From Candidatus Adamsella avium (GTDB lineage: Bacteria > Cyanobacteriota > Vampirovibrionia > Gastranaerophilales > CAJFVJ01): a stretch of 64,000 nucleotides of DNA. Under the pieces are notes generated by a model. That model was not told the DNA's origin, searched no databases, and saw nothing but the letters and a program-made list of their open reading frames with translations. The stretch lies in assembly GCA_904420445.1 (NCBI GenBank), contig CAJFVJ010000003.1:186001-250000 (forward strand), read 5' to 3'. How positions within the stretch are numbered: position 1 is the first letter of the stretch; the number at the start of each line of letters is the position of its first letter. Both the position numbers and the translations under genes were made by a program. This document shows, piece by piece, positions 1 through 64,000 of this stretch.

Positions 1-26
1 TCCAAATAGCCTAAAATTAGCCTGTT

Positions 27-893
27 ATGGAGAGTTCTGAAAATAAAAAGTGTTATATTTGCGGCAGCAGCGAAATAGAAGACACAGGATATTCTCTGAG
101 AGATGATGAGACAATCAAAGTGCTCAGATGCAAGAGATGTTCTTTAGTTTTTCTTTCATCTTTTGAGCATATAAACAAAGATTTTTATAAAGACGGAAAA
201 ATGCACTCCGGCAATTTCGACCATAAGAGGTGGTTAGAGGCATCTTATGACGACGACAGGCGGCGTTTTTTGATGTTAAAGAAGATTATCAAAGGGAAAA
301 AACTTCTCGACTTTGGCTGCGGCGCCGGAGGTTTTTTGATGATGGCAAAAGATTATGCCTCAAAAGTTGCAGGAGTCGAAAAACAAGACGCCCTGAGAGC
401 TCTTTTCAATGAAAAAAATCTGGATATCTTTGATAATCCTGATGAAATACATGACAAATTTGATGTCATAACAATGTTCCATGTACTAGAACATCTTCCT
501 GACCCGAAATCCGTCATAAAAGAACTTCTCAACAAGCTCAAAGACGATGGTAAGTTGATAATCGAAGTGCCAAATGAAGATGATGCTCTCTTGAGTCTTT
601 ATGCCTGCAAAAAGTTCGCTGATTTTACGCACTGGAGCTGTCATTTGTATTCTTTTAACCAAAAAACTCTAAAAAGACTACTTGAAAATACAGGTGCAAA
701 AATTAACTACATCAAACCAGTTCAAAGATACGGGTTTGCAAACCACTTATACTGGCTGCTAAGAGGAGAAAAAGGAGGGCATAACGTTTGGAAAAAGTTA
801 GACAATCCTGTTCTCAATTTTTTCTACAAAAATTTTCTAAAGCTTATATCAAAAACTGATACCCTTGTTATCAGTATATCAAAGAGAGTCTAA
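27..893 (+). CDS. Class I SAM-dependent methyltransferase with N-terminal zinc ribbon
   Basis: A 288-residue protein predicted to transfer a methyl group from S-adenosylmethionine to an unknown small molecule or sugar. Residues about 8-40 hold two cysteine pairs (CYIC and CKRC), a zinc-ribbon arrangement common in front of Methyltransf_23-type domains. The SAM-binding motif I, LLDFGCGAGGFLMMA, lies near residue 93, and an acidic motif plus the FHVLEHLPDP segment follows near residue 152, as in the UbiE/Methyltransf_11/23 families. The gene ends 2 bp from the convergent AAA+ ATPase gene, with no room for a terminator. Family assignment is firm; the substrate cannot be read from the sequence. 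Similar proteins often sit in surface-polysaccharide clusters, but the left neighbours are outside the window. Confidence 0.85.
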   Translation: MESSENKKCYICGSSEIEDTGYSLRDDETIKVLRCKRCSLVFLSSFEHINKDFYKDGKMHSGNFDHKRWLEASYDDDRRRFLMLKKIIKGKKLLDFGCGAGGFLMMAKDYASKVAGVEKQDALRALFNEKNLDIFDNPDEIHDKFDVITMFHVLEHLPDPKSVIKELLNKLKDDGKLIIEVPNEDDALLSLYACKKFADFTHWSCHLYSFNQKTLKRLLENTGAKINYIKPVQRYGFANHLYWLLRGEKGGHNVWKKLDNPVLNFFYKNFLKLISKTDTLVISISKRV

Positions 894-895
894 GC

Positions 896-2437
896 TTATT
901 TTGACGGTGCAATAAAGCCTATAGGATTCTTTTTCGAAGATTTTTTCTGAGCTTTGATAGCATCAAGTGCAAATTCAAAGTCTTCAGGTTCAATAGTCAG
1001 CTCTTCGATATCAGAATAGTCAAAAGTTCCGTTTTCCATCTTATCAAAAATTCCGTTTCTTAAATAAGCATTTGTCTGTGCATCTTCGACAACAGCAGCT
1101 ATATCAGCGCCGTTTACTCCTGCGTCATAGAGTTTTTTTGAGAACAAATCCCTATCAAAATCATCAGAAAGTTTTTTATCTTTTGAATGTATATCAAAAA
1201 TCATTCTGCACCCTTCTAAATCAGGATTGGGAACGGAAATCATTTTCCCGAAACGTCCTGAGCGGACAAGAGCCTCATCAAGCAAATCATCTTTGTTTGT
1301 TGCGCCGATAACAAAAATATTATCACCGTCTTTTTCAAGGTCGCTCATCAGGGTAAGGAGCTGGTTTACGACTTTATCATCATGGCGGGAGGTCGTTGAG
1401 CCTTCTCTTTGTTTTGCAACAGCATCTATTTCATCAATAAAAATAATACTCGGCTGATTTTCTTTTGCCGAAGCAAACAAGACTCTCCAGTTTTCTTCTG
1501 ATTCTCCGACCCATTTTGATTCCATTTCAAGACCGTTCAGTTTGATAAAACTAGCGCCTGATTCATTTGCCACTGCCTCTGCAAGAAGCGATTTCCCTGT
1601 CCCAGGGCTGCCGACAAGCATAACGCCATGGTTCATAACTTTGAACGCTTTCGGGTATTTAAGCGGGTAGATTACTGATTTTTTGATTTCATCTATAGCC
1701 TTATCCTGTCCTCCGACATCAGCAAAAGTAATTTTTTTGACTTCTTTTTTTTCCTCTTCAATCCCTGTTGAAATGCCCTGGATATGTTTCTTATTCAGCT
1801 CCTGGACTGTTTTGCTGTCCATATCAGAAAAATCAAAAACTCTGATGCCTGTTTCATCAAGACTGTTTTTATTCACATCAAGTCCGTAATTAATTGAGAA
1901 AGGCTCACCTGCAGCACCTGATTTAAACCTCGAATTCTCATAGATAAATCTTGTTTCCCCTTTATTGATAAAAAAGTTCTTCTCTTCAACCTCTCCGAAA
2001 ATAGGTTCCTTCGAAAGATTTCTGATATAAGGGATATCTCCATTCTGCAAACCTATTGCAAAAGAACCGCTGAGGTTCTCATCTTCGACAAAATAAATCT
2101 TTGATATCAAATCAGGAAAAGCTGGCAGAGAATCAAGCAAATTTGCTTTTGCTTCATCCAGACTTTTTCCTGCAAGAACAATCTCATTTGGAGCAAGAAT
2201 TGATGATGCGGTGCTGAGTTTTTCATCAAGTAGCATATCTTTTATGCTGCCCTGCGATTTTTGTTTGAAAGTTATTGGAGATGATTTGACAAGAAGCTGA
2301 CTATAGTTTGTATCAAGCAGAGGAAATGATTTATATTCGTTTTTCTCAAGAGCTTTATCAGCAGTATTCCTTTGTTGAGCATGGGGGTAAGCAGAAGTAT
2401 TTTTCATGGAAAAATTTTGTATCGGGGTAATATTCAA
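896..2437 (-). CDS. AAA+ ATPase (FtsH/CDC48-like module) with lineage-type N-terminal leader
   Basis: A single AAA+ module in the C-terminal half of a roughly 513-residue protein. It has Walker A GSPGTGKS, Walker B IIFIDEID, and an arginine-finger region followed by ATNKDDLLDEALVRSGRFG, which is typical of FtsH/CDC48/spastin-like AAA proteins. The first 230 residues match no family I know and contain SSPITFKQ, a short motif also seen in style in the RelA-like protein at 43658. There is no zinc protease motif, so it is not FtsH, and no transmembrane segment. I place the start at a TTG (2437) because GAGGAG lies 7 nt upstream; a TTG five codons earlier would leave the Shine-Dalgarno inside the gene. 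The likely role is remodelling or unfolding of a protein substrate; the partner is unknown. Confidence 0.8.
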   Translation of the reverse strand: MNITPIQNFSMKNTSAYPHAQQRNTADKALEKNEYKSFPLLDTNYSQLLVKSSPITFKQKSQGSIKDMLLDEKLSTASSILAPNEIVLAGKSLDEAKANLLDSLPAFPDLISKIYFVEDENLSGSFAIGLQNGDIPYIRNLSKEPIFGEVEEKNFFINKGETRFIYENSRFKSGAAGEPFSINYGLDVNKNSLDETGIRVFDFSDMDSKTVQELNKKHIQGISTGIEEEKKEVKKITFADVGGQDKAIDEIKKSVIYPLKYPKAFKVMNHGVMLVGSPGTGKSLLAEAVANESGASFIKLNGLEMESKWVGESEENWRVLFASAKENQPSIIFIDEIDAVAKQREGSTTSRHDDKVVNQLLTLMSDLEKDGDNIFVIGATNKDDLLDEALVRSGRFGKMISVPNPDLEGCRMIFDIHSKDKKLSDDFDRDLFSKKLYDAGVNGADIAAVVEDAQTNAYLRNGIFDKMENGTFDYSDIEELTIEPEDFEFALDAIKAQKKSSKKNPIGFIAPSK

Positions 2438-2590
2438 ATCAAATCTCCTCAAATCATCAGAAATCGCAAGAGAAGAATACTACAAGCGTAGAATTTTTTC
2501 AAATTTTTTTTACAAAATTTTAATATATTTTTTTCAATGATTTTAGGGTAATATATAGAAGTACTTAATACTTTTTATAAGGAGATTAAG

Positions 2591-2788
2591 ATGTATCAGG
2601 TTTATGCACAGGAAAAAGACGCTTTTTCAAAAAATTTAATCGGAGAATTTGACGATATAGACGAAGCTATTGACGCAGCAGAAGAAGCCATCAAAAGCCT
2701 CAAAAACGGTAAATATACAGTTGAAAAACTAGGCGGGCATGTAAACATCTATGGAGAACCTGAGTCAATAGTCGTCGCAGAAAACTAA
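2591..2788 (+). CDS. Small acidic hypothetical protein (65 aa)
   Basis: The gene has an ATG start with AAGGAG 7 nt upstream and a very strong terminator right after the stop, so it is a real monocistronic gene. The protein is acidic, without cysteines or membrane segments. It reads like a small alpha/beta domain: an N-terminal strand (MYQVYAQEKDAF), an acidic helix (DDIDEAIDAAEEAIKSL), then two short strands. I recognise no family. It lies divergent to the AAA+ ATPase gene with 153 bp between the starts. Confidence 0.75.
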   Translation: MYQVYAQEKDAFSKNLIGEFDDIDEAIDAAEEAIKSLKNGKYTVEKLGGHVNIYGEPESIVVAEN

Positions 2789-2793
2789 AACTT

Positions 2794-2834
2794 TAGACAA
2801 AAAAGATACTCATTCTGAGTATCTTTTTTGTCTA
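2794..2834 (+). terminator. Intrinsic terminator, perfect 19-bp stem
   Basis: A 19-bp perfect inverted repeat (TAGACAAAAAAGATACTCA and its complement) with a 3-nt loop. The stem contains A6/T6 tracts, so it can work in either direction. It starts 5 bp after the stop of the 65-aa gene and is one of the longest perfect hairpins in the window. Confidence 0.85.
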
Positions 2835-2888
2835 ATAAGAATTTTGATAAATGATATTATTGTTTATTAGTCATGAAAGGGTTATTTA

Positions 2889-3170
2889 ATGGAAGATGTT
2901 GTCTATTTGATAGAGAAAAGTACCAAACAAGTCTTATCTGATAAAATAAACAGGCTGGCTTTAATAATACTTATTTGTTTTGGAATATTATTATTCCATA
3001 TCTTGAAACTCAGAGAAGAAGTCAAAGCAATCTCAAATCATCAGAAAGAAACCGAACAAAAAGTGGATTTCAGATATTTCAACACAACGAGATCACTTCA
3101 GGATATATTTGATGTTGAAATAGAAACAAAACAGGGTCGTGTCATAAACAACACCAAAACTAATCGTTGA
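2889..3170 (+). CDS. Small single-pass membrane protein (93 aa), hypothetical
   Basis: Residues about 22-39 (LALIILICFGILLFHILK) form one hydrophobic helix. It is preceded by a 20-residue polar segment and followed by a charged, probably coiled-coil tail (LREEVKAISNHQKETEQKVD). The start ATG has an AGGG-type site about 8 nt upstream. No family is recognised. The 3' end overlaps the convergent HTH regulator gene by 11 bp, so each transcript carries antisense to the other's end. Confidence 0.6.
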   Translation: MEDVVYLIEKSTKQVLSDKINRLALIILICFGILLFHILKLREEVKAISNHQKETEQKVDFRYFNTTRSLQDIFDVEIETKQGRVINNTKTNR

Positions 3171-3702
3171 GCATTTCTCTCAATTTTGAGAGTTGTTTTT
3201 CGCTGAGCCCAAGAGAGTTCAACTTATTTTTTTGAGGATTTATTTCTCCTTCATCAAACAACAACCAGTCAACAGAAATGTCAAAATGTTCTTTTAATTT
3301 ATATAACTCCTCAGCCCTCGGCAGCTTGCTGTGCAAACACAAATCACAGAGCCTTGATTGAGATATATCAAGAAGTTTCGAGAACTCTTCATCTGTCATT
3401 TTGTTTGAAGTTTGAATTTTTTGGAGTCTTCTTCCCCAGTTTTTCACGGGTTTTACTTTTTCTTGGGAAACAGAAAACATCAAAGTGTTTGCGTTTTGGA
3501 ACATATTTCCCTTTGAGCTTATCAGCCAGTTGATATTGACGTTGAATTTTTTATTCAACAAAACAGCCAGCTCAATTGAAGGTGTCCTCTCAAGACGTTC
3601 ATAAGCTCCGAGGGTTCTTGGTGGAACCTCCAGTTTTTCCGCAAATTCTTCAACCGTAAAATTCAAGTATTTTCTGAGTTTTCGAAGATTTTCATTAAAC
3701 AT
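3160..3702 (-). CDS. Transcriptional regulator with two tandem Cro/C1 HTH domains
   Basis: A 180-residue protein with two similar XRE-type helix-turn-helix units. The first is at about residues 3-62 (VEEFAEKLEVPPRTLGAYE, then NVNINWLISSKG). The second is at about 90-155 (TDEEFSKLLDISQSRLCD, then DISVDWLLFDEG). Each unit ends with the same INWL/VDWL-type helix, suggesting internal duplication. The second recognition helix is atypical (SQSRLCDLC). There is no peptidase or sensor domain, so it is not a LexA/CI-type cleavable repressor. The promoter region upstream contains the palindrome CACAATTGTG at 3762-3771, a possible autoregulatory site. The target genes are unknown. Confidence 0.8.
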   Translation of the reverse strand: MFNENLRKLRKYLNFTVEEFAEKLEVPPRTLGAYERLERTPSIELAVLLNKKFNVNINWLISSKGNMFQNANTLMFSVSQEKVKPVKNWGRRLQKIQTSNKMTDEEFSKLLDISQSRLCDLCLHSKLPRAEELYKLKEHFDISVDWLLFDEGEINPQKNKLNSLGLSEKQLSKLREMLND

Positions 3703-4066
3703 TTTTTACTCTAATTTAAACTAACTTATAATAATTTACACAAAAGGGTTGATATTTCTTTCACAATTGTGTAATATATAACTAACGGGTAAATTAAAAA
3801 AGAATTCACTTTTGTATGTTGAGAATAAATTCAAGAAGCACTTTTCTTAAAATATAGGTAAATTTATCTGAATAAATTTACTATCTTATTCCCTAAGCCT
3901 ATTTTAGGGGATAAAAGATATATTTACAAGACAACAATAAGTTGAAATAGGTACAAATATACTATTTTAATTTGTTGTATAGCCCGTGTGGATGTTTTTT
4001 TATCAAGATATGGAAGGGATTTCAAAGAAAGGGAATTTGCCCATTGTACAAAGAGAGGATAGAAAC
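3703..4066. other. 364-bp gene-free region between two HTH regulator genes, with hairpins
   Basis: No open reading frame of note. It contains a perfect 10-bp palindrome CACAATTGTG (3762-3771) near the start of the tandem-HTH gene. It also has a perfect hairpin GTAAATTTAT-CTGA-ATAAATTTAC (3858-3881) and a second one, CCCTAA with TTAGGG (3891-3909). These could be operators, a small RNA or leader structure. I see no clean -35/-10 pair leading into either structure, so I do not call an ncRNA gene. Confidence 0.5.
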
Positions 4067-4300
4067 ATGGCTAATAACGCAGTTAAAAACAGTATCAAAG
4101 AAGTAGCAATGAAGACTAAAGGCTGGAGCATCTACAAGCTTGCTCAGGAACTTGACCTTCCACAACAGACTGTATACAGTTGGGCGTGGAATAAAACCCA
4201 ACCGAATTACAAAAATCTTTTGAGAATATGCCATCTGCTAGAATGTTCAATGGAAGACATTTTTGAGGAAGCTATAAGAAAAAAGAAATTTCTGCATTAA
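4067..4300 (+). CDS. Small XRE-family HTH protein (77 aa)
   Basis: A single Cro/C1-type helix-turn-helix (WSIYKLAQELDLPQQTVYSW, then NLLRICHLLECSMEDIFEE) fills nearly the whole protein. This is the stand-alone DNA-binding type with no effector domain. An in-frame ATG at 3986 would add 27 residues with no ribosome site. The ATG at 4067 has GAGAGGA 7 nt upstream and gives the compact domain, so I use it. The gene ends with a 4-bp overlap with the convergent btuF gene. It may work with the tandem-HTH regulator across the structured gap, but that is only proximity. Confidence 0.75.
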   Translation: MANNAVKNSIKEVAMKTKGWSIYKLAQELDLPQQTVYSWAWNKTQPNYKNLLRICHLLECSMEDIFEEAIRKKKFLH

Positions 4301-5094
4301 AGTTTTGAAAAATATTGCACACTTTTATAAACTCTCGGTCCGGGACGGTTTATGACATCTCTTTCTTCTTTGGATAAGATTATTATCTTTGAATGAGGAA
4401 ACAGCTGCCTAAGACGTCTTGTATCGTCGAAAAAATTTACGACCACAATATCAGGAGAGGATTTCACTGCAAACTCTTCTGATATTGTAGGATAATACGC
4501 ATTCAAATTAGATGTAACGGAAAGTTGTCCTGATTTTTGTATTACATCAGTGATGAAGCTCTTCTTACCTATGGAAATCATTGGATTTACCTGAACGAGA
4601 TAGAGTATTTTCTTCGGAGAATTTGTTTTTATCTTCGATATTTGCTCTTTTATTGAAGATATAAGTTCTCCTGCTTGTTGCGTTTTATCTGTCAGTTTAC
4701 CTATGTATTCTATGTTTTTGTACACATCATTGATTGTATCAAATTTGAAGAATACGGGTTTTATGTCCGAATATCTAAAGCTTGCAAGGAGATATTGCGT
4801 TGAATCCATCGAAAAAATATAGGAGGGATTTAATCTTATTATTTTTTCTCTGTCGACAAAAAAGGTATTCCCTATCTTTGTTTTCAGGGAAGCTTCAATA
4901 GGATAATTACATTCTGTTGATACGCCTATCAAATTATCCTGAGCTTCGAGAGCATAAACTATCTCTGTTATCGACGGTGTTAGGCTGACATAAGTTGTCT
5001 TCTCCGCATAAGCATATGAGCAGAAAAAAAATACGCCGAAAAACAAACAGATTATTTTACTTATCAACCCGAACATAAAGCCTTTCACCATCAT
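4297..5094 (-). CDS. btuF: Periplasmic cobalamin-binding protein of ABC transporter (BtuF type)
   Basis: Type III substrate-binding protein (BtuF/FhuD/FecB fold, 265 aa). It has a signal peptide (ICLFFGVFFFCSYAYA, cut before EKTTY) and no lipobox. The mature start YVSLTPSITEIVYALE followed by LIGVSTECNYP is the BtuF-like opening. The fold ends in the expected C-terminal helices. The gene is last in a btuB-C-D-F operon and overlaps the ATPase gene by 38 bp, so translation is probably coupled. The start is uncertain: several ATGs (5094, 5076) lie before the signal peptide. The cobalamin assignment rests on the riboswitch at the head of the operon; by sequence alone a siderophore or heme binder is possible. 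Confidence 0.8.
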   Translation of the reverse strand: MMVKGFMFGLISKIICLFFGVFFFCSYAYAEKTTYVSLTPSITEIVYALEAQDNLIGVSTECNYPIEASLKTKIGNTFFVDREKIIRLNPSYIFSMDSTQYLLASFRYSDIKPVFFKFDTINDVYKNIEYIGKLTDKTQQAGELISSIKEQISKIKTNSPKKILYLVQVNPMISIGKKSFITDVIQKSGQLSVTSNLNAYYPTISEEFAVKSSPDIVVVNFFDDTRRLRQLFPHSKIIILSKEERDVINRPGPRVYKSVQYFSKL

Positions 5095-5788
5095 CTGTTA
5101 TTCTAAAGTTTATCCCGTAGATATTTTTTAGCATATCTTTGGTAAAGAATCCCTCTTTTGATTTGCAGAAAATTTTATGTTCTTTTGTTATCCCGATAAA
5201 ATAATCCCCGTAAGACTCTGCAAGATTCAAATCATGGAGGATTACAACAGCCGTAATTTCTTTTTGTTCGGTAAGTTTTTTTATCATATCAAGGATTTTT
5301 ATCTGGTTTATCAAATCCATATTGGAAGTAGGCTCATCAAGAAAAAAAACTTCTGCACCAGATAGCAGCCCTATCGCAATATTTGTTTTTTGCAGCTCGC
5401 CTGCGCTAAGTTTTTCCATAGACAAATTTTTGATATGGCTCAATTCAAGTTTTTCGATAATTTCATTAAGCAGTCTTTTCTCCTCCTTTGTCAAAAACCA
5501 TTTGACCATACTGTCTTTGAAAAAAACTGACGAAATATATTCCTCAACATCAAGCCCTTTTGGATAGCTGATTTTTTGAGGAAGATAAAATATTTTTTTT
5601 GATAACAGACCAAATTCTGAAACCTTATCAGGCTTTAGAAGCCCCGTAAGAATTTTCAGAACGGTAGTTTTTCCTGCACCGTTTGGACCGAGAATTACAT
5701 TAATCTTATGCTCACGCAGAGAAAGTTCGACATCTTCAAAAAAGATATTATCTTCAAATTTCAGATACAAATTTTTTATATCAATCAT
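5057..5788 (-). CDS. btuD: ABC transporter ATPase for cobalamin import (BtuD/FecE type)
   Basis: A 243-residue ABC ATPase with Walker A GPNGAGKT (about residues 36-43), an ABC signature LSAGELQKTNIAIGLL, Walker B VFFLDEPTSNMD and the switch histidine ILHDLNLAESYGD. The signature starts LSAGE rather than LSGGQ, a common variant. It starts 8 bp inside the permease gene and overlaps the binding-protein gene, in the usual permease-ATPase-binding protein order. It energises the BtuC-like permease in the inner membrane. Confidence 0.88.
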   Translation of the reverse strand: MIDIKNLYLKFEDNIFFEDVELSLREHKINVILGPNGAGKTTVLKILTGLLKPDKVSEFGLLSKKIFYLPQKISYPKGLDVEEYISSVFFKDSMVKWFLTKEEKRLLNEIIEKLELSHIKNLSMEKLSAGELQKTNIAIGLLSGAEVFFLDEPTSNMDLINQIKILDMIKKLTEQKEITAVVILHDLNLAESYGDYFIGITKEHKIFCKSKEGFFTKDMLKNIYGINFRITDDGERLYVRVDK

Positions 5789-6764
5789 TGAGAATATCTC
5801 CCTTCCTTGTCAAAAAGAAAACAAAAACAGGAGCGCCGATAAACGCCACAACAAGCCCGAGAGGTATCTGCATCGGATAAATCAATGTCCTTGATAAAAA
5901 ATCCGCAAATAAAATAAGCGATGCCCCTAAGAATATGTTCACAAAAAATAAATATCTGAAATCCTGTCCGACAATCATCTTCGAAATCAAGGGGGATATA
6001 ATCCCGATAAATCCCAAAATTCCCGCAGCTAAAACACTCAAGGAGGTCAAAAGCGCCGAGCAGACAATGAATAATATCGAATACATATTTTTATGTTTTA
6101 TTGATGAAAAAAACATCCCCTCATCAAGCCTCAAAAAATTCAATTTGGGAATAAGAAACGCCGAAAAAATTAATATTACAAGAAATATCAACAAAAGATA
6201 CCTGTCTGATACAAGGTTATTCTCCGTCAAATTGCCTGATAGGATATACAACATGGAATAAGACTTCTCTGAGTTCATAAGTATAATCATTGATATCAAC
6301 GCACTGACAAAGATGTTTATGGATAAGCCGACAAGAATTAACTTGGTAATCGAAAACTTGCGCAGCCCTGCAAAAGAGATAACAAGCAAAGAAGAAACCA
6401 TCGCCCCTAGAAAACCGAAGAAAGAATAATTTGCACTGTTAAAAAACAATACTGACAAAACAATCCCGAGCCCAGCCCCAGATGATATACCGGTAATATA
6501 AGGTTCTGCAAGAGGATTTTTTGATACGGTCTGCAAAAACAAACCTGCAAGAGCAAGGCACACTCCGGCAACTACAGCCTTAATAGCTCTCGGATAGCGT
6601 ATAAGCTCGAGAATAACAGCATCCTCAGAACTATCATTAAGATGAAAAGACTTCAAAAAAAGGTCAACGCCAAATCCGTCATGAGAGGCAAAAACTGAAA
6701 GATAAAAACATCCCAGAAACAAAAATAAAAGAATAACAATAGAAAGTATTTTATTTTTTCTCAT
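5781..6764 (-). CDS. btuC: FecCD/BtuC-family ABC permease
   Basis: Highly hydrophobic permease of the FecCD family with about ten transmembrane helices. It carries the conserved segments LRYPRAIKAVVAGVCLALAG and NPLAEPYITGISSGAGLG near the N terminus and GFIGIISPLISKMIVGQDFR in the second half. That last loop is the cytoplasmic coupling region that meets the ATPase. The start at 6764 has a GGGG site 6 nt upstream; an ATG at 6779 would add five residues. It lies 18 bp after the receptor gene, so receptor, permease, ATPase and binding protein form one transcription unit. Confidence 0.88.
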   Translation of the reverse strand: MRKNKILSIVILLFLFLGCFYLSVFASHDGFGVDLFLKSFHLNDSSEDAVILELIRYPRAIKAVVAGVCLALAGLFLQTVSKNPLAEPYITGISSGAGLGIVLSVLFFNSANYSFFGFLGAMVSSLLVISFAGLRKFSITKLILVGLSINIFVSALISMIILMNSEKSYSMLYILSGNLTENNLVSDRYLLLIFLVILIFSAFLIPKLNFLRLDEGMFFSSIKHKNMYSILFIVCSALLTSLSVLAAGILGFIGIISPLISKMIVGQDFRYLFFVNIFLGASLILFADFLSRTLIYPMQIPLGLVVAFIGAPVFVFFLTRKGDILND

Positions 6765-6796
6765 CCCTAACCCCGTCATCCAGCTATTCTATTATA

Positions 6797-8794
6797 TCAT
6801 AATGAATCTTTTCCCGTGTTCACTTTCATAAAAATTCCTGTCATAAAATGTATCCCAGGCTGGTAATAATTTTTGTACATTGATATTTTATGATCAAGCA
6901 GATTATACATCTGCGCTTTGAGATAAACATGGACGTTCTTTATGCTGAATAGCCTGATTATTGTTCCGAGAGAAACATTTGTATATCCTCCGACTCTGTC
7001 ATTGCCAGAATAAACTCTATCAGATGATGTTTCTACTCTTGCATAAGCGCTGAATCGTTCTTTGGGTGTGTAAACAACAGTGGCATTCAGCCTGTTTTTG
7101 GGAACACCCACCAGTTGATAACCCGTGTTTGAATCTTCAGAGTCTGTGTAGGTGTAGTTTAATATTGTTTTAAACTTCAAATTCGGCTGCCATTTTATAC
7201 TGGCTTCATATCCTCTGATTTTTGCCTCATCAACGTTCATATAAGTCCCTATCCATGTAACAGGGTCACTCTGCCAGCCGATATAATCATTATAAGAATT
7301 TGAGAAATATCCGAAATCAACACTCAATTTCTTGTTAAAAAATGTTTGCTCAACTCCGACATCCCAACCATTGAGTTTTTCAGCTTTCAAATTCGGATTC
7401 GGATCCATCATGCCTGCCAAACGTCCGAACATCTGATATAACGTAGGAGTATTGATGCTCTGTCCCCAGGAAGACCTGAATTTTGTATAATCCCCTTCCA
7501 TTTTGTATGAAGGTAGTATCAAAGCAGCAGACCCGTTCGGACTGACATAAGTGCCAAACTGCGAATGGTGCGTAAGCCTTGCGCCGCCTCGGAGAAATAA
7601 TCTGTCTTTGATATTGATTACATCATTGACATATACATCATTCTGAAGAGTATCACCGCTGAATCCGTTATATGACGGCCAGTAAGGGTCAAGAGAGTAA
7701 TCAGATACCGAGTTGAAAAAGTTCGACTCAAGATTGTACCCAAAAGACAGAGTGTTCCAATCTTTGTAGTGAAGATTGTGCTGAGATATAAAACTCAGTC
7801 TTGTACTTCTGAATTTATCGCTGCCTATCCCCGTATCATACCCGTCAGGTCTTTGATAAAAGTTATTGACGGTACTGAACACCCCGAAACGTGTAGATGA
7901 ATCATACCAGTCATTTGGCTTATAGTTGAATACCGTTGTATTAAATACATCAACATTTCTGCTGTAATCATTCGGGTCCTGAAGAATATAATCTCCAAAA
8001 CCGTTAATTCCTACATTTTTTCTTGAATTTGAAAATCTCAAAATATCACGTATCTCAGCCTTACCTTCAAGAAGTCTTTTTCCTACGTTAGCTGTAACAC
8101 TCAAAGAGTTATAATCATCGTTTTTTATTTTCTCTCCTTCATTAATTCTGAGTCCTCCGTCAGTCTTTAGCCAGTTTACACCGAGATAAAAGTCCTTGTC
8201 CTCATCTCCTCCCATTACAGCAAAACGTTCTTTGAAAGTTCCGAGATTGCCCATGCCTGATTCTATTTCAATTGAAGGTTTTCCATACCCTCTTCTTGTA
8301 CTCATGCTGACCAATCCGCCAGAGGCATTCACCCCTCCGATATTCCCCTGAGGTCCTTTGATTACCTCAATGCGTTCTATATCATCGCTAAGATAGTTGT
8401 TGAGATAAAATTTATTATCAACCGGACTGTCAGCTCTGATTCCGTCAATTGTCACCCTGACTCTGTCTGTTCCTCTGATACGAAAAGAAGTAATATCACC
8501 TGTTGACCCTGATGTTTGTATAGTTACACTGCCAAGCTGATTAAGTATTTCAGTGAGCATAGGAGAACCCTGCTCTTTTATATCTTCGAGTGTAACAACA
8601 TCGATGTTTGCACTTGCACTTTCTTTTGATTCAACGATATTATCAAGAGAATAAATTTGCTTTTCGCCGACCTGCCCGAAAAGCCTTGTTGTTTCTTCCT
8701 CACTTTTCTTGTTCTCTAAATCTTCAACAGCTGAAGCAATTTGAGATAGTGCACATACCAAGAACAGGGAAGAAAGAAATAATTTTTTAATCAT
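6797..8794 (-). CDS. btuB: TonB-dependent outer-membrane cobalamin receptor (BtuB-like)
   Basis: A roughly 665-residue TonB-dependent receptor. It starts with a signal peptide (KKLFLSSLFLVCALSQIASA). The plug domain follows, with ITSFRIRGTDRVRVTIDGIR, IERIEVIKGPQGNIGG and a GGLVSMSTRRG finish. The rest is a beta-barrel rich in alternating aromatic strands. It lacks the usual C-terminal aromatic end residue: about eight polar residues (NTGKDSL) follow the last strand. A longer frame begins with GTG at 8872, but that stretch is the riboswitch, so I take ATG 8794 (or 8797) with GAGG upstream. It imports corrinoid across the outer membrane using TonB energy; no tonB/exbBD is in the window. Its presence is good evidence for a diderm cell. 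Confidence 0.88.
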   Translation of the reverse strand: MIKKLFLSSLFLVCALSQIASAVEDLENKKSEEETTRLFGQVGEKQIYSLDNIVESKESASANIDVVTLEDIKEQGSPMLTEILNQLGSVTIQTSGSTGDITSFRIRGTDRVRVTIDGIRADSPVDNKFYLNNYLSDDIERIEVIKGPQGNIGGVNASGGLVSMSTRRGYGKPSIEIESGMGNLGTFKERFAVMGGDEDKDFYLGVNWLKTDGGLRINEGEKIKNDDYNSLSVTANVGKRLLEGKAEIRDILRFSNSRKNVGINGFGDYILQDPNDYSRNVDVFNTTVFNYKPNDWYDSSTRFGVFSTVNNFYQRPDGYDTGIGSDKFRSTRLSFISQHNLHYKDWNTLSFGYNLESNFFNSVSDYSLDPYWPSYNGFSGDTLQNDVYVNDVINIKDRLFLRGGARLTHHSQFGTYVSPNGSAALILPSYKMEGDYTKFRSSWGQSINTPTLYQMFGRLAGMMDPNPNLKAEKLNGWDVGVEQTFFNKKLSVDFGYFSNSYNDYIGWQSDPVTWIGTYMNVDEAKIRGYEASIKWQPNLKFKTILNYTYTDSEDSNTGYQLVGVPKNRLNATVVYTPKERFSAYARVETSSDRVYSGNDRVGGYTNVSLGTIIRLFSIKNVHVYLKAQMYNLLDHKISMYKNYYQPGIHFMTGIFMKVNTGKDSL

Positions 8795-8802
8795 CATAAA
8801 CC

Positions 8803-8893
8803 TCGTGCTCGCGAAATATTCCAACGGTAAGTGTTCTGACTTTACAGCTGCGGCACAGTTCCTGAATTTCACAGGATTTCCTTACCATATGTA
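8803..8893 (-). promoter_or_regulatory. Cobalamin riboswitch upstream of btuB operon
   Basis: On the minus strand the leader reads AGGAAATCCTGTGAAATTCA, then GGAACTGTGCCGCAGCTGTA, then AGTCAGAACACTTACC. This shows the P4 hairpin TCCTG-TGAAAT-TCAGGA, the G-C-rich central motif (GTGCCGCAGCTGT, consensus GGTCCCGCCACTGT) and a degenerate B12 box (12 of 16 consensus positions by my alignment). GTAAG/CTTAC at the two ends can pair to close the element. It ends within 10 nt of the btuB ribosome site, suggesting translational control: bound cobalamin would shut off uptake. Confidence 0.88.
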
Positions 8894-8949
8894 TGATGAT
8901 ATCATATGAATAATATTTTGTATAAAAGTTTACATTTAATTATAAATTT

Positions 8950-9609
8950 TTATAGTTTATCAACTACCGCCTCTGCTATTAAAAGAGCGGAATTTTGATT
9001 TTGCCCTGTTATAAGATTTCCGTCAACTTCCACATGTTCACTCCAAGGAGTTTCTTCTTCAAACTCTGCTCCAAGTTCTTCTATACGGCTTTGAAGAAGA
9101 AATGGCATAAATTCATCCATCTTTACAATATTTTCTTCCCTGTTAGTAAAAGATGTTACTCTCTTGCCTTTCAAGATTGATTCACCGTTTTCTTTTTTTG
9201 CTGATAAAAGTGCACATGGTCCATGACAGACAGCTGCAACAACCTTGTTCTCTCTATAAAAATATTCGACAACTTCTCTGACCATATCATTTTGAGGAAG
9301 GTCAAACATCGGTCCGTGTCCTCCGGGGAAATATACACAGTCAAATTCAGTGTAATTTACGGTACTAAGCCTTACTGTATTATCAAGAAACTTCTTTGTC
9401 GTATCCCATTCTTCAGGGTTTGAACAAGAATAACTTTTTTCATCAACTGGAGATATCCCGCCGAGAGGACTTGCAACAGTTATATCATACCCTGTGTCTC
9501 TAAAAACAAGATATGGAACGGCAAATTCTTCTAACCAAACTCCCGTAGAGATTTCTTCGTTTACCTTTGATGTATTTGTTGTTATTATCAATATGCTTTT
9601 ATCAGACAT
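8950..9609 (-). CDS. DJ-1/PfpI (Hsp31-like) family protein
   Basis: A 219-residue class I glutamine-amidotransferase-like protein. The nucleophile elbow is AAVCHGPCALLSA, with Cys and His adjacent as in DJ-1/Hsp31/PfpI. GVWLEEFAVPY and FPGGHGPMFDLPQND are the other family signatures; the latter supplies the conserved glycine turn and acid. Known members act as glyoxalase III/deglycase, chaperone or stress proteins. The upstream extension to 9747 is rejected because the ATG at 9609 has AAGGAG 6 nt upstream and starts right at the first strand (DKSILIITTN). It is monocistronic, between the btuB promoter region and a divergent gene. Confidence 0.85.
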   Translation of the reverse strand: MSDKSILIITTNTSKVNEEISTGVWLEEFAVPYLVFRDTGYDITVASPLGGISPVDEKSYSCSNPEEWDTTKKFLDNTVRLSTVNYTEFDCVYFPGGHGPMFDLPQNDMVREVVEYFYRENKVVAAVCHGPCALLSAKKENGESILKGKRVTSFTNREENIVKMDEFMPFLLQSRIEELGAEFEEETPWSEHVEVDGNLITGQNQNSALLIAEAVVDKL

Positions 9610-9735
9610 AAAAAACTCCTTATCCATATCATTACTGTTTTTAGGATAAATAAAAACAAAAATTTTTTTCATCGCCATATAGGGTATTTCAAAAATTTTT
9701 ATGTATAATAGTTGAACGATAGAGGAATTTTGAAT

Positions 9736-10332
9736 ATGAACAAACATGAAATATCAAACAGACTTGAAGCTTTAGAAGAAGAACTGAAATACGGTGCTGG
9801 AGAAGAAACTGATTTTTATGAACTGGGGATGTTGTATGAACTAAAGTTCGGAGAAAAAGATAAATATAAAAAACAAAATTTTCAAACCATAATCGATTGC
9901 TACAACAAAGCTATCGGACAAAATCCTTTTTATATACCTGCCGTTCAAAAGAAAGCGGAATTTTTGTGCAGCAGCGGCTCTCTCTCTGAAGAAACCGTAT
10001 CTGAAATAAAAAATGAAATAGAAAACATCCTGAAAGTTTATCCTGCAAATGCTGAGATGCAGGTTCTTCTTGGAGAAATAAAACTCTTTATCCTCAAAGA
10101 TAAACAGGGTGGACTTGAAAATATCAAAAAAGCCTCGGAACTCGATAAAAAATACGAAGAACTTTTGAACGCAGCCGAGAATATGGATGTCAATAAACTT
10201 AATAATGATATATTCTTCTTAAAGAAAGACAATAAACAAAAAAATAATATTCTATACAAACTGTTGATAGCTCTTTTGATAATATTGTTCTTATTAATCG
10301 GATGTTATTTCGTAGTGAATTATACTATTTAA
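9736..10332 (+). CDS. Tail-anchored protein with TPR-like helices (198 aa), hypothetical
   Basis: About 170 residues of charged helices with TPR character (FQTIIDCYNKAIGQNPFYIP, then LKVYPANAEMQVLLGEIKLF). A single C-terminal hydrophobic helix (LLIALLIILFLLIGCYFVV) reaches almost to the stop. This is the layout of a tail-anchored protein with a cytoplasmic helical domain. The start ATG 9736 has GAGGA about 10 nt upstream; an earlier TTG at 9712 is less likely. Its last 4 bp overlap the end of the convergent DUF3137 gene. Function unknown. Confidence 0.65.
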   Translation: MNKHEISNRLEALEEELKYGAGEETDFYELGMLYELKFGEKDKYKKQNFQTIIDCYNKAIGQNPFYIPAVQKKAEFLCSSGSLSEETVSEIKNEIENILKVYPANAEMQVLLGEIKLFILKDKQGGLENIKKASELDKKYEELLNAAENMDVNKLNNDIFFLKKDNKQKNNILYKLLIALLIILFLLIGCYFVVNYTI

Positions 10333-11393
10333 CCAGCAGCTTCATCCGGAAATTTTGCAGCGTCTGCAAGTGATAAAAATGATGCTGTCAAACCAATCTG
10401 TTTTTGATACTCTTTAAGCCTGTCTATAGACTGCCAGACAGAAACTTTGCACCAATTTTTCAATAATTTCCCCTGTATAAACACATTAAGATATTTTCCC
10501 TCAAAAGAACAGGAGATTTTTAAGCCTGAATATTTTTTTGCAATATAGACAAGATGCTGCATAAAATCAGGAGTCAACAAGTCTTTGATAGCTTCCTGAT
10601 TATCTGAATAAACTCTGAATAATTTATTAAACTCTGGTGTTCCAATTTGAACTTTATGAAGATTTTTTGTTCTGTCTTTGTTGAATATTTTTCCATTCGG
10701 CATAATCAAAATTTTTCCGTTTATTTCTTTTTGCAAAGAAAACATCATAAATAACCCTTTAGCGGCATGAATGTTTGCTTTTATGGTTTTGACAAGTCCG
10801 CATAACGCATTTGGTATATTCATCAACTCAATAGTTAGCTGTTTGCTCTTTATCAGATAATACGGTTTATATTCAACTTTATCCTTTAGTATTATATCTT
10901 CTATTTTGACATCTATACCATTAGACTTTCCTTCAATGATACTTTTTACTTTGTAATCATCAAAATTATCAAATAGACAAAGTGATTTTAGATATTCTGC
11001 AGGAATACGAGAAAAATCAAATACGCAAGAACTGTATTCAAAGCTGCCTAAAAAAGACAAAATTTTATTAAACATCAAAGACTCCGCATTAAACTCATAA
11101 CCGGACATTTTTAATGGAGCAACAGCAGTTACAAACATTAAAAGGACTATACCTATAACGCCAAAAACTTCAGGATTTATCACTATTTCTGAAGATATCT
11201 TGATAATTTTAAAAGACATCAAAAATGCACAAACTACCAGAGGCAAAAATATTATGTACATCAAAACAGCAAAAACAATACTCATTATTCTCTGAATTTC
11301 AAGTTTACGAACTATTTCAGCTGTCTGCTGTCTATAGAAGTTTGCAAATTTTGCAGGAATAAAAACGCCTGAATGTCTTTGATTATCAATCAT
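10329..11393 (-). CDS. DUF3137-like membrane protein
   Basis: A 354-residue protein with two transmembrane helices near the N terminus (about residues 37-65 and 78-95) and a large soluble C-terminal part. The run FNKLFRVYSDNQEAIKDLLT, followed by PDFMQHLVYIAKKY and a strand pair SCSFEGKYLNVFIQGK, matches my recollection of the DUF3137 pattern (F..F.VYS.D...A..LLTP). The helix pair sits before the domain, as in other DUF3137 proteins. No enzyme motif is visible. It is monocistronic and divergent to the Tat/redox operon. The family call is moderate; the role is unknown. Confidence 0.6.
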   Translation of the reverse strand: MIDNQRHSGVFIPAKFANFYRQQTAEIVRKLEIQRIMSIVFAVLMYIIFLPLVVCAFLMSFKIIKISSEIVINPEVFGVIGIVLLMFVTAVAPLKMSGYEFNAESLMFNKILSFLGSFEYSSCVFDFSRIPAEYLKSLCLFDNFDDYKVKSIIEGKSNGIDVKIEDIILKDKVEYKPYYLIKSKQLTIELMNIPNALCGLVKTIKANIHAAKGLFMMFSLQKEINGKILIMPNGKIFNKDRTKNLHKVQIGTPEFNKLFRVYSDNQEAIKDLLTPDFMQHLVYIAKKYSGLKISCSFEGKYLNVFIQGKLLKNWCKVSVWQSIDRLKEYQKQIGLTASFLSLADAAKFPDEAAG

Positions 11394-11550
11394 TTTTTAT
11401 ATACCATATAAATAAATATACATTTTATTTATACCAATTTATTTTTATCTTAAAAAACAAATCAAAAAATCTTAACAAATTGAATTATTTTATTTTTATC
11501 ATCGATAACTTTTTACGTTAAAATTTTTTTATTATTAAGAAAAATTCTTC

Positions 11551-11579
11551 TTGACTGATAGTAACTATCAGATTGTATT
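11551..11579 (+). promoter_or_regulatory. Promoter with TGATAG-N3-CTATCA operator, Tat/redox operon
   Basis: The -35 box is TTGACT (11551-11556), the spacer is 17 bp and the -10-like box is TGTATT (11574-11579). The palindrome TGATAGTAACTATCA (11556-11570; 17 bp symmetric as CTGATAG-TAA-CTATCAG) begins on the last base of the -35 box and fills most of the spacer, an arrangement expected for a repressor. The same block recurs at 15109 and 22746. Confidence 0.75.
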
Positions 11580-11628
11580 GTAAAATTAAATAAATGGTTT
11601 ATGGAATAATATAGGAGAACTTTTATAT

Positions 11629-12870
11629 ATGAAACGCCGTGATTTTATCATCAATTCAGCTCTGGCAGTAGGAGGAGCAGCCCTTCTTTCAGGATGTTCA
11701 AAAAAAGAAATCAAAAAAGCACAAAATCAGGTCGTAAGACGTAAATTTGACAATACTGATACTCCTTTGATTGCTCTCGGGTGCATGCGACTTCCTATGC
11801 GCAACGGGAAAATAGATATGGTTGAACTCGACAAAATGGTCGAATATGCAATGGCTCATGGCGCAAACTATTTTGATACGGCTTATATGTACGTCGAAGG
11901 TAAATCAGAAAACGCTATAGGCGAAATTCTCAAAAAATACCCGAGAGAAAGTTTTATACTCGCAGATAAGTGTCCTGCTTATCTAGTAAATAAACCTGAA
12001 GATGTCCGCAGACTCTTTGAAGAACAGCTGAAAAAATGTCAGGTCGAATACTTTGATAACTATATGGTTCACAATATCAACCAGAACACTCTCTCAAACT
12101 ACAGAGATAATGATATGTACGGCGAAATCCTCAAACTGAAAAAAGAAGGAAAAATCAAACACCTCGGATTTTCTTTCCATGGAGACCCTCAAATGCTCAA
12201 AGAGGTAATCAACGAACACAAGTGGGATTTCTGCCAGCTTCAGCTGAATTATCTCGACTGGGAAGTTGTGAATGCTGATGACCTGTATCAAATAGCAGAC
12301 GAAGCGGGAGTGCCTGTTATTGTTATGGAACCGCTGCGTGGCGGAGTTCTTTGCAATCTCCCTGAGAAAGCAGCCAAAACTCTCAAAGAAAAATGTCCTG
12401 AAGATACTCAAGCCTCTTTCGGTCTGCGCTGGGTTGCAGGAAAAGAAAGAGTATTCACTATTCTGAGCGGGATGAGCAATCTTCAGCAGGTGAAAGAAAA
12501 CATCGACACTTTTGTAAACTACAGAGCATTCAGCAAAGAAGAAGAAAAAATTGCTCATGAAATTGCTCAGATTATTCAATCTCAGGGCGCTATAAGCTGT
12601 ACGGCCTGCAAATATTGTATGGAGGTTTGCCCAAGAGGCATAAACATCCCTGCAATCTTTGGTCTTTACAACATGTACAAGGGTAGCACCCAGCCAAACA
12701 GGTCATTTATGTTTGTTTATAACTACAAAGCCCTTAAAGAATCGGAAAAAGCAGACAAATGCATTGACTGTAAATTATGCAACAAAAACTGTCCTCAAAA
12801 TTTGAACATACCAGAGTTATTGAAAACAGTTGAAAAAGAAGTTAAGGAAGCAGAAAAGGGTATGGCATAA
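11629..12870 (+). CDS. Tat-exported aldo/keto reductase lipoprotein with C-terminal 4Fe-4S domain
   Basis: A 413-residue protein. Residues 1-25 are a Tat lipoprotein signal: MKRRDFI twin-arginine, a hydrophobic stretch, then the lipobox LLSGC. An aldo/keto reductase barrel follows with the catalytic tetrad visible: Asp and Tyr in FDTAYMYVEG, Lys in ADKCP, His in NYMVHNI. The C-terminal 120 residues carry two ferredoxin-type cysteine sets, CTACKYCMEVCPRG and CIDCKLCNKNCPQN. This architecture is known in anaerobic AKR families. It is first in an operon with a polyferredoxin and tatAC, so it probably receives or donates electrons at the outer face of the inner membrane. Substrate unknown. The start has AGGAGA 10 nt upstream. 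Confidence 0.85.
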   Translation: MKRRDFIINSALAVGGAALLSGCSKKEIKKAQNQVVRRKFDNTDTPLIALGCMRLPMRNGKIDMVELDKMVEYAMAHGANYFDTAYMYVEGKSENAIGEILKKYPRESFILADKCPAYLVNKPEDVRRLFEEQLKKCQVEYFDNYMVHNINQNTLSNYRDNDMYGEILKLKKEGKIKHLGFSFHGDPQMLKEVINEHKWDFCQLQLNYLDWEVVNADDLYQIADEAGVPVIVMEPLRGGVLCNLPEKAAKTLKEKCPEDTQASFGLRWVAGKERVFTILSGMSNLQQVKENIDTFVNYRAFSKEEEKIAHEIAQIIQSQGAISCTACKYCMEVCPRGINIPAIFGLYNMYKGSTQPNRSFMFVYNYKALKESEKADKCIDCKLCNKNCPQNLNIPELLKTVEKEVKEAEKGMA

Positions 12871-14141
12871 TGAAATATGCATACAAAATCAGACTGGTCA
12901 TAGCATCTGCTGTTTTTATCCTGGCAATACTTGGTATCTTTGGGATATTTTATCCCCTAAAGATATTTGATATACAGTTCACACCTGTCCTGCAAAAAGC
13001 ATTTGTTGATTTTTCACTGCTTACATCTGTTTTATTGGGTGTTGTTGTTCTTTTGACTCTTCTTTTTGGAAGGTTTTATTGTTCTTTGATTTGTCCTTTC
13101 GGAATATTTCAGGAACTCGCTGCCTTAATTTTCAGAAGAAAGAACAAAACTCAAAAAAACTATCCTTTTAAATACTTTATCGCAGCCGTATGTTTTGGTG
13201 TTCTGACAGGTGGCAGCGCTCTTGTGATAAGATATCTCGACCCGTATACACTTTTTGGCTCAGCAATGACCTTATCACTTGCGGGGATAGTTGCAGCAGT
13301 TGTTGTTCTTTCTATAGTCTTCTTTAAAAACAGATTTTTCTGCTCAAATATATGCCCTGTCGGGACTCTTTTGGGACTTTTATCAAAATATTCGTTGAAT
13401 AAAATCTATCTTCCGAAAGATATCTGCGTATCCTGCGGAAAATGCGCAACAAATTGTCCGACAGGAAGCATAAACCCGAAAGATAAAACAGTCGACAACG
13501 AAACCTGCATCAAATGTCTCAAATGTCTTGACTCATGTCCAAGACACGGTGTGCAATACGGTATTGAAAAAAAAGTACCGGTCAAATTCAGCATCAAAAG
13601 AAGAAGTCTTATACTTGCATCTTCAGCTGTTGTATTGTTCGGTGCAGCACTGAAAGCCGGCATAGAATTCAAAAATAAAATATCAGAAAAAATTTCCGAA
13701 ATTATTCTGCCTCCAGGCGGCGGTTCGCCTGAAAGATTTCTGAATAAATGCATCAACTGCAACCTCTGCGTAGAGCACTGTCCTCAAAAAATTATCAAAA
13801 AAGCGGATAATAAATTCGGAGCTGTATATATTGATTATTCTAACAATTTCTGCAAATATGACTGCCATGAATGCTCAAGAGTTTGCCCATCAGGCGCCAT
13901 AAAAAGACTAACTCTTGATGAAAAGAAAAAAACAAGAATAGCCATGGCTTATATCAACAATGAATTATGCACAAAATGCGGGATATGCGCAATTGATTGC
14001 CCTGCAGGCGCCATATCAAAAAAAGACGGAGAATTTCCGGTTTTGGACGCCTCAAAGTGTATCGGATGCGGAGCCTGCAAAAATGCCTGCAAATTTGATG
14101 CAATTGAAATATTTGCAGTAAAAGAACAAAGAGTAATATAA
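12870..14141 (+). CDS. NapH-NapG-like fusion: membrane polyferredoxin with internal Tat signal
   Basis: A 423-residue protein. Residues 1-175 resemble NapH/CcoG: four transmembrane helices with CSLICPFG and CSNICPVG motifs at the ends of two. Two 4Fe-4S sets follow ([12 protein letters not shown] at about 187, [12 protein letters not shown] at about 213). Residues 240-264 are an internal twin-arginine anchor ([20 protein letters not shown]). Then comes a NapG-like part opening with [17 protein letters not shown] and carrying four more cysteine sets (about 294, 328, 367, 397). NapH and NapG are normally separate proteins passing quinol electrons to a periplasmic reductase. The fusion and the internal Tat anchor imply the last four clusters face outside. 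The start overlaps the AKR stop by 1 bp. Confidence 0.8.
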
Positions 14142-14169
14142 TAAATTTATTATCTTAAGGAGAAAACAA

Positions 14170-14385
14170 ATGTCACTTGGTATAACTGAAATAATACTGA
14201 TACTTGTCGTAGTAGTTCTATTATTCGGTGGGAAACGCATCCCAGAACTTGCAAGAGCTCTAGGCAGAGCCTCCTATGAATACAAAAAAGCAAAAGATAT
14301 CATAAAAACAGAAGCTCAAGGACTGAAAGATGCAATAGAAGACGCAGGCGAAAAACCTGAAGAATACAAACCAAAAGATGTCTAA
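14170..14385 (+). CDS. tatA: Sec-independent translocase subunit TatA
   Basis: A 71-residue TatA/E protein: one N-terminal transmembrane helix ([13 protein letters not shown]), the [14 protein letters not shown] hinge and start of the amphipathic helix, then a charged tail. AGGAG lies 8 nt before the ATG. It forms the pore ring for folded proteins with twin-arginine signals. The two genes just upstream and the flavoprotein at 18272 carry such signals, so machine and cargo share a locus. No tatB is seen; TatA-TatC systems without TatB are common outside Proteobacteria. Confidence 0.92.
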
Positions 14386-14388
14386 CCC

Positions 14389-15096
14389 ATGACCAATCAG
14401 GATAACGACGAGAGCTTGATAGCACACCTTGAGGCACTTCGGGAAACGCTTTTGAAGTGTTTGATTGTGCTTGGTCTGGTATTCCCTTTTATGCTCTTTG
14501 CAGCACCGAAGGTTTTGGAATGCCTCACTGATATAATCATATCAGACAGCAACGTCACCTTGAATTATTTTTCACCTGCAGAAGTTTTCATCATCCAGAT
14601 TAAAACAGCAGCAGTACTCGATTTGATTGTTTGCTTTCCCTATATAGCAAAGAAAATATGGGACTTTATTCTCCCTGCATTATATGAAAATGAAAGAAAG
14701 TTCATAAAAACAACTGTTCTCACCTCAACGACTCTCTTCGTTTCAGGAGTTTTATTCTGCATTTTTTTCATACTTCCTTTGATAATAAAATTCGGAATGA
14801 GCTTTTCTTCATCAAATATTAAGGCAGTATTTGGAATATCAAACATAATTAATCTCTCTTTATGGATGTCCATATCTTTCGGATTGATGTTCCAGCTTCC
14901 TTTGATTACATATTCACTCATAAAATCAGACATAATCCCCTATGAATCAATCAGCGATAAACGTTCTTATGTGATAGTGGGCATCCTCATCATGGCAGGA
15001 ATTTTGACCCCGCCGGATGTTGTCAGCCAAATACTTTTAGCACTCCCCACTTATATGCTTTTTGAACTGGGGCTTTTCTTCGCAAGAAGAAAATAA
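14389..15096 (+). CDS. tatC: Sec-independent translocase subunit TatC
   Basis: A 235-residue TatC with the usual six transmembrane helices. It opens with the family signature ESLIAHLEALRETLLKCL, the cytoplasmic site that binds twin-arginine signals. It has the FSPAEVFIIQIKTA segment near residue 64 and ends GILTPPDVVSQILLALPTYMLFELG, a diagnostic TatC stretch. It starts 3 bp after tatA and closes the AKR-polyferredoxin-tatA-tatC unit. The lar promoter lies only 13 bp downstream, so read-through into larB is likely as well. Confidence 0.93.
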   Translation: MTNQDNDESLIAHLEALRETLLKCLIVLGLVFPFMLFAAPKVLECLTDIIISDSNVTLNYFSPAEVFIIQIKTAAVLDLIVCFPYIAKKIWDFILPALYENERKFIKTTVLTSTTLFVSGVLFCIFFILPLIIKFGMSFSSSNIKAVFGISNIINLSLWMSISFGLMFQLPLITYSLIKSDIIPYESISDKRSYVIVGILIMAGILTPPDVVSQILLALPTYMLFELGLFFARRK

Positions 15097-15108
15097 AAAA
15101 ATTTTTTC

Positions 15109-15137
15109 TTGACTGATAGTTGCTATCAAATTATAAG
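15109..15137 (+). promoter_or_regulatory. Promoter with TGATAG-N3-CTATCA operator, lar operon
   Basis: TTGACT (15109-15114), a 17-bp spacer, and TATAAG (15132-15137) form a good promoter. The operator TGATAGTTGCTATCA (15114-15128) overlaps the -35 exactly as at 11551. With this -10 the transcript would begin only a few bases before the larB ATG at 15146, so larB mRNA from this promoter would be nearly leaderless. No Shine-Dalgarno is visible before larB. Confidence 0.75.
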
Positions 15138-15145
15138 ATAAAATT

Positions 15146-15829
15146 ATGGATAAGAATGAAAAATACATCGACCTGGAATTTGCAAAATTGGACATAGACA
15201 GGTTCAAAAGAAGAGGAGCATCGGAAGCTGTTTTTTGCGAGTGCAAAACAAACGAACAGCTCGAAACAATCTTCACGGCGTTCAAAAACAACAACTCAAA
15301 CATAATCGGAACAAGAGCTTGTATCGAACAATTCGAATTTCTCAAAAACAAATTCAACAATCTTGAATACAACGAAGCAGCAAGAGTCATAACACTTATT
15401 CAAAATCCTGTTGAAAAAGTCGGAGAAATTGCAATCTGCACAGGAGGAACAGGAGATATTCCGGTGGCAGAAGAAGCAAGAGCCGTAGCGGAATTTTTCG
15501 GAAGCAACACAAAAAAATACTATGATATAGGTGTTGCAGGCATTCATCGCCTGCTCTCAAACATAGATGAAATCAAAAAGGCAAATGTCATAATCGCTGT
15601 AGCAGGCATGGAGGGAGCTTTGGGAGGAATTATTGCAGGTCTTGTAGACATTCCTGTCATTGCAGTACCTACATCAGTCGGGTACGGTTCGTCGTTCAAG
15701 GGGTTGTCTGCCTTGTTAACTATGCTTAACTCTTGTGCCGAGGGAATGACTGTTGTAAACATAGATAACGGATTCAATGCAGGATACAGCGCAAGTCAGA
15801 TTAACAGAAAAATATCGGGGGCAAAATAG
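15146..15829 (+). CDS. larB: Nickel-pincer cofactor biosynthesis protein LarB
   Basis: A 227-residue PurE-like protein. In the known pathway LarB carboxylates the pyridinium ring of nicotinic acid adenine dinucleotide and cleaves its phosphoanhydride. The C-terminal PurE-type domain is clear: EIAICTGGTGDIPVAEEARA, IIAVAGMEGALGGIIAGL, PVIAVPTSVGYGSSFKGLSA. The N-terminal segment (DLEFAKLDIDRFKRRGASEA, then EAVFCECKTNEQL) is also typical of LarB rather than PurE. The next genes are larC, a nickel transporter component and larE, which confirms the pathway. It lies directly downstream of a TGATAG operator promoter. Confidence 0.93.
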   Translation: MDKNEKYIDLEFAKLDIDRFKRRGASEAVFCECKTNEQLETIFTAFKNNNSNIIGTRACIEQFEFLKNKFNNLEYNEAARVITLIQNPVEKVGEIAICTGGTGDIPVAEEARAVAEFFGSNTKKYYDIGVAGIHRLLSNIDEIKKANVIIAVAGMEGALGGIIAGLVDIPVIAVPTSVGYGSSFKGLSALLTMLNSCAEGMTVVNIDNGFNAGYSASQINRKISGAK

Positions 15830-15830
15830 A

Positions 15831-16568
15831 ATGAATTTATACTTTGAGTGTGCGTCAGGAATAAGCGGAGATATGTCGGTAGCAGCATTGCTTGATTTGG
15901 GAGCAGATAGAGAAAAACTCGAAAAAGCTCTTGATTCAATGAAACTTGATGATGAATTTTCTTTCAAAATTTCTGATGTTCTCATCAACTCAATCCATGC
16001 AACTGATTTTGATGTTACTCTCAAACACCATCACAATCATGAGCACCATCATCACCATGAACACAGAAACCTCGATGATGTGAACAAAATTATAGACAGA
16101 GCGGATATATCAGACTCCGCTAAGGCTCTTGCCAAAAAGATATTCAAAATAGTAGCGGAAGCGGAAGCAAAAGTTCACAACAGAAATATTTCAGAAGTCC
16201 ACTTTCATGAAGTCGGAGCAATTGATTCAATTGCTGATATAGTCAGTTTTGCTGTTTTATACGATGATTTGAATCCTGAAAAGACTTTCTTTTCAACACT
16301 TACTGAAGGGCGTGGATTTATTACCTGCCAGCATGGTAAACTGCCTGTTCCTGTCCCTGCAGTCTGTGAAATAGCAGCGAAATATAAACTTCCTCTCAGA
16401 ATTACCGATAATGAAGGAGAAATGGTTACACCGACAGGCGCAGCAATAGCTGCCGCACTATACACGGATGAAAAACTGCCAGAACAATTTGTTATAGAAA
16501 AAACAGGTTATGGAGCAGGAAAGAGGAAATATGAAAATCCTCTTCTTCGAGTTATGGTCATAAGATAG
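15831..16568 (+). CDS. larC: LarC-like nickel insertion protein, N-terminal domain only
   Basis: A 245-residue protein matching the N-terminal half of LarC, which inserts nickel into the pincer cofactor at the expense of CTP. It opens MNLYFECASGISGDMSVA. It has a metal-binding histidine stretch (about residues 64-77), the VHFHEVGAIDSIADIV motif, HGKLPVPVPAV and GEMVTPTGAAIAAAL. It ends at GYGAGKRKYENPLLRVMVIR, where LarC1 ends in organisms with a split gene. Full-length LarC is about 400 residues. The CTP-binding LarC2 part is missing: the nickel transporter gene starts 17 bp later and no frame contains LarC2 motifs. Start 15831 is 1 bp after larB; the in-frame ATG at 15777 lies deep inside larB and is rejected. 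Confidence 0.88.
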   Translation: MNLYFECASGISGDMSVAALLDLGADREKLEKALDSMKLDDEFSFKISDVLINSIHATDFDVTLKHHHNHEHHHHHEHRNLDDVNKIIDRADISDSAKALAKKIFKIVAEAEAKVHNRNISEVHFHEVGAIDSIADIVSFAVLYDDLNPEKTFFSTLTEGRGFITCQHGKLPVPVPAVCEIAAKYKLPLRITDNEGEMVTPTGAAIAAALYTDEKLPEQFVIEKTGYGAGKRKYENPLLRVMVIR

Positions 16569-16585
16569 AATAAAGGAGAATACAT

Positions 16586-17500
16586 ATGCATTTAGGAAAC
16601 GGTATAATTTGCCCGATAACAGGTATCCCAATGCTGGCAATAGCAGGGGTATCAGCAATCTGGGCATTAAAAAAAGCAAGAAAAGATTTCAAAAAAGAAA
16701 ATATCCCGCAGGCTGCAGCTCTGACAGCGTTTGTCTTTGCATTGCAGATGATTAACTTTACAATACCATCGACAGGGTCGAGCGGGCATATTATCGGAGC
16801 TGTTTTGCTTTCTGCGCTTCTCGGACCATATGCTGCATTTCTTGCGATGTGTGCAATCCTGACAGTGCAGGCTGTGTTCTTTGCTGACGGCGGTCTAATG
16901 GCACTAGGCTGCAATATATTCAATATGGGATTTCTTGCATGCTTTGTCGTATACCCTCTTGTTTATAAGCCTCTTGTCGTCGATAACAAAAAATATGCTC
17001 TCGGTGCATTTCTCTCATCCGTTGCAGCACTGCAGCTAGGGTCTGTTGCAGTTGTGGCAGAAGCATATCTCTCAGGTTCAATAACTTCAAACATAGCATC
17101 GTTTGCCGCTCTTATGCAGGGGATACATCTTGCTATAGGAGCTGCCGAAGGATTGTTTACTGCTGCTGTTGTATATGCGGTTATGAACGGTAAAATCCGC
17201 CAAAGCATACTTACATCTGTTTTCTCTGTATCAGCTCTTGTTATCGGAGCTTTCTTAGCACAATATGCTTCTCAAAAACCTGACGGACTCGAGTGGTCTT
17301 TGCTCAAGATGTCTGATTCTATGGTTATGCAGACTCAGGGCATCTTATATTCCATCTCTGAATCAATACAGGCAAAAACAGCTGTTCTCGCACAAATACA
17401 GCCCATAGCAGCAAATATATCCGGCATAATAATCACAGCACTTCTTATGGCAGCTGTCGGATATATGTTATCTTACAAAACAGTTGAAATATATGAATAA
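16586..17500 (+). CDS. Nickel ECF transporter S component, CbiM/NikM-NikN fusion
   Basis: A 304-residue integral membrane protein of the CbiM/NikM family. It begins MHLGNGIICPITG; the second-residue histidine is part of the metal site in this family and must be exposed by Met removal. FTIPSTGSSGHIIGAVL and ALGCNIFNMGF are further signatures. The last 80 residues hold KPDGLEW between two hydrophobic helices, the PDGLE domain of NikN. It is therefore a substrate-capture (M) plus small (N) subunit fusion. The ATPase (NikO) and Q component are not in the window. Its position inside the lar operon argues for nickel rather than cobalt. Confidence 0.87.
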   Translation: MHLGNGIICPITGIPMLAIAGVSAIWALKKARKDFKKENIPQAAALTAFVFALQMINFTIPSTGSSGHIIGAVLLSALLGPYAAFLAMCAILTVQAVFFADGGLMALGCNIFNMGFLACFVVYPLVYKPLVVDNKKYALGAFLSSVAALQLGSVAVVAEAYLSGSITSNIASFAALMQGIHLAIGAAEGLFTAAVVYAVMNGKIRQSILTSVFSVSALVIGAFLAQYASQKPDGLEWSLLKMSDSMVMQTQGILYSISESIQAKTAVLAQIQPIAANISGIIITALLMAAVGYMLSYKTVEIYE

Positions 17501-18275
17501 TAAATTTCAAAAACTTAGAAATAATCTTGAAAACTTAGGAAAGCAAGGCATCTGTCTTGCTTTCTCAGGTGGTATAGACAGTACGCTTCTTTTATATCTC
17601 TGCAAAGATATGAACCTGCATGCGGTAACATTCTCTTCCATATTCCAGCCTGAAGAAGAAACAGCGTTCACAAAACAACTCTGTAAACACTATAACATCA
17701 AACATACTGTTCTCGAACTTAACCCGCTTGATAATGAAATTATTAAAAATAATCCTAAAGACAGATGCTATCACTGCAAAAAAATGTTCTTCGAGCAAAT
17801 CAAATCATACGCAGAAGAAAACAATCTGAAAAATATACTTGACGGAACAAACTATGATGACCTGAAAGAATACAGACCGGGGTTAAAAGCCTTAAAAGAA
17901 ATGAATATTATCTCTCCTTTTGCAGAGCATAAAATAACCAAGGAAGAAATAAGACTCTATGCCAAAGAATGCAAAATAGAAATTTTTGACAAACCTTCAA
18001 CTCCCTGTCTTGCAACGAGATTTCCTTATGGCACCCTGCTTGAATCGCCTAAAATAGAGCAGGTAAAAACAGGAGAAAAAATTCTCAAAACCAACGGCTT
18101 TTTGCAAAACAGATTGAGAATGCATGGAGATGTAGCAAGAATAGAAATCGAAAAAAATAAATTCGATAAATTACTGAAAAACAGAGAAAAAATAACCAAT
18201 GAACTAAAATCCGCAGGATTTCACTATATTACCCTTGACCTTGAGGGGTTTCGCTCAGGAAGTATGGACAAATGA
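17493..18275 (+). CDS. larE: Sulfur transferase LarE of nickel-pincer cofactor synthesis
   Basis: A 260-residue PP-loop enzyme that adenylates the pincer precursor carboxylates and inserts sulfur. The PP-loop SGGIDST is at residues 25-31. DRCYHCKKMFF gives a cysteine pair and the TPCLATRFPYGT motif carries the cysteine equivalent to the sacrificial Cys of Lactobacillus plantarum LarE. Whether this version sacrifices its own sulfur or uses an Fe-S cluster cannot be told with certainty. The ATG at 17493 overlaps the transporter gene by 8 bp; the in-frame TTG at 17484 is unlikely. The stop overlaps the next gene (ATGA). Confidence 0.92.
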   Translation: MNNKFQKLRNNLENLGKQGICLAFSGGIDSTLLLYLCKDMNLHAVTFSSIFQPEEETAFTKQLCKHYNIKHTVLELNPLDNEIIKNNPKDRCYHCKKMFFEQIKSYAEENNLKNILDGTNYDDLKEYRPGLKALKEMNIISPFAEHKITKEEIRLYAKECKIEIFDKPSTPCLATRFPYGTLLESPKIEQVKTGEKILKTNGFLQNRLRMHGDVARIEIEKNKFDKLLKNREKITNELKSAGFHYITLDLEGFRSGSMDK

Positions 18276-19009
18276 AAAGAAGGGAGTTTTTGAAAAATTC
18301 CATAATCACAATCAGCGCAATGGCTCTTTTGAGCGGATGCAGCAACAAAATAACGGATAAATGTAATGGAGGAAATAATATGAAAGTACTATTGATTAAC
18401 AGCAGCGCACATCAAAATGGATGTACCTATACAGCACTGTCTGAAGTTGCAAAAGTTTTGAATAAAAACGAAATTGATACAGAGATAATCCAGCTCGGTG
18501 CAGCACCTTTAAGGGACTGTATCGGATGTTATGCCTGCAGAAAAAACAACAGCGGAAAATGCGTGTTTGATGATGACATTGTAAATACCCTGATTGAAAA
18601 AGCAAAAACAGCAGACGGTTTTGTCTTCGGCTCGCCCGTATACTACGGACACCCGACAGGAAGATTATTATCGGTTATGGATAGAGCTTTCTTTGCAGGA
18701 GGAGAATATTTCAAATTTAAACCTGCCGCAGCCGTTCTCTCTGCAAGAAGAGCAGGAACAACAGCTTCTTTTGACGTAATAAACAAACACTTTACCATAA
18801 ACAACATGCCCGTTGTTTCATCAAATTATTGGAATATGGTGCATGGTTCAAAAGCAGAAGATGTATACGAAGATAAAGAAGGGATACAGATTATGCAAAT
18901 TCTTGCAGAAAATATGACCTGGTACCTGAGAGCATTTGAAGCTGCAAAAAAAGAAGGCATAAATCATCCTGTTTTGCCTGAAAAAATTACGACAAACTTT
19001 ATCAGATAG
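18272..19009 (+). CDS. Tat-exported flavodoxin-like NAD(P)H:FMN reductase lipoprotein; second start inside
   Basis: A 245-residue flavodoxin-fold protein of the NADPH-dependent FMN reductase/iron-sulfur flavoprotein group (VLLINSSAHQNGCTYTAL, CIGCYACRKNNSGKC, GFVFGSPVYYGHPTG). Residues 1-23 are a Tat lipoprotein signal (MKRREFLKNS, then LLSGC), like the AKR at 11629. An in-frame ATG at 18380 (Met37) opens the enzyme domain and has GGAGG at 18368-18372, ideally spaced. Either two products are made (exported and cytoplasmic), or the signal was fused onto an older gene that kept its ribosome site. The first start overlaps the larE stop by 4 bp. The electron acceptor is unknown. Confidence 0.83.
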   Translation: MKRREFLKNSIITISAMALLSGCSNKITDKCNGGNNMKVLLINSSAHQNGCTYTALSEVAKVLNKNEIDTEIIQLGAAPLRDCIGCYACRKNNSGKCVFDDDIVNTLIEKAKTADGFVFGSPVYYGHPTGRLLSVMDRAFFAGGEYFKFKPAAAVLSARRAGTTASFDVINKHFTINNMPVVSSNYWNMVHGSKAEDVYEDKEGIQIMQILAENMTWYLRAFEAAKKEGINHPVLPEKITTNFIR

Positions 19010-19018
19010 AGGCAGAAT

Positions 19019-19585
19019 ATGCATCAGCTTAAGGAATACGAAAAGTTTTTGTTTATTCTTGACGGTACTCTGCATACAATTTTTGAAAGAGAAAAAGAAT
19101 ATCTCTGCTGCAAAGAGGGGTGTTCTCTCTGCTGTGAGCAGGGAGAATATCCTGTATCTGATCTTGAGTTTGAATATCTTATGTACGGGTTCAAGTCCCT
19201 TGATGCAGATTTGCAGAAAAAAATAAACAAAACAATAGAAGAGATAAAAAACTCTGATGAACGCCTGCACAGATGCCCGTTTCTTGTCGACAAAAAATGT
19301 GCACTCTACAAATACAGACCTCTCATCTGCAGAACCTTCGGGGTCATAAGCGAAAATAAATACGGCAAACTGACAATCCCTTTTTGCAGGAAAGAAGGCT
19401 TGAATTATTCAAAAGTCTTCGACACTGAACGAAAAATGATATCAAGTGAGCTTGTAGCAAAATATAACTACTCAAAAGAGCCGACAGCATATAACCTGAA
19501 TAACGAAAACCTTATGAATCTTGATATTGCAAGAGATTTAAATCTCTCTTTCGGAGAGATTAGAAAGATGAAAGACCAGTTCTAA
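19019..19585 (+). CDS. YkgJ-family (UPF0153) cysteine-cluster protein
   Basis: A 188-residue protein with the YkgJ signature: CCKEGCSLCC near residue 30, then RCPFLVDKKCALYKYRPLIC and RTFG further on. The eight or so cysteines probably bind zinc or an Fe-S cluster; no enzymatic role is established for the family. Last gene of the lar block, 9 bp after the flavoprotein gene, and followed by a strong terminator. Its place in the operon suggests a role in metal or cluster handling for the cofactor, which is inference. Confidence 0.85.
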   Translation: MHQLKEYEKFLFILDGTLHTIFEREKEYLCCKEGCSLCCEQGEYPVSDLEFEYLMYGFKSLDADLQKKINKTIEEIKNSDERLHRCPFLVDKKCALYKYRPLICRTFGVISENKYGKLTIPFCRKEGLNYSKVFDTERKMISSELVAKYNYSKEPTAYNLNNENLMNLDIARDLNLSFGEIRKMKDQF

Positions 19586-19586
19586 T

Positions 19587-19613
19587 AAAAAGACAGGATT
19601 TTCCTGTCTTTTT
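19587..19613. terminator. Bidirectional intrinsic terminator
   Basis: Stem AAAAAGACAGGA with complement TCCTGTCTTTTT, loop TTT, flanked by A and T tracts on both sides. It sits between the ends of the convergent lar block and nrdG, so it can stop both. Confidence 0.85.
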
Positions 19614-19618
19614 ATTTT

Positions 19619-20128
19619 TTATGCTTCCTGATAAGAAGTTGTATGATACAAAACAATTTCACCTGTTTTGAGAGATTGTTTTATATCAATAATCTTCTGA
19701 TTTGAACTTCCGACCCAGTGCAGATTGTTGTCTTTGAGAGCTTCTTCAAATTCCCCGTCAACAAGAACATCTGCCAGTTCCAAGCCCTTGCAGTCCTTCA
19801 CATCATCCCAGGAATAACCGGTATAAATCCAGATGGTCTTTTCAGGGAACATTTCACGGCATTTTTTCACAAGTCTGAACACTTCATCTCTGTTGAGAAA
19901 ATGCAGAGGATCTCCCCCGCTGAAAGTTATACCTGAAATATAAGGTTTATCCAATGCTTCAAAAAGCTCGTCTTCAGCCTCCTTATCAAAAGGCAGCCCG
20001 CCTGCCACATCCCAGGTTATCTGGTTTTGACAGTTTTTGCAGTGGTGGGTGCATCCTGCTACCCACAAGACAACCCTAAGCCCGTCACCATTGAGCATAT
20101 CGTCTTTTGTTATATTATGATAGTTCAT
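19619..20128 (-). CDS. nrdG: Anaerobic ribonucleotide reductase activating protein (radical SAM)
   Basis: A 169-residue radical-SAM activase. GCTHHCKNCQNQITWD supplies the C-x3-C-x2-C cluster motif. ISGITFSGGDPLHFLN is the glycine-rich SAM-binding motif, and KTIWIYTGYSWDDV follows. It makes the glycyl radical on NrdD using SAM and a 4Fe-4S cluster. It starts 2 bp after the nrdD stop, so the pair is one operon under the upstream riboswitch. Confidence 0.95.
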   Translation of the reverse strand: MNYHNITKDDMLNGDGLRVVLWVAGCTHHCKNCQNQITWDVAGGLPFDKEAEDELFEALDKPYISGITFSGGDPLHFLNRDEVFRLVKKCREMFPEKTIWIYTGYSWDDVKDCKGLELADVLVDGEFEEALKDNNLHWVGSSNQKIIDIKQSLKTGEIVLYHTTSYQEA

Positions 20129-20130
20129 CT

Positions 20131-22416
20131 CTACATACTCACTCTGTCTTTAATTTCTTCCATCTTTGCTTCGTTCAAACGGGTATCACCCTTCACTCTC
20201 GAATAAGAGAGATATCCGTTCATACGCTCTATTTTGGTAAGATTAGAGCTGCCGCATTTTGTACAGACATCCATATTCAACTCCTGATGCCCGCAGTCAT
20301 CGCAGTAGGTGAGCGAGAGATTAACTCCTTCATAAAATCCCATATCCATGGCTCTTTTTATCAAGACTTCTATTGCCTCGGTGTTATAAGAAATCGGATA
20401 TTTTACATACTGGATTTTTCCGCCGTTGAACAAATCCCAGAACCTTTTTTCGAGATTTTGTTTTTCAATCGGCGTAATATTTTCGCTTACATGGCAGTGG
20501 AAGCTGTTGGAAACATATCCTCTGTCTGAAACATTTTCAACTATGCCGTATTTTTTGCGGAATTGTTTTATTTGCAAACCGCACAAATTCTCAGCAGGAG
20601 TGCCGTATATTGCATAGAGATAACCGTCTTCTTTTTTATACTGCTCTATTTTTTCGTTGATATATTTCATTACCTCAAGAGCAAATTCGCCGTCTTCTGC
20701 TATTGATTTGCCGTTATAAATCTGCTGAAGCTCATTCAATGCGGTAATTCCGAATGAAGCTGTAGTGTATTTCAAAAGCGGCTTAATTTTATCATGAATA
20801 CCGAGATGACCTCCCAAGAAACCGCCCTCGCAATAAGCAAGAGGATTGACAGATGCTTTCATCTCTCCGAGATAATCAAGAGTCCTTCTATGAAGGTTTC
20901 TTATCATCTCCATATAATAATCAAGCTCTTTGTAGAAATCTTTGCTCTCTCTTTTCGCTTTTGCATAAATCATCGGGAGATGTAGACTAATCGCTCCGAC
21001 GTTAAATCTTCCGACAAAAACGGGTTTGTCATTCTCATCAGCAGGAGTCAAACCGCCTCTTTCAAACCATGGAGATAAGAATGCACGGCACCCCATAGGT
21101 GATACAACTCTTTTGTATTTCTTATACATACTAGCAACATAACCTTCTCCTGTTAGAGATAACCAATCAGGATACATGGATTTTTTCGAGCATTCAACAC
21201 CTGCTTTGAATAAATCTTCTGAAACTTTGCCCTCTCCATGGAGGTCTTTGTCGTATAAGAAAACAATTTTCGGGAATAATACAGGCTTTTTGCAGTCACT
21301 CTTGCCCTGTCCGTTCATTCTGACTTTCAACATTGCATGAGTTGCCATTTTCTCAAACTCACCTGTTCCAAGTCCTGCAGTTATGGCGATGAAGGGATAA
21401 TCCCCCCTGCATGAGGCTACAGAGTTGAATTTATATTCCCATCCCTGGAAACCTTGCTCCATATCACGTTGAACATCTTTCAGCGCTTCTTCTCTGGCTT
21501 TTTCAAACGGGACACCAAGACATACATATTTTTCGTAATAAACTTTATAAGACTTCTCTGCATACGGTGCAAGGACTTTATCAACTTCTGGCAGAGTAAA
21601 ACCGCCATATTGCTGTCCTGCCGCCGCCATAGTAACATCTCCGATAACATCAAAAGCAACACGGAGAGTCTTTGGCTCGTTATACCAGAGATTGCCCATT
21701 TCAAATCCGCCTTTCAGCACATTTGCAATGTCAAACAAACAGCAGTTCATCGTATCTCTTCTTGCTGACATATCATGGATGTAGATGTATCCGTCACGGA
21801 TTGCCTGAAGCTCATCTACGTTCAAAAAGAATTTTTTATACAGCTCTTTATTCAGCTGGTTGAAAATCAACGAACGTTTTGTTGAAACAAGAGTCGAATC
21901 GGCATTTGAATTTTCCTTATCACCGATATACATAATTTTCTGACTTTCTTGATAAACTTTATCAAGCATCTGAACAAAGTCTATTTTGTAGTTTCTATAA
22001 TCTCTATATGATTTTGCAACTTTCGGATTAACATCCTCAAGAACAGATTCCACAATATTATGCATCTGCGAAACATAAATCTCTTCGCTGCCTAGTTCCA
22101 GCACTCTTTTGTTCACAAGAGAGCAGATTTTTTCTATATCAGCATCGCTGAATTTTATCAGCATACGTTCAGCAGATTTTTTGACGGCATTCACTACTTT
22201 TTTGACATTATAACTGCCTACGGTGCCGTCTTTTTTGATTACTTTTACAGCATCCAGTTTGGGCGAAGAACTAATTATTACGATATTATTATCGGTTTTA
22301 ATACCTTTTTCATCCATCTTATATTTTATAAGATTTGTATTCTCAACTGCATTTGATACAATCTCGGATGAAAAAACTTCAGACAAACTTTTGTCTTTTT
22401 TTGACACATTTTCCAT
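20131..22416 (-). CDS. nrdD: Class III anaerobic ribonucleoside-triphosphate reductase
   Basis: A 761-residue glycyl-radical reductase making dNTPs without oxygen. The ATP-cone allosteric domain is at about residues 54-145 (KVIKKDGTVGSYNVKKVVNA). The catalytic core holds the substrate-proximal Cys in VECSKKSMYPDWL and another in NCCLFDIANVLKGG. The C terminus has a four-cysteine zinc ribbon (YCDDCGHQ with VCTKCGSS) followed by ERMNGYLS, the glycyl-radical site. The first 50 residues before the cone are extra and low in conservation signals. It is preceded by a cobalamin riboswitch although the enzyme does not use B12; this fits repression when a B12-dependent class II enzyme can take over. 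Confidence 0.95.
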   Translation of the reverse strand: MENVSKKDKSLSEVFSSEIVSNAVENTNLIKYKMDEKGIKTDNNIVIISSSPKLDAVKVIKKDGTVGSYNVKKVVNAVKKSAERMLIKFSDADIEKICSLVNKRVLELGSEEIYVSQMHNIVESVLEDVNPKVAKSYRDYRNYKIDFVQMLDKVYQESQKIMYIGDKENSNADSTLVSTKRSLIFNQLNKELYKKFFLNVDELQAIRDGYIYIHDMSARRDTMNCCLFDIANVLKGGFEMGNLWYNEPKTLRVAFDVIGDVTMAAAGQQYGGFTLPEVDKVLAPYAEKSYKVYYEKYVCLGVPFEKAREEALKDVQRDMEQGFQGWEYKFNSVASCRGDYPFIAITAGLGTGEFEKMATHAMLKVRMNGQGKSDCKKPVLFPKIVFLYDKDLHGEGKVSEDLFKAGVECSKKSMYPDWLSLTGEGYVASMYKKYKRVVSPMGCRAFLSPWFERGGLTPADENDKPVFVGRFNVGAISLHLPMIYAKAKRESKDFYKELDYYMEMIRNLHRRTLDYLGEMKASVNPLAYCEGGFLGGHLGIHDKIKPLLKYTTASFGITALNELQQIYNGKSIAEDGEFALEVMKYINEKIEQYKKEDGYLYAIYGTPAENLCGLQIKQFRKKYGIVENVSDRGYVSNSFHCHVSENITPIEKQNLEKRFWDLFNGGKIQYVKYPISYNTEAIEVLIKRAMDMGFYEGVNLSLTYCDDCGHQELNMDVCTKCGSSNLTKIERMNGYLSYSRVKGDTRLNEAKMEEIKDRVSM

Positions 22417-22444
22417 AATTACAACCCCCTCTTAGTCACGTAAG

Positions 22445-22527
22445 TCAATATAGAAAAGAATAAGCATTCCGGCTGTAACGGCTGCGGACCAGCGCAGGAT
22501 TTCCACCTGATCTTTCCTTATCCTCGT
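22445..22527 (-). promoter_or_regulatory. Cobalamin riboswitch upstream of nrdDG
   Basis: Minus-strand leader: AGATCAGGTGGAAATCCTG (P4 hairpin CAGG-TGGAAAT-CCTG), then CGCTGGTCCGCAGCCGTTA (central GGTCCCGC-like motif), then ACAGCCGGAATGCTTATTC in the place of the B12 box. GATAAG at the 5' end can pair with CTTATT near the 3' end to close the structure. The predicted transcription start (from the promoter at 22534-22561) falls at about 22527, exactly where the element begins. The B12 box is degenerate, so confidence is a little lower than for the btuB element. Confidence 0.8.
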
Positions 22528-22533
22528 CAAAAT

Positions 22534-22561
22534 ATTGTATCACATTTTTTATTTAATTCAA
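22534..22561 (-). promoter_or_regulatory. Promoter of nrdDG
   Basis: Minus strand -35 TTGAAT (22561-22556), 16-bp spacer, -10 TACAAT (22539-22534). Its position places the start of transcription at the first bases of the riboswitch. Confidence 0.6.
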
Positions 22562-22579
22562 AGTTAAAAAATTAGGAAC

Positions 22580-22718
22580 TTATATAGCAAATTCTACAGA
22601 TACTGATAAAAGTCCGTCATTCTAATGGATTTAGTCCGAAGAATTTTTTTGTTCAGATACTTTGCTAATGCCTGGTATAACGTTGTTCTGGACATTTTTG
22701 ATTGATTTTGCTATATAA
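22580..22718. repeat. Inverted-repeat-bounded 139-bp element (possible MITE or IS remnant)
   Basis: A perfect 12-bp inverted repeat, TTATATAGCAAA at 22580-22591 and TTTGCTATATAA at 22707-22718, bounds 115 bp that encode a fragment resembling the tail of a DNA recombinase. No clear target-site duplication: the flanks are AT-rich and I cannot identify a matching direct repeat with confidence. It lies between the nrdD promoter and a TGATAG-type promoter. Confidence 0.45.
22594..22695 (-). pseudogene. Fragment resembling the C-terminal HTH of a serine recombinase/resolvase
   Basis: A 33-codon minus-strand frame, MSRTTLYQALAKYLNKKI and a short tail, inside the inverted repeats. 'SRTTLY' is the recognition-helix pattern of resolvase/invertase C-terminal HTH domains (usually SRSTLYR). 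The frame is closed upstream by a stop within the right inverted repeat, so nothing of the catalytic domain is left. It is short, so chance similarity cannot be excluded. Confidence 0.35.
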
Positions 22719-22745
22719 AATAAATTTTAATCATCAAAAATATTC

Positions 22746-22776
22746 TTGACTGATAGCCGCTATCAAGAGCTAAACT
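22746..22776 (+). promoter_or_regulatory. Promoter with TGATAG-N3-CTATCA operator, cupin-flavoprotein operon
   Basis: TTGACT at 22746-22751 with the operator TGATAGCCGCTATCA at 22751-22765, the same geometry as at 11551 and 15109. The -10 is less clear: GCTAAA (22769, 17-bp spacer) or TAAACT (22771, 19-bp spacer). The cupin start follows about 35 bp downstream. Confidence 0.7.
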
Positions 22777-22811
22777 AAAAACATAAGTTCAGATAATAAA
22801 AAGTATTTATT

Positions 22812-23273
22812 ATGATGAAAAAACTATTGATGTTATTAGTATTGACAATATTTATTACAGGAGGAAATCTCGCTATGTCAGAAGAACTCGAACAACCCTT
22901 CAAAAAAGGTGATATAAATCCCTACAACAAATTTTTCACAGGAACAACTTACCTGACAAGACTTAGCGAAAATGATTCCATCTGGAATTCTTCTATCGCA
23001 AATGTTACATTTGAACCAAAAGCAAGAACAAACTGGCATAAACACTCAGGAGGTCAAATTCTTCTTGTCACTGCTGGCGAAGGCAGATATCAGGAAAAAG
23101 GAAAACCTGTTCAAATTCTGAAAAAAGGTGATGTTGTGAGAATTCCTCTCAATGTTGAACACTGGCATGGCGCTGCGCCTGATAGCTGGTTTTCGCATAT
23201 TTCAATAGAAACAAATCTGCCAAACAACGAAACAACCTGGCTTGAACCTGTTTCCGATAAAGAATATAAATAG
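22812..23273 (+). CDS. Exported cupin-domain protein
   Basis: A 153-residue single-domain cupin. Motif 1 is TNWHKHSGGQILLVTAGEG and motif 2 is GDVVRIPLNVEHWHGA; both have the histidines for a divalent metal. The layout resembles small cupins near carboxymuconolactone-decarboxylase-like and quinone-related proteins. Residues 1-21 look like a signal peptide (KKLLMLLVLTIFITGGNLA). An in-frame ATG at 22875 (Met22), with GGAGG at 22860-22864, would give the cytoplasmic domain alone. It belongs to the TGATAG regulon with the flavoprotein gene 10 bp downstream. Substrate unknown. Confidence 0.8.
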   Translation: MMKKLLMLLVLTIFITGGNLAMSEELEQPFKKGDINPYNKFFTGTTYLTRLSENDSIWNSSIANVTFEPKARTNWHKHSGGQILLVTAGEGRYQEKGKPVQILKKGDVVRIPLNVEHWHGAAPDSWFSHISIETNLPNNETTWLEPVSDKEYK

Positions 23274-23283
23274 GAGAATAAAA

Positions 23284-23826
23284 ATGCCAAGAAAAGTTTT
23301 GATAATCTCCTCCTCTCCAAGAAAAGGAGGAAACTCTGATACACTGTGTGATGAATTTGCAAGAGGTGCAAAAGAATCAAATAATCAGGTAGAAAAAATT
23401 TTTTTGAAAGATAAAAAAATAAACTACTGCACAGGATGCGGTTTATGTGTCGAAAATGGCAATACAGGCTGTTCTCAAAATGATGATATGACGGAAGTTC
23501 TAAACAAAATAATCAATTCAGATGTCATAATTCTTGCAACTCCAATTTATTTTTATGCAATGAGTGCACAGATGAAAACACTTATTGACAGATGCTGTGC
23601 AAGATATACTCAAATAAAAAATAAAGACTTCTATTTCATCCTGACATCAGCTGACACTGAAAAGACATCTCTTGAAAGAACAGTCGAAAGTTTCAGAGGA
23701 TTTTTGGACTGCCTTGAAAACGCAAAAGAAAAACACATAATCTACGCTACAGGTGTCTGGAAGATGGGAGATGTCAACAAAACCGATTTACCAAAGCAAG
23801 CATATATCTTAGGAAAATCAGTGTAA
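23284..23826 (+). CDS. Flavodoxin-fold NAD(P)H:FMN reductase / iron-sulfur flavoprotein
   Basis: A 180-residue cytoplasmic flavoprotein. LIISSSPRKGGNSDTLCDEF is the FMN phosphate-binding start, and CTGCGLCVENGNTGC provides four cysteines that could hold an Fe-S cluster or form disulfides. ILATPIYFYAMSAQMKTLID is the second FMN loop. It is related to the exported protein at 18272 but has no signal. AGGAGA lies 7 nt before the ATG at 23284; a longer in-frame reading from 23242 runs back into the cupin gene and is rejected. It probably reduces quinones, metals or other electrophiles with NAD(P)H. Confidence 0.83.
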   Translation: MPRKVLIISSSPRKGGNSDTLCDEFARGAKESNNQVEKIFLKDKKINYCTGCGLCVENGNTGCSQNDDMTEVLNKIINSDVIILATPIYFYAMSAQMKTLIDRCCARYTQIKNKDFYFILTSADTEKTSLERTVESFRGFLDCLENAKEKHIIYATGVWKMGDVNKTDLPKQAYILGKSV

Positions 23827-23864
23827 AAATAATTAAAAATGTCTGTTATCAAAGACCGTCAAAA

Positions 23865-24215
23865 TTACTCGCAAACATGCCCGAGGGCTTTCTCGAGAAT
23901 ATCCTTCACATGATGGTCATCAAGAGCATAATAGACATTTTTTCCTTTTTTTTCAGCACGAACAAGTTTTGCTGTCCGGAGAACTTTCAGTTGATGAGAA
24001 ACAGCTGATTTTGTCATATTCAACAAAACAGCAAGGTCCCCCACGCACATCTCGCTTTCTTCTAAAGCCCACAGAAGTTGTATGCGTGTGCTGTCACCCA
24101 TAACTTTGAAAAAATCAGAGAGCTCATACAAAAGCTTCATCTCAGGCATGTTGGGTTTCACTCTGTTGACTATATCAATATTTATAGCCTCGCAATCACT
24201 ACGTTTGTTATCCAT
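23865..24215 (-). CDS. ArsR/SmtB-family zinc-responsive repressor
   Basis: A 116-residue winged-helix repressor. The DNA-binding segment is NMTKSAVSHQLKVLRTAKLV. Two metal sites known in the family can be checked. The alpha-3 motif SEMCVGDLA matches the CadC-type ELCVCDLA with only one of its two cysteines. The alpha-5 motif DDHHVKDILEKALGHVCE reproduces SmtB spacing (Asp, His, then His 11 later and Glu 3 after that), a Zn/Co site. It divergently adjoins a P1B-type ATPase with family-type operators in between. I take ATG 24215 (GGAGCAGGGA upstream); ATG 24233 is an alternative, but it lies very close to the predicted transcription start. Confidence 0.88.
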   Translation of the reverse strand: MDNKRSDCEAINIDIVNRVKPNMPEMKLLYELSDFFKVMGDSTRIQLLWALEESEMCVGDLAVLLNMTKSAVSHQLKVLRTAKLVRAEKKGKNVYYALDDHHVKDILEKALGHVCE

Positions 24216-24245
24216 AAAATATCCCTGCTCCATATTTATACCTAC

Positions 24246-24275
24246 ATAATATATGAATAATTGTTCAATTGTCAA
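24246..24275 (-). promoter_or_regulatory. arsR promoter with nested operator
   Basis: Minus strand TTGACA (24275-24270), 18-bp spacer, TATTAT (24251-24246). The spacer contains the imperfect palindrome TGAATAATTGTTCA (24254-24267 on the plus strand), the 12-2-12-type SmtB/CadC operator core. Metal-free repressor bound here would block its own promoter. Confidence 0.75.
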
Positions 24276-24302
24276 ATTATGTAAAGATAAAAAATAAAAA
24301 GA

Positions 24303-24358
24303 TTGACAATTGAATAGTTGTTCAATTATACTAATAACATAGTTGAACAATTATTCAA
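24303..24358 (+). promoter_or_regulatory. Zinc-ATPase promoter with two ArsR-type operators
   Basis: TTGACA (24303-24308), 18-bp spacer, TATACT (24327-24332) is close to consensus. One operator, AATTGAATAGTTGTTCAATT (24308-24327), exactly fills the spacer. A second, TTGAACAATTATTCAA (24343-24358), lies just downstream, ahead of the ribosome site GAGGA. Together with the arsR site this gives three similar sites in 105 bp. Confidence 0.75.
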
Positions 24359-24369
24359 TCGAGGATTCT

Positions 24370-26268
24370 ATGTGTAACCATTGCCATCACAGTCATAACA
24401 GCAAAAATGAACATAAAAATGAAAGTTTAACATTGATAAGAATATCTATAGCTTTTCTTATACTCTTATTTGCTGTATTTTCGAACATCCCTAACAATAT
24501 CAAAATCTGCTGTTTTTTATTTGCTTATTTACTTGCAGGTTATGATATTTTATACACCGCAATCAAAAATATCATCAAAGGACGAATTTTTGACGAAAAT
24601 TTTCTTATGGGTCTGGCTACTCTCGGAGCTCTTGCCATAAAAGAATACCCTGAAGCGGTTATGGTTATGGTTTTATATCAACTTGGAGAATATTTTCAGC
24701 ACCGTGCAGTCAAAAAATCACGCCGCTCAATCCTTGAACTGATGGATATAAGACCTGATTATGCTTACAAAGAAGAAAACGGTAAAATCATCAAATACTC
24801 CCCTGAAGAAATAAACACAGGAGATATAATCCTCGTAAAAACAGGAGAAAAAATTCCTCTTGACGGAGTTATAACAGAAGGTTCTGCTATCCTCGACACT
24901 TCAGCTCTGACTGGAGAATCCGTTCCCAAAACAGTAAAAATCGGTGATACGGCAATAAGCGGATGTATCAACACAAATGGTGTAATAAAAATCAAAGTTA
25001 CGAAAAAATATGGAGAATCAACCGTATCAAAAATTCTCAAACTTATCGAACATGCAAGTTCAAAAAAATCAAGAACGGAAAACTTCATCACAAGATTTGC
25101 AGGATACTACACTCCTGCCGTAGTTGCGGCTGCTCTTATGCTTGCTGTTCTTCCTCCACTGCTTTTGCCTGATGCTCAGTTCAGTATATGGCTCAAAAGA
25201 GCGCTCACCTTCCTTGTCATCTCATGTCCATGCGCTCTTGTAATCTCAATTCCTCTAGGCTTCTTTGGAGGCATAGGAGGAGCTTCAAAATGCGGAATTT
25301 TGATAAAAGGAAGCAATTACCTCGAAGCTCTCTCAAAGCCTGACTCTGTCGTCTTTGACAAAACAGGCACTTTGACAAAAGGCTCTTTTGAAGTAACAAA
25401 AATATCACCTCAGAATGGAATATCAGGAGAACAGCTGGTTGAATACGCAGCTTATGCGGAAAACTACTCAAACCATCCTATTGCACTGTCTTTGAAGAAA
25501 GCTTACAAAAAAGACATCGACACATCAAAAATCAGCAATGTATCAGAATTTGCAGGCAACGGCGTAAAAGCTGATATCAACGGAGAAGAAATTCTTGCTG
25601 GGAATTCTGCTCTTATGGAAAAATTTCAGATTAATATCCCTGAACATTCTGATGAAGGAACTGTTGTTTACTGTGCAAAAAACGGTGAATATATAGGATA
25701 TATTGTTATATCAGATGAAATAAAAGAAGATTCTCCTCTTGCAATCAAAGAGCTCAAAAAAGTGGTCGGAAAAACCGTTATGCTGACAGGCGACTCAGAA
25801 GCTGCGGCAAAAAGAATATCAGAAAGACTCGGGATTCAACAAGTTTATTCTCAGCTGCTACCTCAGGATAAAGTTGAAAAACTTGAGAATATAATCGCTG
25901 AAAAACAGAAAGATAAAAACGTTATATTCATAGGCGACGGCATAAACGATGCGCCTGTTCTTACAAGAGCAGATGTAGGCATTGCAATGGGGGCTATGGG
26001 GTCTGATGCGGCAATCGAAGCTGCCGACGTTGTGATTATGGATGATAAGCCATCAAAAATTTATAACGCCGTAAAAATTGCACAAAAAACAATGCTTATA
26101 GTAAAACAAAACATAATCTTCGCCCTCGGAGTTAAGGCTCTGTTCCTTCTCCTCGGCGCTTTCGGATTTATGACTATGTGGGGAGCAGTGTTTGCAGATG
26201 TCGGTGTTGCTCTGCTTGCCGTACTCAATTCTCTTCGTAGCCTTAGAGTAAAAAATATACAAATCTGA
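24370..26268 (+). CDS. zntA: P1B-type ATPase, zinc/cadmium exporter (ZntA/CadA type)
   Basis: A 632-residue metal pump. The membrane metal site is SCPCALVIS (Cys286-Pro-Cys288), which with the ArsR partner indicates Zn/Cd/Pb selectivity. The phosphorylation motif DKTGTLT has Asp330; LTGES is the actuator motif, NHPIA the nucleotide-binding HP motif, GDGINDAPVL the hinge. The usual N-terminal HMA domain is replaced by a His/Cys-rich stretch (CNHCHHSHNSKNEHK). A TTG in frame at 24343 lies inside an operator, so I use ATG 24370 with GAGGA 5 nt upstream. It exports excess zinc or toxic metals from the cytoplasm. Confidence 0.93.
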   Translation: MCNHCHHSHNSKNEHKNESLTLIRISIAFLILLFAVFSNIPNNIKICCFLFAYLLAGYDILYTAIKNIIKGRIFDENFLMGLATLGALAIKEYPEAVMVMVLYQLGEYFQHRAVKKSRRSILELMDIRPDYAYKEENGKIIKYSPEEINTGDIILVKTGEKIPLDGVITEGSAILDTSALTGESVPKTVKIGDTAISGCINTNGVIKIKVTKKYGESTVSKILKLIEHASSKKSRTENFITRFAGYYTPAVVAAALMLAVLPPLLLPDAQFSIWLKRALTFLVISCPCALVISIPLGFFGGIGGASKCGILIKGSNYLEALSKPDSVVFDKTGTLTKGSFEVTKISPQNGISGEQLVEYAAYAENYSNHPIALSLKKAYKKDIDTSKISNVSEFAGNGVKADINGEEILAGNSALMEKFQINIPEHSDEGTVVYCAKNGEYIGYIVISDEIKEDSPLAIKELKKVVGKTVMLTGDSEAAAKRISERLGIQQVYSQLLPQDKVEKLENIIAEKQKDKNVIFIGDGINDAPVLTRADVGIAMGAMGSDAAIEAADVVIMDDKPSKIYNAVKIAQKTMLIVKQNIIFALGVKALFLLLGAFGFMTMWGAVFADVGVALLAVLNSLRSLRVKNIQI

Positions 26269-26301
26269 AAACCTCTTGTAAAATAAAAAAGAGGTGAAAA
26301 T

Positions 26302-27354
26302 ATGAATAATAAAATGAAAGCTCTAATCTGGAAAAAAGACGGCTCAATACATCTTGTAGAAAAGGATATCCCGAAAATTCAACATCCTGATGACGCCATA
26401 GTCAAAGTTACGCTATCAAGCATCTGCACAAGCGATTTGCATATAATACACAACGCAGTGCCTCAGGCAATCCCAGAAACAACACTCGGACATGAATTTG
26501 TCGGGGAAGTTGTTGATACAGGCAAAAACATCAAAAGAATCAAGGTCGGTGACAGAGTTGCCGCAAACTGCGAAACTTTCTGCGGGGAATGTTTTTTCTG
26601 CAAAAGAGGTTATATCAACAACTGTGAATATGGAGGATGGCATCTCGGATGTAAGATTGACGGATGTCAGGCTGAATATATACGGGTACCTTACGCTGAT
26701 AACGGATTGACAAAACTTCCGGAAAACGTATCTTATGAAAATGCACTGTTTGTCGGAGATATACTATCAAGCGGATATTTCGGAGCAGAATTATGCGAAA
26801 TCAAAAAGGGAGATACTGTAGCAGTAATCGGCGCAGGTCCTGTTGGTTTGTGCTCAATGGCTTGCGCAAGAGTCCTTGGCGCAGAAAGAATTATTGCTCT
26901 TGATATCGATGACTCACGTCTTGAAGTTGCAAAAAGAGAATCGCTGGCTGACTTCATAATCAATCCATCAAGAATAAATCCTGAAAAAGCAATAAAAGAC
27001 TTAACTTCATCAAGAGGAGCCGACTGCGTAATAGAAGCGGCAGGAGGAGAGAACACCTTCGAAACGGCATGGAAAATAGCAAGACCGAATGCAGTAGTTG
27101 CACTTGTTGCTATGTATGAACAGCCTCAAATATTACCGCTGCCTGAAATGTACGGTAAAAACCTCATCTTCAAAACAGGCGGTGTTGATGCCGTTCACTG
27201 TGAAAAGCTTATCAAACTAATTGAAGAGGGAAAAATTTCTACAGATTTTCTCATAAGCAAAAAAATACCTCTTGAGAATATAAAACACGCCTATGAACTC
27301 TTCGAAAATAAAGTTGATAACTGCCTGAAAATAGCAATCACCTATGGTGAATAA
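26302..27354 (+). CDS. Zinc-dependent medium-chain alcohol dehydrogenase family protein
   Basis: A 350-residue MDR dehydrogenase. Catalytic zinc ligands are Cys in SSICTSDLH and the GHEFVGEV histidine/glutamate. The structural zinc lobe is CETFCGECFFCKRG followed by NNC. The Rossmann motif is VAVIGAGPVGLCSMA and EDDSRL-type acid LDIDDSRLEVAK favours NAD. It resembles threonine/sorbitol/alcohol dehydrogenases; substrate not assigned. ACCTCTT (26271-26277) can pair with AAGAGGT (26289-26295), hiding the ribosome site in a 7-bp hairpin just after the ATPase stop; this may be a weak terminator or translational control. Confidence 0.88.
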   Translation: MNNKMKALIWKKDGSIHLVEKDIPKIQHPDDAIVKVTLSSICTSDLHIIHNAVPQAIPETTLGHEFVGEVVDTGKNIKRIKVGDRVAANCETFCGECFFCKRGYINNCEYGGWHLGCKIDGCQAEYIRVPYADNGLTKLPENVSYENALFVGDILSSGYFGAELCEIKKGDTVAVIGAGPVGLCSMACARVLGAERIIALDIDDSRLEVAKRESLADFIINPSRINPEKAIKDLTSSRGADCVIEAAGGENTFETAWKIARPNAVVALVAMYEQPQILPLPEMYGKNLIFKTGGVDAVHCEKLIKLIEEGKISTDFLISKKIPLENIKHAYELFENKVDNCLKIAITYGE

Positions 27355-27440
27355 TGTCATTCATCCGACCGAGTAAAAAGCACTTGAAAAACTTTATACT
27401 GTAAATACCTGCTGATAATATTTTAAGCAACGTTAAGAAT

Positions 27441-27469
27441 TTAGACACACAGCCCGATTAGTGTAGAAT
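27441..27469 (+). promoter_or_regulatory. Promoter of fliPQR-flhBA operon
   Basis: TTAGAC (27441-27446), 17-bp spacer, TAGAAT (27464-27469). The -10 and its 3' flank (GTAGAATTAA) are the same as in the fliF promoter at 52673, and both lie before flagellar operons. The rest of the gap back to 27355 shows no further structure. Confidence 0.6.
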
Positions 27470-27516
27470 TAAGTAGAATAGCAATAAATATATCTAAATC
27501 GGAGGAGCATTCGGGA

Positions 27517-28281
27517 ATGCATAAATTTTATAAATGGCTGTGTTTGGGTTTTGCCGGTTTTATTTTTTCCGGTCTAAACACTCTGACTGCTTCGGCTGAG
27601 GTAACTCTGCCGTCCATAAACATCGGCTTTCAAAGCGCAAACACCCCTGATGAATTCAGCAAAGGAATACAAATTCTCATTCTGCTGACTATTCTGACAC
27701 TTGCGCCAAGCATAATCATACTTACGACCTCTTTCACAAGAATAGTAATAGTCCTTTCTCTCACAAGACAGGCTATAGGTACGGCACAACTTCCGCCCAA
27801 TCAGGTTATTGTAGGACTTGCATTGATTTTGACATTCTTTGTCATGTCGCCGACCATCAACAAGATTTATGACACCGCTTACAATCCTTATATGGAAAAT
27901 AAAATCACCCAGCAGGAAGCTCTCAAACGAGGAATAGAGCCTATGAGAGATTTTATGTTCAAATATACGGATGAAAAAGAACTTGCAATGTTTGTCAAAA
28001 TGGCAAAAATCCAAAAACCTGCCAATAAAGACGATGTCCCAACCTATGTTCTGCTTCCTTCTTTTATTTTGAGCGAGCTGAAAACAGCCTTCAAAATAGG
28101 TTTTATGATTTTCATTCCGTTTCTTGTTATAGACATCGTTGTATCAAGTATTCTCGTTTCTATGGGGATGTTGTTTCTTCCTCCGACAACAATTTCCATG
28201 CCGTTCAAGATTATTCTCTTTGTAATGGTTGACGGGTGGCATCTGATAGCAAAGTCTCTTGTCGAGGGATTTCTACGGTAG
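27517..28281 (+). CDS. fliP: Flagellar export gate protein FliP
   Basis: A 254-residue export-gate subunit with a cleavable signal peptide (FAGFIFSGLNTLTASA). It has the family segments LTLAPSIIILTTSFTRIVIV and FVMSPTINKIYDTAYNPY, and the C-terminal LLFLPPT-like stretch MLFLPPTTISMPFKIILFVM. Start ATG 27517 follows a GGAGGAG site. First gene of the fliP-Q-R-flhB-flhA unit. It forms the helical export gate with FliQ and FliR in the flagellar basal body. Confidence 0.96.
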   Translation: MHKFYKWLCLGFAGFIFSGLNTLTASAEVTLPSINIGFQSANTPDEFSKGIQILILLTILTLAPSIIILTTSFTRIVIVLSLTRQAIGTAQLPPNQVIVGLALILTFFVMSPTINKIYDTAYNPYMENKITQQEALKRGIEPMRDFMFKYTDEKELAMFVKMAKIQKPANKDDVPTYVLLPSFILSELKTAFKIGFMIFIPFLVIDIVVSSILVSMGMLFLPPTTISMPFKIILFVMVDGWHLIAKSLVEGFLR

Positions 28282-28299
28282 CTGAAGAAGGATTTTATA

Positions 28300-28563
28300 A
28301 TGGAACAAATAGAATTTATATCAATATTGCAGCAAACAATGATTCTCGTACTGATTCTTGCAACCCCTGTTCTTGCAGTCAGCATGTTTGTCGGTCTGAT
28401 TATAAGCATCCTGCAAGCGGTTACTCAAATTCAGGAATCAACAATCACTTTCGTTCCGAAAATAATTGCAGGAATTGTTGTCTTGATTGTGACCTTCCCC
28501 TGGATGCTGCAGGTATTTACAGATAACGTACGGCAAATATTCGAAAAAATGGCGACAATATAG
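28300..28563 (+). CDS. fliQ: Flagellar export gate protein FliQ
   Basis: An 87-residue, two-helix membrane protein. LVLILATPVLAVSMFVGL and the conserved ISILQAVTQIQESTITFVPK loop identify FliQ. It ends 0 bp before fliR and has GAAGGA upstream. Four copies join FliP5R1 in the gate. Confidence 0.95.
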   Translation: MEQIEFISILQQTMILVLILATPVLAVSMFVGLIISILQAVTQIQESTITFVPKIIAGIVVLIVTFPWMLQVFTDNVRQIFEKMATI

Positions 28564-29352
28564 ATGTTTGTAGACATACTACCATACATAACACCCGTAA
28601 AAATAATTATATTCATCCTCGTTGTATCAAGACTCAGCGGGATGTTTATCACTGCGCCTCTTTTTTCGACTTTTCCGATACCCACGCCTGTCAAAGCGGG
28701 ATTGATTGCGCTCATTGCATTTCTGACTTATCCGATAATTGCCTCGATTACACCTGAAAACATGATTCCAAACAACATGCTGGGGCTTGGATGGATGGTC
28801 TGCAGAGAGATTATGATAGGTGCGATGATTGGATTTTGCATAAACATAATTTTCATAGCAATACAGATGGCGGGCCATCTTCTGAGCATGCAGATGGGGC
28901 TTGCTATATCAAACGTTCTGGATCCCGTAACAAGGCATCAGGTGCCGATTATGGGTCAGTTATATTTGTATATGGCGATGATTCTATTCCTTGGCATAAA
29001 CGGCCATCACTATCTTTTCACAAGCGTGTTTGAAAGTTATGTATCGATGCCGATAGGAGGAGAGTTTATTTTCTCAGGAGAGCTGATAGAAGAGGTGATT
29101 AGATTTACATCTCAGATATTTGTCATCTCTTTCAACATAATTATGCCGATTTTTGCTGTACTTCTGGTTGCTGATATTCTGCTCGGTTTTATGTCGAAGA
29201 TGATGCCTACGATGAATATCTTTGTTGTTTCTCTTCCGATAAAAATCTACATCGGTTTTGTTTTGATGATTATGTTTACAATAAAAACTTACACTTATCT
29301 GTCAAATGTAATAAATGATATGCTAATCCACGTCAGCGCAATATTTACATAA
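28564..29352 (+). CDS. fliR: Flagellar export gate protein FliR
   Basis: A 262-residue membrane protein with SRLSGMFITAPLFSTFPIP near the start and REIMIGAMIGFCINIIFIA in the middle, both FliR signatures; NLFVVSLPIKI-like NIFVVSLPIKIYIGF lies near the end. The ATG immediately follows the fliQ stop (TAGATG), so translation is coupled. Confidence 0.95.
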   Translation: MFVDILPYITPVKIIIFILVVSRLSGMFITAPLFSTFPIPTPVKAGLIALIAFLTYPIIASITPENMIPNNMLGLGWMVCREIMIGAMIGFCINIIFIAIQMAGHLLSMQMGLAISNVLDPVTRHQVPIMGQLYLYMAMILFLGINGHHYLFTSVFESYVSMPIGGEFIFSGELIEEVIRFTSQIFVISFNIIMPIFAVLLVADILLGFMSKMMPTMNIFVVSLPIKIYIGFVLMIMFTIKTYTYLSNVINDMLIHVSAIFT

Positions 29353-29361
29353 GAGGGGAAT

Positions 29362-30435
29362 ATGGCTCAGGAAAGAACGGAAGAAGCTACTCCCCGGAGG
29401 CGGGAGAAAGCAAGAGAAAAAGGACAAATATCAAAAAGCACCGATTTGAATTCAGCGCTGATTTTGAGCGCAGCTTTCGGCATATTCTTTGCAATGTCTG
29501 CTTTTATGCTGAAAGTTTTTATGCAGATGACAGAACTCACTCTCTCAAACCTAAACCCTGATACAATAAACGCTGAAAACCTCGGTGGAATACTTATCCC
29601 TTTTCTGCATGTGCTTATGCAGACGGTTCTGCCTTTTTTGCTGGCTACTTTTATAGTGGCAATAATAGTTGTAAGGTGGCAGGTAGGTCCGTTATTTTCT
29701 GTCAAAGCAATTGCCCCGAAGTTTGAAAAAATTTCCCCCATGAAGTTTATGGAAAACTTCAAAAATAATTTCAATATATTCAGTCCCAAAAAATTGGTTG
29801 AACTTGCAAAATCAATCCTGAAAATTGCAATTATCGGCTGTGTAGGATATATGGTCATCAACGCAAGGAAAGAAGAGCTGCTGCTTCTTTTGGGAGTGCC
29901 TATCGAAGCTGCTTTCTCTACAATAAGCTCAATCGTTGCGCAGATGGTAACTGATATATGTATTGCAATGATAGTTATGGGGATTCTTGATAAGAAATAT
30001 CAGGACTATGAATATGAAAAATCAATCAAGATGACAAAACAGGAAATCAAAGACGAAAGAAAAGACATCGATGGAAACCCTGAAATTAAATCAAAAATAA
30101 AAGCAGCTCAAATGCAATTTCTCAGGCAAAAGACAATCGCAGCAGTTCCAAAAGCTGATGTTGTCGTAACAAACCCGACGCATTTTGCAGTTGCAATCAG
30201 ATATAACACCCAAATTGCTCCGGCGCCTCAGGTTATTGCGAAAGGTGCTGATTTCATGGCATTCAAAATCAGAGAAATAGCAAAAAATAACAACATACCA
30301 ATTGTAGAAAACAAACCTCTTGCAAGAAGTCTGTATAAACTTGTGAAGGTCGATCACATAATTCCTCCGGAATTATATTTAGCAGTGGCAGAAGTCTTGG
30401 CTTTTGTATATAATGAAAAGAACAGGGGAATATAG
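29362..30435 (+). CDS. flhB: Flagellar export specificity switch FlhB
   Basis: A 357-residue protein with four transmembrane helices and a cytoplasmic domain. It opens with the typical ERTEEATPRRREKAREKGQ. The autocleavage site NPTH lies in VVVTNPTHFAVAIRY, and the C-terminal end IPIVENKPLARSLYKLV is conserved. Cleavage switches export from rod-hook to filament substrates. GAGGGGA precedes the ATG. It lies 9 bp after fliR. Confidence 0.96.
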   Translation: MAQERTEEATPRRREKAREKGQISKSTDLNSALILSAAFGIFFAMSAFMLKVFMQMTELTLSNLNPDTINAENLGGILIPFLHVLMQTVLPFLLATFIVAIIVVRWQVGPLFSVKAIAPKFEKISPMKFMENFKNNFNIFSPKKLVELAKSILKIAIIGCVGYMVINARKEELLLLLGVPIEAAFSTISSIVAQMVTDICIAMIVMGILDKKYQDYEYEKSIKMTKQEIKDERKDIDGNPEIKSKIKAAQMQFLRQKTIAAVPKADVVVTNPTHFAVAIRYNTQIAPAPQVIAKGADFMAFKIREIAKNNNIPIVENKPLARSLYKLVKVDHIIPPELYLAVAEVLAFVYNEKNRGI

Positions 30436-30441
30436 AGCGAT

Positions 30442-32544
30442 ATGCAAAAATTTAAACTGGCGGATGTATTAAAAAATAATGATATTGTTCTGGCAATAGG
30501 TGTAATACTTATCGTAGCCATGATGGTCATCCCTGTCCCTTCTCCGCTTCTTGATTTCTTGCTCATAATCAACATTTCTCTTTCGGTGATTATTCTTCTT
30601 GTCTGTCTATACACGACAGAACCGCTTGAATATTCATCATTTCCAACAATGCTTTTGATATCAACCCTGTTCAGACTTGCTTTGAATGTAAGCTCTACAA
30701 GACTTATACTTTTATACGGAAACGCCGGACAGGTAATCGAAGCCTTCGGCTCTGTAGCAATCGGAGGCAACTACGTTGTCGGTACCGTCGTCTTTGCAAT
30801 CCTTGTCATAATCAACTTTATGGTTATTACAGGCGGAGCAACAAGAGTTGCTGAAGTTTCAGCTAGATTTACTCTCGATAGTATGCCTGGTAAACAACTG
30901 AGCATAGACTCTGACCTAAATGCCGGCCTTATCACTGAAGAACAGGCAAAAGCCCGCAGAAAAAAACTTGAAAGAGAAGCTGATTTCTACGGTACCATGG
31001 ATGGTGCTTCGAAGTTCGTCAAAGGTGATGCAATAGCAGGGATTATTATCACTGTTATAAATATCGTCGGCGGCTTAATTATCGGTATGTGGCAGCAGCA
31101 TATGGACTTTATGGATGCGTTGTCAACTTTCACGAGATTAACGGTCGGCGACGGTCTTGTTTCCCAGCTGCCTGCGCTTTTGATATCAGCAGCAACAGGC
31201 TTGATTGTCAGCAGAGCAGCCGGACAGGATAACTCGCTGAGTGCTGATATCGGAAGAGAAATGTTCTCCGATCCGAGAATATTGTATATTCTCTCAGGAT
31301 TTTTGTTTGTCGTCGGCATAGTCCCCGGGTTTCCGACAATCCCATTCGGAATATGCGCTCTTGTAGTAGGTTATATAGCTTTTTTGAAGGATAAAGAAAA
31401 AAAACAAAAAAAACTTCAAGAAGAACAGGAGAAAATAAGAAAAGAAAAAGAAGCTCTGAAACCCAAAAATCAACAGAAAAAAGCAAGCAGAGAAAATGTA
31501 ATGGAGCTGCTCACTGTTGAACCTATGGAAATAGAAATAGGCTATCGCCTTGTACCTCTCCTCGATGTTGAGAAAGGAGGCGATTTGCTTGAAAGAATCG
31601 CTCAGATAAGACGGCAAACCGCTCTTGATTTAGGAATTATACTCCCCTCAATAAGAGTGCGTGATAATCTGCAGCTTGCACCAAATACTTATCAAATTAA
31701 ACTCAAAGGCGTGGCTATCGAGTCAGGAGAGGTTTATCCAGAGAAATATCTTGCAATGAATGCAGCAAATATTTCTGAAGAGAACTCTCCGATAAAGGGA
31801 ATTAAAGCTGTCGAACCGGCATTTGGACTGCCTGCTCTCTGGATAGATGAAGCGGATAAAGAAAACGCTGAAATAATCGGCTATACGGTTGTAACACCAT
31901 CAGCCGTAATCTCAACCCACCTGACTGAAGTAATAAAGAAAAATGCTGCTGACATCCTTACAAGAGGAGATGTCCAATCACTTCTTGATAATCTGAAAAA
32001 ACAAAATGAAGATATGGCAGAAGCACTAATCAAAGACATAAATATCGCCCAACTGCAGATAGTTATGCAAAATCTGCTGCAGGAAAGAATTTCAGTAAGA
32101 GATTTGGAATCAATACTCGAAACACTTAGTACTTATTCAAAAATCAACAACAACACAGACTTTCTGACAGAACAGTGCAGAGCAAAATTATCAAGAAGTA
32201 TTTGCAAACAAAATTTATCTGATACAGGAGAGCTTCTTGCCATAACACTATCACCTGATGTAGAGAATACAATTGCTTCAGGAATAAGCCATGACGGGCA
32301 AAATCTCAGTCTTGATCCGAATTTCACAAGGTCATTAATAGATAATCTCAACCTTGAAATAGAAAAAGCACTGACATCAACAGGCAACCAGCCGGTAATT
32401 CTCTGCAGCTCCCCTATAAGACTTGCTTTCAGAAGACTGATAGAAAGAACTTATCCTCAAATAAGCGTTATGGCTTATACGGAAATTCCTCAGAATATAG
32501 CGGCAAAATCAGTGGGAATGGTAAAAGTAGCCCAAAGGGCATAA
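30442..32544 (+). CDS. flhA: Flagellar export apparatus protein FlhA
   Basis: A full-length 700-residue FlhA. The N-terminal half has eight predicted transmembrane helices and the FHIPEP-type loop signature RVAEVSARFTLDSMPGKQLS followed by DLNAGLITEEQAKARR. A charged linker (about residues 314-350) leads to the cytoplasmic ring domain (EIGYRLVPLLDVEKGGDLLE). It forms the nonameric chaperone-docking platform and proton-driven export engine. Confidence 0.96.
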   Translation: MQKFKLADVLKNNDIVLAIGVILIVAMMVIPVPSPLLDFLLIINISLSVIILLVCLYTTEPLEYSSFPTMLLISTLFRLALNVSSTRLILLYGNAGQVIEAFGSVAIGGNYVVGTVVFAILVIINFMVITGGATRVAEVSARFTLDSMPGKQLSIDSDLNAGLITEEQAKARRKKLEREADFYGTMDGASKFVKGDAIAGIIITVINIVGGLIIGMWQQHMDFMDALSTFTRLTVGDGLVSQLPALLISAATGLIVSRAAGQDNSLSADIGREMFSDPRILYILSGFLFVVGIVPGFPTIPFGICALVVGYIAFLKDKEKKQKKLQEEQEKIRKEKEALKPKNQQKKASRENVMELLTVEPMEIEIGYRLVPLLDVEKGGDLLERIAQIRRQTALDLGIILPSIRVRDNLQLAPNTYQIKLKGVAIESGEVYPEKYLAMNAANISEENSPIKGIKAVEPAFGLPALWIDEADKENAEIIGYTVVTPSAVISTHLTEVIKKNAADILTRGDVQSLLDNLKKQNEDMAEALIKDINIAQLQIVMQNLLQERISVRDLESILETLSTYSKINNNTDFLTEQCRAKLSRSICKQNLSDTGELLAITLSPDVENTIASGISHDGQNLSLDPNFTRSLIDNLNLEIEKALTSTGNQPVILCSSPIRLAFRRLIERTYPQISVMAYTEIPQNIAAKSVGMVKVAQRA

Positions 32545-32557
32545 GGAGTAAAGAAAA

Positions 32558-32923
32558 ATGGAAGAAAGACGAAAATATCCGAGAATAAAAATATCACTAC
32601 CCGTAAAATTGTATATAGACTCAACAAATCAAAATGCAATCAGCACAAACATAAGCGAAGAAGGAATGCAGGTAATGTCGCAGACTGATATCCCCAAAAA
32701 TTCGTCGCTTAATGTTTGTATAAACTGTGATAATGATATAATATTTGATGAATATACAGTGATAGAATCAAAGAAAAATACATCAAATACATTTTTATTA
32801 TCAGGAAAGTTTAAAAAAAATAAAAATCCTGATAAAATAGCTTTAGTAAAAAAGTACTTGGAGAACAGACGGGAATATTTCAAAAAAATCAAGGAGAACA
32901 AAAATAAATGCCAGTATCTTTAG
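32558..32923 (+). CDS. PilZ-domain protein (c-di-GMP binding)
   Basis: A 121-residue stand-alone PilZ domain. Both nucleotide-binding motifs are present: RRKYPRI (RxxxR) near the N terminus and NISEEGMQV (D/N-x-S-x-x-G) about 25 residues later. It sits in the flagellar export operon, 13 bp after flhA and overlapping the next gene by 16 bp. It probably couples c-di-GMP levels to motility, as YcgR-type proteins do, but it lacks a YcgR N-terminal domain. Confidence 0.85.
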   Translation: MEERRKYPRIKISLPVKLYIDSTNQNAISTNISEEGMQVMSQTDIPKNSSLNVCINCDNDIIFDEYTVIESKKNTSNTFLLSGKFKKNKNPDKIALVKKYLENRREYFKKIKENKNKCQYL

Positions 32924-33231
32924 CTCTGTTTTTTGGAAGTGTTGCCCTTATAATACTCGGTTCAAATATTATGCTAAAATCAACTTATTTGAATCTTGAT
33001 GTATTTTTTTACTTTATGAAAGTAGCAGGCGGCGGAGCTGTAGTTTTTGGTATCCTCGGATATTTTATGGGACGTATAATTGAAAATTCAAAAAAAGATA
33101 AAATAAATACGCAAGAAAATAAACATACTCTGAAGAATGATGACCTTTTAATAAAAGACCTGCTCGTGTATGATATAGGAATAGAAAAAAAAGAAAAAGA
33201 GGCTGAGAAGAAAAGTGCTGACAAAAATTAA
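32908..33231 (+). CDS. Small two-helix membrane protein (107 aa), hypothetical
   Basis: Two transmembrane helices (ALFFGSVALIILGSNIML, and FFYFMKVAGGGAVVFGILGY) followed by a lysine/glutamate-rich cytoplasmic tail of about 45 residues. AAGGAG precedes the ATG, which lies inside the end of the PilZ gene. It overlaps the following kinase gene by 17 bp, so the three are translated together. It is not a recognised FliO or FliL; the position after flhA suggests a motility-linked membrane role, which is inference. Confidence 0.65.
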   Translation: MPVSLALFFGSVALIILGSNIMLKSTYLNLDVFFYFMKVAGGGAVVFGILGYFMGRIIENSKKDKINTQENKHTLKNDDLLIKDLLVYDIGIEKKEKEAEKKSADKN

Positions 33232-34840
33232 AAAAGTTTTTAACAGTTATTTAGGTGAAAAAAAATTCGGTGTGCATCTGGCACTAATTTCATCAATAGG
33301 TATTGCAACAATAGTTATATTATTGTCGCTTTTTTACCTTGATTTAACATCAAAATTGGATCTTTCTCACAAATTGGACAAAGAGTTTCTGAAACGAACT
33401 ATAACTGATATCGTAATAAACGATAACAACAAACTGATGGCAAAAGGTCAATATCAAAACTTCGAAGACGTCGCCACAAAACTAAAAAATAAAAACCTCG
33501 TAGAACAGGTCAGCTTCTTTAAAAAAGATAATCCTAATATAATTTGGTCTACAAACGAAAATCTTATTAAAAATAAAATTACTCTGCAAAAATATATGAA
33601 AGCAGCCGGAGATAATGAGAATACTATTCTCGTAAACACTGATACTAATATAATTTTTATCACTTTTCCAAAAACAAGTGATCTTAACATCACAAAATTT
33701 TTGAATATAAGCAAATTCGCAGTGCTTATAGTTCTCATAATCTCGCTTATAACAATAGCTATATTTGCAGAAAAAGTAGTTTCGCCTCTCAAGAATCTTT
33801 CTCAGCAGGCTGAATTCATATCAAAAGGAAACTTTGATAACTTCATCCCGAGAACAGGTTATCGGGAGATGAACCAGCTTGTAACTTCATTGAATATAAT
33901 GTCTTATGAATTGAAAAAAATATATATGTCTCTTGAAGAAAAAGTTAAACAAAGAACGCAAGAACTCGATACAAAAAACAAAGAACTCGAAAAAGTTTAT
34001 ACTGAACTCAAAGACACCCAGTCAATGATGGTTCACTCAGAAAAAATGAGATCACTTGGAGAAATGGTTTCAGGTATCACACATGAAATAAACAACCCCG
34101 TAAACTTTATACACGGCAATCTTGTCCACCTGAAAAATTATTCTCATGATTTGATTGAAATAATCGACAAGCTGAAAGAATATACAGAAAAACTTCCTGA
34201 GCAAGATAAAGAAGAAATATCTGCCCTTCTTGAAGAACTTGATTATGAATACCTCAAAGAAGACCTCCCGAAACTAATCGGCAGCTGTCAGGAAGGTACA
34301 GAAAGAACAAGAAACATTGTTATGGATTTGAAAAACTTCTCAAGAATGGAAGAGATGCTGATTTCAGAAATTAATGTAGAAAAAGAACTCCAGACAGCTC
34401 TGAATATCCTCCATAACAAATATAAAAATGTAATTGAAATACATGAAGAATTTTCTCATGTTCCAAACATCGAAGCCTACGGCGGACAATTAAACCAAGT
34501 TTTTGTAAACATTCTTGATAACGCAATAGGCGCCATCAAAGAAGTGAAGAAAACAGGTAATATTTATATAAGAACAAAACAGGAAGGTCAAAATGTCGTC
34601 ATAGAAATCCAGGATGACGGAAAGGGTATGACAGAAGAGCAAAAAGAAAAAATCTTTGAACCCTTCTTCACAACAAAACCTATCGGTTCAGGAACCGGTC
34701 TTGGAATGTCAATATCCTACAAAGTAATCTCAACTCATAACGGTAAAATAGATGTTAAGAGTAAATTGAACGAAGGAACAACTATCTCGTTGACTCTTCC
34801 GATAAAAATGGAAAAGAAACCTGAAAAAAAACAGGCTTAA
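33215..34840 (+). CDS. Membrane sensor histidine kinase with HAMP domain
   Basis: A 541-residue kinase. TM1 is at about residues 21-42, an extracytoplasmic sensor loop at 43-165, TM2 at about 168-188, HAMP at 188-243 (VVSPLKNLSQQAEFISKGNF), then a coiled coil. The phospho-acceptor is His290 in SGITHEINNPVNFIHGNL, a variant typical of cyanobacterial and delta-type kinases. The ATPase boxes are NQVFVNILDNAIGAI (N), DDGKGM (G1), FEPFFTTKP and GSGTGLGMS (G2). The start is GTG. It is followed 29 bp later by a response regulator, its probable partner. Confidence 0.9.
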   Translation: MLTKIKKVFNSYLGEKKFGVHLALISSIGIATIVILLSLFYLDLTSKLDLSHKLDKEFLKRTITDIVINDNNKLMAKGQYQNFEDVATKLKNKNLVEQVSFFKKDNPNIIWSTNENLIKNKITLQKYMKAAGDNENTILVNTDTNIIFITFPKTSDLNITKFLNISKFAVLIVLIISLITIAIFAEKVVSPLKNLSQQAEFISKGNFDNFIPRTGYREMNQLVTSLNIMSYELKKIYMSLEEKVKQRTQELDTKNKELEKVYTELKDTQSMMVHSEKMRSLGEMVSGITHEINNPVNFIHGNLVHLKNYSHDLIEIIDKLKEYTEKLPEQDKEEISALLEELDYEYLKEDLPKLIGSCQEGTERTRNIVMDLKNFSRMEEMLISEINVEKELQTALNILHNKYKNVIEIHEEFSHVPNIEAYGGQLNQVFVNILDNAIGAIKEVKKTGNIYIRTKQEGQNVVIEIQDDGKGMTEEQKEKIFEPFFTTKPIGSGTGLGMSISYKVISTHNGKIDVKSKLNEGTTISLTLPIKMEKKPEKKQA

Positions 34841-34869
34841 TTCTCTGTAGATAATGGGTATAAGAAAAA

Positions 34870-35889
34870 ATGAGCAAGCAGCAAACTTACAGTATATTAT
34901 TCCTAGATGACGATATAAATAATTTGGATTTGCTGAAAAATACTTTCAGTCAAAACTATACGGTATATACAGCACTGAATTATGATGAAGCGTTCTCTCT
35001 TCTTGAAGAATATCCGATAAATATAGTAATAACAGACTACAAACTTCCGCATCTCAACGGTGTTGAATTTTTGAAAGAAGTCTACGAAAAATATCCGGAT
35101 ACAATAAGAATACTCATAACAACTTATACCGACTCAGCTATTTTGATTGATGCTATCAACTCAGGTAAAATCAATCAGTTCATCAAAAAACCTTATAACC
35201 ATGAAGAACTTAAACAGATTATTGACTCGCTTGTTACCAAAAATAAACTGAAAATTGATAACATAAACATAATCAACAGCTATAACGAACTGTTTGCTGG
35301 AACCATCTCTGCTATTATCGAAGCACTTGATGCAAAAGATTCTTATACCCTGGGTCGCAGCAAAAGAGTTACATTCCTTGTCGTTCATCTTCTCAAACAG
35401 ATGAACCTCTCTGAAATAGAAGGCAGCAAAATATGCCTCGCTGCACTTTTGCACAATATAGGTATGATTGGAGTTCCTGAGAGTATTTTGAACAAAACAA
35501 CACCGCTGACTGATGAGGAATACGGTATCATCAAAAATCATGTAAACTACGGTATCTATATTCTCAAAGATATTAAACAGCTCGCTCCGGTTTTGGATAT
35601 TATCAAATATCACCACGAAAAATATGACGGAACAGGATACCCTTATGGCATAAAAGGCGACGAAATTCCTATTGGTTCCATGATTATAGCTATATCAGAC
35701 ACATACGACAGTATAATTTCAAACAGACCATACAAAGAAAAACTAAGCCATGATAAAGCTCTTGAAATTATAAAAGAAATGTCAGGGACTCAATTTAATC
35801 CGGCAGTCGTTGATGCCTTTCTGCAAATTCCTGCGGATGTCTTTGATAAGCTGAATAACCTCGATGCAGACCCTGATGACCTGTTATAA
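34870..35889 (+). CDS. Response regulator with degenerate HD-GYP domain
   Basis: A 339-residue protein. The receiver domain spans residues about 7-122 with acidic pocket DDD and phospho-site Asp56 (VITDYKLPHLNG). The HD-GYP domain spans about 140-335. Some metal ligands of active enzymes are kept: His224, His248-His249, Asp277, and GYP is intact at 256-258. But the HD pair is His195-Asn196 (LLHNIGMIG instead of LLHDIGKIG), and the usual TRGHS His is Arg163 (TLGRSKRV). It is therefore probably not a normal c-di-GMP phosphodiesterase; it may be a binding or signalling protein. It forms a pair with the kinase upstream, next to flagellar genes and a PilZ protein. Confidence 0.88.
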   Translation: MSKQQTYSILFLDDDINNLDLLKNTFSQNYTVYTALNYDEAFSLLEEYPINIVITDYKLPHLNGVEFLKEVYEKYPDTIRILITTYTDSAILIDAINSGKINQFIKKPYNHEELKQIIDSLVTKNKLKIDNINIINSYNELFAGTISAIIEALDAKDSYTLGRSKRVTFLVVHLLKQMNLSEIEGSKICLAALLHNIGMIGVPESILNKTTPLTDEEYGIIKNHVNYGIYILKDIKQLAPVLDIIKYHHEKYDGTGYPYGIKGDEIPIGSMIIAISDTYDSIISNRPYKEKLSHDKALEIIKEMSGTQFNPAVVDAFLQIPADVFDKLNNLDADPDDLL

Positions 35890-37926
35890 TCAGCGTTTAT
35901 AAATTCTCATATAATTCCAATAAGATCTGAACACTTTCTTCACATAATTTTGCGTTTCAGGATAAGGAATATTCTCAACAAACTCATCTATATCCAGATT
36001 ATAATCATTTTTATCTATCCATCTCTGAACAGACCCGTATCCGCCGTTATAAGATGCAACGGCAAACGCCATATTTCCGTTGAATTTATTTTTCAAAAAA
36101 CTTAAATATGTCGTCGAAAATCTTATGTTTGTATCAGGTTTTAACAACTCGGCAGGAGCAATTGGCGGCAGTTTGTTCCACTTTGCAACATCATTTGCAG
36201 TACCTGGCAAAATCTGCATAAGACCATAAGCATTAGCAGAACTGATTGCACTTGGATTAAAATGACTCTCCTCTCTCATCAATGCTATCACCAAATAAGG
36301 GTCAATCTTGTGATATCTTGCTGAATTATTTATCTTCTCTGCATAATGAACAGGATATCCAAGCAGCCATATAATACTCTTCTTCTCAGGCTTTTCTTCA
36401 ATATCATCAAGATATGTCCTTGCATAGAAGCAAGACGAAGCGCCCTGCCCCTTTTTCAATGCGGCTAAACTGAGAAAAATTTTATCCTTATCATCAATAA
36501 GCAAAATAGTGTCAAAATCATCAACAACAGCCAGTTCAGAAATAAAATTCCCGTACTCTGATTTCAGCTCCTGCGCTGTTTGCTTCATAGAATCAACAAA
36601 CAAATCTTCATCTATATTCTCAAAATACGCTGATTTCCACATAAAATCATTCCGCCCCTCAAGTGCGCTTTTTCTGCCAAAAGCACGAAGAGCATAATAA
36701 CTATCAGGATAATCAGTAATTACTCTGCGATAAAATCCGATTGCCTCTTTCTTCTTATTCAGTTTTTCTTTTATCTTCCCGCTCCAGAACAAAACAGCAG
36801 GTGACGCTTTGGTGTTTTTATATCTGTCAATATGAGTTGATGCAAGCTCTAAAGCTCCGACATAATCCCCATTTTTATACCTGTCAAAAAATAAATTCCA
36901 TAAAGATTCTGATGAATAATCCCCATGAGGATACTTATCTGCGATTATCTTATATGTCTTCAAAGAAGAAATTTCTGACTCCCTCAACGCCCTGTTGTAT
37001 AAAGCATAATCATGAGCCTTCTTTCCTGATGTTATATCACACAGGTGGCTCCAGCTCATCAAAGAGGAGCGCCCGTCAAGACGCACATATAAATTCATCA
37101 TCTCTTCGAGTTCTTTTTCACTCAAATAAGACGCATAATTTCTAAGCCCGTTTTCGATTACGGCAAAAGCCTGCTCTTTTTCCCCTGCTGCAAAAAGAGC
37201 TTTCACCTTGTAATACCATGAATTTTTTATCGCCGCAGCTGCGAGATAAGGTATCGCCTCCTGATATGAATGCGCATGATATAATGCAGCACCGTAATAT
37301 AAATTCTCTTCTTTCGAAAATCCTGAGGAATATTTCGAAAGTTCCTTTATGCACTCGCCTGCAAAAATACCTGATGGTGACTCTTTCAAATATTCAAAGA
37401 AATATCCCCTTGATTTCTCCGGATTTTTTTCTTTTTCAGCTACTCCCAAATAATAATTTGCACCTATTGCATATTTTTCATTCGGATATTTTTTGATTAA
37501 AACATCGAACTCTTTTTCTGCCTGCTCATATTTTTTCTGACGCATATACAACTGTCCGAGGCGATATCTCGTAACCGGCACAAGTTTTGATTTGCTGCGT
37601 TCAAATAAAAGCTGCTTGTATTTTTTTTCGGCACCTCTTTCATCAGAGAGTTTTTCAAGACACTGCGCCTGATGAAATAATCCGCCTTCATAAGCTGCAT
37701 AAGCTCCTGAAACAAGTTGGTATGTATCGTACGCCTTCTTATACTCCCCGGTTTTTTCAAAAGACAAAGCTTGAGAATAAAACTCCCTATTCTGCTCCTG
37801 AGTGTTAAGAAAATTCAAAAAAGAAAACTTTTTTACAACTCCGGGGGTAATTTGTATAAACCCGCCCGCTGCGATTATGAGAATCATAACGCATATTAAT
37901 ATCGTAAAAAAGTTTTTCTTTGTCAT
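35890..37926 (-). CDS. slt: Soluble lytic murein transglycosylase (Slt-like) with TPR repeats
   Basis: A 678-residue cell-wall enzyme. An N-terminal hydrophobic helix (FTILICVMILIIAAGGFI) exports or anchors it. Residues about 50-480 are TPR/helical repeats forming the Slt superhelix. The C-terminal SLT domain has the catalytic glutamate in ALMREESHFNPSAISSANA, followed by YGLMQILPGTANDVAKWN and VASYNGGYGSVQRW. It cleaves peptidoglycan glycan strands to 1,6-anhydro products. Second in an operon after thrS (4 bp between). Its stop abuts the end of the convergent HD-GYP gene with no gap. Confidence 0.92.
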   Translation of the reverse strand: MTKKNFFTILICVMILIIAAGGFIQITPGVVKKFSFLNFLNTQEQNREFYSQALSFEKTGEYKKAYDTYQLVSGAYAAYEGGLFHQAQCLEKLSDERGAEKKYKQLLFERSKSKLVPVTRYRLGQLYMRQKKYEQAEKEFDVLIKKYPNEKYAIGANYYLGVAEKEKNPEKSRGYFFEYLKESPSGIFAGECIKELSKYSSGFSKEENLYYGAALYHAHSYQEAIPYLAAAAIKNSWYYKVKALFAAGEKEQAFAVIENGLRNYASYLSEKELEEMMNLYVRLDGRSSLMSWSHLCDITSGKKAHDYALYNRALRESEISSLKTYKIIADKYPHGDYSSESLWNLFFDRYKNGDYVGALELASTHIDRYKNTKASPAVLFWSGKIKEKLNKKKEAIGFYRRVITDYPDSYYALRAFGRKSALEGRNDFMWKSAYFENIDEDLFVDSMKQTAQELKSEYGNFISELAVVDDFDTILLIDDKDKIFLSLAALKKGQGASSCFYARTYLDDIEEKPEKKSIIWLLGYPVHYAEKINNSARYHKIDPYLVIALMREESHFNPSAISSANAYGLMQILPGTANDVAKWNKLPPIAPAELLKPDTNIRFSTTYLSFLKNKFNGNMAFAVASYNGGYGSVQRWIDKNDYNLDIDEFVENIPYPETQNYVKKVFRSYWNYMRIYKR

Positions 37927-37930
37927 AAAA

Positions 37931-39844
37931 CTAAATCTCTGAGTTAAGTTTCGCTATGAATTCATCAACTCCAAACACACCGATTTGTCCCTCGCCTCGT
38001 TTTCTTACGGCAACTTTGGACTCGGCAATTTCTTTATCGCCCATCACAAGCATATAAGGAACTTTCTTGTTCTGTGCTTCTCTGATTTTGTAGTTCATAC
38101 TTTCGCTGCGGTCATCAACTCTTGCTCTGATATTCTGTGCTTTCAGCTTTTTCAAAACTTCATAAGCATAATCAGCATGTCTGTCTGCTATCGGAATAAT
38201 TGTTACCTGCTCGGGAGCTAACCAGAGCGGGAACGCTCCTGCATAGTGCTCTATCAAAATACCTACAAATCTTTCTATAGACCCGAGGACAACTCTGTGT
38301 ATCATTACAGGAGTTTTCAACTGACCGTCTTTATCCTGATATTTGATATCAAAACGCTCAGGAAGGTTAAAATCAAGCTGAATTGTTGCACACTGCCATA
38401 TACGACCTATTGCATCTTTCAGTTTGAAATCTATCTTCGGTCCGTAAAATGCTCCGTCGCCTTCGTTGATATCATATTTCAATCCTCGTTTATCAAGAGC
38501 TTCTTTCAAACCAGCTTCTGCTCTTTCCCAGTTTTCGATTGTTCCCGTGAAGTCATCAGGACGGGTTGAAAGTTCAACTTCATAAGTCATACCGAATTTT
38601 TTGAGAATATCATCAACAAAATCTATAATATTATTTATCTCATCAACAAGCTGCTCAGGTGTCAGGAAAATATGGGAATCATCCTGAGTAAATCCCTGAA
38701 CACGGGTCAACCCCTGCAAAGCACCCGAACGCTCTTTTCTGTAAACAGTTCCCAACTCAGCCAATCGCAAAGGCAAATCACGATAGCTGTGTCTGTTTGC
38801 CTGATAAATCAATATATGAAAAGGACAGTTCATCGGCTTCAGGACAAACTCTTCTTCCTCTGAGGTGATGAAGAACATATTGTCTTTATAATGAGCCATA
38901 TGTCCTGAGATTTCCCAAAGCTTCGATTTTGCTATGTGAGGGGTATAAACGATATCATACCCTCTTTTTCTGTGTTCAGAACGCCAGTAATTCTCGAGCT
39001 GCTCACGAACAACCCCGAGATTAGGATGCCAGAGCACCAAACCAGCGCCGACTTCTTCTCTTACGCTGAACAAATCAAGCTGTGTACCGAGTTTTCTGTG
39101 ATCTCTCTTTTGAGCTTCTTCAAGCTGAGTAAGATAAGCATCGAGTTCTTTCTGAGAGAAAAATGCCGTTGCATAAATTCTTTGAAGCATTTTATTATGC
39201 TCATCACCTCTCCAGTAAGCACCCGCAACGTTCAAAAGTTTGAATGCCTTAATCGGCTTTGTGCTCATCAGATGAGGTCCCCTGCAAAAATCATTCCAGA
39301 GAATTTTTCCGTCTTTATCTTTTGTATAATACAAAGTCGGTGCTTCGTTCTTATGCTCTTCTATCAGCTCTGCTTTATAAATCTCACCCTGTTCTCTGAA
39401 TTTTTTGATTTCAGCATCAACATCTTCTATTTTATGCTGTTCAAAGAAGAGTTCGTTTTTCAAAATTTCATGCATTTCTTTTTCGATAGCTTCAAGGTCT
39501 TCAGCGTTCAGTGTATGACCGTCTATATCAAAGTCATAATAAAAACCGTTCTCTATACTCGGCCCGATTGCAAGTTTTGCATTCGGGAAAAGATTTTGTA
39601 CTGCCTGCGCCATAATATGAGCTGTTGAGTGTCTCAAAACGCTCAAGGCCTCAGTATTTGAAGATGTCAAAATTTCAAGCTTATCTTTATCCTGAAGAGT
39701 AGCGGTTAAACCTGTTATCTCACCGTTTACCTTAGCTGCAACTGCATTTTTTGCTAAACCTTGACTGATTTTTTGAGCCACTTCATAGGCTGATGGATTT
39801 TTTTCAAATTCTAGGACACTATTATCCGGTAAAATAACCTGCAT
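37931..39844 (-). CDS. thrS: Threonyl-tRNA synthetase
   Basis: A full-length 637-residue enzyme. The TGS domain is at residues 1-60. The editing domain (about 65-225) has the HSTAHIMAQAV metal motif. The class II catalytic core contains MNCPFHILIYQ with the zinc Cys, YRKERSGALQGLTRVQGFTQ (motif 2) and MIHRVVLGSIERFVGIL (motif 3). The anticodon-binding domain (VTIIPIADRHADYAYEVL) is at the C terminus. AGGAG lies upstream. I see no T-box leader in the 176-bp gap to tyrS. Confidence 0.97.
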   Translation of the reverse strand: MQVILPDNSVLEFEKNPSAYEVAQKISQGLAKNAVAAKVNGEITGLTATLQDKDKLEILTSSNTEALSVLRHSTAHIMAQAVQNLFPNAKLAIGPSIENGFYYDFDIDGHTLNAEDLEAIEKEMHEILKNELFFEQHKIEDVDAEIKKFREQGEIYKAELIEEHKNEAPTLYYTKDKDGKILWNDFCRGPHLMSTKPIKAFKLLNVAGAYWRGDEHNKMLQRIYATAFFSQKELDAYLTQLEEAQKRDHRKLGTQLDLFSVREEVGAGLVLWHPNLGVVREQLENYWRSEHRKRGYDIVYTPHIAKSKLWEISGHMAHYKDNMFFITSEEEEFVLKPMNCPFHILIYQANRHSYRDLPLRLAELGTVYRKERSGALQGLTRVQGFTQDDSHIFLTPEQLVDEINNIIDFVDDILKKFGMTYEVELSTRPDDFTGTIENWERAEAGLKEALDKRGLKYDINEGDGAFYGPKIDFKLKDAIGRIWQCATIQLDFNLPERFDIKYQDKDGQLKTPVMIHRVVLGSIERFVGILIEHYAGAFPLWLAPEQVTIIPIADRHADYAYEVLKKLKAQNIRARVDDRSESMNYKIREAQNKKVPYMLVMGDKEIAESKVAVRKRGEGQIGVFGVDEFIAKLNSEI

Positions 39845-39956
39845 CTTCTGCTCCTCTTTTTCATAAAATTAACTGTATATCCGATAAAAAAATTTTATCA
39901 CCGACAAAAAATAATGGCAAAATTTAAAATCAACGGTAAAAATTTCGTAATTATAT

Positions 39957-39984
39957 TTGCACTAAAATATTTAAGCGTTAAAAT
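39957..39984 (+). promoter_or_regulatory. Promoter of tyrS
   Basis: TTGCAC (39957-39962), 16-bp spacer, TAAAAT (39979-39984), about 37 bp before the tyrS start. It is a plausible housekeeping promoter in the thrS-tyrS divergent gap. Confidence 0.5.
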
Positions 39985-40020
39985 AGATAATCAACTATTA
40001 GTATTTTTAGGGTAAAACAG

Positions 40021-41262
40021 ATGGAAGTTGCAAACAAAATCAATCAAAAGTTTATAGAACAGGCAAAATTTATTGCAAGAGGAACAGAAATTCTCCCGGG
40101 AGGAGTTCTTGAACTTGCAAAAAAATTGGAAAAAGCTGAAAAAAATAATAAACCTCTCCGTGTAAAACTCGGACTTGACCCGACTCGTCCTGATTTGCAC
40201 CTCGGCCACAGCGTTGTAATGAGAAAGCTCAAACAATTTCAGGATGCAGGGCACAAGGTTGTTCTGATTGTTGGCGGTGCAACTGCAATGATAGGTGACC
40301 CTTCTGGAAAATCAGAAACAAGACCGAGCCTCTCAAAAGAACAGGTTGAAACAAATGCAAAGACCTATTTTGAGCAGATGAGCAAAATTGTTGATATCGA
40401 TAAAGCAGAAGTCCACAACAACGCAGACTGGCTGCATCCGATGAAACTTGCTGAACTTTTGAGATTAGCCTCAAATGTTACAGTTGCTCAGATGATGGCA
40501 CGTGATGATTTTGCAAAACGTTATGCAGAGGGAAAACCAATCAGCGTGCATGAATTTTTCTACCCGCTTCTGCAGGCTTATGACTCTGTTGAAATAGACG
40601 CAGACATCGAACTGGGAGGAACAGACCAGAGATTTAACGTGTTGATGGGAAGAGAAATCCAGCTTGCTTACGGCAAAGAAGACCCTCAGCTTGTTATGCT
40701 TCTACCTTTGATTGAGGGTACAGACGGGTTGGTCAAAATGTCAAAAACTTATCCGGAACACTGTATAAGCCTGACAGAAGACCCGAATAATATGTATGGC
40801 AAACTCATGTCAATACCTGATAGTCTTATTCTCAAATATTATGAACTTCTCACTGATATCCCGACGGAAAAACTCAATGAAATCAAATTACTGCTGGAAA
40901 AATCATCAACAAACCCGAGAGATATAAAAATGCAGCTCGCTTATACAATCACCGAATTATATAACGGAGCTGAGGCAGCAAAAAAAGCTCAGGATAACTT
41001 TGTTAACGTAGTTCAAAATAAAGGAATTCCTGAAGATATCCACTCTGTAGAAACAGAAGAAGGCAAAATGCTCGTTGATGTAATTCTTGACTGCGGATTT
41101 GTAAAGAGCAAAGGCGAAGCAAAACGACTCATACAAGGCGGGGGAGTCAAATTAGATGAAGAAAAAGTTAATGATATTATGAAAAAAATTATGTTTTCGA
41201 CAAAAAATGAGGTAATATTACAAGCAGGGAAAAGAAATTTTGCAAAATTGCTGAAAAAATAA
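40021..41262 (+). CDS. tyrS: Tyrosyl-tRNA synthetase
   Basis: A 413-residue class I synthetase: HIGH-type motif LHLGHSVVM near residue 60, KMSKT near residue 240, and a C-terminal S4 RNA-binding domain (GFVKSKGEAKRLIQGGGVKL). The length, the HLGHS form and the VKMSKTYPEHCI stretch place it in the shorter TyrS group typical of cyanobacteria-like and many anaerobic bacteria. The gene is followed 21 bp later by ilvB. Confidence 0.95.
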   Translation: MEVANKINQKFIEQAKFIARGTEILPGGVLELAKKLEKAEKNNKPLRVKLGLDPTRPDLHLGHSVVMRKLKQFQDAGHKVVLIVGGATAMIGDPSGKSETRPSLSKEQVETNAKTYFEQMSKIVDIDKAEVHNNADWLHPMKLAELLRLASNVTVAQMMARDDFAKRYAEGKPISVHEFFYPLLQAYDSVEIDADIELGGTDQRFNVLMGREIQLAYGKEDPQLVMLLPLIEGTDGLVKMSKTYPEHCISLTEDPNNMYGKLMSIPDSLILKYYELLTDIPTEKLNEIKLLLEKSSTNPRDIKMQLAYTITELYNGAEAAKKAQDNFVNVVQNKGIPEDIHSVETEEGKMLVDVILDCGFVKSKGEAKRLIQGGGVKLDEEKVNDIMKKIMFSTKNEVILQAGKRNFAKLLKK

Positions 41263-41283
41263 AATACAACAGTGGAGATAATG

Positions 41284-43023
41284 ATGAGCACGGAAATAAT
41301 GCAGGAAACAAAAACAGAAAAGCTCACTGGAGCAAAAATATTCTTAGAATGTCTTAGAGAAGAAGGCGTAGACGAAATTTTCGGATACCCGGGCGGAGTA
41401 ATCCTCAACATCTATGATGAGTTATATAACTGTGATTTTATCAAACACTATCTCGTAAGACATGAACAGGCAGCCGTGCATGCCGCTGAAGGATATGCAA
41501 GAGTGACGGGACGCCCAGGAGTTGCTTTAGTAACATCAGGACCTGGTGCATGTAATACTATTACTGGTATTGCAAATGCCTACTATGACAGCTATCCGCT
41601 CGTTGTATTCACAGGTCAGGTAGCATCAAGCCAGATAGGCAACGATGCTTTTCAGGAAGCAGATATTGTCGGGATTACTCGTTCTTGCTGCAAACATAAC
41701 TATCTGGTCAAAAATGTCAAAGACTTACCACGTGTTATCAAAGAAGCTTTCCATATTGCAACAACAGGGAAACCCGGTCCTGTTGTCGTAGATCTGCCAA
41801 AAGATATTTTGACGGCAAAAATGGAATTTCACTATCCTGATAAGATAGACTTACCGGGGTATAACCCCAAATATGACGGTCACCCCATACAGTGCAAAAA
41901 AGCATTGAAATTATTATGCGAAGCTGAAAGACCCGTCATCATCTCAGGAGGAGGTATCATCCACTCTGATGCCGCTGAAGAAATCACAGAATTATCTCAA
42001 AAACTTGGTATCCCTACAGCAACAACGCTTATGGGAATAGGTACATTTCCGCAGGATGATGAGCTTTCTTTAGGAATGCTCGGTATGCATGGAAATTATT
42101 GGGCAAACCTCGCAGTAAGCAGCTGTGATGTATTGTTTGCAGTAGGAACAAGATTTAACGACAGAATAACAGGGTGTTTGAAACGCTTTTGCAAAGATGC
42201 ACAGGTTATTCACGTTGATATAGACCCCTGTTCAATCAGCAAGAACGTACCTGTTGACATTCCTATCGTAGGTAACGCAAAAAATGTTCTTAAAATTATG
42301 CTCAAAGAATTTGAAACAGGCAAATACAACCCTCAAAAAGAAATAAAAGAAGTGTGGTTATCACAGATTAATGCCTGGAAAGAAAAACGAGCCATGCCAG
42401 TTATTCACTCTGATAAGATTAATCCTCAGACTGTTATTCAAAAGATTTATGAAAAAACAAAAGACAAAGATGCAATCATTGCAACAGAAGTCGGTCAACA
42501 TCAGATGTGGACTGCCCAGTTGTATAAATTCAATAAACCCCGCCAGCTGATTACCTCAGGAGGTCTCGGGACAATGGGCTTTGGTTTTCCTGCCGCAATG
42601 GGAGCACAAATAGGAAAAAAAGACAAACTAGTCTTCAACATAGCGGGAGATGGCAGCATACAGATGAATATACAGGAGCTTATGACCTGTATAGACTACA
42701 ACATACCAGTTAAAGTTGCCATTATCAACAACGGTTACCTCGGTATGGTCAGACAATGGCAGGAAAAACTCTACAACAAACATTATTCTCAAACACACAT
42801 CACAAGCCCTGATTTTGTAAAACTTGCAGAAGCTTACGGCGCACTGGGTTTGAGAATAACAAAAGAAGAAGAAATTGATGAAGCTCTAGATAAAGCTATT
42901 GCATACAACGGACCTGTCCTGATGGATTTTGTCGTAGAGCCTTTTGAGATGGTTTATCCCTGGGTTCTTGCAGGAAGCCCTCTCAATAAAGTTCTTCTCT
43001 CAAATGATAGTCCGATTGCTTAG
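41284..43023 (+). CDS. ilvB: Acetolactate synthase large subunit
   Basis: A 579-residue thiamine-diphosphate enzyme that condenses two pyruvates (or pyruvate and 2-oxobutyrate), the first common step of valine, leucine and isoleucine synthesis. [15 protein letters not shown] and the catalytic glutamate in [15 protein letters not shown] are at the N terminus. [19 protein letters not shown] is the TPP/Mg motif. The start is ATG 41284 with GGAG 6 nt upstream; GTG 41272 and ATG 41281 are in frame but less well placed. Confidence 0.95.
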
Positions 43024-43039
43024 TTAGGAGTAAAACAAA

Positions 43040-43564
43040 ATGCGTCATACTTTATCTATATTAGTAAAAAACGAAGCCGGTGTATTATCAAGTATATCAG
43101 GTCTTTTCTCGGGCAGAGGTTACAACATAGAAAGTCTTACCGTTGCTCCTACTATAGACAACGCTTTCTCGAGAATAACCATTGTTACAACCGGAGATAA
43201 TGCAGTAATCGAACAGATTAGCAAGCAGCTCAACAGATTGATTAATACAATCAAAGTCGTTGAACTATCTGGCGATGACTGCATCGATAGAGAACTAATC
43301 TTGTGCAAAGTTACGGCTAAAGATGAAGACCGTTCCGAAATTCTGCGTATTGCAGAAATTTTCCATGCACAAATAATCGATGTTTCACCCAAAACTTATA
43401 CAATAGAAGCAATCGGCGACAACAGACAAATAACCTCTTTGATAGAACTCCTTCGTCCTATTGGTATCAAAGAAATAGTCCGTTCAGGAAAAGTCGCAAT
43501 CTCAAGGGAAAATCAGTTTATCAGCCTCAACCAGAAACTAGGCATAGGCGCTACAGATAAATAG
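43040..43564 (+). CDS. ilvN: Acetolactate synthase small (regulatory) subunit
   Basis: A 174-residue regulatory subunit with an N-terminal ACT domain (HTLSILVKNEAGVLSSISGL, FSGRGYNIESLTVAPT) that binds valine for feedback inhibition, and the ALS_ss_C-type second domain. Length is standard for the bacterial IlvH/IlvN long form. It lies 16 bp after ilvB with TTAGGAG upstream. Confidence 0.95.
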   Translation: MRHTLSILVKNEAGVLSSISGLFSGRGYNIESLTVAPTIDNAFSRITIVTTGDNAVIEQISKQLNRLINTIKVVELSGDDCIDRELILCKVTAKDEDRSEILRIAEIFHAQIIDVSPKTYTIEAIGDNRQITSLIELLRPIGIKEIVRSGKVAISRENQFISLNQKLGIGATDK

Positions 43565-43572
43565 TATTCATT

Positions 43573-43600
43573 AATTTTTGTTAATATCATAACAAAAATT
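43573..43600 (+). terminator. Weak AT-rich hairpin after ilvN
   Basis: Perfect 11-bp stem AATTTTTGTTA with TAACAAAAATT, 6-nt loop ATATCA, 8 bp after the ilvN stop. Only two G-C pairs and a short following T run, so it is a weak terminator candidate. Confidence 0.4.
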
Positions 43601-43657
43601 TTGCTTCATCTGTTTTGTATAAACAGTTTACTTTAATATGCGGATTATGAATATATT

Positions 43658-44746
43658 ATGATAAGCCTCATAAACTTTAATCAAATTGCAAAAACTCAAA
43701 TATTCAACAAAAATCAAACGCAGCAATCAAACAAAAATCAATACCCGAATCTGCGCCCGCTGTCTGCCGATACAATTTCTTTCTCTGCAAGGACATCTTC
43801 AAAACCGATTATTTCTAAAGAAGATGCAGTAGAAAAATCACCTAAATCAAGAGATGCAAAAAAACTCGTAGACAAATCAAACATGGGCAGCAGAAACGTA
43901 GCTGCAAACATAATAAAAGATGCGAAATATTCTTTCGGTTTATTCAAATATAATATCGACTCACTCCTGAGTCCTCTTGTTGTCACCCATGACAGAAAAA
44001 ATCACCCTATAGATAAAATCGAATACAGAATAAAAAGCGAACAATCCATCATGGAAAAAGCCTGCCAGAAAAATATGAGAACCAAAAAGGCTATCAAAGA
44101 AGGATTGACTGACATAATCGGAGCTCGTGTCATATTGGGCGATGCCTCAGAAGGCGGCGGCAATCAGGTTGTTGACAGACTAATCAAAGGTGTCAAAGAG
44201 AATAAAATTAAAATTATCGAAATTGAACACTACAGACCAAACACAAAATATCAATATGCAAGCCAGTCAAAGCTGAATACTCTTGCAAAGGTTTCAAAAG
44301 AAAAGGGTGTATGGAATTTCAAAAATACCATGCAGGAAACATCCTCAGGTTATATGGCTATTCACATGCTTATGGAGTTGAAAGACGGTTTTGTCGGAGA
44401 ACTCCAAATCCTAGGAAGAGATGTTGCACGACTCAAAGATATAGAAGACCTGTGCTATAAAGCAATGGACAACAAAAACATTCCTCCTAAATATGAAAAT
44501 ATAGACAGAGTCTTCAAACAAACAGGTTTGCGCTCAAGCGGGGATAATGAAAATATCGAATTAAAACAGGCTTTTATGGATTATACAAAAGCTGCCTATA
44601 TTCATGAGAGAGAAAAAGAGCCATCAAACAATGAAAACTCTGAATTTCTATATATTCCGGCAGATTCAATTATCCCGAAAGAACTTGATTTCAACGAGCT
44701 TGCTATGATGAAAGCCAAAGCAGACAGAGAACACAAAAAACATTAA
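43658..44746 (+). CDS. Divergent RelA/SpoT-fold protein with lineage-type leader
   Basis: A 362-residue protein. Residues about 120-265 resemble the RelA/SpoT (p)ppGpp-synthetase fold. They show DIIGARVI (152-159; family D-x-x-G-x-RVI), a Tyr-His pair in SSGYMAIHML (232, 236; family GYQSLH) and Glu248-Gln250 in GELQIL (family E-x-Q). The first 45 residues are polar, Gln/Asn-rich and end in LSADTISFSA, a leader style shared with the ATPase at 896. There is no HD hydrolase, TGS or ACT domain, so it is a small stand-alone protein. It could be a synthetase, an inactive relative or an effector; the synthetase loop lysines/arginines cannot be judged without alignment. Confidence 0.65.
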   Translation: MISLINFNQIAKTQIFNKNQTQQSNKNQYPNLRPLSADTISFSARTSSKPIISKEDAVEKSPKSRDAKKLVDKSNMGSRNVAANIIKDAKYSFGLFKYNIDSLLSPLVVTHDRKNHPIDKIEYRIKSEQSIMEKACQKNMRTKKAIKEGLTDIIGARVILGDASEGGGNQVVDRLIKGVKENKIKIIEIEHYRPNTKYQYASQSKLNTLAKVSKEKGVWNFKNTMQETSSGYMAIHMLMELKDGFVGELQILGRDVARLKDIEDLCYKAMDNKNIPPKYENIDRVFKQTGLRSSGDNENIELKQAFMDYTKAAYIHEREKEPSNNENSEFLYIPADSIIPKELDFNELAMMKAKADREHKKH

Positions 44747-44748
44747 AA

Positions 44749-45984
44749 CTATTTTACTCCTGCAGACAATTTCAAATTTGACTCGACACTGTCAACATAC
44801 TGTCTTGCAATTCTTGGAGTTCTTCCGTTTTTGAGCAGAGCAAATCGCTCAGCACCTTTGAACAATTCATCATTCTCAACAGGAAGATTTCTATCTTCAG
44901 CTATCTGTCTGACTATTTCCAAATAATTGTCTTTATTCGGAATGGAAAAAGTTATGGTCAAACCGAATCTTTCTGATAACGATATCGTATCATCAATCGT
45001 ATCGGCACGATGTATCTCATCTCCCTCTCTTGAAGAGAAAGTTTCTTTTATCAAATGTCTTCTGTTTGTCGTAACATAGATTGCAATATTTGACGGTTGT
45101 TTGTTCAAAGACCCTTCCAAAACTGTCTTCATCGCCCCGAAGTTATAATCATTTTCATTAAAAGTCAAATCATCCACAAAAATAATAAACTTCAAGGGAA
45201 TTTCTCCGAGCCTCTCCATCAAATCAGGTAAGAGCATTATGTTATCTTTCACAAGCTGAACCATTCTCAAACCTTTTGAAGAATACTCGTTTAATACTGC
45301 CTTAACAGTCGAGGACTTTCCTGTTCCCCTATCTCCATATAACAACACATTGCAACATGGTGTTCCCTCTAGCAGGCAGAGTGTGTTGTGTATAACTTTT
45401 TCCCTTTGAGCTTCATATAATTTCAAATCGGACAATTTGATGTCATCAAGATTTGAAACAGGTTTCAAGGATTTATCACTATTAAATAAAAATGCCCTGT
45501 ATTTTGCAAATACACCGAATGAATTTTTTTCATAAAACTCACCTACAGCTTCTTTATCATACAAAATATCAGTTATTGCATACTCGCAAAGTCCTGAAAC
45601 AAAATCTTTTTCTTTCGGGAAAGAAATTCTTATCTCATCCTTCAAATCTTTTGCACTGAGTGCACAAAGAGAAAATAAAATATCCAAATCATGAAACGCA
45701 GCATCTCTGAGATTTTTTTTCACATTCACAAATCCTACCTTTGAGCACTGTTTCGAAAAAATATTCTCATCATACAAAATCAAATCAAGAATATAATCAG
45801 AAAGAGAAATCTCCTTCTCAAAAAGCTTTGAACATAAGTCCGAATATAGAGAAACACACTCCTCAAAAAAAGAATTCTCAGGGTCATTCAATATATCAAA
45901 AATATCAATCAAATTTTGGATTATCTCATCATCAAGCAAATTGCGATAAATAACCAGACTTCTCAATTCATTATTTATATTCAT
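44749..45984 (-). CDS. DUF815-family AAA+ ATPase
   Basis: A 411-residue protein. The ATPase domain begins near residue 200 with Walker A LLYGDRGTGKSSTVKAV. It continues with Walker B KFIIFVDDLTF and the DUF815 signature AIYVTTNRRHLIKE with IHRADTIDDTISLSERFGL. The N-terminal 190 residues are helical and unassigned. Known members occur widely in bacteria as stand-alone ATPases of unclear function. Its end lies 2 bp from the convergent RelA-like gene. Confidence 0.85.
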   Translation of the reverse strand: MNINNELRSLVIYRNLLDDEIIQNLIDIFDILNDPENSFFEECVSLYSDLCSKLFEKEISLSDYILDLILYDENIFSKQCSKVGFVNVKKNLRDAAFHDLDILFSLCALSAKDLKDEIRISFPKEKDFVSGLCEYAITDILYDKEAVGEFYEKNSFGVFAKYRAFLFNSDKSLKPVSNLDDIKLSDLKLYEAQREKVIHNTLCLLEGTPCCNVLLYGDRGTGKSSTVKAVLNEYSSKGLRMVQLVKDNIMLLPDLMERLGEIPLKFIIFVDDLTFNENDYNFGAMKTVLEGSLNKQPSNIAIYVTTNRRHLIKETFSSREGDEIHRADTIDDTISLSERFGLTITFSIPNKDNYLEIVRQIAEDRNLPVENDELFKGAERFALLKNGRTPRIARQYVDSVESNLKLSAGVK

Positions 45985-46046
45985 ATTTTTATTCCTCTTT
46001 GATTTATAATATTACATCCAACTTTATAAAAAATACAATCTTGTTG

Positions 46047-46075
46047 TTGACTGACTCGCTATTAAAGTTTACACT
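46047..46075 (+). promoter_or_regulatory. Promoter of ilvC
   Basis: TTGACT (46047-46052), 17-bp spacer, TACACT (46070-46075). The 70-nt leader to the start has no leader peptide or attenuator hairpin that I can see; AAGGAGG lies 7 nt before the ATG. Confidence 0.65.
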
Positions 46076-46088
46076 ATAAGCAAAATAA

Positions 46089-47141
<1,053 letters not shown>

Positions 47142-47164
47142 ATCCTTCTTCAAAGAAATTTCAC

Positions 47165-47198
47165 AAAAAGCGTTTGATATAAATATCAGACGCTTTTT
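47165..47198 (+). terminator. Intrinsic terminator after ilvC
   Basis: 15-bp stem (AAAAAGCGTTTGATA with TATCAGACGCTTTTT, one G-T pair), 4-nt loop TAAA, ending in a T run. It lies 24 bp after the ilvC stop. Confidence 0.85.
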
Positions 47199-47263
47199 TA
47201 TTTGCTATTTTTCCATAACTTGATTAAAATAACTAATATTGAAAAGCCTATATGGAGTCAATT

Positions 47264-48868
47264 ATGAATCAAAAAATAGAAATCTATGACACAACTCTTC
47301 GTGATGGAGCACAGGCAGAGGGAATTTCTTTCTCGGTAAATGATAAGTTGAAAATTATTTCTATTTTGGATGATATGAAAATTGACTACATCGAAGCCGG
47401 CTGGCCTGGAGCAAATCCAAAAGACGCAGAGCTCTTTGAAATCCTAAAAACACTTCCGCTTAAACACTCAACAATCGCAGCATTTGGTTGCACGAGAAAA
47501 CCAAATACCCCGCCGCAAGAAGATAAAATCCTAAACGGATTGCTTGAGGCTGATACAGAAGTTATTACAATCTTTGGAAAAACCTGGGATTTTCACGTAG
47601 AACACGCCCTCAATACAACGCTTGAAGAAAATCTCAACATGATTTCAGACAGCATAAAATATCTTAAATCAAAAGGAAAAAGAGTTTTCTTCGACGCTGA
47701 ACACTTCTTCGACGGCTACAGAAATAACCCTCAATATGCTGAAAAAACGATAGAAACAGCATACAAAGCAGGTGCAGACAGAATTATCTTCTGTGATACA
47801 AACGGCGGCTGCATAAACACCGAAATCTACAAAATTTCTCATGAAATGTGCAAAAAATTTCCTGATGCAAAGTTTGGTATCCATACCCACAACGACAGCG
47901 ATATGGCTGTTGCCAACGCTATAGCAGCCATGAGTGCAGGAGTTTTTCAAATACAGGGAACATTTAACGGATATGGCGAAAGATGCGGAAATGCAAACCT
48001 CTGCTCTGTTATCCCGACTATTCAACTCAAAATGGATATTGACATCATCGGGGATAACATCAAAAAACTTACGCATGCAGCAAAAAAAATAAGCGAAATA
48101 GCCAACAAAAACCTCTATGAGCACACACCTTATGTCGGAAGAAGCTCTTTTTCGCACAAGGCAGGCATCCATGCAAGCGGAGTAAGAAAATTCTCAAGCA
48201 CCTACGAACATGTCCCGCCTGAAGCTATCGGAAATACTAGAAAAATTCTCGTTAGCGACCAATCAGGCATTGCAACCCTTCGGGAAAAAATCAAAAATCT
48301 GAAACTCGGAACAGTCGTCCATGACGAAGATTTACCCAAAATAATCGAAGAAATAAAAAAAAGAGAATCAGACGGTATGTCGTTTGAAGATGCAGATGCT
48401 TCTTTTGAAATTATGCTGACGGAAGTCCTCGGAACTCGTCCGAAATATTTCGAGCTGATGGGTTTCAGGGTTATTACAGACACATTCCACGATGCAATGA
48501 GTGATATAAACTCGGAAGCCTCAATAAAACTTAAAGTCGGAGATGACATATTCCATACCGTAAGCGAAGGCTCAGGACCTGTCAACGCTCTTGATTATGC
48601 CGTAAGAAAAGCACTTCTGCCTCTTTATCCTGAAATTTCAAATTTCAGACTCAAAGACTTCAAAGTAAGAATTATCGATGGTAAAGACGGCACAGCAGCA
48701 AAAACAAGAGTCCATATTGAATCAACAAACGGCTACAGCGTTTGGGATACAGTCGGAGTCAGCGTGAATATAGTTGAGGCAGCTTATATTTCACTGACAG
48801 AAAGTATAACCTTCGGTTTGCTTATGCAGGATGTCCCATCAAGACATAAACAGACAGCTAACGTCTAA
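47264..48868 (+). CDS. cimA: Citramalate synthase
   Basis: A 534-residue enzyme of the LeuA/CimA family that condenses acetyl-CoA and pyruvate to (R)-citramalate, the threonine-independent entry to isoleucine. The opening IEIYDTTLRDGAQAEGISFS and YIEAGWPGANPKDAELFE match the CimA subgroup (TIGR00977-like) rather than 2-isopropylmalate synthase. HTHNDSDMAVANAIAA is the metal-binding HxH motif. The C-terminal regulatory LeuA dimer domain (about 400-530) is present. With ilvB, ilvN and ilvC it covers branched-chain synthesis; leuCD and ilvD/E lie elsewhere. Confidence 0.9.
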   Translation: MNQKIEIYDTTLRDGAQAEGISFSVNDKLKIISILDDMKIDYIEAGWPGANPKDAELFEILKTLPLKHSTIAAFGCTRKPNTPPQEDKILNGLLEADTEVITIFGKTWDFHVEHALNTTLEENLNMISDSIKYLKSKGKRVFFDAEHFFDGYRNNPQYAEKTIETAYKAGADRIIFCDTNGGCINTEIYKISHEMCKKFPDAKFGIHTHNDSDMAVANAIAAMSAGVFQIQGTFNGYGERCGNANLCSVIPTIQLKMDIDIIGDNIKKLTHAAKKISEIANKNLYEHTPYVGRSSFSHKAGIHASGVRKFSSTYEHVPPEAIGNTRKILVSDQSGIATLREKIKNLKLGTVVHDEDLPKIIEEIKKRESDGMSFEDADASFEIMLTEVLGTRPKYFELMGFRVITDTFHDAMSDINSEASIKLKVGDDIFHTVSEGSGPVNALDYAVRKALLPLYPEISNFRLKDFKVRIIDGKDGTAAKTRVHIESTNGYSVWDTVGVSVNIVEAAYISLTESITFGLLMQDVPSRHKQTANV

Positions 48869-49198
48869 AAAACTGCAAAAACAAGATTATTCAACTCAAA
48901 CAAGCAGCTTTGTTCATTAAGAACAGGGCTGTTTTTTCATCCAAAGACAGGATGCTCATGCATTTGATTTACACCAAAGATACACCGCCCTAAAAAGAGT
49001 ATTGACAGTTTTTGTTTACTCTCACAAGACTTTAAAAGACAATAGACCACATGGTCTAAACCTTTGTATGCACCCCAAATTCAGTAAATATAAACCCTAT
49101 AGTCGATGAGAAACTCCTCTGAAAGAAGGTAATATCTAAATGTAAACAACCTGAGAAATACATTGAAAGTATGAAAATAAAAAATGGGGGAGTAGTTA
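48869..49198. other. 330-bp gene-free region before the two-component genes
   Basis: It holds the cimA terminator (48905-48937). A TTGACA at 49002-49007 could be a -35 box, but no good -10 follows at 16-18 bp. The 190 bp before the response regulator gene would be a long leader if transcription starts there. I see no tRNA, riboswitch or small ORF. Confidence 0.5.
48905..48937 (+). terminator. Intrinsic terminator after cimA
   Basis: 11-bp stem CAGCTTTGTTC with GAACAGGGCTG (two G-T pairs), 5-nt loop, followed by six Ts. It lies 36 bp after the cimA stop. Confidence 0.75.
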
Positions 49199-49909
49199 AT
49201 GAGAAGATTAGATCTTAAAGGAGCTGCAAAAGTAGTAGTCGTAGATGACAACTTTGAACACGCTATGGGTATTAAGGAACTCGTGAATCTTGAAAGCCCT
49301 TGCAATGTGGTAGGCGTCGCAGCAAACAGTGATGTAGCTATATCGCTAATCAAAAAGAACAATCCTGATTTGGTATTGATGGATATCAACATGCCTGATG
49401 TAGACGGAATCACAGCTATCCAAAAAATCAGAAAATTTAACACTGATGTAAAAATTATCGCTCTGACAGGTTATGACGATGCTGACCTTATTTATCGAAC
49501 AATGAAAGTCGGAGCAAACGGCTACATTCTCAAAACAATGGCTTCATCACAGCTTATTTATGCCATAGAAGAAATTCTCAGCGGAAAAATTTATCTTCCG
49601 ACAGTACTTGCTTCAAAATTCTTTGAACACTTCCAAAAAGCTCTGAACGAAGACAACGATGCCGGAATAAACGATGAGGATAACCTCTTGAATTACCTGA
49701 CACAAAGAGAAGAAGAAGTTCTTGAATTATTGACTCATGGAATAACTTACAAAGGCGTAGCAAGCAAACTGTTTATCAGCGAAACAACAGTAAAAACCCA
49801 CGTCAACAATATATTCCAAAAATTGCAGGTAAATGACAGAACTCAAGCTGTTCTTTATGCTCTGAACCATGGCATAGGCAACAGAAGAAAAGTAAAAGCC
49901 ACAGCTTAA
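49199..49909 (+). CDS. NarL/FixJ-family response regulator
   Basis: A 236-residue regulator. The receiver domain has the acid pair DD at residues 16-17 and phospho-site Asp62 (LVLMDINMPDVDG). The C-terminal LuxR-type HTH is LTQREEEVLELLTHGITYKG with LFISETTVKTHVNNIFQKL. It resembles cyanobacterial NarL-type regulators. It is followed by a soluble histidine kinase and then flgB, so it probably controls, or is co-expressed with, the flagellar basal-body genes. The ATG follows GGGGAG. Confidence 0.9.
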   Translation: MRRLDLKGAAKVVVVDDNFEHAMGIKELVNLESPCNVVGVAANSDVAISLIKKNNPDLVLMDINMPDVDGITAIQKIRKFNTDVKIIALTGYDDADLIYRTMKVGANGYILKTMASSQLIYAIEEILSGKIYLPTVLASKFFEHFQKALNEDNDAGINDEDNLLNYLTQREEEVLELLTHGITYKGVASKLFISETTVKTHVNNIFQKLQVNDRTQAVLYALNHGIGNRRKVKATA

Positions 49910-49945
49910 GTTCACTGATTACAAAAATACGGCGGTAAGAGTAAA

Positions 49946-51196
49946 ATGAAGAGACAATTCAAAACATACAAAGGATCTATATCTTCTCTTTTTCTCAACA
50001 AAGAGCCGAAAGTGTTTGCGAAACAGACCATCAAAGGTCTGTTTCGTGTGCTGCTTGAAACAACTATGGAACAAAATGAACAATCGACAGTCCTGTTCAA
50101 AAGCACTGAAACAAAAAATTTTTCAGGAGTCCTGAGCAGACTTGAACACAACAACAATATAGAAACTTTTTCTTACTGCAACAGCTTTCCATTCTCTTTC
50201 AAAACCGTCGAAATTCAAAACAAAAATCTCAAAGATGATGAATTTCTCATAATCTTATCTGAACGTTTTTCAATTTGCATATACTGGAAGGAAATTCAAA
50301 ATAATATAGTTGAATTTTATTCCTCTTTGAATGGAGAAGAAATTTTTTCAATAATCGAATATCTCCAAAATCAAAGCAAAAATCAAAAACTTGAAAATAT
50401 TCTCTCCGGCTTGAAAATGGATAGAAGACAAAATAAAAATATAAACGATATCTTTTCAAAATTAATCGAATTGAACGACGAAGTAGAAAAAGAACTTATG
50501 TGTATGGATTTGAAAATAGATAACTCATCAAAAGATAACATGAGCTACTCAACCATTGCACACGAGCTGAGAACACCCATCAGCATAATAGACCTGAACT
50601 CAAATCTTTTGAAAAAATATTTCGATAAAAACATTTCTGATACAGAACTCAAAGAAAAAGCAGAAAATTTCTATCAGGCAATCCAAAAATCAATATTTTT
50701 GCTGAACGAAATTGCAAATAACCTCTCTGCTTTTTCAAAAGATTACAAACTGAATCTCTCAAAAGAAAATGTAGATAACGAGATAAACACTGCTATAAAT
50801 ATGCTCTCAGCACAAACAAAAGAAAAACAAATTGAAATAATCAAAACAAATGATTCAGGCATATCAGAGATAAAACTCGATAAAATAATGTTTTCAAGAG
50901 CACTCCTGAATCTCATAAAAAATGCTCTCGAAGCATCAAAAGAAAACGGAAAAATTTTCATAGAAATACTGAAAATTAAGGATTATCTCTTGATAAAAAT
51001 AGAGGATAATGGAATAGGAATAAAAGAAGAAAATCAAAATAAATTATTCACTCCGTTTTTCACAACAAAAAAAACTGGAACGGGCATCGGACTGTATGAA
51101 TCACGAAAAATAATACAGGCTCACAACGGAGATTTGAAACTTATTTCAACAGGGGATACAGGGAGTACTTTCGGTATATTCTTACCGATAAACTAA
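49946..51196 (+). CDS. Cytoplasmic sensor histidine kinase
   Basis: A 416-residue kinase without transmembrane segments. The N-terminal 150 residues are a globular domain with strands such as EFLIILSERFSICIYW that may be DICT-like; the resemblance is weak. The phospho-acceptor His is in TIAHELRTPISIIDLN. ATPase boxes: NLIKNALEASK, EDNGIGI, FTPFFTTKKTGTGIGLYES. It is the probable partner of the NarL-type regulator 36 bp upstream. It ends 20 bp before flgB, so the pair may be co-transcribed with flgBC-fliE. Confidence 0.87.
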   Translation: MKRQFKTYKGSISSLFLNKEPKVFAKQTIKGLFRVLLETTMEQNEQSTVLFKSTETKNFSGVLSRLEHNNNIETFSYCNSFPFSFKTVEIQNKNLKDDEFLIILSERFSICIYWKEIQNNIVEFYSSLNGEEIFSIIEYLQNQSKNQKLENILSGLKMDRRQNKNINDIFSKLIELNDEVEKELMCMDLKIDNSSKDNMSYSTIAHELRTPISIIDLNSNLLKKYFDKNISDTELKEKAENFYQAIQKSIFLLNEIANNLSAFSKDYKLNLSKENVDNEINTAINMLSAQTKEKQIEIIKTNDSGISEIKLDKIMFSRALLNLIKNALEASKENGKIFIEILKIKDYLLIKIEDNGIGIKEENQNKLFTPFFTTKKTGTGIGLYESRKIIQAHNGDLKLISTGDTGSTFGIFLPIN

Positions 51197-51216
51197 ACAA
51201 CGGGAGGAGGTAATAT

Positions 51217-51699
51217 ATGGATTTCTTAACAGACAGAACTATGAATCTGACAGAGTTAGCCATGGACGGACTGATGGCAAGACAAAAAGTCATCGCAGCA
51301 AACATTGCTAATGCAGAAACTCCCGGATATCAGAGAAAAGATGTTATCTTTGAAGACCAGCTCGTAAAAATCATGCAGCAGGAAAACCTCAAAGAAAATA
51401 TCAAAAAAGCAAACTCTTCAGGAATGCCTCTTCAGGTGCAACACACATTTATCCCTGGAGGCAACCTCGATGTGAATACAAAAACTGTTCAGGCTATTCT
51501 TGCAAAAAATTCTTACGAAGATTTCAAACCGATGGCTGTTGATGACCTCAACGAACCGGTTACCGGAGATGGAAATAACGTCAACATAGAGCAAGAAATG
51601 GCTGAATTATCAAAAAATGCCTCAAAGTTTATGGTTCTCTCTGAACTTGAGAGCAGATCATTCACAAAATTATCAGACGTAATAAAGGGAGCACAATAG
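51217..51699 (+). CDS. flgB: Flagellar proximal rod protein FlgB
   Basis: A 160-residue rod protein. The N-terminal flagellar rod motif AMDGLMARQKVIAANIANAE with TPGYQRKDV is present, and the C-terminal coiled segment EMAELSKNASKFMVLSELES is typical. GGGAGGAGGT precedes the ATG. First in the flgB-flgC-fliE unit. Confidence 0.95.
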   Translation: MDFLTDRTMNLTELAMDGLMARQKVIAANIANAETPGYQRKDVIFEDQLVKIMQQENLKENIKKANSSGMPLQVQHTFIPGGNLDVNTKTVQAILAKNSYEDFKPMAVDDLNEPVTGDGNNVNIEQEMAELSKNASKFMVLSELESRSFTKLSDVIKGAQ

Positions 51700-51700
51700 T

Positions 51701-52201
51701 ATGAGTTTCAGTTCATTTGACATAAGCGCATCAGGTCTTCATGCTCAAAGACTCAGAATGGATACTATCTCGAGCAATATAGCAAACGTTAACACAACAA
51801 GGGATGAAAACGGAAATGTTAATCCCTACATCAAAAAGAATGTCGTCTTCAAAGCTGTCTACGACAAAGCGACATCAGGACCTGACTTCCCATTTGGTGG
51901 AGTCCATCCTGAATATAACAAAGAAACGGAATCAATGGGTCTCAAAGGAAGAATATCTTTTGACTCACGCAATGTATCAAACGGCGTAGAAGTCCAGCAA
52001 ATAGAAGAAGATAAAGAACCCTACAAAATGATATATGACCCGAGCCATCCTGACGCCGATGAAGAAGGATATGTCAAAATGCCAAACATAAACGCCGTCA
52101 CTGAAATGGTTAATCTTATGGTAGCATCAAGAGCCTACGAAGCAAACGTAACCGCTGCAGAAGCCGCAAAATCAATGATTAGATCGGCGCTGCAAATCTA
52201 G
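51701..52201 (+). CDS. flgC: Flagellar rod protein FlgC
   Basis: A 166-residue rod protein. It starts FDISASGLHAQRLRMDTISS with NIANVNTTRDENG, and ends VNLMVASRAYEANVTAAEAA with KSMIRSALQI, both diagnostic of FlgC. It lies 1 bp after the flgB stop. Confidence 0.95.
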   Translation: MSFSSFDISASGLHAQRLRMDTISSNIANVNTTRDENGNVNPYIKKNVVFKAVYDKATSGPDFPFGGVHPEYNKETESMGLKGRISFDSRNVSNGVEVQQIEEDKEPYKMIYDPSHPDADEEGYVKMPNINAVTEMVNLMVASRAYEANVTAAEAAKSMIRSALQI

Positions 52202-52211
52202 GAGATGAACA

Positions 52212-52631
52212 ATGAACGACTTCAGCTATAATCCTATAGGAAATTATCAAAATATTTTCGACCAAAACCTAAGAGAAGTTAACAACAACACAAAACTTCT
52301 AGAAGGTGGCATCGAAAAATTTCAAATAGATCCAAACCTTATCTCTTCTGATAAGGAGCTTCAAAATGACCTGAATGAGCTGAACGCTGCAACTCAAACG
52401 GATAAAACCTGCGACTCCTTCGCCGATGCATTGAAAAAAAGTCTTGATGAAGTAACAGAACTAGATAAACAGGCAAATGCTGCAAAAGAAACTTTTCTTG
52501 CAGGCGGCGACATCGATGTCCACACGGTTATGATTGCATCACAAAAGGCAAACCTCAGCTTGCAGATGGCAATGCAGGTGCGCAATAAAGCAATTCAGGC
52601 TTATAACGAGATTTTCAGGATGAGTGTTTGA
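52212..52631 (+). CDS. fliE: Flagellar hook-basal body complex protein FliE
   Basis: A 139-residue protein, longer than the usual 100-110 because of an N-terminal polar extension. The conserved FliE part is SFADALKKSLDEVTELDKQA and DVHTVMIASQKANLSLQMAM, ending VRNKAIQAYNEIFRMSV. It joins the MS ring to the rod. GGAGATG lies upstream. Confidence 0.93.
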   Translation: MNDFSYNPIGNYQNIFDQNLREVNNNTKLLEGGIEKFQIDPNLISSDKELQNDLNELNAATQTDKTCDSFADALKKSLDEVTELDKQANAAKETFLAGGDIDVHTVMIASQKANLSLQMAMQVRNKAIQAYNEIFRMSV

Positions 52632-52649
52632 TTAACATTTTTTACATTT

Positions 52650-52678
52650 TTGAAAGATTATTCATTTATTTGTAGAAT
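52650..52678 (+). promoter_or_regulatory. Promoter of fliF-G-H-I-CoFeSP operon
   Basis: TTGAAA (52650-52655), 17-bp spacer, TAGAAT (52673-52678). The -10 context TGTAGAATTAA matches that of the fliP promoter (GTGTAGAATTAA). The start of fliF follows about 30 bp downstream. If this is the only promoter, it also drives the corrinoid protein genes at 57440-59642. Confidence 0.65.
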
Positions 52679-52707
52679 TAAACTAGACTGTTTTAGAGGT
52701 AAATAAA

Positions 52708-54306
52708 TTGGGGAACTACTTAAAACTACTGCTATATGATATAAAACGTATTTGGACTGGACTTGATTTTACTCAAAAAATCATAATCTCAGCTCTTATT
52801 GTTATAACTGTTTTTGCAGGCGCTTACTTCGCCGGCAAAGCAACAGAACCGAACTGGTCTGTGCTATACAGCGATTTGAACGAACCTGATGTTGTCGCTA
52901 TTGTCGAAAACCTCAAAAAAGGCGGTTATCCATACAAACTCAGCGATGATAAAAAAGCAATCTTTGTCCCTGCCTCTGTCAAAGAAGACCTTAGACTGAT
53001 GATTGCCGAAAACGATATCATTCAGGACAGCAACCCCGGCTTTGAACTTCTAGATAAAATGAACTTCGGAGCAACTGATTTCCACAACAAAATGACACGT
53101 CAAAGAATATTTCAGGGTGAACTTACAAGAACAATAGAAAGAATCAGCGGAATAAGAAAAGCCCGTGTCCAAATAGCTGAACCTGAACGCTCAGTGTTCG
53201 AAGACAACGATGAATCTCCATCAGCCTCTGTAATGCTTGTTCTCGAACCGGGTTATAGATTGAAAACACCTCAGGTTACAGCAATTAAAAACCTCGTAGC
53301 ATACTCTGTTCCGAGATTGAAACCTGAAAAAGTATTCATAACCGACCAGAACGGAAACAACCTCTCAGAAGACTTGAGCAAAAACTCAACAGACATCGAA
53401 AGTTATAAAACAAACTACGAAGAAAAAACAGCAAAGAAAATTACGGAAGTCCTCGAACAAATAGTAGGCAGAGGAAACGTAAACGTACAGGTTTCTGCTG
53501 AAATGAACTTCGACTCTGCAAGAGCAACCATCGAAACATACAAACCAATAAACGAAGATGGAGCGGGAGTTCTTACTTCTTCTCAAACAGAGCAGGAAAT
53601 CTATGAAAACGGCGCAAACAGAGTTATCGTCAAAAAAGAAAATGAAAACGGCGAAGAAGAAGTCGTAGAAGATGAAACAACAAAAGACGAAAATAAGAAA
53701 ACAAAACGTCTTAACTACCAGAAGACAAAAGCCTATAACAACTACAACGTCTCAAAAGAAATAAGACAGGTCGTCTATGCCCCTGGAGAAGTAAAAAGAC
53801 TTACTGTAGGTATCGCATTGAATAAAGTTCTTACAAGCACAGAAAAAGAAGAACTCACAAACCTTATCGCATCATCAGGCGGTGTAAACTTCGAAAGAGG
53901 TGACGTCATCAACATAACAAGCATGCAGTTCGCTCAAACAGATGCTGAAAATCAGGCAAAATTGCTCGAAGAAGTTCAAAAACAATCAATGACGGATATG
54001 ATTGTCGGCAAACTCGCTCCGATGGCAGTAATCCTCATCCTCGGAATAACAGCTCTCGTTATCATCAACAACATGATTAAAAAGCCGCTCGAAGGATACG
54101 AAGTTACTGCAGGCTCTTCTTCAAAATCCTTCCCTGAAATTGGAGCTGATGAGGATGCAGCCGGTCTGCTTGATATAGAAATGCCTCCGTTGATTGAAAC
54201 AAAACTCGATCCTCAGCTTGAAAAAATGAAAACGGAACTGAATGATATGATTCTTTCTGATCCTGCTGACGCTGCAAGACTTATATTAACCTTCATCAAA
54301 GAATAA
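52708..54306 (+). CDS. fliF: Flagellar MS-ring protein FliF
   Basis: A 532-residue MS-ring protein with two membrane spans (about residues 26-46, and ILILGITALVIINNMI near 445). The ring-building region has EPNWSVLYSDLNEPDVVAIV, GFELLDKMNFGATDFHNKM and LARTIE-like ELTRTIERISGIRKARVQIA. The C-terminal FliG-binding tail ends MILSDPADAARLILTFIKE. It begins with TTG at 52708; no ATG or GTG lies nearby and AGAGGT is correctly spaced, so a TTG start is credible. Confidence 0.95.
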   Translation: MGNYLKLLLYDIKRIWTGLDFTQKIIISALIVITVFAGAYFAGKATEPNWSVLYSDLNEPDVVAIVENLKKGGYPYKLSDDKKAIFVPASVKEDLRLMIAENDIIQDSNPGFELLDKMNFGATDFHNKMTRQRIFQGELTRTIERISGIRKARVQIAEPERSVFEDNDESPSASVMLVLEPGYRLKTPQVTAIKNLVAYSVPRLKPEKVFITDQNGNNLSEDLSKNSTDIESYKTNYEEKTAKKITEVLEQIVGRGNVNVQVSAEMNFDSARATIETYKPINEDGAGVLTSSQTEQEIYENGANRVIVKKENENGEEEVVEDETTKDENKKTKRLNYQKTKAYNNYNVSKEIRQVVYAPGEVKRLTVGIALNKVLTSTEKEELTNLIASSGGVNFERGDVINITSMQFAQTDAENQAKLLEEVQKQSMTDMIVGKLAPMAVILILGITALVIINNMIKKPLEGYEVTAGSSSKSFPEIGADEDAAGLLDIEMPPLIETKLDPQLEKMKTELNDMILSDPADAARLILTFIKE

Positions 54307-54324
54307 TAAGGAAATAAAACCAAA

Positions 54325-55356
54325 ATGGCTGCTATAAAACAACTTAACTTATCTAATATGAACGCAACCCAAAAGGTCGCTGCACTCTTAATCGTCCTTG
54401 GTCCAAAAGCCGCAACGGAAATTCTGAAAAATATTCCTGATGAAGACTTGATTGAACAAATTACTCTTGATATCGCAAATCTGAATAAAGTTCCTATGGA
54501 AACCCTAGACCAGATACTCGAAGAGTTTTATTCTATCTTTCAGGCAAGCGGATTTATCTCTAGAGGCGGTATTGATTATGCCAAAATCCTCCTCGAAGAA
54601 GCCTATGGACCTGATAAAGCAAGCAATATTCTGGATAAACTGGTAACAATCCTCAACAGCACTCCGTTTCAGTTCTTTAACGACGCCGATGCCCAGCAGC
54701 TTGCAACATCATTCCAGAACGAAAACCCTCAGCTTATTGCGCTGATTCTCGCTTATCTTAAACCTGAAAAATCAGCAGCCGTCCTAAACTTCTTACCGCC
54801 GGAGGTACAAACAGCCGTTGCTTTCAAAATTGCAGAGATGGAATCAACAAACCCTGAGATTATTGCTGATATAGAAAAAATCGTCGAAAATAAATTCTCA
54901 TCAGTCGTTATTCAGGACTTCTCAAAAGCAGGCGGCGTAGAATCTCTTGCAACTATCCTTAACCGTGTAGACCGCGCTACAGAAAAGAAAATTATGGAAT
55001 CTATCGAAGCAAGAGACAAAGACCTTGTAGAACAAATCAAAGACCTGATGTTCGTATTCGAAGATATCGTAAAACTCGAAGATAGAGCTATTCAGCGTAT
55101 ACTTAGAGAAGTCGATAATAAAGACCTGGCTATGAGCTTGAAAGGCTCTAATCAGGAAGTTAAAGATAAAATCTTCAAAAATATGTCAGAAAGAGCAAGA
55201 ACAATGCTTACTGATGATATGGAATATATGGGACCGGTTCGTGCAAAAGACGTTCAGGAATGTCAATCAAAAATTGTCGGCATAATAAGAATGCTCGAAT
55301 CCTCAGGAGAAATCGTTGTTCTCAGATCCGGCGTGGAGGATGAATATATTGAGTAG
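54325..55356 (+). CDS. fliG: Flagellar motor switch protein FliG
   Basis: A 343-residue switch protein. The FliF-binding N domain has QKVAALLIVLGPKAATEILK. The middle EHPQ-type motif region appears as ENPQLIALILAYLKPEKSAA (the family motif being EHPQTIA). The C-terminal charged helix DMEYMGPVRAKDVQECQSKI carries the torque residues. It lies 18 bp after fliF. Confidence 0.96.
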   Translation: MAAIKQLNLSNMNATQKVAALLIVLGPKAATEILKNIPDEDLIEQITLDIANLNKVPMETLDQILEEFYSIFQASGFISRGGIDYAKILLEEAYGPDKASNILDKLVTILNSTPFQFFNDADAQQLATSFQNENPQLIALILAYLKPEKSAAVLNFLPPEVQTAVAFKIAEMESTNPEIIADIEKIVENKFSSVVIQDFSKAGGVESLATILNRVDRATEKKIMESIEARDKDLVEQIKDLMFVFEDIVKLEDRAIQRILREVDNKDLAMSLKGSNQEVKDKIFKNMSERARTMLTDDMEYMGPVRAKDVQECQSKIVGIIRMLESSGEIVVLRSGVEDEYIE

Positions 55357-56119
55357 AATCAAAAGTTCTGATATAAAATTAGGAGACTCTTTTGTCTTCG
55401 GAAAACAAGAAGAAAAAATAGAAAAAATTGATATAACCGATAAAAACTTCCTCTCCTCGCTTTCTGATGAGATGCAGGCTGGCATCCAGAAAATTCTTGA
55501 TAACGCAAGCAAAGAAGCTTCTCAAATCATAGAAAATGCGAAAATAGAAGCAGAAAAGCTGAAACAAACAGCCTATGTCGAAGCCTCTGAAAAAGGATAC
55601 AACGAAGGCTTCGATAGAGGAGAGAAAGACGGACTCAATAAGATAAACTCTGAGCTTACTCAAAAAATACAGCATTTTGAAGAATTTATCGAACTGGTCA
55701 TGAAATCAAAAAATAATATTTATAAAGAAGCGCAGGAAGAACTTCTTGAGTTCGTTGTCACAATTGCAGAAAAACTCACCTGCGATAAACTGAAAGAAAA
55801 CAAAAACCTGCTCCTGAACCTCATCACAGAAGCGAGCAGCGAGCTTAAAGAAAAAGAAAACCTCACCATAACAGTCCATCCTTCAATGGCAAGAAATCTC
55901 TACTCAATTACCGATGAACTCAAAAAAAGAATTCTCAGCCTGAAAAATATAAAAATTCTTGAGGATAAAATGCTCGCAGAAGACGGACTGATAATCGAAA
56001 CAGAAGAATCAAGAATAGATGCAAGCTTCAGAACAAGAGTGGAGGAAATCCTTAAAGCGCTGAAAAAAGAAGCTCAAACAACAAGAATTATCCCCGATAA
56101 TCTGGAAATACTTGAATAA
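55340..56119 (+). CDS. fliH: Flagellar export ATPase regulator FliH
   Basis: A FliH-like stator protein of about 259 residues. The N-terminal part is disordered; a coiled coil (ASKEASQIIENAKIEAEKLK) contains the AxxxG-like repeat region EKGYNEGFDRGEKDGLNK. The C-terminal domain (EELLEFVVTIAEKLTCDKL, ending RIDASFRTRVEEILKAL) binds FliI. It overlaps fliG by 17 bp. The start is ambiguous: ATG 55340 directly abuts GGAGG, whereas TTG 55349 is ideally spaced from it. Confidence 0.87.
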   Translation: MNILSRIKSSDIKLGDSFVFGKQEEKIEKIDITDKNFLSSLSDEMQAGIQKILDNASKEASQIIENAKIEAEKLKQTAYVEASEKGYNEGFDRGEKDGLNKINSELTQKIQHFEEFIELVMKSKNNIYKEAQEELLEFVVTIAEKLTCDKLKENKNLLLNLITEASSELKEKENLTITVHPSMARNLYSITDELKKRILSLKNIKILEDKMLAEDGLIIETEESRIDASFRTRVEEILKALKKEAQTTRIIPDNLEILE

Positions 56120-56120
56120 A

Positions 56121-57443
56121 ATGACAACTCTCTGCAACCTCGACAAATTCATAAATACAGTCAAAAATCTTCCCTCAGGAGAAAAAGTAGGAAAGGTTCT
56201 CCGCATAATCGGTCTTGTTATCGAAGCTGACGGCCCTGAGGCAAGTATCGGTGATTTGTGCTATATCTTCAACTCAATGAACGACAAACCTGTTTTTGCA
56301 GAAGTTGTAGGATTTCAGGAAAAGAAAATTCTTCTTATGCCTCTTGGCAGTATGGAAGGACTGAAACCCGGCGCAATCGTCACCAATACAAAAGAATCAA
56401 TGAAAATCAAAGTCGGTGATATGCTCCTTGGCAGAGTTCTTGACGGTCTTGGAGAACCGATTGACTCAAAAGGAGAGATAAAATCAAATATTTACTACAG
56501 CACATCTCAAAAAATATCAAACCCTCTGGTCAGAAAACCTATAGATGAAGTCATAACTCTTGGCATCAGGTCGGTTGATGCGTTTTCTACTGTTGGAAAA
56601 GGGCAAAGAATGGGTATATTTGCAGGCAGCGGAGTCGGGAAAAGCACCACAATGGCAATGATGGCACGCAACACCGATGCAGATGTAAATGTCATCGCCC
56701 TAATCGGAGAAAGAGGACGTGAAGTCAGGGAGTTTATTGAAAAAACTCTCGGAGATGACGGTTTGAAACGCTCGGTTGTCGTTGTTGCAACATCTGAGCA
56801 GCCTTCTCTTGTAAAAATTAAAGCAGCCTTCGTTGCAACCACCATAGCAGAATATTTTAGAGATCAGGGAAAAGACGTTCTTTTTATGCTCGACTCAGTC
56901 ACCCGTATAGCCATGGCGCAGCGTGAAGTCGGTCTTGCTATAGGTGAACCTCCTGCAACAAGAGGCTACACTCCATCAGTATTTGCACTTATGCCCAAAA
57001 TTCTTGAAAGAACAGGAACATCTGATAAAGGAACCATAACAGGGCTATACACGGTTCTCGTCGAAGGTGATGATTTCAATGAGCCGATATCAGATACAGT
57101 CAGGAGCATACTTGATGGTCATATTATGCTATCAAGAGAGCTTGCGCATAAAAATCATTATCCTGCCGTTGATGTCTTGCAGAGTATCAGCCGTGTTATG
57201 TCAGAAATAGCGACACCTGAGCACAAAAAAGCAGCAGGCGACCTGAGAAATCTCCTCTCAGTGTACAACAAGAACGCTGACCTAATTAACATAGGAGCTT
57301 ATGTAAGAGGCAGCGACAAAAACGTCGATAGAGCACTCAGGCTTATGGATGACATAAATTCCTTCCTTCAACAAACAATTGATGATAAAACAGATTTTGA
57401 CTCTACAATAAAAAGACTTATGGAGATTTCAGCAAAACAATGA
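56121..57443 (+). CDS. fliI: Flagellum-specific export ATPase FliI
   Basis: A 440-residue ATPase. Walker A is AGSGVGKST in GQRMGIFAGSGVGKSTTMAM; IGERGREVREFIEKTLG and the Walker B stretch VLFMLDSVTRIAMAQREVGL follow, all F1-beta-like. It energises export with FliH. ATG 56121 lies 1 bp after the fliH stop; the upstream TTG 56112 is less likely. The gene's stop overlaps the start of the next gene (ATGA), which is not fliJ as expected but a corrinoid protein subunit. Confidence 0.95.
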   Translation: MTTLCNLDKFINTVKNLPSGEKVGKVLRIIGLVIEADGPEASIGDLCYIFNSMNDKPVFAEVVGFQEKKILLMPLGSMEGLKPGAIVTNTKESMKIKVGDMLLGRVLDGLGEPIDSKGEIKSNIYYSTSQKISNPLVRKPIDEVITLGIRSVDAFSTVGKGQRMGIFAGSGVGKSTTMAMMARNTDADVNVIALIGERGREVREFIEKTLGDDGLKRSVVVVATSEQPSLVKIKAAFVATTIAEYFRDQGKDVLFMLDSVTRIAMAQREVGLAIGEPPATRGYTPSVFALMPKILERTGTSDKGTITGLYTVLVEGDDFNEPISDTVRSILDGHIMLSRELAHKNHYPAVDVLQSISRVMSEIATPEHKKAAGDLRNLLSVYNKNADLINIGAYVRGSDKNVDRALRLMDDINSFLQQTIDDKTDFDSTIKRLMEISAKQ

Positions 57444-58318
57444 TACCGACATATGATACCCCGATAAAAGGATTAAATCTAAATAACAAACAACTTACCG
57501 AAGATGAGAAAACTCTCACATTCACCTCGCAAAAACAGAACTTTGTCCTTGCTCAGGAGATATATTCATCAAAAGACGGAGTTATCCCTGAAATTTTGAA
57601 AGATAAAATAAACACACCGCTAGCTGATGCAATTTCAGCCAAAAACAACAACGCAGATATGCTGAGCTACAAAATTAATGTTGAAAAGATTGAGAATAAA
57701 CAAAAATTTCTCAACGAGCAAACAGATATTATCTCAAAAATCATCGAAGAAACAATGCTTCCAATCATAATCTCAACTCTTTCAACAACAGAAAATAAAC
57801 TTGATATCATTCTGCATCTTGCAAAAACAGTACAATCACCGCTTATTTTCGCAGGAATAGAAGAAGCGAACTACAAGGAAATAATCCCGCACCTGATTGA
57901 TACAAAACATCTCATCATCGCAAGAACACCCATCGATATTAACCTGACAAAAGAACTCAATATCCTGATAAGAGATATGGGATTTTCTCTCGACAGATTG
58001 ATAATAGACCCGACAGCTGCAGCACTCGGATATGGTCTTGACTACGCTTACAGCATAATCGAACGCATCAAATTTGCAGCCCTGAACGGTGATACAACTC
58101 TCAATCTCCCGATAATCTCCATGTGCGCCGAAGAAGTTTATCGAGCAAAAGAAACAAAATCAGAAGACTTCCCTGAAAGCTGGGGTAATCTCAAGGACAG
58201 AGCATTGATATGGGAGCTTTCAACAGCATCGGCATTCATCTCTGCAGGCGCAAATATAGTTACTCTTGCAAATCCAAAGAGCATAGAATATTTCAACAAA
58301 GTTTTCAAGGAGCAATAA
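57440..58318 (+). CDS. acsD: Corrinoid iron-sulfur protein small subunit (AcsD/CdhD)
   Basis: A 292-residue TIM-barrel protein homologous to the small subunit of the Wood-Ljungdahl CoFeSP. The C-terminal 150 residues are highly recognisable: IIARTPIDINLTKELNILIR, LDRLIIDPTAAALGYGLDYA, YSIIERIKFAALNGD, AEEVYRAKETKSED, LIWELSTASAFISAGANI. From memory, each aligns to the Moorella small subunit. The N-terminal third is more divergent and slightly shorter (family about 310-320). The start overlaps the fliI stop by 4 bp, implying coupled translation in a flagellar operon. No CODH/ACS, methyltransferase AcsE or activator RACo gene is present in the window. Confidence 0.92.
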   Translation: MIPTYDTPIKGLNLNNKQLTEDEKTLTFTSQKQNFVLAQEIYSSKDGVIPEILKDKINTPLADAISAKNNNADMLSYKINVEKIENKQKFLNEQTDIISKIIEETMLPIIISTLSTTENKLDIILHLAKTVQSPLIFAGIEEANYKEIIPHLIDTKHLIIARTPIDINLTKELNILIRDMGFSLDRLIIDPTAAALGYGLDYAYSIIERIKFAALNGDTTLNLPIISMCAEEVYRAKETKSEDFPESWGNLKDRALIWELSTASAFISAGANIVTLANPKSIEYFNKVFKEQ

Positions 58319-58322
58319 GACC

Positions 58323-59642
58323 ATGGCATTAACAGCACTTCAAATATTCAAATACCTTCCAGGCGGGCTGAAACAAGAAAACGCAAACTGCAAAAAATGC
58401 TCATGCCCGACATGCATGGCTTTTGCAATGAAACTTGTTAAAAATCAGGTATCGCCTGATACCTGCCCTTATATTTCTGAAGAAGCAAAAGCACTGTTAT
58501 CAGAATCATTCAAAAAACCTCAGAAAGAAATTCAACTAGGAACAACAAACCCTCTAAAAATAGGCGGAGAAAATGTTCTGTTCAGACATGAGAAAAAGTT
58601 CATCAACCAGACAACAATAGCAATCAGAGTTTCATCATCAGAAAACTACAAAGAAAAACTCCAAAAAATCAAAAATTATTCAATTGAACGGGTAGGAGAA
58701 ACTTTTGGAATTTCTGCAATCAACATAGTCGAAGATGACCCTCAAAAATTCGAAGCCCTGATTGCAGAGGCAGAGTTCCTTGATTTTCCGATTATTGCAA
58801 CCACAACAACAGAAGATGGGACAAAAAAAGTTATCGAAAAACTGAAACATAAAAAATTCCTTCTAGACAATGAAAAAAACAAAGATAAAGACCAGCCTTT
58901 TGTTATAAACGGAAGTTCAACCTCCGATTTCGAGAAAAAAACAGAATCGCTTTTGAAAGAAGGCATTGAAAACATCGTCCTGAATATAGATGAGTCAAAT
59001 ATTCTAAAAGCGGCATCATTGCTGACAGAAATCAGATATGAAAGTATCCAGAACAAAAAAGAAACCCTCGGTTTTCCGACGATGATAAAATTATCTGAGA
59101 GTTCTGATAAATTCGAACTCTCAATCCTATCATCGGTATTCCTCTGCAAATATGCAAACATAATAGTCCTTCCTGATATTTCGCCTGAAGTACTCTCATC
59201 TCTTCTTACCCTGAGACAGAGCATATTCATTGACCCGCAGGTTCCTCTTCAGGTCAAACCGGGGCTGTACGAAATCGCAGACCCGAAAGAAGACTCTCTT
59301 GTTTTTGTCACAACAAATTTTGCCCTAACTTATTTTGCGATGAGAAATGAACTTGAAAGCTTAAATCTGCCTTCTTATCTGCTCATCACCGATGCTGACG
59401 GCATGAGCGTGCTCACAGCCTGGTCTGCCTCAAAACTTACGGGAGAAACTATCGCAAAAGCAGTGAACACAAGCGAGCTAGAGAAAAAAATAAACCATAA
59501 AAACATCATCATCCCGGGGTTCGTTGATGTCTTGAAAGAAGAAACAGAAGAAGAACTACCGGGGTGGAAAGTTATTGTCGGCTGCAATGAAGCATCTGAC
59601 CTGAGAAAAGTGCTGCCATCTCTGCAGCAGCAGGTAAAATAA
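58323..59642 (+). CDS. acsC: Corrinoid iron-sulfur protein large subunit (AcsC/CdhE)
   Basis: A 439-residue CoFeSP large subunit, full length for the family (about 445). It opens MALTALQIFKYLPGG. The N-terminal 4Fe-4S ligands are Cys23, Cys26, Cys31 and Cys48, with the same spacing (3, 5, 17) as in Moorella CoFeSP; Cys28 is extra. A TIM barrel follows (GGENVLFRHEKKFINQTTIA). The C-terminal corrinoid-binding domain is intact: FVTTNFALTYFAMRNELESL, LPSYLLITDADGMSVLTAWS, NIIIPGFVDVLKEE, LPGWKVIVGCNEA. It carries a methyl group on B12 and transfers it to an acceptor, which here is unknown. It starts 4 bp after acsD. Confidence 0.93.
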   Translation: MALTALQIFKYLPGGLKQENANCKKCSCPTCMAFAMKLVKNQVSPDTCPYISEEAKALLSESFKKPQKEIQLGTTNPLKIGGENVLFRHEKKFINQTTIAIRVSSSENYKEKLQKIKNYSIERVGETFGISAINIVEDDPQKFEALIAEAEFLDFPIIATTTTEDGTKKVIEKLKHKKFLLDNEKNKDKDQPFVINGSSTSDFEKKTESLLKEGIENIVLNIDESNILKAASLLTEIRYESIQNKKETLGFPTMIKLSESSDKFELSILSSVFLCKYANIIVLPDISPEVLSSLLTLRQSIFIDPQVPLQVKPGLYEIADPKEDSLVFVTTNFALTYFAMRNELESLNLPSYLLITDADGMSVLTAWSASKLTGETIAKAVNTSELEKKINHKNIIIPGFVDVLKEETEEELPGWKVIVGCNEASDLRKVLPSLQQQVK

Positions 59643-59664
59643 CCAAAAAGGACCTGAAATAAAA

Positions 59665-59693
59665 TTGCACTAACTAATTATGTATTTTATACA
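59665..59693 (+). promoter_or_regulatory. Promoter of VKOR-thioredoxin/queH operon
   Basis: TTGCAC (59665-59670), 17-bp spacer, TATACA (59688-59693). It lies in the 117-bp gap after acsC; no terminator hairpin is seen before it, so read-through from the flagellar operon is possible. Confidence 0.6.
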
Positions 59694-59759
59694 TTTTAAG
59701 TTAAAATAGTATATAGGAAGAAATCAAAAATTCATATTGGACAACAGGGGAATTCTGGA

Positions 59760-60956
59760 ATGATAAGAAGAGTTATAATTTTCATATTGGCTTTGATAGG
59801 GCTAATTCTTTCCATCAAGCTGACACAGGTTTATATAAACGCAAACTTCGTAGTAGGTGCACCGCCTAGTTTTTGCACTATCAATAATGTCATAAACTGC
59901 GATGGAGTTGCCCAATCTCAATATTCGATGTTTATAGGCATACCTCTTTCTCTGTGGGGTATATTCCTTTATTTATTCTTAATTTTTCTGACTTTTATCG
60001 ATAAAATATCAAACATCAAAATTTTTAACTTTCTGAAAGCCTGCAAAAATCCGATGGATTATGTCTTTGATTTTTCTCTGCTCGCTTTCTTTATCTCAAT
60101 CGGACTAGGAGCACTTTCTTATTTTGTAATCCATAAAATCTGCACTCTATGCTGCGGGACATATGTTGTCAACGGTTTGATAGCTCTCACATCAGGATGG
60201 GGAAGAAATATTTTCAAATCTATCAAAACAGGCTTCGAAGACCTTGGAGAATTCCTCAAAGATAACTTCAACAAAAAGCTGTTTGCAGCAGCAGTTGTCT
60301 TCTTCCTGATTTTTGTTCTTTTGATAAACCAATATGAAATCTTCAAACCGACAAGACCTGATATACAAAAGGCTGCAACTCCGGCTATCCTGTTAGTAAA
60401 AGGCAATACTCTCGGAGATGAAAACGCAAAAGTTGTTATTCATGAATATACTGATTATATGTGCCCGTTCTGTGCCGTTTTCAATATCCAGCTCCATGAA
60501 CTCGTATCAAATGTTGACAACGTCAAAATAATCCACCACCACTTCCCTCTCGATAAAGAATGCAACAGATTGCTGACAAGCGATTTCCATATCGGTTCTT
60601 GTCTTGCGTCAAGGTTTGCTATAGCCGCCAAAAAACAGGGTAAATTCTGGGAATATTCTTCTTTGCTATTTGATAATAACGACGAAATATTCACGGAAGA
60701 TAAATTGATTGAACTCGGAAAACAGGCCGGACTTAATGTTCATCAGCTCAAGCATGATGCTTACTCAAAAGAAGTAGAGGAAGACCTTCAAAAAGATATC
60801 GAACAGGCTATCAAAATGGGACTCAACGCTACACCGGTATTCGAAATTAACGGAAGAATTTATCAGGCGCTGCCAGAATATAGCCAGCTTGAGGAGCTGG
60901 TTCTCAAAAACGGAGGAACGCTGAAAAAAGCGGATTATGCACACACCCATGACTAA
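59760..60956 (+). CDS. VKOR-thioredoxin (DsbA-like) fusion, disulfide-bond formation
   Basis: A 398-residue membrane protein. Residues 1-160 are a VKOR domain with about five helices. The loop cysteines Cys39 and Cys47 lie in FCTINNVINCDGVAQS, YSMFIGIPLSLWG is the family signature, and the quinone-site CxxC is in HKICTLCCG. After a further membrane helix (about 175-193), a periplasmic DsbA/thioredoxin-4 domain carries CPFC in YTDYMCPFCAVF and the cis-Pro loop NATPVFEINGR. The fusion oxidises secreted proteins and passes electrons to quinone in one chain. Cyanobacteria use a VKOR-thioredoxin fusion too. It ends overlapping queH by 8 bp. Confidence 0.9.
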   Translation: MIRRVIIFILALIGLILSIKLTQVYINANFVVGAPPSFCTINNVINCDGVAQSQYSMFIGIPLSLWGIFLYLFLIFLTFIDKISNIKIFNFLKACKNPMDYVFDFSLLAFFISIGLGALSYFVIHKICTLCCGTYVVNGLIALTSGWGRNIFKSIKTGFEDLGEFLKDNFNKKLFAAAVVFFLIFVLLINQYEIFKPTRPDIQKAATPAILLVKGNTLGDENAKVVIHEYTDYMCPFCAVFNIQLHELVSNVDNVKIIHHHFPLDKECNRLLTSDFHIGSCLASRFAIAAKKQGKFWEYSSLLFDNNDEIFTEDKLIELGKQAGLNVHQLKHDAYSKEVEEDLQKDIEQAIKMGLNATPVFEINGRIYQALPEYSQLEELVLKNGGTLKKADYAHTHD

Positions 60957-61491
60957 AAAACTGCTCCTCCACACCTGCTGTGCGCCATGTGTCAGCTATT
61001 CGATAGAAAAAATTAAAGAGATGGGATATTCACCTGCGATTTATTTTTTCAACCCGAATATCCACCCAATGGAAGAATATGAAAAACGCCGAGATGAACT
61101 CATCGAGTTTTCAAAGAAAAAAAATTATGAACTGATTATTGAAGACAGCGGCTTTGATGACTGGCTCAAAAAAACAGAAGCCTATGCTCAGGAACCTGAA
61201 CGGGGAGCAAGATGTTCAGTATGCTTTGATATCAGACTCAGACAAACAGCAAAATTTGCAAAAGATAACGGCTATCCTTATTTTTCCACCTCGCTCACCA
61301 TCAGCCCGCATAAGTCATATAAAGTTATATCTGAAATAGGGAACAAACTGGCAGAAGAGTTTTCTCTATCCTATGTTGATGTTGATTTCAAAAAAAATGA
61401 CGGATTCAAAAAAAGCCTCGAAATATCAAAAGAATACAACTTGTTCAGGCAAAACTACTGCGGGTGTAAATACTCTATAAGAAAAAGTTAA
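60949..61491 (+). CDS. queH: Epoxyqueuosine reductase QueH
   Basis: A 180-residue QueH (formerly DUF208) that reduces epoxyqueuosine to queuosine in tRNA, the non-B12 alternative to QueG. The family cysteines are visible: HTCCAPC near the N terminus, RCSVCFDIRL in the middle, YCGCKYS at the C terminus, enough for a 4Fe-4S cluster plus a second iron. The ATG 60949 lies within the end of the VKOR gene, so they are translated together. Using QueH rather than QueG avoids B12 demand. Confidence 0.92.
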   Translation: MTKKLLLHTCCAPCVSYSIEKIKEMGYSPAIYFFNPNIHPMEEYEKRRDELIEFSKKKNYELIIEDSGFDDWLKKTEAYAQEPERGARCSVCFDIRLRQTAKFAKDNGYPYFSTSLTISPHKSYKVISEIGNKLAEEFSLSYVDVDFKKNDGFKKSLEISKEYNLFRQNYCGCKYSIRKS

Positions 61492-61505
61492 CAATAGATT
61501 ATCTT

Positions 61506-61534
61506 TTGAGATATTTTTTGTCGTTTATTATATA
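61506..61534 (+). promoter_or_regulatory. Promoter of the COG3580/3581-type gene
   Basis: TTGAGA (61506-61511), 17-bp spacer, TATATA (61529-61534), 50 bp before the ATG, which has CAAGGAG upstream. Confidence 0.55.
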
Positions 61535-61584
61535 ATGATGTAAGTTAATTTGTTATATAAAATTTCAAGGAGCATAATTAATCA

Positions 61585-62655
61585 ATGAGAATAGGTATTC
61601 CACGAGCATTAAGTTTTTACAACTACTATCCCTTCTGGCATGGTTTTTTCACAAATTTGGGATTTGAAGTTGTTTTATCAGGAAAAACAACAAAAAGCAT
61701 AGTATCTTCTGGAAGCGCTCTTGTTGTTACTGAAACCTGTCTGCCTGTCAAAATCTACGTCGGGCATGTTCTTGATTTGCTCCAGAACAAAAAAGTAGAC
61801 GCAATCTACACTCCAAGCATTCAATCAATAGACTACAAAATCTACAACTGCTCAAAAATCAGAGGGTTGCCTGACCTTATCAGAAATGTCATCAAACAGG
61901 ATTTCCTGCTGATAGAACCGACTCTTGATAAATCAGATAAAGATAAAACCTTCTATGATTACCTCGAAGAATCAGTTAAAGACCTTGGAATTACCGATAA
62001 AGAAGCAATAAAAAGAGCGTCAAAAGTAGGCTGGAAAGCTCAGAATAACTTCAATATGATGATACACTCGGGCGTAAGCTTCGAAAAAGCTCTGAGATAC
62101 GCTATCGAAGGCAAAGTCGTTATCCTCAAAGAAGAAGAGGAATATCCGATAAACGTCGCTGTAATCTCACATGGTTACAATCTGCATGACGACCACTCAA
62201 GTATGAAAATTCTCTCAAAATTGAATAAACTTGGGGTAAAAACTTATACAGCTGACAGATTAACTCAAGAAGAGATGAAAGAAGGCTTCAGAAATCTCGA
62301 AACGGATATCTACTGGGCAAATGAATATGAAATGACCGGAGCAGCAGGCTACTACATGAAAGATGACCACATCGACGGCGTTATCACAGTAACAGCCTTT
62401 GGATGCGGTCCTGACTCAATTATGATTGAAAGAATGACCCGTTTTTCAAAAAAATTCGGCAAACCTCTTCTTAACCTGACAATCGACGAACACACGGGAG
62501 AAGCCGGCTTCATCACACGTCTTGAAGCATTTACCGATATGCTCTTCAGAAAGAAACGACTCAACCTCACACAGTCTTTTGACAAAGAATTCAAAGCAAA
62601 AGACGAAAAACCTGAAAAGAAAACAAACAAATATAAAATAGCAATAAATATCTAA
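61585..62655 (+). CDS. Acyl-CoA dehydratase activase-related protein (DUF2229/COG3580-3581 type)
   Basis: A 356-residue protein opening MRIGIPRALSFYNYYPFWHG, the DUF2229 start, here as a free-standing protein without the BadF/HgdC ATPase domain. Conserved cysteines appear in VTETCLPVKIYVGHV, IYNCSKIRGLPDL and TAFGCGPDSIMIERM, and could hold an Fe-S cluster as in HgdB-like partners. The C-terminal NLTIDEHTGEAGFITRLEAF is a family signature. Related proteins activate or reduce cluster enzymes at low potential. A corrinoid iron-sulfur protein lies nearby, and such proteins need reductive activation, but the link is only positional. Own promoter and terminator. Confidence 0.8.
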   Translation: MRIGIPRALSFYNYYPFWHGFFTNLGFEVVLSGKTTKSIVSSGSALVVTETCLPVKIYVGHVLDLLQNKKVDAIYTPSIQSIDYKIYNCSKIRGLPDLIRNVIKQDFLLIEPTLDKSDKDKTFYDYLEESVKDLGITDKEAIKRASKVGWKAQNNFNMMIHSGVSFEKALRYAIEGKVVILKEEEEYPINVAVISHGYNLHDDHSSMKILSKLNKLGVKTYTADRLTQEEMKEGFRNLETDIYWANEYEMTGAAGYYMKDDHIDGVITVTAFGCGPDSIMIERMTRFSKKFGKPLLNLTIDEHTGEAGFITRLEAFTDMLFRKKRLNLTQSFDKEFKAKDEKPEKKTNKYKIAINI

Positions 62656-62661
62656 GCAAAC

Positions 62662-62691
62662 AAAAAGCTCTGTTGAATAACAGAGCTTTTT
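62662..62691. terminator. Bidirectional intrinsic terminator
   Basis: Perfect 13-bp stem AAAAAGCTCTGTT with AACAGAGCTTTTT, loop GAAT, A and T tracts at both ends. It fills the 37-bp gap between the convergent activase-like and protease genes. Confidence 0.85.
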
Positions 62692-62692
62692 T

Positions 62693-63490
62693 CTAAGACT
62701 TTCTTCTCAAATCATCCAGATATTTTTTTACATCCTGAGATAAATTCACATTCTGCACAGTGAAATTATAAAGATTCATATTCGCAAGCATATCCTGCTC
62801 CTGCAGCAAATCTCTTGATGGACGCTGTGCCTGAACATCAGATTTTACATGTTCAAATTCTGATGTTGACCTCGATAAAAGATTTCTAACTATTTGATCA
62901 ACACTCGTAACTCCAGGCATGGAATACAATGCAGCCATCTCAGATACAGGCATCCCGTAAGGAAGCGAGTACATCCACTTGAGCGTATCTTTATCCCTCT
63001 GAGTCACGTTATAAACCCCGAACTGATGAGGAACATACATTATATCATTCTTATATGGACTATGCTGCAACCCTAAAGCATGACCTATCTCATGGACAAT
63101 CGTGTGCATAACTTCATTTTGGTCTTGGTATTTTGCATGCAAAATACCATCGGATAAACCAATCTCTACCTCAGCAGAATAAAGCCTGTTTTGCTTATCA
63201 TAGTTGAAATAACACATCCCTAAAGCTTTCCTGTCAACTCTCTTCCAGCTTATATTAATCTGCGACTCATGCAGCGTGCTGACTATTCTGAAAGAAACTT
63301 TTCCCCCTGTCGCCTTACTCCACAAATCAAAAGCATCCATAACCATCTGTTTATAAGTATAAACATCGCTTCCCTTAGCTTTATACCACTGAAAAGGCGC
63401 AATATATACAGTCAGAGGCATACAACTATCAGGCCAGCGCATGAGAGTATTATTTTTCAGGCAATAATCTAAATATGTAACATTTTCCAT
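62693..63490 (-). CDS. Matrixin-like zinc metalloprotease
   Basis: A 265-residue protein. The zinc site HTIVHEIGHALGLQH and the Met-turn NDIMYVPH are both present, placing it in the metzincin/matrixin group (Peptidase M10). The domain runs from about residue 18 (MRWPDSCMPLTVYIAPF) to 160. The C-terminal 100 residues are helical and of unknown role. There is no signal peptide, propeptide cysteine switch or membrane anchor that I can see, unusual for a secreted-type protease. Export by another route, or a cytoplasmic role, is possible. It is monocistronic and divergent to ybaB. Confidence 0.83.
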   Translation of the reverse strand: MENVTYLDYCLKNNTLMRWPDSCMPLTVYIAPFQWYKAKGSDVYTYKQMVMDAFDLWSKATGGKVSFRIVSTLHESQINISWKRVDRKALGMCYFNYDKQNRLYSAEVEIGLSDGILHAKYQDQNEVMHTIVHEIGHALGLQHSPYKNDIMYVPHQFGVYNVTQRDKDTLKWMYSLPYGMPVSEMAALYSMPGVTSVDQIVRNLLSRSTSEFEHVKSDVQAQRPSRDLLQEQDMLANMNLYNFTVQNVNLSQDVKKYLDDLRRKS

Positions 63491-63581
63491 TTTATTAAAT
63501 TCTTGTCTTACGCATACGATATGTTTATTCTATTATTATAATAAATAATGCAAAATAAAAAAACTGGAGGAGATTAAAAAA

Positions 63582-63944
63582 ATGTTTAACATAGCAAAAG
63601 TAATGCAACAAGCTCAAAAAATGCAAAAACAAATGGAAAACGTTCAGGAAGAACTCAAAAATACGGAAGTATTAGGCTCTTCTGGCGGCTCGCTTGTCGA
63701 AGTAAAAGCAAACGCTCAGGGCGCTTTCCTCGGTATAAAAATTAAACCTGAAGCAATCAATCCTGACAATCCTGAATCTGTAGACAGAGAAACAATCGAA
63801 ACTCTTGAAGACTTGATTTCTTCTGCTATTATCGATGCTTCAGAAAAAGCGGCAAAAATATCAAAAGAAAAACTTTCTCCCATCTCAAATCAGATTAATG
63901 CAATAACTGGCGGCTTCGGCGGCGGAATAGGAAAGTTTCTGTAA
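63582..63944 (+). CDS. ybaB: YbaB/EbfC nucleoid-associated protein
   Basis: A 120-residue dimeric DNA-binding protein. QAQKMQKQMENVQEELKNTE is the coiled N-terminal arm, followed by the conserved core EVKANAQGAFLGIKIKPEAI. The glycine-rich C-terminal tail GGFGGGIGKF is typical. GGAGGAG precedes the ATG. recR starts 3 bp downstream, the classical ybaB-recR pairing. Confidence 0.95.
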   Translation: MFNIAKVMQQAQKMQKQMENVQEELKNTEVLGSSGGSLVEVKANAQGAFLGIKIKPEAINPDNPESVDRETIETLEDLISSAIIDASEKAAKISKEKLSPISNQINAITGGFGGGIGKFL

Positions 63945-63947
63945 ACC

Positions 63948-64000
63948 ATGGAATATACAAAACCACTGGCACAACTGATAGACCAATTCCAGAAACTACC
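63948..64000 (+). CDS. recR: Recombination protein RecR, 5' end only
   Basis: The first 17 codons of a gene truncated by the window edge: MEYTKPLAQLIDQFQKLP, matching the RecR opening (PLARLIEELRKLPG) that precedes the HhH and zinc-finger domains. The position directly after ybaB supports the call. Confidence 0.85.
   Translation, partial: MEYTKPLAQLIDQFQKL

Follow-up and report, generated by a model that had tools for sequence, protein, structure and literature searches.

The window (the whole 64,000-nucleotide stretch of DNA analysed here) carries on its reverse strand the adjoining genes nrdD and nrdG, which encode the class III (anaerobic) ribonucleotide reductase (RNR) and its activase, preceded by a leader with a compact cobalamin riboswitch element (Table 1). 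The source genome is 2.1 Mb in size and 99% complete; judged by nrdD, its closest named relatives are Candidatus Gastranaerophilales bacteria, a gut lineage of the Vampirovibrionia/Melainabacteria, and NrdD is 99% identical in a same-genus genome (G001). The NrdD type of the window is 74–78% identical to Clostridia NrdD (Monoglobus, Lachnospiraceae) and has a patchy spread across the order, many of the genomes that encode it lacking nrdJ; taken together, the Clostridia-like identity and the patchy spread suggest transfer between phyla. NrdR was considered as a regulator of nrdD and rejected: there is no NrdR-box-like site nearby, and the pattern does not occur in the window above chance. A lar-type cluster at 15146–18275 (+), with LarB-, LarC-, CbiM/NikM-like permease and LarE-like genes, would by our reading of the translations serve nickel-pincer cofactor maturation.

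Table 1. Features of the nrdDG locus, in window coordinates; RNA motifs are written 5' to 3' on the minus strand.
Feature	Position	Strand	Basis
Promoter-like sequence: TTGAAT (from 22561), spacer 16, extended -10 TG.TACAAT (22539–22534)	22534–22561	-	9/12 matches
Cobalamin riboswitch aptamer, compact class II type	22455–22525	-	RF01689 match, R1 model, orthologous leaders
P3 helix, 8 bp: AGGAUAAG with CUUAUUCU	22524–22517 with 22464–22457	-	sequence; compensatory changes across leaders
J3/4: GAAAGAU		-	sequence
P4 helix: CAGG (22509–22506) with CCUG (22498–22495)	22495–22509	-	covariation
P5/L5: CUG-GUCCG-CAG; L5 GUCCG (22489–22485) is the kissing-loop strand	22482–22492	-	sequence
P6: CCG (22481–22479) with CGG (22471–22469)	22469–22481	-	sequence; invariant in 11 leaders
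Expression platform P13/L13: CUUA-CGUGAC-UAAG	22431–22444	-	P13 variants and compensatory L5/L13 changes
Shine-Dalgarno region AGGGGG, directly 3' of the P13 3' strand	22425–22430	-	sequence
nrdD, class III (anaerobic) RNR, 761 aa; start codon ATG at 22416	20131–22416	-	TIGR02487, 572.2 bits (cut-off 326)
nrdG, glycyl-radical activase of NrdD	19619–20128	-	TIGR02491, 185.8 bits (cut-off 126)

The leader element and its homologues

The sequence-only reading had proposed a cobalamin riboswitch-like element in the nrdDG leader, and a covariance-model search bears this out. At permissive settings, RF01689 (AdoCbl-II) matches 22524–22457 (-) with 27.8 bits; the E-value is 1.1e-4 when the 64-kb stretch is searched and 2.2e-4 when the 2.1-Mb genome is searched in full. 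The gathering cut-off of the family is 36.5 bits, and a search of the whole window with Rfam at gathering threshold gave no match at the nrdD leader, the sole riboswitch found being an AdoCbl-II element at 8899–8821 (-). In a whole-genome search with RF00174 (Cobalamin, class I), the btuB copy was the one match at E<=0.001, the nrdD leader being unmatched. While 27.8 bits is a low score, the low genome-wide E-value makes the nrdD-leader match more than chance. Furthermore, several orthologous leaders of the order carry the element in the same place, directly before nrdD, with scores above the RF01689 cut-off (48.7 bits in L014, 42.3 in L096, 41.3 in L038, 38.9 in L056 and 38.5 in L012; L186 and L178 are likewise above it). 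Because the orthologous leaders bear the same element above cut-off, we regard the riboswitch at nrdD as real, and a cobalamin riboswitch controlling nrdDG is almost certainly present. As the window's own copy is sub-threshold and its orthologs are not, we place it, on grounds of homology, with the class-II-like cobalamin riboswitches and do not count it as a scored RF01689 member; some compact cobalamin riboswitches evidently fall below the Rfam AdoCbl-II cut-off and are missed by it.

With a model built from nrdD leaders (R1), the window copy scores 86.4 bits and ranks ninth across 383 genomes, although it is a member by construction, since the leaders used included this copy. No core position is lost, and L5 and L13 are preserved, both here and in the same-genus leader L008. 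Helix pairing was assessed in eleven aligned nrdD leaders (A2), in which 86% of cells are paired in the named structure and the covariation score is 0.320, as compared to 0.115 ± 0.027 for shuffled alignments (0/500); sliding the helix partners lowers the score. The covariation support comes from P3 and P4, the latter with both sides changed in 3/4 pairs and 97.7% of cells paired, P5 and P6 being invariant. With GGAAAG, CUGGUCCGCA and CGGAAU as conserved stretches across leaders, the element has the conserved aptamer core of cobalamin riboswitches (clan CL00101), with covariation in P3 and P4. The thermodynamic fold is no better than that of shuffled sequences (z = +0.9 to +1.0) and the plain fold does not show P13; an RNA that depends on ligand and tertiary structure can fail a minimum-energy folding test.

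Downstream of the aptamer, which ends about 40 bases ahead of the nrdD start codon, the predicted structure has the L5–L13 kissing loop and P13 hairpin that characterise the clan. All five bases of L5 GUCCG could find a partner in L13 CGUGAC if U22438 is bulged; the L5 consensus is UCCCG (PMC10653944). The P4 loop, another candidate for the kissing-loop strand, was dropped given the L5/L13 definition in the same paper. A P13 hairpin whose loop is complementary to L5 is present in nearly all of 54 leaders, the P13 variants being CUUA/UAAG, UAUUA/UAAUA, CUUA/UGAG, CUUUG/UGGAG, CCU/AGG and CCA/UGG; in L030, L027 and L028 the script had chosen far-off hairpins, and the standard CCU..AGG P13 was found by eye. 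In several leaders L5 and L13 change in step, as GUUCG–CGAAAC (L173) and GACCG–CGGUUUC (L026), and the corresponding pair in the btuB switch of the window's own genome (L002) is GUGCCG–CGAGCAC. The L5 variants of L023, L033, L034 and L036 fit L13 less well, pairing over about three bases.

Two expression platforms are found ahead of nrdD in the order. In the window type, the 3' strand of P13 directly adjoins the Shine-Dalgarno sequence or runs into it. In a longer type (L014, L016, L081, L096, L209 and L213), P13 is CCU/AGG and is followed by a segment with alternative pairing, either AGGAA with UUUCU or CCUUUUU with AAAAAGGAG; it reads as a two-step switch that would hide the Shine-Dalgarno sequence while P13 is held shut.

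The interval originally assigned to the element, 22445–22527, holds the aptamer (22525–22455), while the kissing-loop hairpin and the Shine-Dalgarno sequence lie beyond it (22444–22425). As to the further claim that transcription starts at the first base of the element, the promoter-like sequence places the expected start at about 22527, and L008 has the same -10. Chance alone, however, often produces comparable matches in a stretch as AT-rich as this one (5 were found against 2.3 expected), so that the promoter is plausible rather than significant in its own right.

Ribonucleotide reductase classes and the distribution of the element

An nrdJ gene had been predicted elsewhere in the genome, and it is there: class II NrdJ is encoded by a single copy at G000:C1:681162–682925 (-) (TIGR02504, 760 bits). 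The riboswitch thus lies directly ahead of a B12-independent RNR in a genome that also has NrdJ. The class I small subunit (PF00268) was not found in the genome, and the switch would therefore be one of class III versus class II. The genome also encodes two BtuR adenosyltransferases, no PduO-type adenosyltransferase and no CobS, and the organism probably imports cobamides and adenosylates them.

Two further cobalamin riboswitch elements were observed in the genome. The AdoCbl-II riboswitch at 8821–8899 (-; 49.2 bits) lies ahead of a BtuB-like TonB receptor and BtuC/D/F-like genes (4297–8872, -). A third, riboswitch-like element (L003, 1510–1579; G000:C2, near 27632–27711, +) scores 48.5 bits with R1 and 28 bits with Rfam; it is upstream of a 235-aa ORF with an CPHGMAPGACPICSG motif and no NCBIfam match, and has no clear or convincing L13.

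Of the 383 genomes, all from the order, 203 have the NrdD type of the window, 222 have NrdJ and 56 have both. In a sample of 100 nrdD leaders searched with R1 at E<1e-3, the element was detected in 25/38 leaders from nrdJ-containing genomes (19 of them above 58 bits) and in 0/62 from genomes without nrdJ (Fisher p = 2e-14 with leaders counted as independent, which overstates the number of independent events as the sequences are related). The R1-positive leaders span seven genera besides the window's own, and the pattern recurs within genus g21, with 12/19 leaders positive where nrdJ is present and 0/4 where it is not. Most of the leaders behind R1 came from genomes with nrdJ, which could make the result circular; we therefore repeated the test with the Rfam models alone, which at E<=0.05 gave 12/20 with nrdJ and 0/60 without. 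By R1, 13/38 leaders of the window-type nrdD from nrdJ-containing genomes have no recognisable element. Decayed-looking elements, with P3 and P4 recognisable and L5 or the core altered, were seen in the nrdD leaders L191, L181, L198, L201 and L182, and the respective genomes retain nrdJ.

The element is not confined to one NrdD lineage. Among the best 30 R1 matches in the 383 genomes, 28 precede nrdD and two precede btuB-like receptor genes; many of the NrdDs concerned are merely 22–28% identical to that of the window and form a second lineage, NCBIfam PRK08270, with or without an ATP-cone. As lower bounds taken from the best 150 R1 matches, the switch precedes PRK08270-type nrdD in at least 70/90 cases where nrdJ is present and at least 6/36 where it is absent. 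The genomes with the riboswitch and no detected nrdJ (G019, G081, G184, G224, G316 and G350) are mostly incomplete assemblies; G081, in turn, is 99% complete, and we therefore consider the nrdJ rule strong, not absolute. In L213, L212 and L211 (G057, G349 and G206), about 40–70 additional bases form an arm of the aptamer between the two strands of P6, reminiscent of the peripheral arm found in class I cobalamin riboswitches. It is fairly likely that across the order the riboswitch controls at least two distant class III RNR lineages, by way of two ribosome-site platforms, and is kept largely where NrdJ is present. If so, isozyme switching would have been built repeatedly in these B12-importing gut bacteria, as a mode of regulation that spans the order.

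Proposed control of nrdDG by cobamide and its alternatives

Three findings favour the isozyme switching between classes III and II that the sequence-only reading had suggested: the genome encodes NrdJ, it has no class I small subunit, and the element co-occurs with nrdJ across the order. We put the probability that a cobamide represses nrdDG, handing over to NrdJ, at roughly 0.85, and lower for the details of ligand and step; the ligand, the sign of the response (repression) and, from the anatomy of the leader, translation as the controlled step are what we infer. Adenosylcobalamin or a related cobamide would fill the aptamer, upon which L5 GUCCG would dock on L13 CGUGAC and hold the weak P13 (CUUA/UAAG) shut against the Shine-Dalgarno sequence AGGGGG, resulting in poor translation of nrdD and the adjoining nrdG. 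With B12 present, dNTP synthesis would proceed via the B12-dependent class II NrdJ; with B12 scarce, P13 would open and the B12-independent class III enzyme would be made. Counting against this scheme are the sub-threshold Rfam score, the short (4 bp) and AU-rich P13 of the window, the nrdJ-containing genomes with no recognisable element before this nrdD, and the six genomes of the second lineage with the element and no detected nrdJ.

The part of this scheme most readily replaced is the ligand. Methyl- or hydroxocobalamin or another cobamide could be sensed instead, in which case the switch would report total cobamide and not the NrdJ cofactor. Class II cobalamin riboswitch forms differ in the preferred upper ligand, and the nrdD-leader aptamer is compact. 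Broad sensitivity to corrinoid cofactors is described for cobalamin riboswitches (PMC9600662). Given that the best-matching family is named AdoCbl-II and that BtuR could adenosylate imported cobalamin in this genome, we consider such a ligand possible, if doubtful. A genuine cobalamin riboswitch that acts on transcription, by intrinsic or Rho-dependent termination, is a less likely alternative still: transcriptional control does occur among cobalamin riboswitches (PMC10653944), and the longer-platform leaders L014, L016, L081 and L096 have a U-run in ...UUUCUGCCUUUUU, but the window's nrdD leader has no terminator-like site, and its P13 abuts the Shine-Dalgarno sequence, with 14 bases alone between the P13 3' strand and the start codon.

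It is very improbable that the element is a degenerate, non-functional remnant or a chance resemblance. While the score below the curated Rfam cut-off and the decayed copies among relatives (L191, L181 and L198) would fit this explanation, the core and both loops are intact in the window copy and in L008, the R1 score is high (from a model that includes the copy), the helices and the L5–L13 loops covary, and the element co-occurs with nrdJ. Repression of nrdDG by a cobamide where NrdJ can take over is thus the reading we prefer. It would imply that the dNTP synthesis of these gut anaerobes responds to B12 that other organisms supply, linking community vitamin exchange to growth.

Comparison with known systems

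In Streptomyces, a B12 riboswitch at nrdAB represses the B12-independent reductase when NrdJ can work; nrdAB is class I, whereas nrdDG here is class III, and the nrdDG operons of Desulfovibrio and Desulfuromonas are the closer precedent. B12 elements lie before nrdDG in Desulfovibrio vulgaris and Desulfuromonas, NrdJ is present in all delta-proteobacteria studied, and B12 was proposed to repress the B12-independent isozyme (Rodionov et al. 2004, PMC545781). The arrangement is alike, in that a B12 riboswitch precedes the class III operon, nrdJ is encoded elsewhere in the genome and the same isozyme switch was proposed, but the phylum differs, the aptamer here is of the compact class II type, two distant NrdD lineages are involved, and co-occurrence was tested over hundreds of genomes. 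In Propionibacterium acnes, cobalamin riboswitches are annotated before nrdDG and nrdAB and none before nrdRJ (PMC3848588); the nrdDG leader thus resembles ours and the nrdRJ operon has no switch, although P. acnes also has class I nrdAB, whereas the genome studied here has classes II and III alone. A cobalamin riboswitch is likewise annotated upstream of nrdD in Chlorobium, in a population-genomics survey (PMC8620254), the excerpted text of which holds no isozyme test.

As for mechanism, in env8HyCbl and E. coli btuB the kissing loop stabilises P13, promoting the hairpin that hides the ribosome binding site (PMC10653944). The nrdD leader shares with env8HyCbl and the AdoCbl-II family (RF01689) a compact aptamer and a bulged kissing loop predicted to close a hairpin at the ribosome binding site, and differs from the class II riboswitches of RF01689 in that this copy scores below the cut-off.

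Among the publications searched on Melainabacteria and riboswitches, no title or abstract bore on a B12 switch at nrdD. The principle is already known, from nrdDG B12 elements with nrdJ elsewhere in the delta-proteobacteria in 2004 and later in Propionibacterium. The proposal that isozymes independent of B12 are switched off by the vitamin came from comparative genomics 20 years ago; the present analysis carries it over to uncultured gut Vampirovibrionia and puts it to a clean quantitative test, in that the switch largely tracks the presence of nrdJ in the Gastranaerophilales. New as compared to the earlier systems are the taxon, the two NrdD lineages, the two platform types and the tight co-occurrence with nrdJ.

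Follow-up and report, generated by a model that had tools for sequence, protein, structure and literature searches.

A corrinoid iron-sulfur protein without acetyl-CoA synthase and a candidate core methionine synthase family in Gastranaerophilales

Background

The corrinoid iron-sulfur protein (CoFeSP) is regarded as indicating the Wood-Ljungdahl pathway. The CoFeSP described here resembles the Wood-Ljungdahl protein (2h9a, 4djd) in its two subunits, the cysteines of its 4Fe-4S cluster, its C-terminal B12 domain and its AcsE partner, but differs in that AcsB is found neither in the genome nor in the order, in that its genes lie outside an acs cluster, and in that many large subunits of family f2 are shortened in the TIM-barrel region, by as many as about 60 residues. 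Core methionine synthases are predicted to take methyl groups from CoFeSP (PMC7857596), and MesB and MesC are found in Wood-Ljungdahl organisms (PMC7005905; PMC7857596). The protein that we call Mes-like shares with MesB and MesC (Deobald 2020, PMC7005905; Price 2021, PMC7857596) a predicted MetE catalytic fold without the folate-binding half, the pattern HxCx18D...C and a predicted CoFeSP donor. Unlike them, it matches neither PF01717 nor another family, it occurs in a genome without ACS, and its methyl group would derive from methyl-folate by way of AcsE. The overall chemistry, from methyl-tetrahydrofolate (methyl-THF) to cobalamin to zinc-bound homocysteine, would be that of MetH, with the difference that here it would be carried by separate proteins, with a MetE-type homocysteine enzyme and with CoFeSP as the corrinoid protein.

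The acsD-acsC locus

The window, a stretch of 64,000 nucleotides (C3:186001-250000), belongs to a Candidatus Adamsella avium assembly of 2.095 Mb that is 99% complete and consists of three contigs. Within it, a flagellar cluster of fliF, fliG, fliH and fliI (52708-57443) is followed directly by acsD and then acsC. The last flagellar gene, fliI, encodes the export ATPase (56112..57443, plus strand; TIGR03497, 656.7 bits) and overlaps by 4 bases (ATGA) with the acsD-like gene for the CoFeSP small subunit of 292 amino acids (57440..58318, plus strand), which is separated by 4 bp from acsC (58323..59642, plus strand), the gene for a large subunit of 439 amino acids with a 4Fe-4S motif, a TIM barrel and a B12 domain. 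The original prediction had the coordinates and genes of this arrangement right, including the overlap and the short gap, and its observation that the four cluster cysteines are kept holds beyond this genome, as none of C23, C26, C31 and C48 varies among 32 relatives, in contrast to a fifth cysteine, C28.

AcsC scores 384.2 bits against the NCBIfam equivalog for the gamma subunit (NF003195, cut-off 306), aligns over its full length with CoFeSP structures (best 2h9a_A, E 3e-76), and carries a strongly conserved TNFALT...GMSVLTAW region in its C-terminal (B12) part. Identity as HgcA was considered and dropped, the score being 68.1 bits against a curated cut-off of 275. AcsD exceeds the cut-off of Pfam PF03599 (CdhD; 74.6 versus 24.8 bits), matches 4djd_D with E 2.3e-40, and falls under every NCBIfam AcsD cut-off; judged by these matches it is recognisable but divergent, and AcsC with its adjacent small subunit is, by homology, a CoFeSP pair. 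In several f4 genomes, acsC is found without an adjacent acsD. As for transcription, no promoter had been seen between fliF and acsC, but our promoter scan performed at chance level (9 found versus 8.2 +/- 3.2 in shuffles) and the conclusion that there is no promoter therefore cannot be drawn.

Pathway genes in the genome and in the order

The comparison set consists of 114 genomes of the order Candidatus Gastranaerophilales, non-photosynthetic relatives of cyanobacteria that come from the gut and from the environment. AcsB (PF03598) was found in 0 of the 114, the 99%-complete genome of this locus included, in a search that detected both of the two methanogens used as positive controls; by this test, there is no full CODH/ACS elsewhere in the genome. 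Searches of the same genome for the catalytic domain of MetE and Mes enzymes, including MesB (PF01717), and for the homocysteine domain of MetH (PF02574, S-methyl_trans) also found nothing. Across the order, MetE (PF01717) occurs in 3 of 114 genomes and MetH in 2, both of them without acsC.

Both metF and acsE are present. The former lies at C1:128305-129144, and a Pterin_bind search of the genome returned two proteins, dihydropteroate synthase and an AcsE homologue (C3:805088-806002). The original prediction that AcsE is absent thus stands for the window and fails for the genome. The homologue matches 2e7f with E 9e-51, scores 222.9 bits against NF005719 (under the cut-off of 259), and has four residues, D72, N95, D160 and N199, that are invariant in 30 sequences and that we take to be the catalytic D75, N96, D160 and N199 of the Moorella enzyme. 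On this evidence, it has both homology to the methyltransferase MeTr and the expected catalytic residues.

A Mes-like protein with a predicted MetE fold

The gene for the AcsE homologue belongs to a mes-cooC-folD-acsE cluster (C3:802411-806005, equivalent to L058:6412-10006), the first gene of which, mes (C3:802411-803496), encodes the Mes-like protein of 362 amino acids. This protein has no sequence match among Pfam families, NCBIfam families or PDB entries. Comparisons with methionine synthases by phmmer, profile search and hhalign were all negative, and comparison with the MetE profile was not significant. An AlphaFold model was built from 27 relatives (pLDDT 90.3), and the best PDB matches to this predicted model are methionine synthases (MetE 4l6h, E 1e-8; MesD 3rpd, E 8e-6; TM 0.62/0.65). 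The top matches comprise MetE of Candida, Neurospora, Thermotoga and Streptococcus together with Shewanella MesD (3rpd), with UROD structures ranking after MetE. The Mes-like protein is accordingly modelled, and predicted, to have the MetE catalytic fold.

The conserved motifs of the family are GSLP (S14), DEP (D190), HCC (H231 and C233), D252 and TPSCG (C329), and these six residues are conserved in essentially all intact copies. Zinc ligands are at positions 214/216/235/311 in MesB and 204/206/225/314 in MesC (Price 2021, PMC7857596), and the first two intervals of the corresponding series here, 231/233/252/329, are identical to theirs (H-x-C-x18-D). By motif, spacing and modelled fold, H231, C233, D252 and C329 are putative zinc ligands, and S14 and D190, judged by motif and spacing, are putative homocysteine-binding positions. 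MesB, which had been put forward as a candidate synthase, gave way to this separate and unlabelled group, with no PF01717 match; by sequence comparison, the Mes-like proteins are an undescribed family that escapes the current family libraries.

A wider genome scan for Mes-like proteins took the best 80 loci; within the phylum, the family was found in Gastranaerophilales only, plus one weak fragment elsewhere. The genes mes, cooC and folD stand together in most loci, with acsE joining them in several families. Furthermore, metF and acsE are adjacent in g28, and at L224 and L233 mes-cooC-folD and acsDC lie less than 7 kb apart. The ATPase encoded beside mes finds its best PDB match in CooC, the nickel-insertion ATPase (3kje, E 4.7e-10), and has a CxC motif that is likewise CooC-like and is invariant in 81 sequences. 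It differs from CooC in having no ACS to mature, in its fixed position next to mes and folD, and in its P-loop, GKSGSGKTT as against GKGGVGKTT. It is probably a maturation factor or a metal-delivery protein. A TPR gene that follows acsE in f2 was considered as a further partner and set aside, its similarity being that of the repeat domain.

Co-occurrence of acsC, mes, acsE and metF

Gene counts were compared across the 114 genomes, in the order both, first only, second only and neither, with a Fisher test; as the genomes are related and not independent, the p-values describe association and are neither counts of independent events nor probabilities of a hypothesis. For acsC and full-length mes, the counts are 81/1/1/31 (p 1e-25), an agreement of 112 in 114. 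The corresponding counts are 78/4/1/31 for acsC and acsE, and 75/7/6/26 for acsC and metF. The two exceptions to the first comparison are G109, which has acsC without mes, and G025 (88% complete), which has mes without acsC.

Variation within single genera follows the same pattern. All four genes are missing from G034 and G069 in g21 and from G016 in g14, where G019 has all four; in g3, three genomes (G061, G065 and G082) lack acsC, acsE and metF, and their mes is shortened. Together with G057 and G079, these three make up five genomes that retain all Mes-like catalytic residues with no detectable CoFeSP, three of the five copies being shortened, a combination that we read as probably due to recent loss. 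An informative natural control is provided by seven g29/g30 genomes without CoFeSP. Their Mes-like homologues are about 25-32% identical and have both zinc cysteines replaced, with one retaining the serine and one the histidine. Finally, in four g20 genomes acsC and mes remain, with neither acsE nor metF.

A proposed route to methionine

Of the two functions first proposed for this CoFeSP, that in methionine synthesis is strongly supported, by the lack of AcsB, MetH and MetE in the genome and by the presence of an AcsE homologue, MetF and a co-occurring protein with a predicted MetE fold and candidate zinc and homocysteine residues. In the proposed route, MetF would produce methyl-THF, the AcsE-type methyltransferase would load its methyl group onto the Co(I) centre of AcsC/AcsD, and the Mes-like zinc enzyme would transfer this group from methyl-Co(III) to homocysteine. 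The catalytic steps are inferred from homology, and the direction of flow, homocysteine as the acceptor and contact between CoFeSP and the Mes-like protein are likewise inferred. We consider it very likely that methyl groups pass from methyl-THF through AcsE, CoFeSP and the Mes-like protein to methionine, so that methionine synthase is spread over separate proteins. The fuller statement, that an undescribed family of core methionine synthases draws its methyl group from an ACS-detached CoFeSP, which AcsE loads with the methyl group of methyl-folate, and has a CooC-type ATPase as its fixed neighbour, seems to us likely.

Alternative explanations

The second function first proposed was a flagellar or chemotaxis-linked methylation, of which the junction with fliI would be the genomic trace. 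Adjacency to flagellar genes is not confined to one genome: the ATGA overlap is found in both g1 genomes, fliI and acsD are also neighbours in two f5 genera (distances over these four genomes are -4, -4, 71 and 392 bp), and in the genome studied here the acsE cluster has a flagellin gene as its close downstream neighbour. Conservation of the junction thus extends to two families but is not general, as it occurs in 4 of the 26 genomes that hold acsC and this fliI, and in the other 22 it is missing or the genes are on different contigs. Nor is the position that had been taken for the usual slot of fliJ a fixed one, because the gene following fliI varies between genomes of the order. In f2, the gene before the pair is often ftsH, the end of which acsD overlaps to a comparable extent, and elsewhere the neighbours of the pair include DUF2229, MazG and glycosyltransferase genes. 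(Linkage to DUF2229, considered as a possible electron donor or reactivator, is seen in f1, two f4 genomes and, weakly, one f2 genome, and was dropped as not general.) Across the 114 genomes, acsC and this fliI are not associated (26 with both, 56 with acsC only, 14 with fliI only and 18 with neither; p = 0.28). Because of this lack of association and the variable neighbours, a flagellar function is rejected, and we regard it as highly improbable. The acsDC pair seems to move between operons and may well be co-transcribed with fliI within g1, and its placement after fliI appears incidental, the flagellar operon contributing at most transcription in two families.

Three further explanations concern the enzymes themselves. 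The CoFeSP, AcsE and Mes-like proteins could methylate another thiol acceptor, for instance to give methanethiol, or run in reverse, taking a methyl group off a methyl donor and passing it to THF. In favour of such a function, methyl-cobamide:thiol methyltransferases belong to the MetE/UROD fold, the fold search ranks UROD structures after MetE, and the Mes-like protein shows no detectable sequence similarity to methionine synthases; against it, the best fold matches are all MetE or MesD, S14 and D190 match homocysteine-contacting positions, and no other methionine synthase of a known type is found in the genome. We think such a function unlikely. The loss of AcsB from all 114 genomes and the shortened large subunit of f2 are what a functionless vestige of an ancestral Wood-Ljungdahl pathway might leave behind, but neither the cluster cysteines and the B12 domain nor the catalytic residues of AcsE vary across the order, the genes have intact reading frames, and metF, acsE, acsC and mes are retained or disappear together, even within the genera g3, g14 and g21; we give this explanation hardly any weight. 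Ordinary acetogenesis, with CODH/ACS encoded elsewhere in the genome, is the pathway to which a complete CoFeSP and an AcsE homologue belong, and it too has next to no probability in our estimate, given that the PF03598 search with its two positive controls refutes ACS, barring an unrecognisable AcsB.

Implications and cobalamin supply

In the open-access literature, we came across no account of a CoFeSP that is used without ACS alongside AcsE and a core synthase, nor of CoFeSP, AcsE or a Mes-like enzyme in Gastranaerophilales. The carrier and the methyltransferase are of known kinds; what is new is the family of the predicted acceptor enzyme and the combination. Most of the order keeps CoFeSP without ACS, and matches to acsC and acsD alone can therefore mislead metabolic inference. 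The predicted Mes-like synthase would fill the place of the missing methionine synthase in this gut lineage and would be a natural example of MetH chemistry distributed over separate proteins. Furthermore, the order would offer a clean test of the prediction that CoFeSP is the donor of core methionine synthases (PMC7857596), because there is no acetyl-CoA synthesis to confuse the result. If the pathway is true, g20, in which most genomes lack AcsE and MetF with CoFeSP and the synthase kept, implies another source of methyl groups.

Within the stretches scanned, there is no SAM or cobalamin riboswitch upstream of acsD, mes or metF. An AdoCbl-II cobalamin riboswitch is located elsewhere in the window (8821..8899, minus strand; Rfam RF01689, 49.2 bits, gathering threshold 36.5), where it heads a TonB receptor gene and, with it, a probable cobalamin uptake cluster (4297..8872, minus strand). 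The cluster, assigned by Pfam matches, encodes on the minus strand the TonB receptor (6797-8872), a FecCD permease (5781-6779), an ABC ATPase (5057-5788) and a periplasmic binding protein (4297-5094). It would supply the corrinoid of CoFeSP, and is consistent with a corrinoid that is imported.

Loss and divergence of the pathway genes

Four genomes of genus g20 (G053, G056, G068 and G112; loci L244-L246 and L248) keep both acsC and mes, the gene for the Mes-like protein, and lack the acsE methyltransferase gene as well as metF. Divergent Mes homologues at seven further loci (L280-L286) lack the zinc cysteines, are found in genomes without CoFeSP, and may have acquired a new function. In many gut genomes of family f2, AcsC itself is shortened, with up to about 60 residues missing from the stretch that corresponds to residues 137-218 of the window's AcsC (L024, L025, L027-L030, L054 and L055); the cysteines and the B12 domain are retained in these shortened proteins.

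Neighboring genes and possible accessory functions

The gene for a CooC-family ATPase holds a fixed position between mes and folD (L058 7497-8237 in the window's genome), where it is retained despite the absence of an ACS to mature, and its CxC motif is invariant. Directly downstream of acsE in the same genome lie genes for a CheY-like receiver and a flagellin (L058 9999-11413). Three genes downstream of acsC, the window encodes a DUF2229/HGD-D-like protein (61585-62655), a possible candidate for a low-potential electron donor in Co(II) reactivation. Two f4 genomes carry three genes of this kind, oriented convergently to acsC (L041 5031-8524; L042 6825-10283). A putative zinc metalloprotease gene with a HEIGHALGLQH motif in its translation is found on the minus strand at 62693-63490. 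Elsewhere in the window, an AdoCbl-II riboswitch (8821-8899, minus strand) heads a TonB receptor/ABC uptake cluster, probably of the cobalamin type.

A second flagellar-type export cluster

Another export cluster of flagellar type, at L243 230-10211 (corresponding to G000:C1:30229-40210), encodes FlgE/F/G-like rod proteins, an SLT transglycosylase, FliE, FliF, FliH, FlhA, and a FliI-like ATPase. Almost all genomes in the order have this type of ATPase, even the ones that lack the canonical flagellar FliI.
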